Origin: Candidatus Giovannonibacteria bacterium RIFCSPHIGHO2_12_FULL_44_22
GTDB lineage: Bacteria > Patescibacteriota > Minisyncoccia > UBA11713 > 2-01-FULL-45-33
Reading direction: 5' to 3'
NCBI GenBank assembly: GCA_001778695.1
Contig: MFHU01000002.1
Coordinates: forward strand, 1-37,710
DNA length: 37,710 bases
In this document: piece after piece, positions 1 to 37,710 of the stretch
How positions within the stretch are numbered: position 1 is the stretch's first letter
Layout: each line of letters begins with the position of its first letter
Notes under the pieces: generated by a model
The model's input: only the letters and a program-made list of their open reading frames with translations
The model's database searches: none
What the model was told of the DNA's origin: nothing
Program-made: the position numbers and the translations under genes

Positions 1-63
1 CCGGCGCCAAAAAATGAATCCGGCTCCGGAACTCTTAAACCCGGAGAAAAAATAGAGCTCTAG
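1..63 (+). CDS. C-terminal tail of a truncated upstream ORF (...PAPKNESGSGTLKPGEKIEL*)
   Basis: Open frame 1 from the window edge to TAG at 61-63; too short to assign a family. Confidence 0.4.
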   Translation, partial: PAPKNESGSGTLKPGEKIEL

Positions 64-93
64 ACAAAAATAATAGGACGTGTGTGGCCTTTT

Positions 94-705
94 TTATTTT
101 TTCTCCGCCCTTTCCACATATTCTCCGGTTTCGGTGTTGAGGCGCACAATGTCGCCTTCGTTGATAAACATAGGAACTTGAATTTGCAAACCGTTTTCCA
201 GTTTTACGGTTTTGGAGCCGCCGGTGGCAGTATTGCCTTTATAAGAAGGCGGAGCTTCCATGACTTTGTAATCAATTTTTACTGGCAGCTCAATATTTAT
301 AACTTTTTCTCCGAATTTGTAAGCCAAAACTTCCGTGTTCGGTTTTAAAAATTTTCCCTGGCCGCCAATTATTTTTTCATCAAGTTTAAAGCGAACGGTT
401 TTTTCCCGCCTCGCTTCGCGTTGCTCATCGACGCGAGGCGGGGGATTGCTTTTTTCGCAAAACCAAAATTCATCTTTATTTTCATAAAGAAAAGTAATCA
501 GTTGTTTTTCTATCTCGGCTTCTGGATACGAGTCGCTTCCTTGGAAGGATTTTGCCACAATTTTGCCGGTTATTAGATTTTTAAGTTTTGTTTGCACGGT
601 CGGCTTTCTTTGCTGCATGCGCAAAAAGTTATATTCCAAAACAATGTAGGGTTCGCCCTCCATTTCAAAAATAACTCCTTTGGTTAAATCGGTATATGAA
701 AGCAT
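94..705 (-). CDS. efp: Elongation factor P with a non-canonical tip loop (RMQQRKP) and an internal palindrome-encoded insert
   Basis: EF-P-like: TKLKNLITGKIVAKSF..., C-terminal VKLENGLQIQVPMFINEGDIVRLNTETGEYVERA. Confidence 0.93.
   Translation of the reverse strand: MLSYTDLTKGVIFEMEGEPYIVLEYNFLRMQQRKPTVQTKLKNLITGKIVAKSFQGSDSYPEAEIEKQLITFLYENKDEFWFCEKSNPPPRVDEQREARREKTVRFKLDEKIIGGQGKFLKPNTEVLAYKFGEKVINIELPVKIDYKVMEAPPSYKGNTATGGSKTVKLENGLQIQVPMFINEGDIVRLNTETGEYVERAEKK
405..442. repeat. GC-rich inverted repeat CCCGCCTCGC...GCGAGGCGGG inside efp
   Basis: 10-bp perfect arms; encodes the extra segment PPPRVDEQREARRE. Confidence 0.88.
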
Positions 706-730
706 TAAAAAATATTGTATATTATTTTAT

Positions 731-2170
731 ATGGAATATCAAATCACGGTCGGCTTGGAAATTCACGCGGAGCTTAAAACCAGGAGCAAAATGTTTTGCG
801 CGTCCAAAAATGATCCCGATGAAAAACATCCCAATCTCAATATCTGCCCTGTCTGCATGGGCCACCCGGGGACGCTCCCTGTGATAAATGAGGAGGCAGT
901 GAAGTTGGTTCATCGGGTTGGGCTGGCTTTGGGGGGCGAGATTCAAAAATTTTCGCGTTTTGACCGCAAAAATTATTTTTATCCGGATTTGCCGAAAGGC
1001 TATCAGATTTCACAATATAAATATCCGCTAGTTTTGGGAGGCAATTTGAATGGAATAAGGATAACAAGAATCCATCTTGAGGAAGACGCGGCGCGCCTGG
1101 CGCATGAAGGAGCCGGCAAATCCAGTTTGGTGGATTTTAATAGGGCGGGGATTCCTTTAATGGAACTGGTCACAGAGCCGGATATAAAATCCGCAAAGCA
1201 AGCACGCGAATTCGCGGAGGAGCTGCAATTGGTGTTTCGATATCTCGGGGCTTCGGAAGCAAATATGGAAAAAGGCGAGATGCGTTGCGAAGCAAATATT
1301 TCTGTTTCAAAAACAAATGAAAAGGGCGTAAAAGTTGAGGTAAAAAATCTCAACTCGTTCCGCGCGGTGGAGCTGGCGATTGAGTACGAAGTAAAACGGC
1401 AGATTGAACTTTTGGAATCGGGTAAAAAAGTCGCGCAGGAAACCCGTGGGTGGGATGAAAATAAAGAGTCAACATTTTCGCAGCGCTCAAAGGAATCGGC
1501 GCATGATTACCGCTATTTTCCGGAACCGGATCTGCCGCCGATGGAGTTTTCCGATGAATATATTGAGGCCTTGCACGCGATGATTCCGGAGTTACCGGAA
1601 CAAAAAAGAAAAAGATTTACGGAGGAATACGGTATTTCAGCGAATTTAGTTGAGACCCTGGTTCACGAATGCTCACTAGCCGCTTTTTGGGAGAAAGTTA
1701 TTTCGGAATTGAAAGATTGGATGAGGGAGGAAGACCCTAAAAAATTCCTTGAAGCCATGAAAGTGGCGGTTAATTATTTTACCTCCGATTTTTTGGGCCT
1801 TATTAAAGAAAAAGAAATTCCGCCGGAAGAACTTTTAATGACCCCTGAAAATTTTGCGGAGCTTATCAAGATGATTGTGAAAAAAGAAATTACTTCGCGC
1901 GTTGCCAAAGATGTTTTGCGCAAAATGGTTGAAGAAGGCGGGGATCCATCAACTATTATAGAATCCAAAGAGCTTAAGCAAATTGGTGATTCGGTTCAGC
2001 TTGAAGCGGTCGTTAAAAAAGTAATTACAGCGAATCAAAAAGCTATTGCCGATTTTAAAAAAGGTAAAGCCAACGCCCTTCAATTTTTAGTGGGGCAAGT
2101 GATGCAAGAAACCAAAGGCGTAGCAAATCCGGAAGCCATCAAAGAGATATTGGCAAAGATTTTGGGTTAG
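731..2170 (+). CDS. gatB: Aspartyl/glutamyl-tRNA amidotransferase subunit B
   Basis: MEYQITVGLEIHAELKTRSKMFC, CPVCMGHPGTLPVIN, KNYFYPDLPKGYQISQY. Start moved to 731 from the 680 ORF start. Confidence 0.97.
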   Translation: MEYQITVGLEIHAELKTRSKMFCASKNDPDEKHPNLNICPVCMGHPGTLPVINEEAVKLVHRVGLALGGEIQKFSRFDRKNYFYPDLPKGYQISQYKYPLVLGGNLNGIRITRIHLEEDAARLAHEGAGKSSLVDFNRAGIPLMELVTEPDIKSAKQAREFAEELQLVFRYLGASEANMEKGEMRCEANISVSKTNEKGVKVEVKNLNSFRAVELAIEYEVKRQIELLESGKKVAQETRGWDENKESTFSQRSKESAHDYRYFPEPDLPPMEFSDEYIEALHAMIPELPEQKRKRFTEEYGISANLVETLVHECSLAAFWEKVISELKDWMREEDPKKFLEAMKVAVNYFTSDFLGLIKEKEIPPEELLMTPENFAELIKMIVKKEITSRVAKDVLRKMVEEGGDPSTIIESKELKQIGDSVQLEAVVKKVITANQKAIADFKKGKANALQFLVGQVMQETKGVANPEAIKEILAKILG

Positions 2171-3107
2171 AAATCCAGCGGATCTCCTTATTTTTTTTAA
2201 ACCAAGTCATTTGGCGTTTGGCGTAGCGCCATGATTCTGTGAGGATTTTTTGTATCATTTCGTCTTTTGTCGCTACTTTAGTAGCGATCCCGCCACGGCG
2301 GGATGAAAGCGGAGCTTTCAATTTACCGCGGAGATATAGCGAAACATAACGATATTCCAGCCCCAAATCATAAAGCCGTTTCCAGCTGACACCTTGCCTG
2401 TGAAGTTTCTTGGTCTCTTGAATAATGCCTTGAAGCCGGCGTAGTAGGCGGTTATATATCCGTTTTTTTAATTCCTCCGGCGGGCGTTTGATTCCGAGCC
2501 ACACTATCGCCATTTTATTAATTTTGCTTTCCTCGCGACCGCCAAGCGGTCCTCGGGGTTGCGTGCTCGCAAAACCCGCAAAATCAACAAAATGGCGCTT
2601 TTTCCTCCATAAAGCAATCTCAATCGCTCTAATTAATCTTCTAGGATTTTTTTGTTCTATTTTTTCGGCGCGCTCTGAATCTAGTTTTTTTAACATTTTT
2701 GAAAGTTTCACTGCTGATTTCCCGGCCAATTTTTTGCGGAGCGCGCGATTGGGTGGTACTCCGCCCAATTTTACTCTACCAAGTGCCGCGTCAATATAAA
2801 AACCAGTCCCACCAACTATTATTGGAGTTTTGCCATGAGATAAAATATTGGCGATTGCTCGCTCCGCGCATTTTTTAAAATCCAGCGCGCTAAATTGTTT
2901 TTTAGGATTAGCAATGCTTAAACAATGATGCGGCACGCCTCTCATTTCTTTTTTAGTAATTTTCCCGCTGCCAATATTCAAACCTTTATAAACCTGTCTG
3001 GAATCCGCCGAAATAATCTCTCCGCCAATTTTTTGGGCGAGCTGTACAGCAAATTCTGATTTTCCGCTCGCGTTCGGTCCGACAACAACTATGATTTTGG
3101 AGGGCAT
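2139..3107 (-). CDS. miaA: tRNA dimethylallyltransferase with two low-complexity inserts
   Basis: VVGPNASGKSEFAVQLA, SADSRQVYKGLNIGSGK, GGTGFYIDA, RYAKRQMTWFKK. Confidence 0.95.
   Translation of the reverse strand: MPSKIIVVVGPNASGKSEFAVQLAQKIGGEIISADSRQVYKGLNIGSGKITKKEMRGVPHHCLSIANPKKQFSALDFKKCAERAIANILSHGKTPIIVGGTGFYIDAALGRVKLGGVPPNRALRKKLAGKSAVKLSKMLKKLDSERAEKIEQKNPRRLIRAIEIALWRKKRHFVDFAGFASTQPRGPLGGREESKINKMAIVWLGIKRPPEELKKRIYNRLLRRLQGIIQETKKLHRQGVSWKRLYDLGLEYRYVSLYLRGKLKAPLSSRRGGIATKVATKDEMIQKILTESWRYAKRQMTWFKKNKEIRWISNPKSLPISL
2271..2319. repeat. Three adjacent palindromes inside miaA
   Basis: CGCTACT-tt-AGTAGCG; ATCCCGCC-ac-GGCGGGAT; GAAAGC-gga-GCTTTC; together encode LKAPLSSRRGGIATKVAT. 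Confidence 0.9.
2537..2551. repeat. GC-rich inverted repeat GACCGC-caa-GCGGTC inside miaA
   Basis: 6-bp arms within the extra segment STQPRGPLGGREESK. Confidence 0.7.
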
Positions 3108-4294
3108 TTTTTGATGAAGTCCTCCAGCACCATACTTCCTAAATCGCCTTTGCCGCGTTCGCGAACGGCAATCATGTTTCCGGCGGCCTCTTTCTCGCCG
3201 ATTATCAGAAGATAGGGGATACGCTGGGTTTCAGCCTCCCTAATTTTTTTGCCAATAGTTTCATTCCGGCTGTCTAACTCAACGCGGATATTTTTTTCTT
3301 TAAGTTCGCCGGCGATTTGATTTGCATAATCTAAAACTTTGTCATTAATCGCCAAGACGGCCACTTGCGTCGGAGAGAGCCAAAATGGCAAAGCACCGTC
3401 AAAATGTTCAAGTAAAATTCCGGTAAATCTTTCAAAGGACCCGAATACGGCGCGGTGAATGACAAAGGGTTTTTGTTTGTTGCCATTCTCGTCAATATAA
3501 GCCAGCTCAAATTTGTCCGGCAACATCACCAAATCCAATTGAACCGTGCCCAATTGCCAGTCTCTTCCCTGGCTGTCTTTGATGTGCGCCTCAATTTTCG
3601 GGCCGTAAAAAGCGCCTTCAGCATCCGCAATTTTGTATTTTATTTTGCTGTTTTCCAAAGCGTCTTTTAAAGCTTTTTCGGCAACCGCCCATTCTTCTTT
3701 AGTGCCCAAAGCTTTTTCCGGCTTGGTGGCCAGATAAAATTCCGATTCAAAACCCAGCATTTTATAAAAATCGGCGATTACTTTCAAAACTTTTACAATC
3801 TCTTCCTCGGCTTGGTCTGGGCGGATAAAAATATGCGCGTCATCCATCGTGATTTGCCGCACCCTGAACATTCCTCCCAAAGTTCCAGATAATTCATTTC
3901 GGTGTAATCTCCCCAGCTCCGCGAATCTTAACGGCAAATCTTTATAGCTTCTGATTTTTGAATTATAAATATAAGTTGATTCAGGGCAATTCATCGGCTT
4001 AACCACCAAGGTTTCGTTTTCATCCACCGGATTTTTAAACCAAAACATATTGTCGCGATAATGCTCCCAATGGCCGCTTTGTTCAAAAACATCTTTTTTA
4101 ACCATAATCGGGGTTGATATTTCGTCATAGCCCTCTCTGTCGTTTATTTCTCTGGCGTATTTTTCTAGCTCCCTGAAAATAATCATTCCCTTGGGATGCC
4201 AAAAAGGTGCCCCTGGGGCGATTTCATGAAACGAAAATAAATCCATCTCCCGCCCCAAATCCCTGTGGTCTCTATGCTTATTGTCTTCTGCCAT
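3089..4294 (-). CDS. thrS: Threonyl-tRNA synthetase, short form (catalytic plus anticodon domains)
   Basis: GREMDLFSFHEIAPGAPFWHPKG, VVKPMNCPES, RFAELGRLHRNELSGTLGGMFRVRQITMDDAHIF. Start placed at 4294; the longer ORF extension is antisense to another gene and has no TGS or editing sequence. Confidence 0.93.
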   Translation of the reverse strand: MAEDNKHRDHRDLGREMDLFSFHEIAPGAPFWHPKGMIIFRELEKYAREINDREGYDEISTPIMVKKDVFEQSGHWEHYRDNMFWFKNPVDENETLVVKPMNCPESTYIYNSKIRSYKDLPLRFAELGRLHRNELSGTLGGMFRVRQITMDDAHIFIRPDQAEEEIVKVLKVIADFYKMLGFESEFYLATKPEKALGTKEEWAVAEKALKDALENSKIKYKIADAEGAFYGPKIEAHIKDSQGRDWQLGTVQLDLVMLPDKFELAYIDENGNKQKPFVIHRAVFGSFERFTGILLEHFDGALPFWLSPTQVAVLAINDKVLDYANQIAGELKEKNIRVELDSRNETIGKKIREAETQRIPYLLIIGEKEAAGNMIAVRERGKGDLGSMVLEDFIKKCPPKS

Positions 4295-4334
4295 GTGTTT
4301 TATTTTATACAACTTTTTCAATTTCGGCAACGCA

Positions 4335-4364
4335 TTGACTTTTTTACCCCCATTTTGCTTAGAT
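4335..4364 (+). promoter_or_regulatory. Sigma70-like promoter of the first small-ORF cassette
   Basis: TTGACT (4335-4340), 18-nt spacer, TTAGAT (4359-4364). Confidence 0.55.
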
Positions 4365-4436
4365 AGAGGAGGAGAAAGAAACTGAATGTTAGAAGGTCCG
4401 GTTAGAATCCAGTAGTACTTAGGAAGGAGGCTTATT

Positions 4437-4631
4437 ATGGAAATCGGCGACGAGATAGTCATAAAATGTAAGGTGGTTGATTTTGATGCCAATCCACATG
4501 GGGCGGCAATCAAAGTTGAGCTCAAGGGGTTCATCGATCATGCGACGCTCAGCACTTTAAGAGCGTACGGAAAAAGTGTCCGGTTTTGGATACATCGTCT
4601 CGACCAACCCGAAGTCGTTGTTTCTAAGTAA
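4437..4631 (+). CDS. Small orphan protein, 64 aa
   Basis: Strong SD (GGAAGGAGG) before ATG, promoter-like TTGACT/TTAGAT upstream and a terminator downstream. Confidence 0.7.
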   Translation: MEIGDEIVIKCKVVDFDANPHGAAIKVELKGFIDHATLSTLRAYGKSVRFWIHRLDQPEVVVSK

Positions 4632-4757
4632 AAAAGCGTCCGGCGTGTCCTTCGAAGCTCGAAGGGTGAAGTAAGATGCTGGACAACTAGCAGGGAAGAC
4701 TACTTCGAATTTTTAGCCTACTTCGATCTCGCAAATGATGCTACTCAACAACCATGC

Positions 4758-4790
4758 GCCGAGGAATCTCCACCTCGGCATTTTATTTTT
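4758..4790 (+). terminator. Intrinsic terminator of the first small-ORF cassette
   Basis: GCCGAGG-aatctcca-CCTCGGC followed by attttatttttt. Confidence 0.85.
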
Positions 4791-4803
4791 TATATCCATT
4801 CCA

Positions 4804-4819
4804 CGATTCGCGCGAATCG
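4804..4819. repeat. Perfect 16-bp palindrome CGATTCGCGCGAATCG
   Basis: Equals its own reverse complement; lies just upstream of the second cassette promoter. Confidence 0.85.
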
Positions 4820-4828
4820 GAGAACGCA

Positions 4829-4857
4829 TTGACTTTTTAACCATATTTTGATTAACT
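4829..4857 (+). promoter_or_regulatory. Sigma70-like promoter of the second small-ORF cassette
   Basis: TTGACT (4829-4834), 17-nt spacer, TTAACT (4852-4857); shares the string AACGCATTGACTTTTT with the promoter at 4335. Confidence 0.55.
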
Positions 4858-4925
4858 AAGTGAAGAAAAAGAAATTAAATACTAGAGATTTGGTTAAAGC
4901 CCGGCACTGCCATTAGGAGGCTAGA

Positions 4926-5126
4926 ATGAAATTTCGACTTGAATGTTATGGAAGTCATTTTCAGAGGAATTTTACTTTTCGCAAATCATCTGTGAAAAAA
5001 GCTATAAAAAATTGCCAAAAGTTAATCAAGCAATGTCAGCACGACCACGACAAAGATTCAAAATGCGATTCCAAGAGACACGATCATGTGATAAAAAGTA
5101 GATTATGGAAATTAATCACATTTTAA
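4926..5126 (+). CDS. Small basic, His/Lys-rich orphan protein, 66 aa
   Basis: SD TAGGAGGCT before ATG; own promoter and terminator. Confidence 0.65.
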   Translation: MKFRLECYGSHFQRNFTFRKSSVKKAIKNCQKLIKQCQHDHDKDSKCDSKRHDHVIKSRLWKLITF

Positions 5127-5144
5127 TTTCCCTCAAAGACTATG

Positions 5145-5175
5145 CGCCAAGGAAAACTTTCCGAGGCGTTTTTTA
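5145..5175 (+). terminator. Intrinsic terminator of the second small-ORF cassette
   Basis: CGCCaaGGAAaacTTTCCgaGGCG then TTTTTTAT. Confidence 0.75.
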
Positions 5176-5197
5176 TATCTTCTGAATCTCTCACAGA

Positions 5198-5215
5198 CTA
5201 ATTCGCAAGAATTAG
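5198..5215. repeat. Inverted repeat CTAATTC-gcaa-GAATTAG
   Basis: 7-bp perfect arms around a GCAA loop, intergenic. Confidence 0.7.
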
Positions 5216-5251
5216 CCGATATAAATATTGGAGGGAGAGTAGTTTAGTAAA

Positions 5252-5542
5252 TTATAAAGACATCAAACGAATAGCAAATGGAGAAAAATAATCTAGAAAC
5301 TGATCTTTATTAAGTTCGAATTTTTTTTGATTTAAATCTTCAATAATAGATTTCAATATCTCAAGCTCACCTGTTCTGCCTTTCATTTCTGGACATTCTT
5401 CAATTTTTACTATAATATTTTTTGCACGCATAATCGAATTTCTCATTTTTTCAAAATCTTCTTTTTCATATTCCAAAAGAGCGCGAGATACCTCACTGCC
5501 TAAATTAGCCATATAAAATAATGATGTACGAGTTGTATTCAT
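5252..5542 (-). CDS. Hypothetical helical protein, 96 aa
   Basis: ATG overlaps the stop region of the upstream DUF5674-like gene by 4 nt (ATGA), indicating coupling. Confidence 0.65.
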   Translation of the reverse strand: MNTTRTSLFYMANLGSEVSRALLEYEKEDFEKMRNSIMRAKNIIVKIEECPEMKGRTGELEILKSIIEDLNQKKFELNKDQFLDYFSPFAIRLMSL

Positions 5543-5883
5543 GATAAATATTTCAATATGATAGCTTTCATTTTATTACGCAATGAAACATTCTGCACTT
5601 CCATTGTCCTATTGCTTTGCGCTGGGCGAATATTTATAAGTGAGACATACTCAATCCGTTCATCTCCAGTTTTATCAAAATACCAATTAAAACCCCAAAC
5701 ATCTTGTTGCTTAGAGCCATTCTCCATAAGTATAACATTCGCGTCCATATGATACTCTCCACCCATAACGATAATTTCACGCTCAATATCTACAACGCCT
5801 TTCACCATTTCGCCATAAAAATCTTTAGCAATCTCGCGAAGTTCAGGTTCTGTTATTTTTTTGTCTATTATTTTTATGTTCAT
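5539..5883 (-). CDS. DUF5674-like protein
   Basis: MNIKIIDKKITEPELREIAKDFYGEMVKGVVDIEREIIVMGGE...LINIRPAQSNR resembles DUF5674; start at 5883 with TATAAT 6 nt upstream. Confidence 0.75.
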   Translation of the reverse strand: MNIKIIDKKITEPELREIAKDFYGEMVKGVVDIEREIIVMGGEYHMDANVILMENGSKQQDVWGFNWYFDKTGDERIEYVSLINIRPAQSNRTMEVQNVSLRNKMKAIILKYLS

Positions 5884-5905
5884 AGATATATTATATTGCC
5901 ATATT

Positions 5906-8900
5906 CTATATCTTCCGAATCTCTTCGGCAATGAGAGAGGGCAGGCCGTTGCGGGAGGAATATTTTCCGCGAACGGTGACGAGACCTTCTTCCAAAATAA
6001 ATTGGCCGTAGTCGCGCAGAGTTCGCGGGAAAACTACCGCCTCAATTTCGTCGGTTAAGTCCTGCAATTTTATGAACATCATTGATTCTCCAGTTTTTGT
6101 GACTATTCTTTTGGTTTGGGTGATGATGGCCGGAAGCGTAACCGAAGACGCCATTTTTTTTATTTTAATTTGCTTGATTGTGGTCGCGTTTTTGTTCTGT
6201 CCGCCAAAGGCGGATCCGCCTTTGGCGGAGAATTGCTCTAGTGGATGTCCCGAAACGTAAAGTCCCATTAGCTCTTTTTCCCAGGAAAGTTTTTCGGCCA
6301 AAGTCGCCGGCATGACTTTATCCAGCCGCAAAGTTGGCACAGATGAACTATCCGCCATCATGCTGAAAAGCGATGATTGATTTTGGGATTTAGTATGATG
6401 CGAGGAATGGGCGTATTCTAAAATGCGGTCCATGTTTTTTAACGTTTCGTTTCTTTCCCCAAATTCGTCCAAAGCGCCGGCTTTGGCTAAGGATTCAATT
6501 GACCTTTTATTGAGATCTTTGGACTGGACGCGTTCCAAAAAATCTGCCAAGGATTTATATGGGCCGTTTTTCCGGCGCTCTTCGATTATCGCTTCCACTA
6601 TATTTTCTCCCACGTTTTTTATTGAAGAAAGTCCGAAACGAATTTCCCCGCCTAGACTCGCGCTAGGCGAGGCTGGCTTTTTATCCCCCTCTGGTATTGA
6701 AAAAATTTTGTCGCTTTGGTTTATGGTGGGCGGAAGCACGGAAATCTCCGAGCTTTTACATTCTTTTATTAGGTAAGCGATGCGTTCCGTGTCTTTTTTG
6801 TCGGAGTTGAGAAGTGAAGTCATAAATTCAATCGTATAATGATATTTTAAATAAGCGGTCTGGAAACTTAACATGGCGTAGGAAGCCGCGTGCGACCGGT
6901 TAAACCCGTATCTGGAAAAAGGCTCCAAAAGGTCGCCCAATTTTTCGGCGATGCTTTTTTGGATTTTATTGGTTATCATTTTGCTTACGAATTTTTCTTT
7001 TTGCTCTTCCAGCAGTTTTCTTATTTTTTTGCCGATGGCCTTTCTTAAAATATCGGCTTCGGCCATAGTGAACCCCGCCAGATCCCTAGCTATCTGCATC
7101 AGCTGTTCTTGATAAACCGCGATGCCGTAAGTATTTTTTAAAATCGGCTCAAGCTTGGGATGGGTGTATTCAACTTTTTCTTTGCCGTGTTTTCTGGCTA
7201 TGAAAGAGGGAATCAGCTCCATCGGCCCCGGCCTAAAAAGCGCTACCATGGCGATAATATCTTCAATATTTGTCGGCCCCAGCTCTTTTAAAAATCTAGT
7301 CATACCAGCGCCTTCCAATTGAAATACACCTACGGTTTTCCCTTCGCCCAGCATTTTATAGGGAGCGGGATCTTCCAAATTTAAATTTTGCACGTCAATA
7401 TCCACGCCGTGCCGAGCTTTTACCAATTTCAATGTGTCTTCAATAGTGCTTAAATTTTTCAAACCCAAAAAATCCATTTTCAAAAGCCCCAAATCCATAA
7501 TGGCGTGCATATCGTATTGCGTGACGACTGCTTCCTGCCGCGCTTCAGAGCGCCCTTCTTCGCCTCCTCTTATGGCCGCGCGCTGCAGAGGCACGATTTC
7601 CGAAAGCGGTTCTTTAGTAATCACGACTCCAGAAGCGTGCACCGAGGCGTGCCGCGCCACTCCTTCCAATTTTATCGCGGCTTCAAGCATCCGCTTGGCA
7701 TCGGGATTGGTCCCGGAAATATTTTTAAGTTCCGGCACATTTTTCAAACATTGAGCCAAGTAGCCCTCTTTTTCATTTTGGTTTGGGTTGAAAGGTATCA
7801 TTTTCGCGACTTGGTCAGCTAGCGCCAAGCTTATTCCCAGCGCACGGCCCGCGTCTCTTATTGCGGCGCGTGCGGCCATGGTTCCAAAAGTTATAATTTG
7901 GGCCACGCGGTCCCTACCGTATTTTTGGGCGACGTATTCAATAACTTCGTCCCGGCGGGTATCGGCGAAATCCAAATCAATATCGGGGGGCTCCACGCGT
8001 TCGGGGTTTAAAAATCTTTCAAAAATCAAATTATATTTGATCGGGTCAACGCTGGTTATTTCAAGCACATAAGAAATCAACGAACCAGCGGCGGAACCTC
8101 GGCCTGGGCCCACCACGATTTTATTTGTTTTTGCCCAGTTGACGAAATCCCAAACCACCAAAAAATATTCAACAAACCCGGTTTTTTCTATGACGGAAAG
8201 TTCATATTCCAGCCGTTTTTTTATTTCCGGATCAATTTTTTTACCGTATCTTTTTTCCAAACCTTCTTGGCAAAGTTTTTTCAGATAAGAAAGAGCTGTC
8301 TCGCCATCGGGCGCGTTGAAATGCGGCAGTTGGATTTTATCGAGCTCTATTTTTAGATCGCAGGCTTCGGCGACGCGCAAAGTGTTGGAAATTGCTTCAG
8401 GCATATCTTTAAAAAGTTCCCGCATTTCATCCGGGCTTCTTAAGGAATAATCGTCGTCTTTCATGGTTAGGCGATCTTCGTCATCAAGCCGGGTGTTGGT
8501 TTGTACCGCCAAAAGCACATCATGCGCCCCCGCGTCTTCTTTATTTAAATAATGAATGTCTTGGGTCGCGACCAATGGGGCGTTAAATTTTTTGGCAAAA
8601 TTTATAAGATGCTTTACCAAAAAATCATAATTGGGCACATTGGGGTGCGAGCCGATTTCTATGAAAAAATTTTCTTCCCCGAAAATATTTTGGTATTCAC
8701 GAAGCAACTTTTCCGCTTTTTCTTCGTCATCATTTAAAAGCGCGCGAGGGATTTCGCCTGACATGCATCCAGAAAGCGCGATCAGCCCCGCCGAATGTTT
8801 TTTCAGCAAATTTTTGTCTACCCTGGGCTTATAATAAAAACCTTCCAGATGCGAGACCGTGACAAGGCGCACCAAATTTTTATATCCTTCCAAATCTTTG

Positions 8901-9175
8901 GAAAGCAAAATTAAATGATACCTGCGGTCGTCAACGCCCGGGCGTTTTTCATAAAGAGAATTTGCCGCGATGTAGGCTTCCAGCCCGATAATCGGTTTTA
9001 TTCCAACTTTTTTGCAGGATTTATAAAATTCTATGGCGGCGTAGAGATTTCCATGGTCGGTGATGGCAAGGGCGGGCATGCCCAATTTTTTCGCTTTGGC
9101 AACCAAATCATCAACCTTGGCAAGACCGTCCAAAAGTGAGTAGTGCGAATGAGTGTGGAGATGGACGAAAGACAT
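5906..9175 (-). CDS. dnaE: DNA polymerase III subunit alpha (PHP domain plus C-terminal OB fold)
   Basis: FVHLHTHSHYSLLDGLAKVDDLV, VGPGRGSAAGSLISYVL, PDIDLDFADTRRDEVIEYV, MALFRPGPMELIP-like segment, FNRSHAASYAMLSFQTAYLKYHY. Confidence 0.97.
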   Translation of the reverse strand: MSFVHLHTHSHYSLLDGLAKVDDLVAKAKKLGMPALAITDHGNLYAAIEFYKSCKKVGIKPIIGLEAYIAANSLYEKRPGVDDRRYHLILLSKDLEGYKNLVRLVTVSHLEGFYYKPRVDKNLLKKHSAGLIALSGCMSGEIPRALLNDDEEKAEKLLREYQNIFGEENFFIEIGSHPNVPNYDFLVKHLINFAKKFNAPLVATQDIHYLNKEDAGAHDVLLAVQTNTRLDDEDRLTMKDDDYSLRSPDEMRELFKDMPEAISNTLRVAEACDLKIELDKIQLPHFNAPDGETALSYLKKLCQEGLEKRYGKKIDPEIKKRLEYELSVIEKTGFVEYFLVVWDFVNWAKTNKIVVGPGRGSAAGSLISYVLEITSVDPIKYNLIFERFLNPERVEPPDIDLDFADTRRDEVIEYVAQKYGRDRVAQIITFGTMAARAAIRDAGRALGISLALADQVAKMIPFNPNQNEKEGYLAQCLKNVPELKNISGTNPDAKRMLEAAIKLEGVARHASVHASGVVITKEPLSEIVPLQRAAIRGGEEGRSEARQEAVVTQYDMHAIMDLGLLKMDFLGLKNLSTIEDTLKLVKARHGVDIDVQNLNLEDPAPYKMLGEGKTVGVFQLEGAGMTRFLKELGPTNIEDIIAMVALFRPGPMELIPSFIARKHGKEKVEYTHPKLEPILKNTYGIAVYQEQLMQIARDLAGFTMAEADILRKAIGKKIRKLLEEQKEKFVSKMITNKIQKSIAEKLGDLLEPFSRYGFNRSHAASYAMLSFQTAYLKYHYTIEFMTSLLNSDKKDTERIAYLIKECKSSEISVLPPTINQSDKIFSIPEGDKKPASPSASLGGEIRFGLSSIKNVGENIVEAIIEERRKNGPYKSLADFLERVQSKDLNKRSIESLAKAGALDEFGERNETLKNMDRILEYAHSSHHTKSQNQSSLFSMMADSSSVPTLRLDKVMPATLAEKLSWEKELMGLYVSGHPLEQFSAKGGSAFGGQNKNATTIKQIKIKKMASSVTLPAIITQTKRIVTKTGESMMFIKLQDLTDEIEAVVFPRTLRDYGQFILEEGLVTVRGKYSSRNGLPSLIAEEIRKI
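6200..6229. repeat. Perfect 30-bp palindrome TCCGCCAAAGGCGGATCCGCCTTTGGCGGA inside dnaE
   Basis: Identical to its reverse complement; encodes SAKGGSAFGG in frame in DnaE. Confidence 0.97.
6649..6669. repeat. GC-rich inverted repeat CGCCTAG-actcgcg-CTAGGCG inside dnaE
   Basis: 7-bp perfect arms; lies in the KPASPSASLGG extra segment. Confidence 0.8.
7540..7553. repeat. GC-rich inverted repeat GCGCT-tcag-AGCGC inside dnaE
   Basis: Lies in the apparent extra segment GGEEGRSEARQE before VVTQYDM. Confidence 0.55.
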
Positions 9176-9181
9176 GGCTAC

Positions 9182-9233
9182 ATTCTAGACAAAAAAATTA
9201 CTGTTTGCTAGCCTATCCTCTTTTTATTAAAAT
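9182..9233. promoter_or_regulatory. Divergent dnaE/rnhB promoter region
   Basis: Minus: TAGAAT (9182-9187) 6 nt before the dnaE ATG. Plus: TTGCTA (9205-9210), 17 nt, TAAAAT (9228-9233), 7 nt before the rnhB ATG. Confidence 0.6.
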
Positions 9234-9240
9234 TTAGAAT

Positions 9241-9825
9241 ATGGCGCGGTATGTTATTGGCATAGATGAGGTGGGGCGGGGGCCGTTGGCCGGGCCGATT
9301 ACGGTCGGAGCGGTGGCGACGAAAGGAAGGATTGATTTTTTGCGCGGGATTAAGGATTCAAAAAAACTTTCAGCAAAACAGCGCGAAGAATGGCTTTCAA
9401 AAATCAAAGAAAAACAATTAAAATATAGAAATTTTGAAATAGCGCTGGCATCGGTGGGGGTGTCTACAATTGATAAAATCGGGATTTCCGCCTCCGCCAG
9501 GCTGGCCGTAGGGAGATGCCTTAAAAAATTAAAAATTAAAAATAAAAACCACAAAATTTTGCTAGACGGCAGTCTTTACGCGCCACGGACTTATTTAAAT
9601 CAAAAGACTATTATAAAAGGCGACGAAAAAATTCCGCTCATCGCGGCGGCGTCCATTTTCGCCAAAATCTGGCGCGACAAAAAAATGGTGAAACTCCATG
9701 AGCAGTTTCCAAAATATCGCTTTGATTTGCATAAAGGTTACGGCACCAAGCTCCATTGCAAGCTTGTAAAAAAACACGGATTATGCGATATTCATCGTAG
9801 AAGCTTTTGTACAAAACTGGTTTGA
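9241..9825 (+). CDS. rnhB: Ribonuclease HII
   Basis: YVIGIDEVGRGPLAGPITVGAV, IKDSKKLSAKQRE, AAASIFAKIWRD, HKGYGTKLH. Confidence 0.96.
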   Translation: MARYVIGIDEVGRGPLAGPITVGAVATKGRIDFLRGIKDSKKLSAKQREEWLSKIKEKQLKYRNFEIALASVGVSTIDKIGISASARLAVGRCLKKLKIKNKNHKILLDGSLYAPRTYLNQKTIIKGDEKIPLIAAASIFAKIWRDKKMVKLHEQFPKYRFDLHKGYGTKLHCKLVKKHGLCDIHRRSFCTKLV

Positions 9826-9864
9826 TTTTCTTATCTTAAAGTAGCGCAAAAGGAGGGATTTACG

Positions 9865-10155
9865 ATGCTTTGGCTTATAGTGCTTTGGCTGGGAATCGGA
9901 TTTTGCTTATCATTTCATTTTGATAAGCCGGGTAGTGGTCTTGAAGATGAAGAAGAATTCCTTTTGGGACTCTGGAGAGAAAAGAGAAGTCGCTTTGGTA
10001 AAGAAAAAGGGAAATGGGGCGATAGAGGACTACATTTTGCGCAGCTCGTAATAGATTTTTCTTGGTGCTTAATTGGTCCCTTAATTCTCTCGAGTTGGAT
10101 ACGAAAAAAAGTCTATCGTTTTGGAGTCTGGGCTGTTCCAAAATCTTACGTTTGA
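9865..10155 (+). CDS. Hypothetical membrane-associated protein, 96 aa
   Basis: SD AAGGAGGG before ATG; two hydrophobic segments. Confidence 0.6.
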   Translation: MLWLIVLWLGIGFCLSFHFDKPGSGLEDEEEFLLGLWREKRSRFGKEKGKWGDRGLHFAQLVIDFSWCLIGPLILSSWIRKKVYRFGVWAVPKSYV

Positions 10156-10171
10156 GAAAAAAGGAGGGCGT

Positions 10172-10588
10172 ATGCAGAAAACGAAAAAGAAAAAATGGTT
10201 CTTTCGAAAACCAGTCGGTGATTCAGAGGTGATGCAAAGAGGAAATCTAAGTACTCGAACAACGAGCGCGATAACATGTGGGCTCTGTGGCACTTGTCAT
10301 CCCGAGCTTAATCATAGCGACGACGGATATACGACTTTTCGTTTTTTAGGTCGGGAAGCTGTTATGGAGTGTTGTGGTAAGGTCGTGGATGTGGTTTACC
10401 GTGAATGGAAAGAAGAATTTGCCCAACATTATTTGGAGGCGGAATTTGCTTCCGATCCACTTGCAAATAAGTACTATGCTATTCGGAGCATTATTCTTAG
10501 GGTGAGCTTGTTGTGGCGAGCAAAAGCAGATAAACAATCTGTCGCGTCGGAAAAAGTTCAGAAAACAGTTAGGCCGTTACACGCGTAA
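10172..10588 (+). CDS. Hypothetical Cys-rich protein (CGLCGTCH motif)
   Basis: SD AAGGAGGGCG before ATG 10172; followed by a terminator. Confidence 0.65.
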   Translation: MQKTKKKKWFFRKPVGDSEVMQRGNLSTRTTSAITCGLCGTCHPELNHSDDGYTTFRFLGREAVMECCGKVVDVVYREWKEEFAQHYLEAEFASDPLANKYYAIRSIILRVSLLWRAKADKQSVASEKVQKTVRPLHA

Positions 10589-10615
10589 AAAGGACGCCAG
10601 TTTTCATTCCGTTGA

Positions 10616-10640
10616 GGGGGCCACACCAACCCCCTTTTTC
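10616..10640 (+). terminator. Intrinsic terminator
   Basis: GGGGG-ccacaccaa-CCCCC-TTTTT. Confidence 0.85.
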
Positions 10641-10677
10641 TATTGATTTTTTAATCAGGCATGATAAACTTTAAACC

Positions 10678-10914
10678 ATGACAGTTCGGATGAGGCATAC
10701 GCCTTCACACACCAAAAACCGCAGGTCGCATCACGCGCTTTCCGCGATCTCTTTGATAAAATGCCCAAAATGCAGGGCGAGCGCTTTGCCGCATATGGTT
10801 TGCGGAAATTGCGGGTTTTATAAAGGCCGAGAAGTCGTGAATGTGCTTAAAAAACTTACCAAAAAAGAGCGCAAGGAGAAAACAAAAGAATTAGAGGCAA
10901 GCCAAACTAAATAA
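10678..10914 (+). CDS. rpmF: Ribosomal protein bL32
   Basis: [20 protein letters not shown]...[12 protein letters not shown]. Confidence 0.95.
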
Positions 10915-10971
10915 TTTTTACTAAAAAAAGCCAGGCGTAAAAATTATTCAGATTTGCTTAGCTTAATTAAT

Positions 10972-11907
10972 ATGGCCAACAGGCACCTTTCCAGATCAAT
11001 AGCGATGCAAGCCCTCTTTGAATGGGATTTTTATGGTGGCCTGCCCGACGGCAAGGCGGGCAAAGAAAAAATAAAAGCGATTTTGGATCGAGATCTCGGA
11101 GAATTCGGGCCGGGGTTGCGTGACGAAGGTTTCGCCAAAAAATTGGTTGAGGGAGTTGCCAAGCATGAAAAAGAAATTGACGATATTATTGAAAAAGCCG
11201 CACCCGAATGGCCTATTCCGCAAATCGCGCCGGTTGATAGAAACGTGCTCCGCATCGGGCTTTTTGAACTTCTTTTTGGCGACCAAAAAGAAGTTCCGCC
11301 CAAAGTTGCCATCAATGAAGCGATTGAAATCGCCAAAACTTTCGGAGGAGATTCATCCGGCCGTTTTGTAAACGGAGTTTTGGGAACGATTTACCGTGAA
11401 TTGGGCGAGCCAGGCAAAGACGATACGGGCAAGCAAAAATACGAACTGGATTTGGAAAAACTTCCCAAAGAAGATTTAGTGGGTGCGGTGGTTATCAGAA
11501 AAGAACCTGCCCGACGGCAAGGCGGAAAGAATGAAATACTTTTTGCTTTAGTACACGACGTTTTTGGTTACTGGACTTTTTCCAAGGGGCATCTTCAAAA
11601 AGGCGAAGAGTTGGAAAAAGGAGCTCGGCGGAAAGTGAAAGAAGAGCTTGATATTAAAAACTTGGATATTTTAAAAAAAATCGGTGGAAACGAATACATC
11701 GCTTCTGACCCGGAAACCGGACCGACTAGGCGTCGTGTCAATTATTTTTTAGCCGAGACTAAAGAAAAAGAATTAAAACTTGAGAGTTCCGGCGGTTTGG
11801 ATGACGCCAAGTGGTTCACGTTGGACGAAGTTAGGAGCCTTAAAATGTATTCAGACATAAAACCGATTTTGGAAAACGCTCTTGCCGAATTAAATCTTAA
11901 ATTATAA
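10972..11907 (+). CDS. nusB: NusB antitermination factor fused to a C-terminal Nudix hydrolase domain
   Basis: N-terminus MANRHLSRSIAMQALFEWDF...IAPVDRNVLRIGLFELLF...AINEAIEIAKTFGGDSSGRFVNGVLG (NusB); C-terminus GHLQKGEELEKGARRKVKEELDI (Nudix box-like). Confidence 0.92.
   Translation: MANRHLSRSIAMQALFEWDFYGGLPDGKAGKEKIKAILDRDLGEFGPGLRDEGFAKKLVEGVAKHEKEIDDIIEKAAPEWPIPQIAPVDRNVLRIGLFELLFGDQKEVPPKVAINEAIEIAKTFGGDSSGRFVNGVLGTIYRELGEPGKDDTGKQKYELDLEKLPKEDLVGAVVIRKEPARRQGGKNEILFALVHDVFGYWTFSKGHLQKGEELEKGARRKVKEELDIKNLDILKKIGGNEYIASDPETGPTRRRVNYFLAETKEKELKLESSGGLDDAKWFTLDEVRSLKMYSDIKPILENALAELNLKL
11040..11059 (+). repeat. 20-bp repeat CCTGCCCGACGGCAAGGCGG, copy 1 (NusB domain)
   Basis: Exact match to 11506-11525; read in frame as LPDGKAG. 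Confidence 0.97.
11506..11525 (+). repeat. 20-bp repeat CCTGCCCGACGGCAAGGCGG, copy 2 (Nudix domain)
   Basis: Exact match to 11040-11059 but read in a different frame, PARRQGG. Confidence 0.97.
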
Positions 11908-11909
11908 AA

Positions 11910-12623
11910 ATGATAGATTTAAAAGCATTTGAAAAAATTTTAGGAGTAACATTTAAAGATCGGGCGCTTTTAACGCAAGCTCTAACTCACCGATCTTATA
12001 TAAATGAAAACTTCGCGATGCCTGGAGGTCCCACCTCATCGGCGGGTAAGCACAACGAGCGATTGGAATTTCTGGGAGACGCCGTATTGGAGTTGGCAAT
12101 CACTGAATATATTTACGAAAAATTTCCGGCGAGTCCGGAAGGCGAGCTTACCAGCCTGCGGGCTTCTTTGGTTAACGCTAATATGCTGGGGGCGGTGGCG
12201 GCGGAACTGGATTTCAATAATTTCTTATTGCTTTCTCGTGGCGAGGCTAGAGATGTAGGCAGGGCGCGCCAGTATATTTTGGCCAACACGTACGAAGCCG
12301 TGATAGGGGCGATTTATTTGGATCAGGGTTACGGTCCGGCGCGTGATTTTATTATTAGAATTCTCGCGCCTAAGATTTCAGAAATTTTAGAAAAAAAACT
12401 TTACAGAGACGCTAAAAGTTTATTTCAGGAAGAGGCCCAGGATAGGGCAAGTATTACCCCGACCTACGAGGTATCAAAAGAATGGGGCCCTGACCATGAT
12501 AAACATTTTGTTGTGGGAGTTTATTTAGGGAAAGATTTAGTGGCCGAAGGGGAGGGGCCGTCTAAACAAGAAGCCCAACAGCAAGCCGCCGAAGCCGCTC
12601 TTAAAATAAAAAACTGGGAATAA
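11910..12623 (+). CDS. rnc: Ribonuclease III
   Basis: ALTHRSYINEN, HNERLEFLGDAVLELAITEYIY, ANTYEAVIGAIYLDQG, C-terminal dsRBD. Confidence 0.96.
   Translation: MIDLKAFEKILGVTFKDRALLTQALTHRSYINENFAMPGGPTSSAGKHNERLEFLGDAVLELAITEYIYEKFPASPEGELTSLRASLVNANMLGAVAAELDFNNFLLLSRGEARDVGRARQYILANTYEAVIGAIYLDQGYGPARDFIIRILAPKISEILEKKLYRDAKSLFQEEAQDRASITPTYEVSKEWGPDHDKHFVVGVYLGKDLVAEGEGPSKQEAQQQAAEAALKIKNWE
12025..12037. repeat. Inverted repeat GAGGT-ccc-ACCTC inside rnc
   Basis: Lies in the extra segment MPGGPTSSAGK before HNERLEFLGDAV. Confidence 0.6.
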
Positions 12624-12624
12624 T

Positions 12625-14799
12625 ATGCTGTTAAAACGCCTTGAGATGACTGGTTTTAAATCGTTCGCCAAAGCTGTCACTTTGGAATTTCCGACGAGAA
12701 TCACTTCCATCGTTGGGCCAAACGGTTCCGGCAAATCAAATATCGCCGACGCCATCCGCTGGGTTTTGGGAGAGCAGTCGCTTAAGCATCTCCGCGGGAA
12801 AAAAGGTGAGGATTTAATTTTCGCCGGGACTTCGCAAATTGCCCGACTTTCTAAAGCTTCGGTTTCTTTGGTTTTTGATAATAAGAGTAAAATTTTTCCG
12901 GTGGAGTTTGACGAGGTTGCGATGTCCCGGAGAGTCTATCGGGACGGCGCGAACGAATATCTTTTAAATAATTCGCAGGTGCGGCTGAAGGATATTATTG
13001 AGCTTTTGTCTAAAGTCGGGCTGGGAGCATCGCAACATCATATTATCGCCCAAGGAGATTCCGACCGCATACTTTACGCTTCGCCCAAAGAAAAAAAATC
13101 AATGGTGGAGGAATCTTTGGGCCTTAAAATTTTTGAGCTTAAAAAAAATGAAGCATCGCGCAAATTGGAAGCGACCGAGGGAAATATAAAACAAGTTGAG
13201 GCTTTAAGGTTGGAGCTCAGACCTCATCTTAAGTTTTTGAGCGGACAGGCGGAAAAAATGAAAAACGCGGAAGAATTAAAAAAACAGCTGGAAACGCTTT
13301 CGGAAGAATATGTTTCTCGGGAGCTTAAAACTTTGGCTGAAGAAGCAGAGGAGATTAAAAAAAATAAAACGCCGCTTTCTAAAAAAGCTGTCGATTTAGA
13401 GCTTGAAATTAAGGAGAGCGAAGCGGCGCTGGACAGGGAAACGGACGCCGAGAAATTTTTTGAAGCATTAAAAACTATGGATATGGCGCTGGGGGCGATT
13501 TCCAAAAAGCGCCGTTTGCTTGAACGGGAAATTGGCCGATTGGAAGCCGTGTCGGAAGTTGCCCCATCGGCCGCGGCCGGAGCCTTGCCGAAAGAAAAAG
13601 TAAAAATAGTGCTTATGGAACTTGCAAAGGATTTGGAGTCGGTTTCCCAATCCGGCACAATGGAGGCGGTAAGGAATATGATTTTTTCAGCCACCCAAAA
13701 AATTTACAGATTTTTGGAGGAAATAAACGGCGAAGACAAAAATAAAATTTTTGTTTTGGACAAAGGGCTTTTTCAGGCCAAAGAAGCTATCTCCAAGCTG
13801 GAAGCCGAAGAGCGGGAAATTTCAAAAAATAAACAGGCGGCGCAGAAAAATTACGAAACTCGTGCGCTTAAAATCCACAAGGAAGGCGCCATGCTGCGGG
13901 AAAAAATGGAGGAGCTTGCCAGCACCAAAGACGCTTTGAGAAATTTTGTAGTGAAAGAAGAGCGCGCCCTTTTACTTAAAAAAGAATTTGAAATTGATTT
14001 TATCGATTGGATAAAATATGAAAAACCCGCGGGGGACACTTTGAGCGACCAAGAGCGCGTGGATTTTAAAAAGAAAATAGAGCGTCTAAAAATCCGCTTG
14101 GAGGAAGCCGGTGGGGTTGATAAAGGCACGCTTAAAGAATTTGAGGAAACCAAAAAGCGCGACGAGTTTCTAGGCAAGGAATTGGAAGATTTGAAAAAAG
14201 CCGCCCAAAGCTTAAAAGATGTGTTTGATGAGCTGGAAACCAAAATTGCCAAAGATTTTGACGAAGGGCTTGCTAAAATAAACAAGCTCTTTGGAGAATT
14301 TTTCCATGAAATTTTCGGTGGTGGAAGAGCCGAAATAAAGATGGAGAAGCTTGAAACTCGCCGAAAGCTTCGCAATCAGGTGGGCGAGGAAGATTTTGAC
14401 GACGGGTTAAGAGAATTTGAAGAGGAAGAATTGGAGCCGGGGCTAGAAATTATGGTGGATATTCCCAGAAAGCGCATAAAATCTTTAGCCATGCTTTCGG
14501 GGGGCGAGCGGTCGCTTTCGTCCATAGCTTTACTTTTTGCCATATCCACCGTAAACCCTCCGCCATTTTTAGTTTTGGACGAAACCGATGCTGCCCTAGA
14601 CGAAGCCAATTCGGCGCGCTACGCGTTGATGTTAAAAGAGCTCGGCAAAAAAACCCAGCTGATTGTCGTTACCCACAATAGGGAAACAATGAAAGCCGCG
14701 GACGTGCTTTACGGCGTTACCATGGGCGGAGATGGAATCTCCAAACTGCTTTCACTAAAATTTGAAGAAGCCGAAGAAGTTCTAGCGAAGAGAAAATAA
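12625..14799 (+). CDS. smc: Short SMC-type chromosome segregation ATPase (724 aa)
   Basis: LKRLEMTGFKSFAKAVTLEFP, Walker A GPNGSGKSN, signature LSGGERSL, Walker B PPFLVLDETDAALDEAN. Confidence 0.93.
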   Translation: MLLKRLEMTGFKSFAKAVTLEFPTRITSIVGPNGSGKSNIADAIRWVLGEQSLKHLRGKKGEDLIFAGTSQIARLSKASVSLVFDNKSKIFPVEFDEVAMSRRVYRDGANEYLLNNSQVRLKDIIELLSKVGLGASQHHIIAQGDSDRILYASPKEKKSMVEESLGLKIFELKKNEASRKLEATEGNIKQVEALRLELRPHLKFLSGQAEKMKNAEELKKQLETLSEEYVSRELKTLAEEAEEIKKNKTPLSKKAVDLELEIKESEAALDRETDAEKFFEALKTMDMALGAISKKRRLLEREIGRLEAVSEVAPSAAAGALPKEKVKIVLMELAKDLESVSQSGTMEAVRNMIFSATQKIYRFLEEINGEDKNKIFVLDKGLFQAKEAISKLEAEEREISKNKQAAQKNYETRALKIHKEGAMLREKMEELASTKDALRNFVVKEERALLLKKEFEIDFIDWIKYEKPAGDTLSDQERVDFKKKIERLKIRLEEAGGVDKGTLKEFEETKKRDEFLGKELEDLKKAAQSLKDVFDELETKIAKDFDEGLAKINKLFGEFFHEIFGGGRAEIKMEKLETRRKLRNQVGEEDFDDGLREFEEEELEPGLEIMVDIPRKRIKSLAMLSGGERSLSSIALLFAISTVNPPPFLVLDETDAALDEANSARYALMLKELGKKTQLIVVTHNRETMKAADVLYGVTMGGDGISKLLSLKFEEAEEVLAKRK

Positions 14800-15741
14800 T
14801 TATCTCGGTTTCTCCGGCTTATATAAATCTTTATCAATTTTACGGTCAAGGCAGGTTTGGCCGGAGTTGTGCGCCCAGTTTTCGTTGCCGTAATAAATAT
14901 TTTCAAGCGGATAGCTGAGGGCGGCGCGCTTAGGCATGCTGGCGGATGCTTGGTCCAAACTCGGCTGATTAAATGTCGCGCAAAGTTTAAAATTTTCTTT
15001 GTCTGTTATTTCATAAACATATTCCGCGCCGGATTCCGGATCTTTGGGAATCGCAACCCCGCGAATGGGATCATTGAGCTCTTCCAATGTTTTCGGCAGA
15101 GCAGCTTTTTTAATCCAGAAGTTTATGATTTCGGATTGGATCATCTGAAGATGCTGGGTTCTTTGGTCGTCAAATCTTCTGGCGCGCTCTTCTTTCGGAG
15201 AGCCAGCCACAAAAAATCCGGCGACGATGGCAATAAGCATTATTGCCGAAACGCCGTAGGCAAAAATTTTCTGCGGCGCTTTATTTTTAATATCTAAAAT
15301 ATAATATCCAAAAACTCCTCCGGCTGCCGCAAGCACCGCCAAGATCTTGAGCAAAAACCGCAAAGTCAGCTCTCCTTGCAAAAAATTATAAATTAAAGTC
15401 ACAAAGTCTCCGATAACAATAATCCCGGCGGCGAAAAGCGTGAAATACAACAACCACTTTCTGATTTTCATCTCGCGTTTTTCGGGCGTGGCGGCATATC
15501 CCTTGTTTAAAAACCAAGTTGCCCAGATATAAACAGGAAAAACCACAATTAAGCTCGCTATCGCCCAGCGGACGGACGAGCGCGCGGCAAGAAGCGTGTA
15601 ATAATTTTCCGAAAGCGCGTCTGGCAGCCAGATATCAATATAGCTGAAAATCAAGCTGATAAACATTCCCGCACTAACATAAAGCGCGATTATGTTCAAA
15701 AGCTGAAGAAATACGTCTTTGGGGCCAGTTTTTTCGTTCAT
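14800..15741 (-). CDS. DUF5671-like multi-pass membrane protein
   Basis: N-terminal KTGPKDVFLQLLNIIALYVSAGMFISLIFSYIDIWLPD resembles DUF5671; TATATT 6 nt before ATG 15741. Confidence 0.75.
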   Translation of the reverse strand: MNEKTGPKDVFLQLLNIIALYVSAGMFISLIFSYIDIWLPDALSENYYTLLAARSSVRWAIASLIVVFPVYIWATWFLNKGYAATPEKREMKIRKWLLYFTLFAAGIIVIGDFVTLIYNFLQGELTLRFLLKILAVLAAAGGVFGYYILDIKNKAPQKIFAYGVSAIMLIAIVAGFFVAGSPKEERARRFDDQRTQHLQMIQSEIINFWIKKAALPKTLEELNDPIRGVAIPKDPESGAEYVYEITDKENFKLCATFNQPSLDQASASMPKRAALSYPLENIYYGNENWAHNSGQTCLDRKIDKDLYKPEKPR

Positions 15742-15869
15742 AAGCCAAATATAACATTTTTTACCCACGCTACCAATCCACAGCTTATGCGTTGCCATTG
15801 GCGCAAAATTTTTGCTATAAAGAAAGGGGTTTAGTAAATAGTAATGTTGTTTTAAAACAAGGGGGGATT

Positions 15870-16343
15870 ATGGAAGAGATATTGCATCCTTCGAAGTCCG
15901 AGTCTTTAAAGTATATCCGGGGGCTTATCGCTAAGGCCATGAATAGCAGAAATGGCCATATTTACCAACCAATCATTACTGCTCATCCGTGCGTTATCTG
16001 CAAAAGCGGAGTTATGGGAAAATCTCCCGAAGGGCTTACTTGCGGGGAAGATATATGCCGGGACGAGCTTGCTAGAAAAGTCTCTGAACTTATGGATGGA
16101 GAATCCTATACTGAGCAGAGAGCTCACGAGTTAGAAGAAAAGAAAGAAACCATCGAAGACTTAATAAAAGAGCAAGAAAAACAACTCGTCGATCTGAAAA
16201 AGCTTAAGGATAAATATGAAATGCTTCAAGCGCGCGCCAAAGTTGCCTGCGAGGTTTTAAAGGGCCTGCTCCCGGAGGGCTCAGCGGACAATCCCATTTT
16301 CGGTGTCATTATGGAAACCATTAGTGATCTTGAAAATGCGTAA
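15870..16343 (+). CDS. Hypothetical protein with a Cys cluster and a coiled coil
   Basis: SD-like GGGGGG before ATG; CVICKS...CGEDIC; own terminator. Confidence 0.65.
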   Translation: MEEILHPSKSESLKYIRGLIAKAMNSRNGHIYQPIITAHPCVICKSGVMGKSPEGLTCGEDICRDELARKVSELMDGESYTEQRAHELEEKKETIEDLIKEQEKQLVDLKKLKDKYEMLQARAKVACEVLKGLLPEGSADNPIFGVIMETISDLENA

Positions 16344-16374
16344 AAGGTGTAGATTTTGCCGAGCAAATCTGAAA

Positions 16375-16417
16375 GGGCGTGCGTCACCACCAATGACGAA
16401 ACGCCCCTTTTTATTTT
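16375..16417 (+). terminator. Intrinsic terminator
   Basis: GGGCGT-gcGTCAccaccaaTGACgaa-ACGCCC then CTTTTTATTTTTAT. Confidence 0.8.
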
Positions 16418-16845
16418 TATCCGAATTTTTTGCCGAGGCCCCAGACATTGCCGGCGCGGAGGCTTGCTAACGTCAAGAGTGCCGCGGCGTAAATTATATG
16501 GTCGTCAACTACGAAGGCGCGCGCGTTGGGATATGGGAAAGCAAGAATCGGAAAATAGTAAAGTAGCATAAGAACCGCTCCTAAAGGCGCGCTAAATCTC
16601 ACAAACACGCCGAGAATTAAAGAAATGCCGAGCAGAGTCAAAGCCCATTCGTTCACAAAATTAATTGTAGGCAGAATGTTCGGTTGCAGCAGCCATTGAT
16701 AAAATCCGACGAAAGTTTTCGCGCCTTTAAGATAACCGGCAGCAGACCAACTTGGAGTTGTCAGCGCGGTTATGCCGGCATATAAAAAAACCCAGCCCAA
16801 AGAAACGCGCAGAAGAAATAAAGATATTTTTTGAAATTGTGTCAT
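16417..16845 (-). CDS. DoxX-family membrane protein
   Basis: LLRVSLGWVFLYAGITAL...NEWALTLLGISLILGVFVRFSAPLGAVLMLLYY. Confidence 0.8.
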   Translation of the reverse strand: MTQFQKISLFLLRVSLGWVFLYAGITALTTPSWSAAGYLKGAKTFVGFYQWLLQPNILPTINFVNEWALTLLGISLILGVFVRFSAPLGAVLMLLYYFPILAFPYPNARAFVVDDHIIYAAALLTLASLRAGNVWGLGKKFG

Positions 16846-16849
16846 AAGT

Positions 16850-18997
16850 TTATTTTTTTAATTTTGACTCGACCTTTTTTAATAATACCGCGTTTGCGGC
16901 AACAATAATAGAAGAAGCGGACATTAAGAGAGCCGAAATTTCAGGTCGCAAGAACCAACCGAGCGAATTATAAAAAACTCCCGCCGCGACTGGAATCGCG
17001 AGCAGATTATAAATCGCCGCCCAGAAAAGATTTTGTTTCATTTTTGTGACTGTTGCTTTGCTTAAGCGGATAGCGGCGACGATGTCGTATGGGTCCGATT
17101 TCATTAAAACAATATTTCCGGTTTCAATGGCAACGTCGGTTCCCGCGCCAATCGCTATGCCGATATCCGACTGGGCCAAAGCCGGCGCGTCATTTATTCC
17201 GTCGCCGACCATGGCTACGAATTTTCCTTCGTCCTGCAGTTTTTTTACATATTTTGCTTTATCTGCCGGAAGCACTTCGGCAAATACACGATCAATTCCA
17301 AGATCTTTTCCAATGCCTTCAGCAACTTTTATGTGGTCGCCCGTAATCATTACTACTTCCATGCCTAGATTTTTAAGCGCCAAAATGGTTTTTTTGGAAT
17401 TTGCTCTAGCGGGATCTGCGGCGGCGACAACGCCGGCGAAAATTCCACCGACCGCGAGCAAGCTTAAAGTTTTTCCTTCTCCGGCGAGCCGATCAAGGGC
17501 GCCGCGCCCGAGCTCGGTAGAGACGCCGTTATCCCGAAGTAGTTTTTCTGTTCCGGCTAAAATTATTTTACCGCTAATCCGTGCTTTAAGTCCGTGGCCA
17601 GCGAGCGACTCAAAATTTTCCATGGGTTTTAGCGGCAAAGCGCCGCGTTTTTCAGTTTCTTCAAAAATAGCTTTCGCAAGCGGATGATTAGACCCCGCCT
17701 CCAGACTCGCTTCATAACGCAAAATTTCATGTTCGCTAAAATTATTAAAAGCAACAACATCGGCAACCTTCGGCTTTCCGAGGGTTAACGTGCCGGTTTT
17801 GTCTAAAATAATTGCGTTGATTCTTGAAGTATTCTCCAAGGTTGCTGCGTCTTTAATTAAAATATTATGCTTTGCGCCGATGCCCGTGCCAACGGCAACC
17901 GCGGTGGGGGTCGCGAGGCCAAGCGCATCAGGGCAGGCGATTACAACCGCCGATATCGCGAAAGTCAGCGCGGTCAAAAGCGTCGCGCCCACAAGAAAAT
18001 ACCAGCCCAAAAACGCCGCGACTCCGGATCCGACCGCAATTATAACGAGCCAGCCGGCGGCCTTGTCGGCTATGCGCTGGCCGGGCGCTTTGGAATTTTG
18101 GGCAATTTCCACCATTTTTATGATTTGCGCGAGAACGGTTTCGGACCCCACTTGAGTGGTTTTGAATGCAACCCTGCCGGTTTGGTTTACCGAACCGCCG
18201 ATGACTTTATCGCCGATTTTTTTTGCCACAGGGATTGATTCGCCGGTGACAAGCGATTCATCAATTGAGGATTCTCCTTCAATAATAATTCCGTCCACAG
18301 GAACTTTATCTCCTGGACGCAACACGACAATATCATCATGAATAATTTCAGCGCTGGGAATTACGATTTCTTTTTCATTGCGGATCACTTTCGCCAGCGG
18401 CGGCACGAGGTCAAATAGCGCGCGCAGCGCGTCGGAAGTGCCCCGACGCGACTTCATCTCCATCCAGTGGCCGAATAAAACAAAAGTTACCAAAAGCGCG
18501 GCCGCTTCGTAGAAAGTCTCACCCCCTCCAATCGCGGTGAGCAAAACGCTGAAAAGATACGCCGCAAGCACGCCGGTGGCGATTAAAACCGACATATTTA
18601 ATTTGCGGGCTTTGAGCGAATGATAAGTGCCGGTGATAAAAATGGAGCCGGTCCAGAACACGATGGGCGTTGTGAGAATCAAAAGCAGCCAATTTGCGGG
18701 AAGAGGAGTCGGCAGAGTAAGCTTTCCGCCAAAGGCGGATCCGCCTATGGCGGAGAAAACACTAATGCCAAGCGGAGAGTAAAGCACAATCGGAATTGAC
18801 AGAAGAAACGAAACCCAAAATCTGCGGCGCATATCTTGCTCCATATGCTTCGCCATTTGCGGGTTGGTCATCACAGTTTTATGATTTTTGTGATTCTGCT
18901 TTTCTTCTTTTAATATAAGTGTCATGCCGCAGCCCGGACAGTTTCCGGGCTCATTTTTAACAACCTCCGGATGCATCGGGCAGGTATAAAGATTCAT
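16850..18997 (-). CDS. Heavy-metal (copper-type) P1B ATPase with N-terminal metal-binding YTCPMHPEV domain and CPD transmembrane motif
   Basis: YTCPMHPEVVKNEPGNCPGCGM, LVTGESIPV, VIACPDALGLATPTAV, ILDKTGTLT, MVGDGINDAPAL. Confidence 0.95.
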   Translation of the reverse strand: MNLYTCPMHPEVVKNEPGNCPGCGMTLILKEEKQNHKNHKTVMTNPQMAKHMEQDMRRRFWVSFLLSIPIVLYSPLGISVFSAIGGSAFGGKLTLPTPLPANWLLLILTTPIVFWTGSIFITGTYHSLKARKLNMSVLIATGVLAAYLFSVLLTAIGGGETFYEAAALLVTFVLFGHWMEMKSRRGTSDALRALFDLVPPLAKVIRNEKEIVIPSAEIIHDDIVVLRPGDKVPVDGIIIEGESSIDESLVTGESIPVAKKIGDKVIGGSVNQTGRVAFKTTQVGSETVLAQIIKMVEIAQNSKAPGQRIADKAAGWLVIIAVGSGVAAFLGWYFLVGATLLTALTFAISAVVIACPDALGLATPTAVAVGTGIGAKHNILIKDAATLENTSRINAIILDKTGTLTLGKPKVADVVAFNNFSEHEILRYEASLEAGSNHPLAKAIFEETEKRGALPLKPMENFESLAGHGLKARISGKIILAGTEKLLRDNGVSTELGRGALDRLAGEGKTLSLLAVGGIFAGVVAAADPARANSKKTILALKNLGMEVVMITGDHIKVAEGIGKDLGIDRVFAEVLPADKAKYVKKLQDEGKFVAMVGDGINDAPALAQSDIGIAIGAGTDVAIETGNIVLMKSDPYDIVAAIRLSKATVTKMKQNLFWAAIYNLLAIPVAAGVFYNSLGWFLRPEISALLMSASSIIVAANAVLLKKVESKLKK
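18725..18754. repeat. 30-bp near-perfect palindrome TCCGCCAAAGGCGGATCCGCCTATGGCGGA inside the P1B ATPase gene
   Basis: 29/30 identical to the palindrome at 6200-6229; encodes SAIGGSAFGG. Confidence 0.97.
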
Positions 18998-19001
18998 ATG
19001 C

Positions 19002-19259
19002 TCAAGAGATTTTCATGAACCGATTATGCAGCCATGCGAATACATAAGCGGTAATATAAGCAAAGATGACGACCTCAATAAATCCGTAAATAACTTCTGG
19101 GAAACTTACCTCCGCCCTCAAATCAATGAGATGTACCATCCAACTAAAAAGCTTCGTCGCTAAATCAGGTACTGTTGCGACCAAAGTCGCGCAAATAACG
19201 TACCAAATGCCTATAGTCGCGCCGGCGGCCAGCGCAAATTTATTTTTATCAAGTTCCAT
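19002..19259 (-). CDS. DUF5676-like membrane protein
   Basis: Two TM segments; IWYVICATLVATVPDLATKLFSWMVH...GFIEVVIFAYITAYVFAWLHNRF. Confidence 0.75.
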   Translation of the reverse strand: MELDKNKFALAAGATIGIWYVICATLVATVPDLATKLFSWMVHLIDLRAEVSFPEVIYGFIEVVIFAYITAYVFAWLHNRFMKIS

Positions 19260-19314
19260 AATTTTATTAAAGTTTGATTAATGGTTTTTAATTTTTTCGG
19301 CCTTTTGATTTCTA

Positions 19315-20229
19315 TTATATACCGCAGCCGCTTTGTTGTTGAGGGGCGGTGGGCTGTCCGCTATCTACTCCGCAGCCGCCTCCTCCACTGCTTTTCACTT
19401 GCGGCACAAGCGCCGCGATTTTGCGAAAGCCCGAAGCGCTTGAATAATTCCGCCCCAAAATTTCTTTTGGGTCAATCGCGGAAAGCGTCTGGCCTTTTGA
19501 GGCAAAATAGCGCGCGATTGCGGCATATTCTTCCGGAAACCAAAATGAGTTAACTTGTAATGCTGTTTTATACATTTCTTTTTCTGAAATTCCTTGCGAT
19601 GCCATAATTTCCAAAAGCCCCAGCATGGCCATGCCGTGGTTGCAGTCCGGGAAATTGGTGGAATTATCACAGCACGGCCGGTAAATATTTTTACTCACAT
19701 TTTCAACCAACGCTTGCTGTTCCGGAGTCAGTTTAAAGAAAGCGTGCTTGCTGTAGTGGTCCATCGCATTGCCTTTGGCGATTGTCCAGCCGCCAGTGGA
19801 AGCAAAATTCCCCGTGTCGCCGTATTGCGCTATCGGTCCAGATTCCAAAATATCATTTTTCGCGCCCAACCCCAACGCCCATAGGAGATTTAAAATCATT
19901 CCGGAATTTTCCGAAGTGATTTTAAGATTGCCGTTTTTATCTCCATAGAGCAATTCTTTCGCCTCATTATTCAATCCCTCGCGGTTCGCGTAAAGCTGTT
20001 CAAATTTTTTCGCGTCAATCACGCTCGCGCTCACCATTTTTACGCCGAGATCGCCCCAACGTATCGGCAGAATAATGCCCTCCGATGTTTTTTGTGGCGG
20101 CTGAATTTGCGTCTGATTTTGTTGGTCTCTTGGGCCACTTGTATAAAGCCATACTCCCGCGAGGATAATCGTTGAAACAAGAATACTCGCTGGCAGTAAA
20201 GAATCTTTTTGTTTTGTTTCGTTTTCCAT
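19315..20229 (-). CDS. Unknown membrane-anchored Cys-rich protein
   Basis: N-terminal TM; RPCCDNSTNFPDCNHGMAMLGLLE; C-terminal GGGGCGV...QQQSGCGI. Confidence 0.75.
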   Translation of the reverse strand: MENETKQKDSLLPASILVSTIILAGVWLYTSGPRDQQNQTQIQPPQKTSEGIILPIRWGDLGVKMVSASVIDAKKFEQLYANREGLNNEAKELLYGDKNGNLKITSENSGMILNLLWALGLGAKNDILESGPIAQYGDTGNFASTGGWTIAKGNAMDHYSKHAFFKLTPEQQALVENVSKNIYRPCCDNSTNFPDCNHGMAMLGLLEIMASQGISEKEMYKTALQVNSFWFPEEYAAIARYFASKGQTLSAIDPKEILGRNYSSASGFRKIAALVPQVKSSGGGGCGVDSGQPTAPQQQSGCGI

Positions 20230-20245
20230 AAATTTAATAATTTAA

Positions 20246-20617
20246 TTAACAGCAATTTTTCATTTTTTCTTCTAATAATTCGCGCGCTTTCTGGTCTCGG
20301 GGCAGAGCTGGTCCTGTCGTGCCGTTTCGTTTGACGAATAAAAAATAGGCAAGCGTTGCAAGAACCGCAAGTTCTAAAACAAACACTTTAAAGTTTAAAT
20401 TGCGCACTGCCCAGAAAGCTAGAAGCATGCCAACGCTAATTATAATCGGTTTTCTTTTGCCAATTTGGTAAGCGACGCCCGCAACTGTCCCTCCCATGAG
20501 GAGTGAGATGAGAGGCAGAAAAATTTCGGAATTTAAATATCCGGATAAAACCAGCGCCGTTAAGAGAAGCCAAGTTCCTGCGACTGCGGAGCAAATTGGG
20601 CAAATTTCTAGGCGCAT
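20246..20617 (-). CDS. Hypothetical membrane protein with N-terminal CPIC and C-terminal CC
   Basis: Hydrophobic segments; MRLEICPICSA...KNCC; co-directional in the cluster. Confidence 0.7.
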   Translation of the reverse strand: MRLEICPICSAVAGTWLLLTALVLSGYLNSEIFLPLISLLMGGTVAGVAYQIGKRKPIIISVGMLLAFWAVRNLNFKVFVLELAVLATLAYFLFVKRNGTTGPALPRDQKARELLEEKMKNCC

Positions 20618-20621
20618 ATTT

Positions 20622-21404
20622 TTAAAATAGAAAAATAATGCTCCCCAAAATAATCATTGCGATGCCTCCGCCGAATCGCATCAGGCGGTTTTCTTTTTGT
20701 TGCCAAGCGCGTACTTTTTCAAGCAATGCTCCGTCGCTGGCCATAAGCAGAATAATTGCCAGCGGCAGGATAAAGATGACATTGTAAAGCAAAAGATACC
20801 CAACACCTTTTAGATAAGTCGCCTGGTCGTGCAACAGCCCCAAGACCATAAGATACGGCCCGCCGGTGCAAGGGAATTCGCAGAGGCCGACAAGCCCGCC
20901 CAAGAGAAATGCTGTCGGCAACGAAGCTTTTTCCATAAGTTCAGCCATTTTGCGGTGAGCCGCGTGCGGAATACGGAGTTTAACCGGGAACGAAGGGAAG
21001 AATTCATTTATCACATTAATAAATCCGAGCGCGATCAAAAGCCCCGCGCCGACTTTGGCCATAAAGTGAGGCGTTGAGAAAAGATGAAGCGTTTGCAAAA
21101 GCCCCAGCCCAATGAGAATGTAGACAAGAAAAATGCCGAGGATATAAGCGCTGCCGATTTTTAGAATGCCGGAACGGAGCTTGCCGATGCTGAAGAGAAA
21201 AGCGATGGTTAAAAGCAGAATGGAGAAAGCGCAGGGGTTGATGCTGTCAATTAGCGCCGAAACTATTACGAGCGGCAGGAGTAATTTTCCACCATTGCTC
21301 AAATTCCAAACAAAAACGGTTCCTAAGCTGTCTGTTTTTAGGAAAATTACCAAACCTAAGAATAGGATTGCGATGGCCGCGAAAATAATTAATTTTTTGC
21401 TCAT
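20622..21404 (-). CDS. CcdA/DsbD-like thiol-disulfide transmembrane transporter
   Basis: SALIDSINPCAFSILLLTIAFL; GLVGLCEFPCTGGPYLMVLGLL. Confidence 0.85.
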   Translation of the reverse strand: MSKKLIIFAAIAILFLGLVIFLKTDSLGTVFVWNLSNGGKLLLPLVIVSALIDSINPCAFSILLLTIAFLFSIGKLRSGILKIGSAYILGIFLVYILIGLGLLQTLHLFSTPHFMAKVGAGLLIALGFINVINEFFPSFPVKLRIPHAAHRKMAELMEKASLPTAFLLGGLVGLCEFPCTGGPYLMVLGLLHDQATYLKGVGYLLLYNVIFILPLAIILLMASDGALLEKVRAWQQKENRLMRFGGGIAMIILGSIIFLF

Positions 21405-21408
21405 GATG

Positions 21409-21912
21409 TTAAGGGATTACCGTCGCGGAAAATTTAAATTCGAGTGGAACACCTGCGTTATTTTCCAGATACACGACTCGCTCTATCCGACCGACTCCCG
21501 CAGGACCGTGCGCGGCAGGATCAAATACCACCTCAACTCCGGCTTCTTCGTTAGGTTGAATCGTTTCATTGATGCGCTGGGCGAAACCGTGCCCGGGCAT
21601 GCCAAATGGCCCCGCGACGCGGCCTCCGATTTTGAGCGTTGCCACAGTGCACATGCAGGAAGTGTAGAGCTGATTGATGGCAAGAGAATCGGTGCCGGTA
21701 TTTTTTATCACGAATGTTTTTGACACTTTTCCGGCGGCCATGGAGATGGCGCCGAAATCATAATTGTTTTCTTGGGTGGCTAGTACGCCGTTTTTTCCCA
21801 AGACGGGCGAGGCCGGCGCCGATTGCGGAGTAGGGCGGGCCAGCCAAATGAATCCGATAAGCACAACCAGAACCACTCCAGCCAAGATGAATTTGTTTTG
21901 ATTTTTTTCCAT
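21409..21912 (-). CDS. DUF1573-like membrane-anchored protein
   Basis: NNYDFGAISMAAGKVSKTFVIKNTGTDSLAINQLYTSCMCTVA...FDPAAHGPAG. Confidence 0.85.
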   Translation of the reverse strand: MEKNQNKFILAGVVLVVLIGFIWLARPTPQSAPASPVLGKNGVLATQENNYDFGAISMAAGKVSKTFVIKNTGTDSLAINQLYTSCMCTVATLKIGGRVAGPFGMPGHGFAQRINETIQPNEEAGVEVVFDPAAHGPAGVGRIERVVYLENNAGVPLEFKFSATVIP

Positions 21913-21970
21913 AAGAATTAAAATAAATTAAAATAATAAGAATAAAAACTGCGGAGTTTTTATTTGCGTC

Positions 21971-22342
21971 TTATGAAAAACTTGGGCTATTTTCGTGAAG
22001 CGCGAGCCAGCGGATGAGCAGGCTTTTTTGCGGCAGAGATAAAGTTTTTGGATTATGCCATTTTAGATATAACGCCGGAAGCGGCATTTTAAAATTAAAA
22101 CTAAAGAGAAGGGCTAAAACGAATAGCGTAAGACCGAGTAATGTAGCTAAAGAAAAACTTCTAAAAGCGTCGGAATGAAAACTGAATAATCCGACCCGGC
22201 CGATTTCGCGGGCGCAATCTACGCCGTTCGCCACGGCGGCAATACAGCCGCTGTGCCCATCGCCGTGATTCATCGCCAGGAAACCCAAAACAGCCACGCC
22301 CAACAGACTGAATATTAAAAAGGTAGCAAAAGCCGATTTCAT
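21971..22342 (-). CDS. Hypothetical membrane protein with two Cys (HSGCIAAVANGVDCAREIG)
   Basis: Leading gene of the minus-strand cluster; TM segments; start at 22342. Confidence 0.65.
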   Translation of the reverse strand: MKSAFATFLIFSLLGVAVLGFLAMNHGDGHSGCIAAVANGVDCAREIGRVGLFSFHSDAFRSFSLATLLGLTLFVLALLFSFNFKMPLPALYLKWHNPKTLSLPQKSLLIRWLALHENSPSFS

Positions 22343-22401
22343 GATTAATTTAAGTATAACAGATGACAAAATACTTGCAAAGGTATAATATAGTGTTGTT
22401 T

Positions 22402-23538
22402 ATGGATAAGGTTTTAAATAAAAAAGTTTTTGTAGCAATGTCCGGAGGGGTGGATTCATCTGTGGCGGCGGCGTTGTTAAAAAATGAGGGTTACGATGTG
22501 ACTGGAGTGCATATGTTTTGTTGGGAAGGGTGTGAGAATAATGAAGACAAGCAAGACGCCCTATGTGTGGCGGCGGTTTTGGATATCCCGTTTTTGGTTT
22601 GGGATTTTAAAAAAGAATATCGCGAGGCAGTTTTTAATTACATGATTCGTGAATACGCGGCAGGTCGCACGCCCAATCCGGACGTGATGTGCAATAAAGA
22701 AATAAAGTTCGGCGTTTTTTTGAAGCGCGCGCTTGAAGCGGGGGCGGATTTTATCGCAACGGGGCATTATGTTCGGCGAGATAAAACCGCACGCCTGCCT
22801 CGCGTCTTAACCCTCTCTGCGGGGGCTCCGACGCCGACTCGGCATTCGCGCGGTTTCATCTCGCTTTTCTCGGCACGCGATACTTCAAAAGACCAGTCCT
22901 ATTTTTTATGGACCCTCACCCAAGACCAACTTAAGCATTCAATTTTCCCTATCGGGGATTATTTAAAATCAGAAGTTAGAGAACTTGCAAAGAAATTTAA
23001 TCTTCCGACCGCGGAGAAAAAAGATTCGCAGGGGCTTTGCTTTGTCGGAAATATTGATTTTGAAGAATTTATAAAAAATTACCTGCCGAAAAAAATTGGG
23101 CAAGTGGTTGACTCATTCGGAAAAACGCTAGGCTCGCATGACGGGGCGCATTTTTACACGATTGGCCAGAGGCGCGGGCTTAATCTGGGCGGTCAACCGC
23201 GGCCGATTTATGTCGCGCAAAAAAACGCGGAAACAAATATATTAGTTATGGCAAACGGCCAAGCGGATCCTATTTTATATCGCAGTGAACTTATTTTTAG
23301 TAATGCTAATTGGACAGCGGGCGAACCGTCGCGGTTTCCGGCGAAAGTTTCCGCGCGCGTACGCTACCGCCAGCCCTTACAAAGGGCAACTATATTTGAA
23401 AGTGGCCGCGTTATTTTTGACACGCCGCAAAGGGCGGTTGCTATAGGGCAATCAGTAGTATTTTACTTGCCAGCCGAAGTTTCTGCAAAGGAGGATGACG
23501 GCGATAAGATGCTCGGGGGCGGCGTAATAAGGACTTGA
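22402..23538 (+). CDS. mnmA: tRNA-specific 2-thiouridylase
   Basis: VFVAMSGGVDSSVAAALLK, GRTPNPDVMCNKEIKFG, ATGHYVR, KDQSYFLWTL, GLCFVGNIDFEEFI. Confidence 0.96.
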   Translation: MDKVLNKKVFVAMSGGVDSSVAAALLKNEGYDVTGVHMFCWEGCENNEDKQDALCVAAVLDIPFLVWDFKKEYREAVFNYMIREYAAGRTPNPDVMCNKEIKFGVFLKRALEAGADFIATGHYVRRDKTARLPRVLTLSAGAPTPTRHSRGFISLFSARDTSKDQSYFLWTLTQDQLKHSIFPIGDYLKSEVRELAKKFNLPTAEKKDSQGLCFVGNIDFEEFIKNYLPKKIGQVVDSFGKTLGSHDGAHFYTIGQRRGLNLGGQPRPIYVAQKNAETNILVMANGQADPILYRSELIFSNANWTAGEPSRFPAKVSARVRYRQPLQRATIFESGRVIFDTPQRAVAIGQSVVFYLPAEVSAKEDDGDKMLGGGVIRT

Positions 23539-23562
23539 CAGAAATATCTAGTTTGCTATATT
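23535..23562 (+). promoter_or_regulatory. Sigma70-like promoter
   Basis: TTGACA (23535-23540), 16 nt, TATATT (23557-23562). Confidence 0.65.
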
Positions 23563-23583
23563 TTTAGCGGAGGAGAGCATATT

Positions 23584-23967
23584 ATGGAAAAATATAGCGC
23601 CGCAAATAAGTATTTTTATTCTAGCCAGGCTTTAAATCCGGGGGAGGAAAAACTGCTTAATAAGTTTATTTTTACTGATTCAACCGCAGGTTTTCAGTTT
23701 TGGAACAGGTTTTCTGGGCAAAAATTGAGCCCCGAAGAGGAGTTGATGCGCGCGGTGCTTGAAGACGCCATTCATTGCTACCAAAAATACATTTCTAGTA
23801 CTAATCGCGGGCAAAAGTCTTTGTGGGTGGAGACGCAAGAATGGATTTTTAGCTACGGTTATAGTATGGAGCCTTTTTCTTTTGAAACTGTGTGCGAGGT
23901 TTTAAAGCTTAATCCAGATTATTTAAGGAAAGGATTAATTGCTTGGAAGGAGGAGAGGGTTAAATAA
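23584..23967 (+). CDS. Conserved-looking hypothetical protein, 127 aa
   Basis: SD GGAGGAG before ATG; ELMRAVLEDAIHCYQKY...EWIFSYG...PFSFETVCEVLKLNPDYLRKGL; own promoter and terminator. Confidence 0.75.
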   Translation: MEKYSAANKYFYSSQALNPGEEKLLNKFIFTDSTAGFQFWNRFSGQKLSPEEELMRAVLEDAIHCYQKYISSTNRGQKSLWVETQEWIFSYGYSMEPFSFETVCEVLKLNPDYLRKGLIAWKEERVK

Positions 23968-23983
23968 TAGAAGCCGTTTTTTA

Positions 23984-24010
23984 AGAAGCAATGCCAGCTT
24001 CTTTTTTTTA
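23984..24010 (+). terminator. Intrinsic terminator
   Basis: AGAAGC-aatgcca-GCTTCT-TTTTTT. Confidence 0.8.
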
Positions 24011-24032
24011 TTTTACATGTTAAAATAACACT

Positions 24033-25739
24033 ATGTTGGCATCCGAATTAAGAAAGAAATTTCTGGAATTTTTCAAATCCCGCGGGCACACAGTTGTACC
24101 CTCGTCTTCTCTTATACCCGACGACCCGTCGGTGCTTTTGACAACTGCCGGGATGCAACAATTTAAAAAATACTACACAGGCGAGGCGGACCCGATAAAA
24201 GATTTTGGTTCAAAAAATACCGCTTCAATCCAAAAATCTTTCAGGACGTCGGATATTGACGAAGTGGGGGACGATTCGCATCTTACTTTTTTTGAAATGC
24301 TTGGGAATTTTTCTTTTGGCGGTTATTTTAAAAAAGAAGCGATTAAGTTGTCAAAAGATTTTTTTGATAGCATAAATCTCGGCATAGATTATGTGACGGT
24401 TTTTGAAGGAGATTCCGATACGCCTTTTGATGAAGAATCTTATAAAATTTGGCAATCGCTTGGCATTAAAGACGTAAGAAAATCCGGACGCGAGGATAAT
24501 TTTTGGGGACCAACGGGAGCGGAGGGTCCGTGCGGGCCTACCACCGAAGTCTATATAAATGGAATTGAAATATGGAATATAGTTTTTAACCAATATTATA
24601 AACAAAAAAACAGGAAGCTCGAAAAATTGAAAACTCCGGGCGTGGATACTGGTATGGGGTTAGAAAGGCTCGCAATGGTCTCGCAAGGCAAAAAAAATAT
24701 TTTTGAAACGGATTTATTCGCGCCCTATTTTGAATTATTGCCCGAAGAACTTCCGGAGCGCGCAAAACGCATCATTATTGACCATTTGCGCGGGTCGGTA
24801 TTTTTAATTGCGGACGGCGTTAGGCCCTCCAACAAAGAAGCTGGGTATATTTTACGGAGGATTTTGCGGAGGATTTTTGTTTATGAGCACCAAAATAAAA
24901 TGCCCGCGCATATTTTGGAAGGCGTTCTTCACGATATGGCGCACAAATACGGCGAGTTTTATCCGGAGCTTGCGCGCGCCGGAGAAATAATTCGCGATGA
25001 ATATCGAGAAGAACGCGAAAAATTTCAAAAAGCGTTGGATAAAGGCCTTAGAGCCTTGGGCGACGCGAAAAAACTAACCGGCCAAGAAGCGTTTAATATT
25101 TATCAATCGTTCGGATTGTCGCCGGAGATAATTCAAGAATTAAAACCTTTCAGTAAAGATGAATTTGATAAGGCAAAACGAGAACATTTATCTGTTTCAG
25201 CAAAGGGCGCCGAGAAAAAATTCGGAGGGCATGGACTTTTGCTGGATACGGGAGAATTGAAAGCCGCAAACGAAGAAGAATTGAAAAAGGTAACGAGGTT
25301 GCATACCGCAACCCATCTTTTGCAGGCGGCTTTGAGAAAAGTTCTGGGAGAAGAGGTGAAACAGGCGGGGAGCGATATTACCGCGGAGCGGACGAGATTT
25401 GATTTTACGTTTGACAGAAAACTTACTGACGAAGAAATTAAAAAAGTTGAGGGTTTGGTGAATTTGGCGGTTAATAAAAAATATCAGGTTAAAATGAAAG
25501 AAATGGCTTTGGAGGACGCTTTAAAATTGGGCGCTTTACATTTTTTTAAGGAAAAGTACCCGCAAAAAGTTAAAGTTTATTCCATTGGAGACTTGAAGGC
25601 GGATCCGCCGGAAATTTTTTCACGGGAACTATGTGGCGGACCGCATGTAAAAAACACATCCGAAATCGGCCAATTTAAAATTTTGAAGCAGGAAGCCGTC
25701 GGCGCGGGGCTTCGCAGAATCAGGGCAACGGTGGATTAA
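24033..25739 (+). CDS. alaS: Alanyl-tRNA synthetase, short form without the C-Ala domain
   Basis: FFKSRGHTVVPSSSLIPDDPSVLLTTAGMQQFK, GREDNFWGPTGAEGPCGPTTE, HTATHLL, CGGPH; stops at GAGLRRIRATVD. Confidence 0.96.
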   Translation: MLASELRKKFLEFFKSRGHTVVPSSSLIPDDPSVLLTTAGMQQFKKYYTGEADPIKDFGSKNTASIQKSFRTSDIDEVGDDSHLTFFEMLGNFSFGGYFKKEAIKLSKDFFDSINLGIDYVTVFEGDSDTPFDEESYKIWQSLGIKDVRKSGREDNFWGPTGAEGPCGPTTEVYINGIEIWNIVFNQYYKQKNRKLEKLKTPGVDTGMGLERLAMVSQGKKNIFETDLFAPYFELLPEELPERAKRIIIDHLRGSVFLIADGVRPSNKEAGYILRRILRRIFVYEHQNKMPAHILEGVLHDMAHKYGEFYPELARAGEIIRDEYREEREKFQKALDKGLRALGDAKKLTGQEAFNIYQSFGLSPEIIQELKPFSKDEFDKAKREHLSVSAKGAEKKFGGHGLLLDTGELKAANEEELKKVTRLHTATHLLQAALRKVLGEEVKQAGSDITAERTRFDFTFDRKLTDEEIKKVEGLVNLAVNKKYQVKMKEMALEDALKLGALHFFKEKYPQKVKVYSIGDLKADPPEIFSRELCGGPHVKNTSEIGQFKILKQEAVGAGLRRIRATVD

Positions 25740-25749
25740 TATTTAGGGG

Positions 25750-25780
25750 TTGACAAAAATTTAGAATCCGCTAGTATTAT
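25750..25780 (+). promoter_or_regulatory. Sigma70-like promoter
   Basis: TTGACA (25750-25755) with TAGTAT/TATTAT at 25772-25780. Confidence 0.55.
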
Positions 25781-25821
25781 TTTAGATTCCAACATTAGAT
25801 TTTTGAGAAATGGAGGCTGTG

Positions 25822-26436
25822 ATGGACCAGAATAACATTATAGAGAGCGCAACAGCTTTTTTGGATGGTTTGGAAAAACAATTGAAGGGAGCGGAAACTG
25901 CACAAGAACAAACATACTCCTCGATTCAGAGCCAAAAAACAGCTCCGACAATCAGTAAGTTTTTGGTGGACAAAATGGAAACTGAATACTGGGCGCTCGA
26001 CAAGAAAATCAGAGATTTACGGGTAAAGACCGAAGCCATTGTTACTGCTATTATTCAAGCTATGGACGGCAACGGTTCCGTTGATTCGCTCATAGAGCTT
26101 TTACCTCAAGAGTTTTTTACAATAAAGGGTAATGCCCATGTCTCGAAAAGAAAAGCGGCTGTGGAGGAATTTCGACGGAAACTGCTCTCCGGCAGGCCAC
26201 TTGCGGAGCTTTCTTTGGAAGAACGACAGGCATATGAACATCCTCCAAAGGCGCCAACGCGCTTTTTAGGCAGGGGAGGCACGAATCATTTCCATGATGT
26301 TGCGGACAGCTTTAACGCCGCGGCCATGTTTTTCAGCCGCACAGTCCAGAGCCATGGCGGAAAAATTCGCGGAGGAAGCTCGGCCGGCGAAGGGGTTTAT
26401 ATCGGCCGGGGCGGAAAAAGAATCCGTAAGTTCTAG
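25822..26436 (+). CDS. Hypothetical protein, about 204 aa, Gly/Arg-rich C-terminus
   Basis: SD TGGAGG before ATG 25822; own promoter and terminator. Confidence 0.65.
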   Translation: MDQNNIIESATAFLDGLEKQLKGAETAQEQTYSSIQSQKTAPTISKFLVDKMETEYWALDKKIRDLRVKTEAIVTAIIQAMDGNGSVDSLIELLPQEFFTIKGNAHVSKRKAAVEEFRRKLLSGRPLAELSLEERQAYEHPPKAPTRFLGRGGTNHFHDVADSFNAAAMFFSRTVQSHGGKIRGGSSAGEGVYIGRGGKRIRKF

Positions 26437-26437
26437 T

Positions 26438-26467
26438 AGCGGCGCTTGCAGGAGCGTCGCTTTTTTT
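26438..26467 (+). terminator. Intrinsic terminator
   Basis: GCGgCGCTtgcaggAGCGtCGC followed by a T run. Confidence 0.8.
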
Positions 26468-26495
26468 GTGTAAATGTTTTTGTTATAATAAATTT

Positions 26496-27692
26496 ATGCT
26501 TTCGTGGATTTTTGGCAAGGAAAGAAGGAAAACGCATATTTTGGCGATTGACTTGGGGACGGCCTCTATTTCGGCGGTTGTGGCTGTTCGGTATGAAAAA
26601 AATCCGCCGGCTGGCGGACCTAAATCCATTACGGGCCCTTGTGAAATTCTGAAGGTTTTGAGATACCCCATTGATTTATTTGGTTATCAAATAAGCGGCG
26701 AGGAGCAAAAACTCCCTTTTATTTTAAAAGACGGATTTTTAAAAATATTCAAAGATGCTTATGACGTCTCGCATCATATAGATGTTGTTTTAATCGCGCT
26801 TTCCGGCCCGTTTTTTTTGGACAAGAAAGCGCAAAAAAAAATTGAAAGAACCAACCCTGATAAAATTATTTCCGAAAGCGAAGTTGATGCTATGATGAAA
26901 TCTTTAAAAAAAAGCGCCGCGGCCAAAAATCTTTTTGTTGTGGGACATGAAGTCTTGGGCGTCAAAATTAACGGCTATAATATTGAAAACGCGGCTGGCT
27001 ACAAAGGGCGCACGCTGGAAGCAGAAATTATTTTTACTTTAATAAGCGGAACTTTAAAAGATTATATTGAAAATGCCAAAGAAAAATTTTTTCCGAAAGC
27101 GATCGCGCGCTATTATTCGGATTCCCAAGCGCTTTGGCGTTTGCTTAAGGCGACGGAAAATTTTTCGGATCCGGCCTTGGTTATAGATATCGGCGGGGAG
27201 ATTACTGGTATTTTTTGGGCTGACAAAAATAATATTGAACACGCTGGAGCGGCGGCTTTCGGCATCCGCACTTTGGCCAGAAGAATTTCCGCGTCTTTAA
27301 AAATAGACCAAAAGGACGTGGAGGCGATTCTTAGAAAATATACCTTAGGAACTTTGGATGAAACTTTGATAATGAAATTGGAGCGAGTGCTTTCTCCGGC
27401 GCTTTCCGATTGGTGGACTAGCTTGAAGGGCGTTCTTAAAAATACTTTTACGCCTGCTTCGGCCGGAGTTATTCCCAAAAAAATCATAATTTCCGGTGGC
27501 GGGGCGGATTTCACTTTATTTTCCGGTTTTTTGAAAGACAGTTTTAAGAAAGATTTCGGCGTTGACATAGAACCACAAATTCTGCGCACCGAAGCTTTTA
27601 AAGATATGCTTTATCCGTTTGGCCTGCTTGCCGGCGGAGGAGATATTATTTTATCGGCCCTTATTCTGTTCGCGGATGCAAAAAAAATCTAA
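26496..27692 (+). CDS. FtsA/PilM-like actin-fold ATPase
   Basis: ILAIDLGTASISAVVAV (phosphate 1), ALVIDIGGEITGIF, KKIIISGGGADFTLFSGFL. Confidence 0.7.
   Translation: MLSWIFGKERRKTHILAIDLGTASISAVVAVRYEKNPPAGGPKSITGPCEILKVLRYPIDLFGYQISGEEQKLPFILKDGFLKIFKDAYDVSHHIDVVLIALSGPFFLDKKAQKKIERTNPDKIISESEVDAMMKSLKKSAAAKNLFVVGHEVLGVKINGYNIENAAGYKGRTLEAEIIFTLISGTLKDYIENAKEKFFPKAIARYYSDSQALWRLLKATENFSDPALVIDIGGEITGIFWADKNNIEHAGAAAFGIRTLARRISASLKIDQKDVEAILRKYTLGTLDETLIMKLERVLSPALSDWWTSLKGVLKNTFTPASAGVIPKKIIISGGGADFTLFSGFLKDSFKKDFGVDIEPQILRTEAFKDMLYPFGLLAGGGDIILSALILFADAKKI
26603..26618. repeat. GC-rich inverted repeat TCCGCC-ggct-GGCGGA in the FtsA/PilM-like gene
   Basis: 6-bp arms; encodes the NPPAGGP extra segment. 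Confidence 0.7.
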
Positions 27693-28971
27693 AGAAAGTT
27701 TTATAGACATAGTTCCATCGAGCGGCAAGCGCGTTATTTCAGACGTTGTTATGGCGCCAAAAAAAGAAATAACCTCCCAGCTTTTTAAAACGCCGCCACC
27801 CACTATTAAATTTTCCAAACAGGGCGGGCGCCGGGGGAAAAAGGGCCGGAGGGCTTTTATTATCTTGGCGGTTTTAATTATTTTTGCCTTAGGCAGTATA
27901 TTTTTTGCTAAAATGGAAGTGACACTGACTCCTAAAACCGCTTCTTGGAAGATAGAAAAAACTTTGATTTTAAAAAGATCCCAGGATCCGATTTTTTCTG
28001 TGTTTAGGACTCTCGCTCTGCCGGATACCAGAAGCGGTTCGTTTGTAGCTACGGAAAGAAGAACCGAGGATGCCAAAGCCGGAGGAATTGTGGTTATTTT
28101 TAATAAGTCAAAAGACGCGCAGGTTTTAATCGCTTCCACGCGTCTGGAGGCTCCCAACGGAAATATTTACCGGATTCCAAAAACAATAGTTGTGCCAGGA
28201 GCAAAATCGCAAAGCGGACAATCGGTTCCAGGATCTTTGGAAGTTGCCGTGACCGCAGACAAAGCTGGGGCAAATTATAATCTAGGGCTTACGGATTTCA
28301 CTTTGCCCGGATTAAAAGGCGGTTCGAAGTACGAATTAATTTTTGGCAGATCCAAAATAGAGATAAGCGGCGGTTCTGAAGGGGCGCGAATCGTTATTGG
28401 CAAAAGCGACCGGGATTCGGCGCTAGCTAGTTTAATAGAAAAAGCTAAAAAAGAAGCAATTTCTTTAATTTTGAAAAAAATTCCCCAAGAAGAATTTTTA
28501 CTTCCGGCATCAGTTGAGTACGCAGCGTTAAAAGAAGAAAGCATTCCGGCAGTAGGCGTTGCGGCAGATAATTTTACTTTTAATATGGAAGGCGAAATCA
28601 GAGCCGCGACAATGTCCAGAAGCGAATTAGAGACGGCTTTGCTGAAAGATAACGCTTTACTTTCTAGTTTCGACGGCGCGCCTCTTCGTATAAAAAATTT
28701 GGACAAATTAAACATCAAGCTGATAAATTATAAATTTGACGTTTCCAGCTTTACTATTCAAATTTCTGGTACAGCCGAGGTTGAAGCGGTGCTGGACCAA
28801 GCTGCCATTAAAAATAAAATAATAGAAAAAGGGATTGTTGGCGCGAGTGCGGTTTTAAGCGAATACGCCTATATTTCGCGGGCGGAAATAAGCTTCAAAC
28901 CTTTCTGGACAGGCCTATTTTACAAAAAACCTCCTAAAGACCCCAACCGTATTGACATTATTCTTCGGTAG
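27676..28971 (+). CDS. Membrane-anchored protein with beta-rich ectodomain, weak baseplate-J-like resemblance
   Basis: Basic region plus a single TM (AFIILAVLIIFALGSIFF), then AGGIVVIFNKSKDAQVLIASTRLEAPNGNIYRIPKTIVVPG; adjacent to the FtsA/PilM-like gene. Confidence 0.55.
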   Translation: MQKKSKESFIDIVPSSGKRVISDVVMAPKKEITSQLFKTPPPTIKFSKQGGRRGKKGRRAFIILAVLIIFALGSIFFAKMEVTLTPKTASWKIEKTLILKRSQDPIFSVFRTLALPDTRSGSFVATERRTEDAKAGGIVVIFNKSKDAQVLIASTRLEAPNGNIYRIPKTIVVPGAKSQSGQSVPGSLEVAVTADKAGANYNLGLTDFTLPGLKGGSKYELIFGRSKIEISGGSEGARIVIGKSDRDSALASLIEKAKKEAISLILKKIPQEEFLLPASVEYAALKEESIPAVGVAADNFTFNMEGEIRAATMSRSELETALLKDNALLSSFDGAPLRIKNLDKLNIKLINYKFDVSSFTIQISGTAEVEAVLDQAAIKNKIIEKGIVGASAVLSEYAYISRAEISFKPFWTGLFYKKPPKDPNRIDIILR

Positions 28972-29001
28972 CGCAAATTTTTGGAAAAAAGAAAACCTGA
29001 T

Positions 29002-29026
29002 CATTTAGACGTCCGACATCTAAATG
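29002..29026. repeat. 25-bp odd-centred palindrome CATTTAGAcGTCCGACaTCTAAATG upstream of vapBC
   Basis: 8-bp outer arms plus GTC/GAC inner arms; one mismatched pair. Confidence 0.8.
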
Positions 29027-29039
29027 GGTAGCAAAATTA

Positions 29040-29069
29040 TTGACAACTTTTTGGGCTTCGTGCTATTTT
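29040..29069 (+). promoter_or_regulatory. Promoter of the TA operon
   Basis: TTGACA (29040-29045), 18 nt, TATTTT (29064-29069), ATG 6 nt further. Confidence 0.6.
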
Positions 29070-29075
29070 AAATGT

Positions 29076-29252
29076 ATGGCTATAATAACCAAGAATATAG
29101 AGAAATATAAATTAGAAATAGCGCCAAAGCTTAAAGATTTTGCAAACAGGAAGAAATTCGTGGATGCGGCGTTTGGCATTTTAAAGAAAGGATTTGGCAA
29201 AAAACTTTCGGTTTTTTATGTATCTAAGATGAGGAAATCGTGGAGGTCTTAA
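29076..29252 (+). CDS. Putative VapB-type antitoxin, 58 aa
   Basis: Small Lys-rich ORF overlapping the PIN-domain gene by 13 nt. Confidence 0.6.
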   Translation: MAIITKNIEKYKLEIAPKLKDFANRKKFVDAAFGILKKGFGKKLSVFYVSKMRKSWRS

Positions 29253-29629
29253 AAAGGTATTGCGTTGATTCCGATATTCTTATTGATTATTTGCGCGGTT
29301 TTGAGCCAGCGAGAAGTTTTTTATTAAAAAGCGGCGAAGAAGCCCTGCTTAACGTTAGCGTAGTAAGTATTGCCGAAATTTATGCTGGTAAGGAAACCGC
29401 AAGCGCAATAAAAAGATTGCTTATTGATCAGTTTTTAAGTAATTTTTATGTTATTGGCGTTGACGCTCAAATTGCTAAAGTTGCTGGCATAATACGGAGA
29501 GATTACAATAAGCCTTTTGCGGATGCCATTATAGCCGCTACCGCTCTGGCTTATGATTTAAAGCTAGTAACCAAAAATGTGAGGCATTTTAAAGAAATTA
29601 AAGGTTTAAATATATTAAGCCCTTATTGA
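29240..29629 (+). CDS. PIN-domain (VapC-like) ribonuclease toxin
   Basis: CVDSDILIDYLRG, SVVSIAEIYAG, FADAIIAATALAYDLKLVTKNVRHFKEIKGLNI; GTG start. Confidence 0.88.
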   Translation: MEVLKRYCVDSDILIDYLRGFEPARSFLLKSGEEALLNVSVVSIAEIYAGKETASAIKRLLIDQFLSNFYVIGVDAQIAKVAGIIRRDYNKPFADAIIAATALAYDLKLVTKNVRHFKEIKGLNILSPY

Positions 29630-29642
29630 GCCATGAAAGTTA

Positions 29643-29671
29643 TTGACATTGTTTTTAAGTAGCGCTAATAT
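29643..29671 (+). promoter_or_regulatory. Promoter of the infA-ribosomal protein operon
   Basis: TTGACA (29643-29648), 17 nt, TAATAT (29666-29671). Confidence 0.75.
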
Positions 29672-29700
29672 AGGGGAACATTCCTAAGGGGTGATTTTTA

Positions 29701-29922
29701 ATGCTAGCTTCGTCAAAAGACACAGAGATTAAAGAAGGGCAAGTAATCGAGGCGTTGCCTTCGGCAACTTTCCGTATTTTGCTCACGGATGGTCGCGAGG
29801 TTTCGGGCTATCTTTCCGGTAAGATGCGCGTTCATTATATAAAAGTGCTGGTTGGCGATAAGGTGATGGTTGAATTCAGCCCCTATGACGACGCCCGCGG
29901 GCGAATTATTAAAAGATTATAA
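29701..29922 (+). CDS. infA: Translation initiation factor IF-1
   Basis: [51 protein letters not shown]. Confidence 0.93.
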
Positions 29923-29923
29923 T

Positions 29924-30037
29924 ATGAGAGTAAGAGCTTCCGTAAAACCAAGATGCGCAAGTTGCAAAGTCATCCGCCGGGGTGGCCGTGTCTTTATTAC
30001 CTGCAAAAATCCGAAGCATAAACAGAGGCAAGGCTAA
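29924..30037 (+). CDS. rpmJ: Ribosomal protein bL36 (37 aa, not in the ORF track)
   Basis: Translated by hand: [37 protein letters not shown]. Confidence 0.95.
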
Positions 30038-30046
30038 ATTTATTTT

Positions 30047-30433
30047 ATGGTAAGAATCGCAGGGGTAAACATACCCGACAATAAAAAAATTCCAATATCC
30101 TTGACCTATATTTACGGCATCGGGCATCCTTTGGCCGGGAGAATTTTAACCTCCGCCAAAGTTGGTAAAGATAAGCGGGCCAAAGATTTAACTCCGCAGG
30201 AAGTTGGAAAGCTCCGCGATATTATTGAAAAAAGTTATAAAGTAGAGGGGGAGTTGAGGCGCGAGATCACTTTAAACATTAAAAGATTAAAGGATATAAA
30301 ATCCTACCGCGGGACGCGCCACATGCGGGGCTTGCCGTCCAGGGGCCAGAGGACCAAAACCAATTCCAGAACGCGCCGAGGCAATGTCAGAAAGACTATG
30401 ATGTCGGGCAAGCGTAAAATGGAGAAAAAATAA
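30047..30433 (+). CDS. rpsM: Ribosomal protein uS13
   Basis: [47 protein letters not shown]. Confidence 0.97.
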
Positions 30434-30435
30434 TT

Positions 30436-30870
30436 ATGGGTAAAAAAAGAATTATTCAAAAAGTTGATTTAACCACCGATGAAGGCCGAGCCTCCGCGGT
30501 TAAATCCACGCAGTCAAAAAAGAAATTTTCCGACGGCGTGGCTCATATCCTTTCAACTTACAATAATACGATTATTTCCATAACTAACCAAAATGGCGAT
30601 GTCATTTTATCTTCCAGCTCCGGAGCTCTGGGGTTTTCCGGCGCCAAAAAGGGGACTCCCTACGCTTCCACAAAAGTCGCCGAATTTTTGGGAGAAAAAG
30701 CCAAAGCTGTCGGTATTAAAAATTTAGGCATATTGGTAAAAGGCGTGGGTTCCGGAAGAGACGCGGCTTTGCGCTCTTTTGCCGCCCAGGGTTTTGAAAT
30801 TTACGCTATTCGCGATATTACTCCCGTACCGCATAACGGCCCGCGGGCGCCAAAACCTAGGAGAGTTTAA
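30436..30870 (+). CDS. rpsK: Ribosomal protein uS11
   Basis: AHILSTYNNTIISITNQNGDVI; ITPVPHNGPRAPKPRRV. Confidence 0.97.
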   Translation: MGKKRIIQKVDLTTDEGRASAVKSTQSKKKFSDGVAHILSTYNNTIISITNQNGDVILSSSSGALGFSGAKKGTPYASTKVAEFLGEKAKAVGIKNLGILVKGVGSGRDAALRSFAAQGFEIYAIRDITPVPHNGPRAPKPRRV

Positions 30871-30880
30871 AAATAAAAAC

Positions 30881-31489
30881 ATGAGAACTACAATTACTTG
30901 TAAAATGTGCCGGCGCTTGGGAATGTCCATATGCGGACGCGAAAAATGCGCTTTAAAAAGAAAACCTTATCCGCCGGGAATACACGGCAAAAGCTTCCGC
31001 AGGGGCCTTTCGGAATTCGGCCAGCAACTTAAGGAAAAGCAAAAAGTGAAATTTCTTTATGGTCTGCGCGAGACGCAATTCAGAAATTATATTGATAAAG
31101 CCGTGGCCCAGCGCGCTATTCCTTCCGGAGAAGCGATTATCAGAAATTTGGAAATGCGACTGGACAATATTATTTACCGTTTGGGCTTTGCGCCGACCAG
31201 AGCTGGCGCCAGGCAGATGGTGAACCACGGGCACATTTTGGTAAATGAAAAGCGCGTGAACATTCCTTCCTATAAATTGAAAATGGGAGACGCGGTGGTT
31301 ATCCGGCCGGGAAGTTTGCAAAAAGGTGTTTTTATGAATTTGGCCATGACCATCAAAAAATACGCGCCACCTGAATGGCTGGAATTGGATAAAACAAGTT
31401 ATGCCGGCAAAGTGATCGCTTACCCATCCACAGATGCTTTAATCAGGTCTTACAATTTAAGTTCAATCGTCGAATATTATTCGCGTTAA
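30881..31489 (+). CDS. rpsD: Ribosomal protein uS4
   Basis: CKMCRRLGM...GREKCALKRKPYPPGIHG; NLEMRLDNIIYRLGFAPTRAGARQMVNHGHI. Start moved to 30881. Confidence 0.97.
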   Translation: MRTTITCKMCRRLGMSICGREKCALKRKPYPPGIHGKSFRRGLSEFGQQLKEKQKVKFLYGLRETQFRNYIDKAVAQRAIPSGEAIIRNLEMRLDNIIYRLGFAPTRAGARQMVNHGHILVNEKRVNIPSYKLKMGDAVVIRPGSLQKGVFMNLAMTIKKYAPPEWLELDKTSYAGKVIAYPSTDALIRSYNLSSIVEYYSR

Positions 31490-31518
31490 TCGTTATTAAC
31501 AATAATTAAATAATTTTT

Positions 31519-32442
31519 ATGGACCACAATATAGTTTTACCGGCGCACACCAGAATCGTTTCTGAGGAAAATAACAAGGGGACTTACGAAATAGACGGCC
31601 TTTACCCGGGTTATGGGCACACTTTGGGCAACGCCCTCCGCCGCATTATGCTTTCTTCTTTGCCAGGAGCGGCCGTTACCAAAATAAAAATTGAAGGGGC
31701 TAGCCACGAGTTCGCTACTTTGCCGGGCGTTTTGGAGGACGTAGTTATGATTTTGCTGAATATCAAACAGCTTCGTTTTAAGCTCCACGGTTCGGGGCCG
31801 GAAACAGCGACGGTGGAAGTTAAGGGAATCAGAGAAGTAAAAGGCAAAGATATAAAATGCCCTACCCAGCTTGAGGTGATGAGCAAGGATTTGCACATTG
31901 CCACGCTCACCGAAAAAAACGCGCAATTTTCTGCCGAATTTACCGTGGAGAAAGGCATCGGTTTTGTGCCCTCCGAGGAATTGGTAAAAGATAAAGTGGC
32001 CGTGGGGGTGATTATTTTGGACGCCATTTTTACTCCCATCAGGCGCGCGACGTACGAAGTTGAAAACATGCGCGTGGGCGACCGTACCGATTACAACCGC
32101 TTAAGGCTTTTTATTGAAACGGACGGCACTATTTCCACTAGGGACGCTTTAAAAGAAGCTGTATCCATTATGAGGAAACAAATTGCCGAGATGGATATTT
32201 TTGAAAATAAAAACGGCCAAATGAAAACACCGGCAAAAAAAGAAGTTGGCGACGGCGTTTTTTCTGAAATGAAATTATCCGCCAGGACAAAAAACGCGCT
32301 CATGGCTTCCGGTTTGAAATCTCCGCTGGAGATCGCGGAAAAATCGGAAGCGGAATTGAAAGATTTTGACGGCGTGGGGGATAAGGCAGTGTCCGAAATC
32401 AAAAAAGCTCTGGCTAAATTGGGATTATTACTTAAAGAATAA
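31519..32442 (+). CDS. rpoA: RNA polymerase subunit alpha
   Basis: PGYGHTLGNALRRIMLSSLPGAAVT; C-terminal LSARTKNALMASGLKSPLEIAEKSEAELKDFDGVG. Confidence 0.97.
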   Translation: MDHNIVLPAHTRIVSEENNKGTYEIDGLYPGYGHTLGNALRRIMLSSLPGAAVTKIKIEGASHEFATLPGVLEDVVMILLNIKQLRFKLHGSGPETATVEVKGIREVKGKDIKCPTQLEVMSKDLHIATLTEKNAQFSAEFTVEKGIGFVPSEELVKDKVAVGVIILDAIFTPIRRATYEVENMRVGDRTDYNRLRLFIETDGTISTRDALKEAVSIMRKQIAEMDIFENKNGQMKTPAKKEVGDGVFSEMKLSARTKNALMASGLKSPLEIAEKSEAELKDFDGVGDKAVSEIKKALAKLGLLLKE

Positions 32443-32786
32443 TGAAAAAAAACAGGAAATTTCACAGAGAGCGGAATCAGAGACGAGCGTTTTTAAAAAG
32501 CCTGGCGGTTGCTTTGATAATGAAAGGAAAAATAAAAACGACCATGGCGCGCGCCAAAGAATTAAGAAGTGTCGCCGAAAGATTGGTTACTCATGTCAAG
32601 AGGCATCAGGCGCCCTCTGCCGAATATCGGAAGTTGAGGAAGACTTTGCCAAAAGCCGTCGCCCAGAAATTGGTGAAGGACGTTGCGCCGAAATACAAGG
32701 AAAGAAACGGCGGATACACCAGAATTACCAGGCTGCTTCCGAGAAAGGGGGATGCTGCTAAAATGGCTTTTATTGAATTTATATAA
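32442..32786 (+). CDS. rplQ: Ribosomal protein bL17
   Basis: MKKNRKFHRERNQRRAFLKSLAVALIMKGKIKTTMARAKELR; 1-nt overlap with rpoA. Confidence 0.95.
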   Translation: MKKNRKFHRERNQRRAFLKSLAVALIMKGKIKTTMARAKELRSVAERLVTHVKRHQAPSAEYRKLRKTLPKAVAQKLVKDVAPKYKERNGGYTRITRLLPRKGDAAKMAFIEFI

Positions 32787-32790
32787 AATT

Positions 32791-33150
32791 ATGAAAAAAG
32801 AAATAATTATAGACGCCAAAAATAAACGGCTGGGAAGGATCGCGTCGGAGGTTGCCAAAGCACTCCGCGGAAAAACCGAAGCCGATTTTTTGCCCAACCG
32901 GACGGTTTTACCTAAAGTTACCGTAAAAAATGGGGGCTTGGTTGATATTTCTGAAAAAAAATTAAAAGAGAGTGAACACGCGCGCTATTCCGGCTATCCG
33001 AGCGGCAGAAAAGTAACCAGCGCCTGGGAGGTGGCCAAAAAAGACAAGCGCAAAGTTTTTCAACATGCCGTTTTGGGCATGTTGCCGCATAACCGTTTGA
33101 GAAAAATTATGATTAAGAATTTAATAATTTACCATGGCGAAGATAAATAA
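32791..33150 (+). CDS. rplM: Ribosomal protein uL13
   Basis: IIDAKNKRLGRIASEVAKALRGK; HAVLGMLPHNRLRKIMIKNLIIYHGEDK. Confidence 0.95.
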   Translation: MKKEIIIDAKNKRLGRIASEVAKALRGKTEADFLPNRTVLPKVTVKNGGLVDISEKKLKESEHARYSGYPSGRKVTSAWEVAKKDKRKVFQHAVLGMLPHNRLRKIMIKNLIIYHGEDK

Positions 33151-33568
33151 TATAAAATATTTTGAAGCGGTGGGCCGCCGGAAAACTTCTGTGGCGCGGG
33201 TGAGGCTATTTGAGGAGAGTTTGCCTGTCGGAAAGGTAGGAACTTCTTCGCCCCAAATTTCAGTAAACGACAAGCCGCACACGATTTATTTTCCCACCGC
33301 TCCGCTTAAAAAAATCGCGGAAGAAGCTTTGAAAGCCGCGCATATTGAAGGAAATTACAGAGTTTCGGCGAAACTTTCGGGCGGTGGAATTCATTCGCAG
33401 GCCGAAGCGCTCCGGCACGGCATTTCGCGGGTGATTTTGAAAATCAATCCCGAAGAAAGAAAATCATTAAAACAATTGGGCTTTTTAAAGCGCGACCCCA
33501 GAATGAAGGAAAGGCGTAAATTCGGCCTCAAAAAAGCCCGCAAAGCCCCACAATGGGCGAAGAGATAG
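33134..33568 (+). CDS. rpsI: Ribosomal protein uS9
   Basis: YFEAVGRRKTSVARVRLF; AEALRHGISRVIL; RRKFGLKKARKAPQWAKR; 17-nt overlap with rplM. Confidence 0.96.
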   Translation: MAKINNIKYFEAVGRRKTSVARVRLFEESLPVGKVGTSSPQISVNDKPHTIYFPTAPLKKIAEEALKAAHIEGNYRVSAKLSGGGIHSQAEALRHGISRVILKINPEERKSLKQLGFLKRDPRMKERRKFGLKKARKAPQWAKR

Positions 33569-33600
33569 TTGCATATATATATATAATATATAATTAATGT

Positions 33601-34086
33601 ATGCAGATAGCTCCTATCCCAGAAAATGAAAAAGAGAGAATGGAGGCCGTTCATAGAATGGCTATTTTGGACACAAAGCCCGAAGAACGGTTTGATCGTT
33701 TAACTAAAGAAGCAGTAGAAAAACTAAAAGTTCCAATCTCGACGCTTACTATTTTGGACTCCAAAAGAGAATGGTTTAAATCATGTCAAGGCTTAGACCA
33801 AAAGGAGGGTGAGCGAGCCATATCATTTTGCGGGCACGCTTTGTTTGCCGAAGATATTTTTATTGTTGAGGATACTTTAAAAGATCCGCATTTTGCCGAT
33901 AATCCAATGGTTATTAGTTTTCCATTTATTAGATTTTATGCGGGAGTGGCTATTTTTGATTACAAAACAGGGCAACCCGTCGGAGTTTTTTGTGTAAAAG
34001 ATACGAAGCCCAGATTATTTAGCGCGGAAGAAATAAGTATTCTCATTGATATAGCGAATCGCGCGGAAAAAGAACTTAATAAATAA
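33601..34086 (+). CDS. Stand-alone GAF-domain protein
   Basis: NEKERMEAVHRMAILDTKPEERFDRLTKEA...SFCGHALF...IVEDTLKDPHFADNPMV...FYAGVAIFDYKTGQPVGVFCVKDTKPR. Confidence 0.85.
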   Translation: MQIAPIPENEKERMEAVHRMAILDTKPEERFDRLTKEAVEKLKVPISTLTILDSKREWFKSCQGLDQKEGERAISFCGHALFAEDIFIVEDTLKDPHFADNPMVISFPFIRFYAGVAIFDYKTGQPVGVFCVKDTKPRLFSAEEISILIDIANRAEKELNK

Positions 34087-34099
34087 TTTTTATAGAAAT

Positions 34100-34125
34100 A
34101 AAAAAAGCCCCGTCGGATGGCGGGG
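34100..34125 (-). terminator. Intrinsic terminator (minus strand) of the 34132-34365 gene
   Basis: Minus strand GCCCCG-ccatccga-CGGGGC-TTTTTTT. Confidence 0.85.
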
Positions 34126-34131
34126 CAGTGG

Positions 34132-34365
34132 TCAGTTGCGTGACGCATGGATTGAGTTTTGATTTTCAAGCCAGATTACCGTGCATCTAAACTCTTTACC
34201 ATCGGGCTTTTTGATTAAGCCCTTCCAGTAATGTTCTCTATGCTCGGCTGTTTGATTATCACAAGTAAAACTGGCGAGGACCAAATCTCCATCAAGTTTC
34301 TTCTTAACAGGTACATCCATGGTACTTGCGCAAGCGGCGCTACTAAGTAGAGCTTGTTTAGCCAT
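34132..34365 (-). CDS. Small hypothetical protein, 77 aa
   Basis: SD AAAGGAGG before ATG; upstream TTGATT-N17-TTAAAT; terminator downstream. Confidence 0.6.
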   Translation of the reverse strand: MAKQALLSSAACASTMDVPVKKKLDGDLVLASFTCDNQTAEHREHYWKGLIKKPDGKEFRCTVIWLENQNSIHASRN

Positions 34366-34448
34366 AAGGGCCTCCTTTTCGATCTGTTTTTATTTAAGCA
34401 AGAATCTTTGTATAAATCAATAGTTGAAACTTGGGTCTGCGAATTGCG

Positions 34449-34475
34449 TTAGCACTCTTGACTGGAGAGTGCTAA
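34449..34475. promoter_or_regulatory. Perfect CIRCE element TTAGCACTC-N9-GAGTGCTAA
   Basis: Matches the known HrcA operator exactly, immediately upstream of hrcA. Confidence 0.97.
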
Positions 34476-34485
34476 TTTTGCTATT

Positions 34486-35181
34486 ATGCCTTTTATGAAG
34501 TTAAACGAACGGTCCGAGAATATTTTAGATTTTATCGTGCGGGATTATGTCCGTACGGCTTTTCCGGTGTCTTCCGAACGCATTAATAAAAAGGTGAGCT
34601 TGGGCGTGAGCCCTGCCACCATCAGAAACACCATGTTGGAGTTGGATAAAGGCGGTTTTTTGGAACAGCTCCATACCTCCGCCGGCCGGATTCCTACGGA
34701 CAAAGGCTACCGCTATTTTATTCAAAACCTGATGCGCCTCAAGGAGCCCCAAGCCGATATTAGGCGCTCTATGGATGAAATTTTTTCGCGCTCGGGCGAA
34801 ATCTTTGAGGAATTAAACAGCGCCGTCTCAAGGCATCTCCGGCTTTTTTCGGCGATTTTTTTGGAAAACGAAAACAGATTTTTCAAGCATGGCTTGTCGG
34901 AAGTTTTAAAAGAGCCGGAATTTATGGAGCAGGGGCGAGCGGTTAATTTTGTGGATTTGACGGAACATCTTGAAAATATGGTTTCGGGCATATTTCAAAG
35001 AAAAAATAAAAATTATAATGAGCCAGATTTCATCATAGAAGAATTCGGCATGGCAGGAATGTTTTTTGAAGATGAAGATTGGGGGAGATTCGTCATGATA
35101 TCCTTGGGTCCTCGCCGGATGAATTATGAAAAAGCCGGGTCAGTGCTTAAATACGCTAAAAGACAAAAACAATATGGATGA
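34486..35181 (+). CDS. hrcA: Heat-inducible transcription repressor HrcA, short form (true start may be 34495)
   Basis: LNERSENILDFIVRDYVRTAFPVSSERINKK...SPATIRNTMLELDKGGFLEQLHTSAGRIPTDKGYRYF; CIRCE upstream. Confidence 0.92.
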   Translation: MPFMKLNERSENILDFIVRDYVRTAFPVSSERINKKVSLGVSPATIRNTMLELDKGGFLEQLHTSAGRIPTDKGYRYFIQNLMRLKEPQADIRRSMDEIFSRSGEIFEELNSAVSRHLRLFSAIFLENENRFFKHGLSEVLKEPEFMEQGRAVNFVDLTEHLENMVSGIFQRKNKNYNEPDFIIEEFGMAGMFFEDEDWGRFVMISLGPRRMNYEKAGSVLKYAKRQKQYG

Positions 35182-35671
35182 TGACGTAGAAATTATAAAT
35201 GAAGGAGATGAAGAGACATTCAAAGATAAGTTGAAAAAACTGAAAGACGAGCTTAAGGCGGCAAAGAGCGAGCGGGATGATTATCTGGCGGGCTGGCAGA
35301 GGGCGAAAGCGGATTTTATAAACGCGAGAAAGGATGAGGAGCGCGCCAGAACGGAATTCGCAAAATTTGCAGCCGAAGGAATTTTGCTGGAGATGTTAAA
35401 GGTGGCGGATTCGTTAGAGCTTGCGGGAGAGTCGAGCGGACCGATTTACGCGCAGTTGAGAGAAATTTTTAAAGAGCATGGAGTGGTTCCAGTTGAGAGC
35501 CAAGGGAAAAAATTTAATCCGCTGGAGCATGAAGCGTTGGAGGAAAAAGAGGTTTTGGACGAAAAAGAAGATAATGTGGTGGCGGAAGAATTGCAGAAAG
35601 GCTGGCGGATTTATGATAGAATTTTAAGGCCGGCAAAAGTTAAAGTAGGAGTTTATAAAAATAAAAATTAA
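35174..35671 (+). CDS. grpE: Nucleotide exchange factor GrpE
   Basis: ERDDYLAGWQRAKADFINARKDEE; FNPLEHEALEE; GWRIYDRILRPAKVKVG. Confidence 0.94.
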   Translation: MDDDVEIINEGDEETFKDKLKKLKDELKAAKSERDDYLAGWQRAKADFINARKDEERARTEFAKFAAEGILLEMLKVADSLELAGESSGPIYAQLREIFKEHGVVPVESQGKKFNPLEHEALEEKEVLDEKEDNVVAEELQKGWRIYDRILRPAKVKVGVYKNKN

Positions 35672-35683
35672 AAACAAAAAAAT

Positions 35684-37555
35684 ATGGCAAAAATTTTAGG
35701 AATAGACTTGGGGACGACCAACTCGGCGATGGCGATTGTGGAAGGAGGAGTTCCAAAAATATTGGAAAATACGGAGGGCGCGCGCACCACGCCTTCAATG
35801 GTTGCGTTTTCAAAGACAGGCGAGCGCTTGGTCGGTCTTTTGGCAAAAAGACAGGCCGTGACCAACCCCAAAAACACAATTTTTTCCGTGAAGCGCCTGA
35901 TCGGCCGAAAATTTTCGGATATCGAAGTAAAGCGCGATAAAGCTTTGCTTCCCTACGAAATAAAAGAATCGGCAAATGGCGGAGTGGACGTAAAAATAAA
36001 CGAAAAATGGTACCGGCCGGAAGAAATTTCCGCCATGATTTTGACAAAATTAAAAACAGACGCCGAAGCCAAGCTGGGAGAAAAAATTGAAGAAGCCATC
36101 ATTACCGTGCCGGCTTATTTTGACGATGCCCAAAGGCAGGCCACCAAAGCTGCCGGTGAGATCGCCGGTTTCTCCGTGCGCAGGATTTTAAACGAGCCGA
36201 CTGCCGCGGCTTTGGCTTACGGTTTGAATAAAAAGAAAAATGAAAAAATAGTCGTCTATGACTACGGCGGAGGGACTTTTGACCTTTCGGTTTTGGAAAT
36301 CGGGGACGACACGATTGAAGTCCGCGCCACCGGAGGCGATACCCATTTAGGCGGGGACGATTTTGACCAAAAAATTATCCAATATATCGCCGTGGAATTT
36401 AAAAAAGAATCGGGCGTTGACGTAACCCGCGATGTTTTGGCGCTCCAGCGCCTGAAAGAGACGGCCGAAAAAGCCAAGCACGAACTTTCCACTACGGTTG
36501 AAACAGAAATAAATATTCCTTTCATCACCTCCGATGCTTCCGGCCCGCGGCATCTTTTAATGAAATTTACCCGCGCCAAATTGGAGGAACTTGTCGGCGA
36601 TTATTTGAACAGGTCTTTTGAGATTACTAAAAAAGTTGTTGATGATTCTGGTTTTAAAATGCAGGAAATTGACGAAATAGTTTTGGTTGGGGGGCAAACC
36701 AGAATGCCCGCTATTGTTGAGGGCATTAAAAAGCTTTTCGGAAAGGAACCCAACCGCACCATCAATCCAGATGAAGTCGTGGCGCTGGGCGCGGCGGTGC
36801 AAGGCGGGATTTTGCAGGGCGACGTGAAAGATGTTTTGCTTTTGGACGTCACTCCGCTTTCTTTGGGCATTGAAACCTTGGGAGGCGTGATGACAAAAAT
36901 TATTGAAAAAAATACGACCGTGCCGGTAGCGCGCGCGCAGGTTTTTTCAACCGCCGCTGACAACCAAACTTCCGTGGAAATTCATGTTTTGCAGGGCGAG
37001 CGTGAAATGGCGAGAGACAATAAAACTTTGGGCAGATTTATTTTGGACGGCATTCCGCCTTCTCCGCGGGGATTGCCGCAGGTTGAGGTCAGTTTTGACA
37101 TTGACGCCAACGGAATTTTATCCGTGAAAGCTAAAGACAAAGCGACGAATAAAGAACAATCCATCCGCATTGAGGCTTCCACGGGGCTTTCCAAAGATGA
37201 AATTGAAAAAATGAAACGCGACGCGGAACTTCACGCCGAAGACGATAAAAAGAAAAAAGAATTGGTTGAGGCCAAAAACCGCGCGGATGCTTTGGTTTAT
37301 ACGGCGGAGAAATCTTTGCGGGATGCCGGGGATAAAGTTGAGCAGCCCATTAAAGACGAAGTAAATCAAAAAATAGAGGCGCTGAAAAAACTGAAAGACG
37401 CCGAAGATATATCTGAAATTAAAAACGCCGAAACCGCTTTGGCGCAGGCATTATCCAAAATCGGCGAGGCGATGTATAAAAAGCCGCCCGAAGACGATAA
37501 AGGGCCGGATGTAAAAGATACAGATTTTAAAGATGTTGATGGTGATAAGAAATAA
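35684..37555 (+). CDS. dnaK: Chaperone DnaK
   Basis: [70 protein letters not shown]. Confidence 0.98.
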
Positions 37556-37567
37556 AAACCACGTTTT

Positions 37568-37710
37568 ATGTCAAATGAAAATATAGGTTTTACAACTATT
37601 CCTGAAACAGCTCCAAATCAGCCCGAAAAAAAGAAAACATTTGAAGAATATATTAATTTCATTAATTTTGATATTCTAAAAAATATTTATAAAAGCATTT
37701 ATGATCGCGC
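37568..37710 (+). CDS. N-terminal part of an ORF running off the window (MSNENIGFTTIPETAPNQPEKKKTFEEYINFINFD...)
   Basis: Open frame from ATG 37568 to the window end. Confidence 0.5.
   Translation, partial: MSNENIGFTTIPETAPNQPEKKKTFEEYINFINFDILKNIYKSIYDR

Follow-up and report, generated by a model that had tools for sequence, protein, structure and literature searches.

Two repeats within a single nusB-Nudix gene are very probably recent insertions of a dispersed, non-autonomous 21-bp hairpin element at loop-encoding sites. The repeated sequence CCTGCCCGACGGCAAGGCGG represents one variant of this hairpin family, which is designated here family A (CCTGCC-N4-GGCA-AGGCRGG). Our confidence covers the insertion of a dispersed hairpin element, the identity of the enzyme being a separate matter. 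The window, that is, the whole analyzed stretch of 37,710 nucleotides, is contig C2 of the 643-kb source genome (G000). The initial annotation had described two exact copies of CCTGCCCGACGGCAAGGCGG read in different frames, which was reproduced here: both lie on the + strand of one nusB-Nudix CDS, at 11040–11059 and 11506–11525, and start at codon positions 3 and 1, respectively, counted from the ATG at 10972. Copy 1 is translated into (G)LPDGKAG, and copy 2 into PARRQGG. The annotated length of 20 bp holds for the exact match but not for the unit, which is 21 bp, copy 1 ending with GGG and copy 2 with GGA. A genome-wide count of the 20-mer gave these two copies as the only exact ones in G000, and one further copy with 2 mismatches was located at C9:36938. 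Dinucleotide shuffles of the window gave 0 matches even when 3 mismatches were allowed, which excludes chance for this pair. The features of the gene are as follows.

10972..11907, + strand: NusB-Nudix fusion gene (311 aa), host of both inserts
11040..11060, + strand: family A copy 1, CCTGCCCGACGGCAAGGCGGG, sense, encoding LPDGKAG, preceded by the purine G
11042..11053, + strand: inner stem-loop of copy 1, TGCC-CGAC-GGCA, the stem of which covaries in 25 copies
11506..11526, + strand: family A copy 2, CCTGCCCGACGGCAAGGCGGA, sense, encoding PARRQGG, preceded by the purine A
11508..11519, + strand: inner stem-loop of copy 2, TGCC-CGAC-GGCA, the stem of which covaries in 25 copies

The ORF containing both copies spans 10954/10972–11907 and encodes a fusion, in which Pfam NusB (aa 7–142) and NUDIX (aa 198–301) were both matched with scores above the cut-off. 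The inserts correspond to aa 24–30 and aa 179–185 of the protein, and both were predicted as coil between secondary-structure elements. In the predicted structure (mean pLDDT 80.7), insert 1 forms a coil of pLDDT <50 between helices 2–21 and 34–45, and insert 2 a coil between strands 166–178 and 188–196. Copy 2, which had been assigned to the Nudix part, is thus located just before the Nudix Pfam match, in the loop following the first predicted strand. A second NusB-Nudix fusion of 65% identity was observed at G000:C17:21437–22324, which is either a paralogue or a contaminating contig (the assembly is listed as 4.93% contaminated).

Orthologues were present in 90 of 93 relatives, and approximately one-third of them are fused to Nudix similarly to that of G000, making the fusion common to about 30 relatives. 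Two orthologues of the same genus are 90% identical and consist of 297 residues versus 311; LPDGKAG and PARRQGG account exactly for the difference of 14 residues. The congeners hence show clean 7-codon gaps exactly at each repeat, although for copy 1 the codon alignment sets the gap at 11041–11061, a one-base ambiguity. Both segments are also absent from about 28 further orthologues, a few of which carry unrelated residues in the first loop. This comparison had been named beforehand as the one that could overturn the insertion reading, if both segments proved to be conserved with diverged DNA; no such conservation was observed, and the reading stands. Since the segments are missing from orthologues as clean 7-aa gaps, the two repeats are supported as DNA-level insertions and not as a duplicated protein motif.

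The same block is dispersed in the genome. Allowing ≤2 mismatches, CCTGCCNNNNGGCAAGGCRGG matched 9 times in G000 and 24 times in its congener G001; the reversed pattern matched once in G000 and not at all in G001. A covariance model gave about 13 and 33 family A matches in the two genomes, respectively. At ≤2 mismatches, all 9 copies of G000 and 22 of the 24 of G001 are located in predicted ORFs, which cover 94% of G000, and the genic copies are oriented sense in 28 cases versus antisense in 3 (p = 5e-6). In a 25-copy alignment, the inner stem TGCC/GGCA exhibited 8 compensatory double-changed cells versus 1.5 when shuffled (0/500), though these do not equal 8 independent events, as the covarying copies descend from subfamilies. 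C-G, T-A, and A-T pairs all occur at one position of this stem. The outer stem formed between 1–7 and 15–21 was also considered as the conserved fold and rejected; because it contains no double changes, the inner stem is preferred. Single-strand DNA folding of the consensus favors pairings other than the inner stem.

The base at −1 is a purine in 32/32 copies of G000 and G001 and in 107 of 116 copies across phyla. Copies outside long ORFs follow a purine too (36/43 in the cross-phylum set), which suggests that this rule reflects how the element inserts and not which codons it forms. No general target-site duplication was detected at family A copies, the sole excess being at 7 bp, which comes from pre-existing 7-bp tandem repeats. 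About 20 of the 116 cross-phylum copies are located at unit boundaries of such repeats, some of them degenerate, in unrelated phyla; an example is gaaattg gaaattg [CCTGCCT GCCGGCA AGGCAGG] gaaattg gaaattc. Three copies in an Omnitrophota genome alternate with gatagcg at a 28-bp spacing. The literature on heptamer repeats contained nothing directly relevant to this 7-bp register.

Dispersal of family A extends across phyla. Covariance-model matches were obtained in 10/10 genomes of the family of the source genome and patchily in its class, where the weak matches are not all certain. Of 380 Patescibacteria genomes, 25 contained the strict pattern, with 50 matches in total, whereas the reversed control had none. 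At least 115 stretches with family A were detected among 84,980 species genomes, compared with approximately 1 expected at equal base frequencies; a few GC-rich matches may be chance. The phyla among the matches listed include Patescibacteria, Bacteroidota, Ignavibacteria, Omnitrophota, Planctomycetota, Nitrospirota, WOR-3, and others, and cultured isolates of Arenibacter, Aequorivita, Marinoscillum, Flagellimonas, and Hyunsoonleella also carry the element. The highest copy numbers, counted with ≤1 mismatch, are those of an Ignavibacteria genome (53) and an Aureispira genome (37). An Ignavibacteria example contains two LPDGKAG-encoding copies 132 bp apart on the presumed coding strand. Separately, two family A copies abutting in inverted orientation, which constitute a 42-bp palindrome, were observed in two viral contigs and one Aureispira genome.

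Insertions elsewhere in the genome were examined by comparing 465 reciprocal-best protein pairs between G000 and G001, for which insert lengths were enriched at 7, 10, and 11 aa. The inserts are mostly GC-rich palindromes of several families, comprising 21 bp (family A), 30 bp (TCCGCCAAAGGCGGATCCGCCTTTGGCGGA), and 33 bp (CCCCCACACCAA...TTGGTGTGGGGG). Among the inserts of 5–14 aa, 52% in G000 and 48% in G001 fold below the 5th percentile of equal-length random coding windows, which is partly an effect of GC content. Several palindromic families account for about half of the 5–14-aa indels between the two genomes. Of ten genomes in the family, G000 alone carries its third family A copy, which lies in a DnaQ-like gene; the same protein carries other family-A-like inserts in a different loop in G002 and G005. 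For dnaK, LPxGKAG occurs at one identical nucleotide position in G001, G006, and G008, which belong to three genera, and the site is empty in G000, G002, G004, and others. This pattern reflects either several separate insertions at one site or an ancestral copy that was later lost precisely. Two further features of the window relate to these comparisons.

37333..37334, + strand: empty dnaK site in the window, occupied in congener G001 and two other genera
33220..33240, + strand: probable degenerate family A copy in another window gene, LPVGKVG; 7-aa gap relative to G001; weak and diverged

Palindromes of other types were also observed in the window. The 30-bp double-hairpin palindromes TCCGCCAAAGGCGGATCCGCC(T/A)(T/A)TGGCGGA are located at 18725–18754 and 6200–6229, the former being a 10-aa in-frame insert, SAIGGSAFGG, relative to G001. 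A 16-aa insert relative to G001 at 2259–2306 consists of two successive hairpins, CCCGCCGTGGCGGG and TCGCTACTAAAGTAGCGA. The RNase III gene contains a low-conservation insert region at 12012–12045 (FAMPGGPTSSAG) that includes GGAGGTCCCACCTC-like palindromic DNA, for which the residues of the congener differ.

The mitochondrial GC clusters and double-hairpin elements of yeasts and fungi are very short, GC-rich inserting hairpins found also in coding sequence; they are organellar and differ from family A in sequence, and serve as a lead only. The DNA uptake sequences of Neisseria and Pasteurellaceae are, similar to family A, short, repeated, and often located in genes, but they are approximately 9–12 bp long and non-palindromic as single units, whereas family A arises as inserted 21-bp blocks. 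Among bacterial elements, intragenic palindromic repeats are known as the RPEs of Rickettsia and as GTAG/CGTC REPs in genes, one case being a gene that carries two insertions (PMC3733652). The Rickettsia elements (including RPE-4 and RPE-6) are in-frame palindromic inserts in many unrelated genes that are tolerated by the protein (PMC3733652), and family A likewise inserts in frame into coding genes whose orthologues are empty. Compared by description and not by sequence, family A differs from RPEs in its length of 21 bp, its occurrence across phyla versus one genus, and in having no known mover. The REP/BIME/REPIN elements with their RAYT (TnpA-REP) are 20–40-bp hairpins with many copies per genome, sometimes inverted dimers, and with intragenic copies recorded (PMC3733652); family A, being a multicopy palindromic unit of 21 bp, falls within this size range. 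It differs from REPs, which are mostly extragenic, in residing mostly inside genes. Neither a GTAG nor a CGTC tag was found at its ends, as the consensus and its flanks conserve only the purine at −1. An exact-string search of open-licence papers detected no paper printing the element, which is not proof that it is undescribed. Family A is best filed with the intragenic palindromic repeats of Rickettsia and REPs, as a variant that is new, unusually short, and widespread.

How such a block might move can be outlined as follows. A trans-acting DNA-processing enzyme would recognize the single-strand hairpin and paste copies 3′ of a purine at many places. As 21 bp, a multiple of three, leave the reading frame intact and the encoded residues (LPxGKAG, PAxRQGG) appear benign, insertions into surface loops would survive selection and others would be purged. 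The sense-strand and frame bias of the copies may be explained in this way, because only the in-frame surface-loop inserts would persist. A REP-like mechanism recognizing the hairpin in single-stranded DNA seems to us the leading candidate, held with slightly less than even confidence. More tentatively, we propose that a single, near-letter-identical 21-bp hairpin moves within genomes and between phyla by an undescribed enzyme, inserts immediately 3′ of a purine and in the register of 7-bp repeats, and keeps furnishing core proteins, such as NusB-Nudix and DnaK, with in-frame loops of 7 residues.

No mobilizing enzyme was found for family A, and an obvious candidate is the resident RAYT (Y1/HUH) transposases, which would make family A their REP. 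Y1 transposases number 2 in G000 and 4–8 in each of its same-family relatives, and several RAYTs have matching palindromes, such as TATTGAAGTCGGACTTCAATA / TATCGAAGTCCGACTTCGATA, on either side, so that REP-RAYT systems are active in these genomes. The RAYT flanks in family f1 bear other palindromes, however, and family A was found at none of the flanks inspected, some loci being unparsable. Outside the window's family, across the rest of the class, Y1 genes and family A are not associated (Spearman 0.13, Fisher p 0.76); G047 contains 23 model matches and 0 Y1, whereas G017 and G048 contain 5 Y1 and 0 matches. The resident RAYTs thus exhibit no link to family A, which also lacks a GTAG/CGTC tag, and we rejected them as its mover on flanks and co-occurrence, a role that we judge improbable. 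As a separate observation, 8 Patescibacteria loci contain RAYT-type Y1 genes with matching palindromes, mostly of 25 bp (such as CACTTGG...CCAAGTG), at either end, which are apparently REPtrons with their own palindrome for each transposase. An alternative without transposition is that family A constitutes a protein-recognition or DNA-uptake-type signal favored by selection or biased uptake. Conservation of the same 21 letters across phyla could reflect selection for a bound sequence, and the purine rule and the 7-bp-repeat register are also in its favor; nevertheless, copies appear as whole 21-bp blocks with empty sites and not through point changes, their sites differ between close relatives, and several unrelated palindromic families behave likewise. 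We regard a signal of this kind as improbable as well.

Local events and artefacts were also weighed. Copy 2 may have been derived from copy 1 by local duplication or template switching within the gene, which is compatible with insertion of a dispersed element for copy 1. The pair being the only exact copies of the CCTGCCCGACGGCAAGGCGG variant in the genome, 466 bp apart, is consistent with this route; the match nevertheless ends sharply at the element ends (20 bp, with unrelated flanks), and blocks with other loop variants are dispersed genome-wide, and we consider such an origin rather unlikely. A duplicated or convergent protein motif, or chance, is refuted by the different frames, the lack of conservation in orthologues, and the 0 shuffle matches, and its probability is practically negligible. 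A sequencing or assembly artefact of a metagenome bin deserves consideration, as G000, with its listed 4.93% contamination, and most other family A hosts are assembled drafts. The element is nevertheless also present in the genomes of isolates cultured by different laboratories, in open frames and with covarying stems, which makes an artefact very unlikely.

Insertion of a dispersed hairpin element into the nusB-Nudix gene remains our preferred reading. It means that core genes of a streamlined genome, from which surplus DNA is usually assumed to be purged, still gain ready-made loops of 7 residues through insertion, and it gives many small protein indels of Patescibacteria a concrete origin. 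As a 21-mer of nearly the same letters occurs in distant phyla, cultured Bacteroidota among them, the question of which mover serves these tiny elements can be tested in the laboratory.
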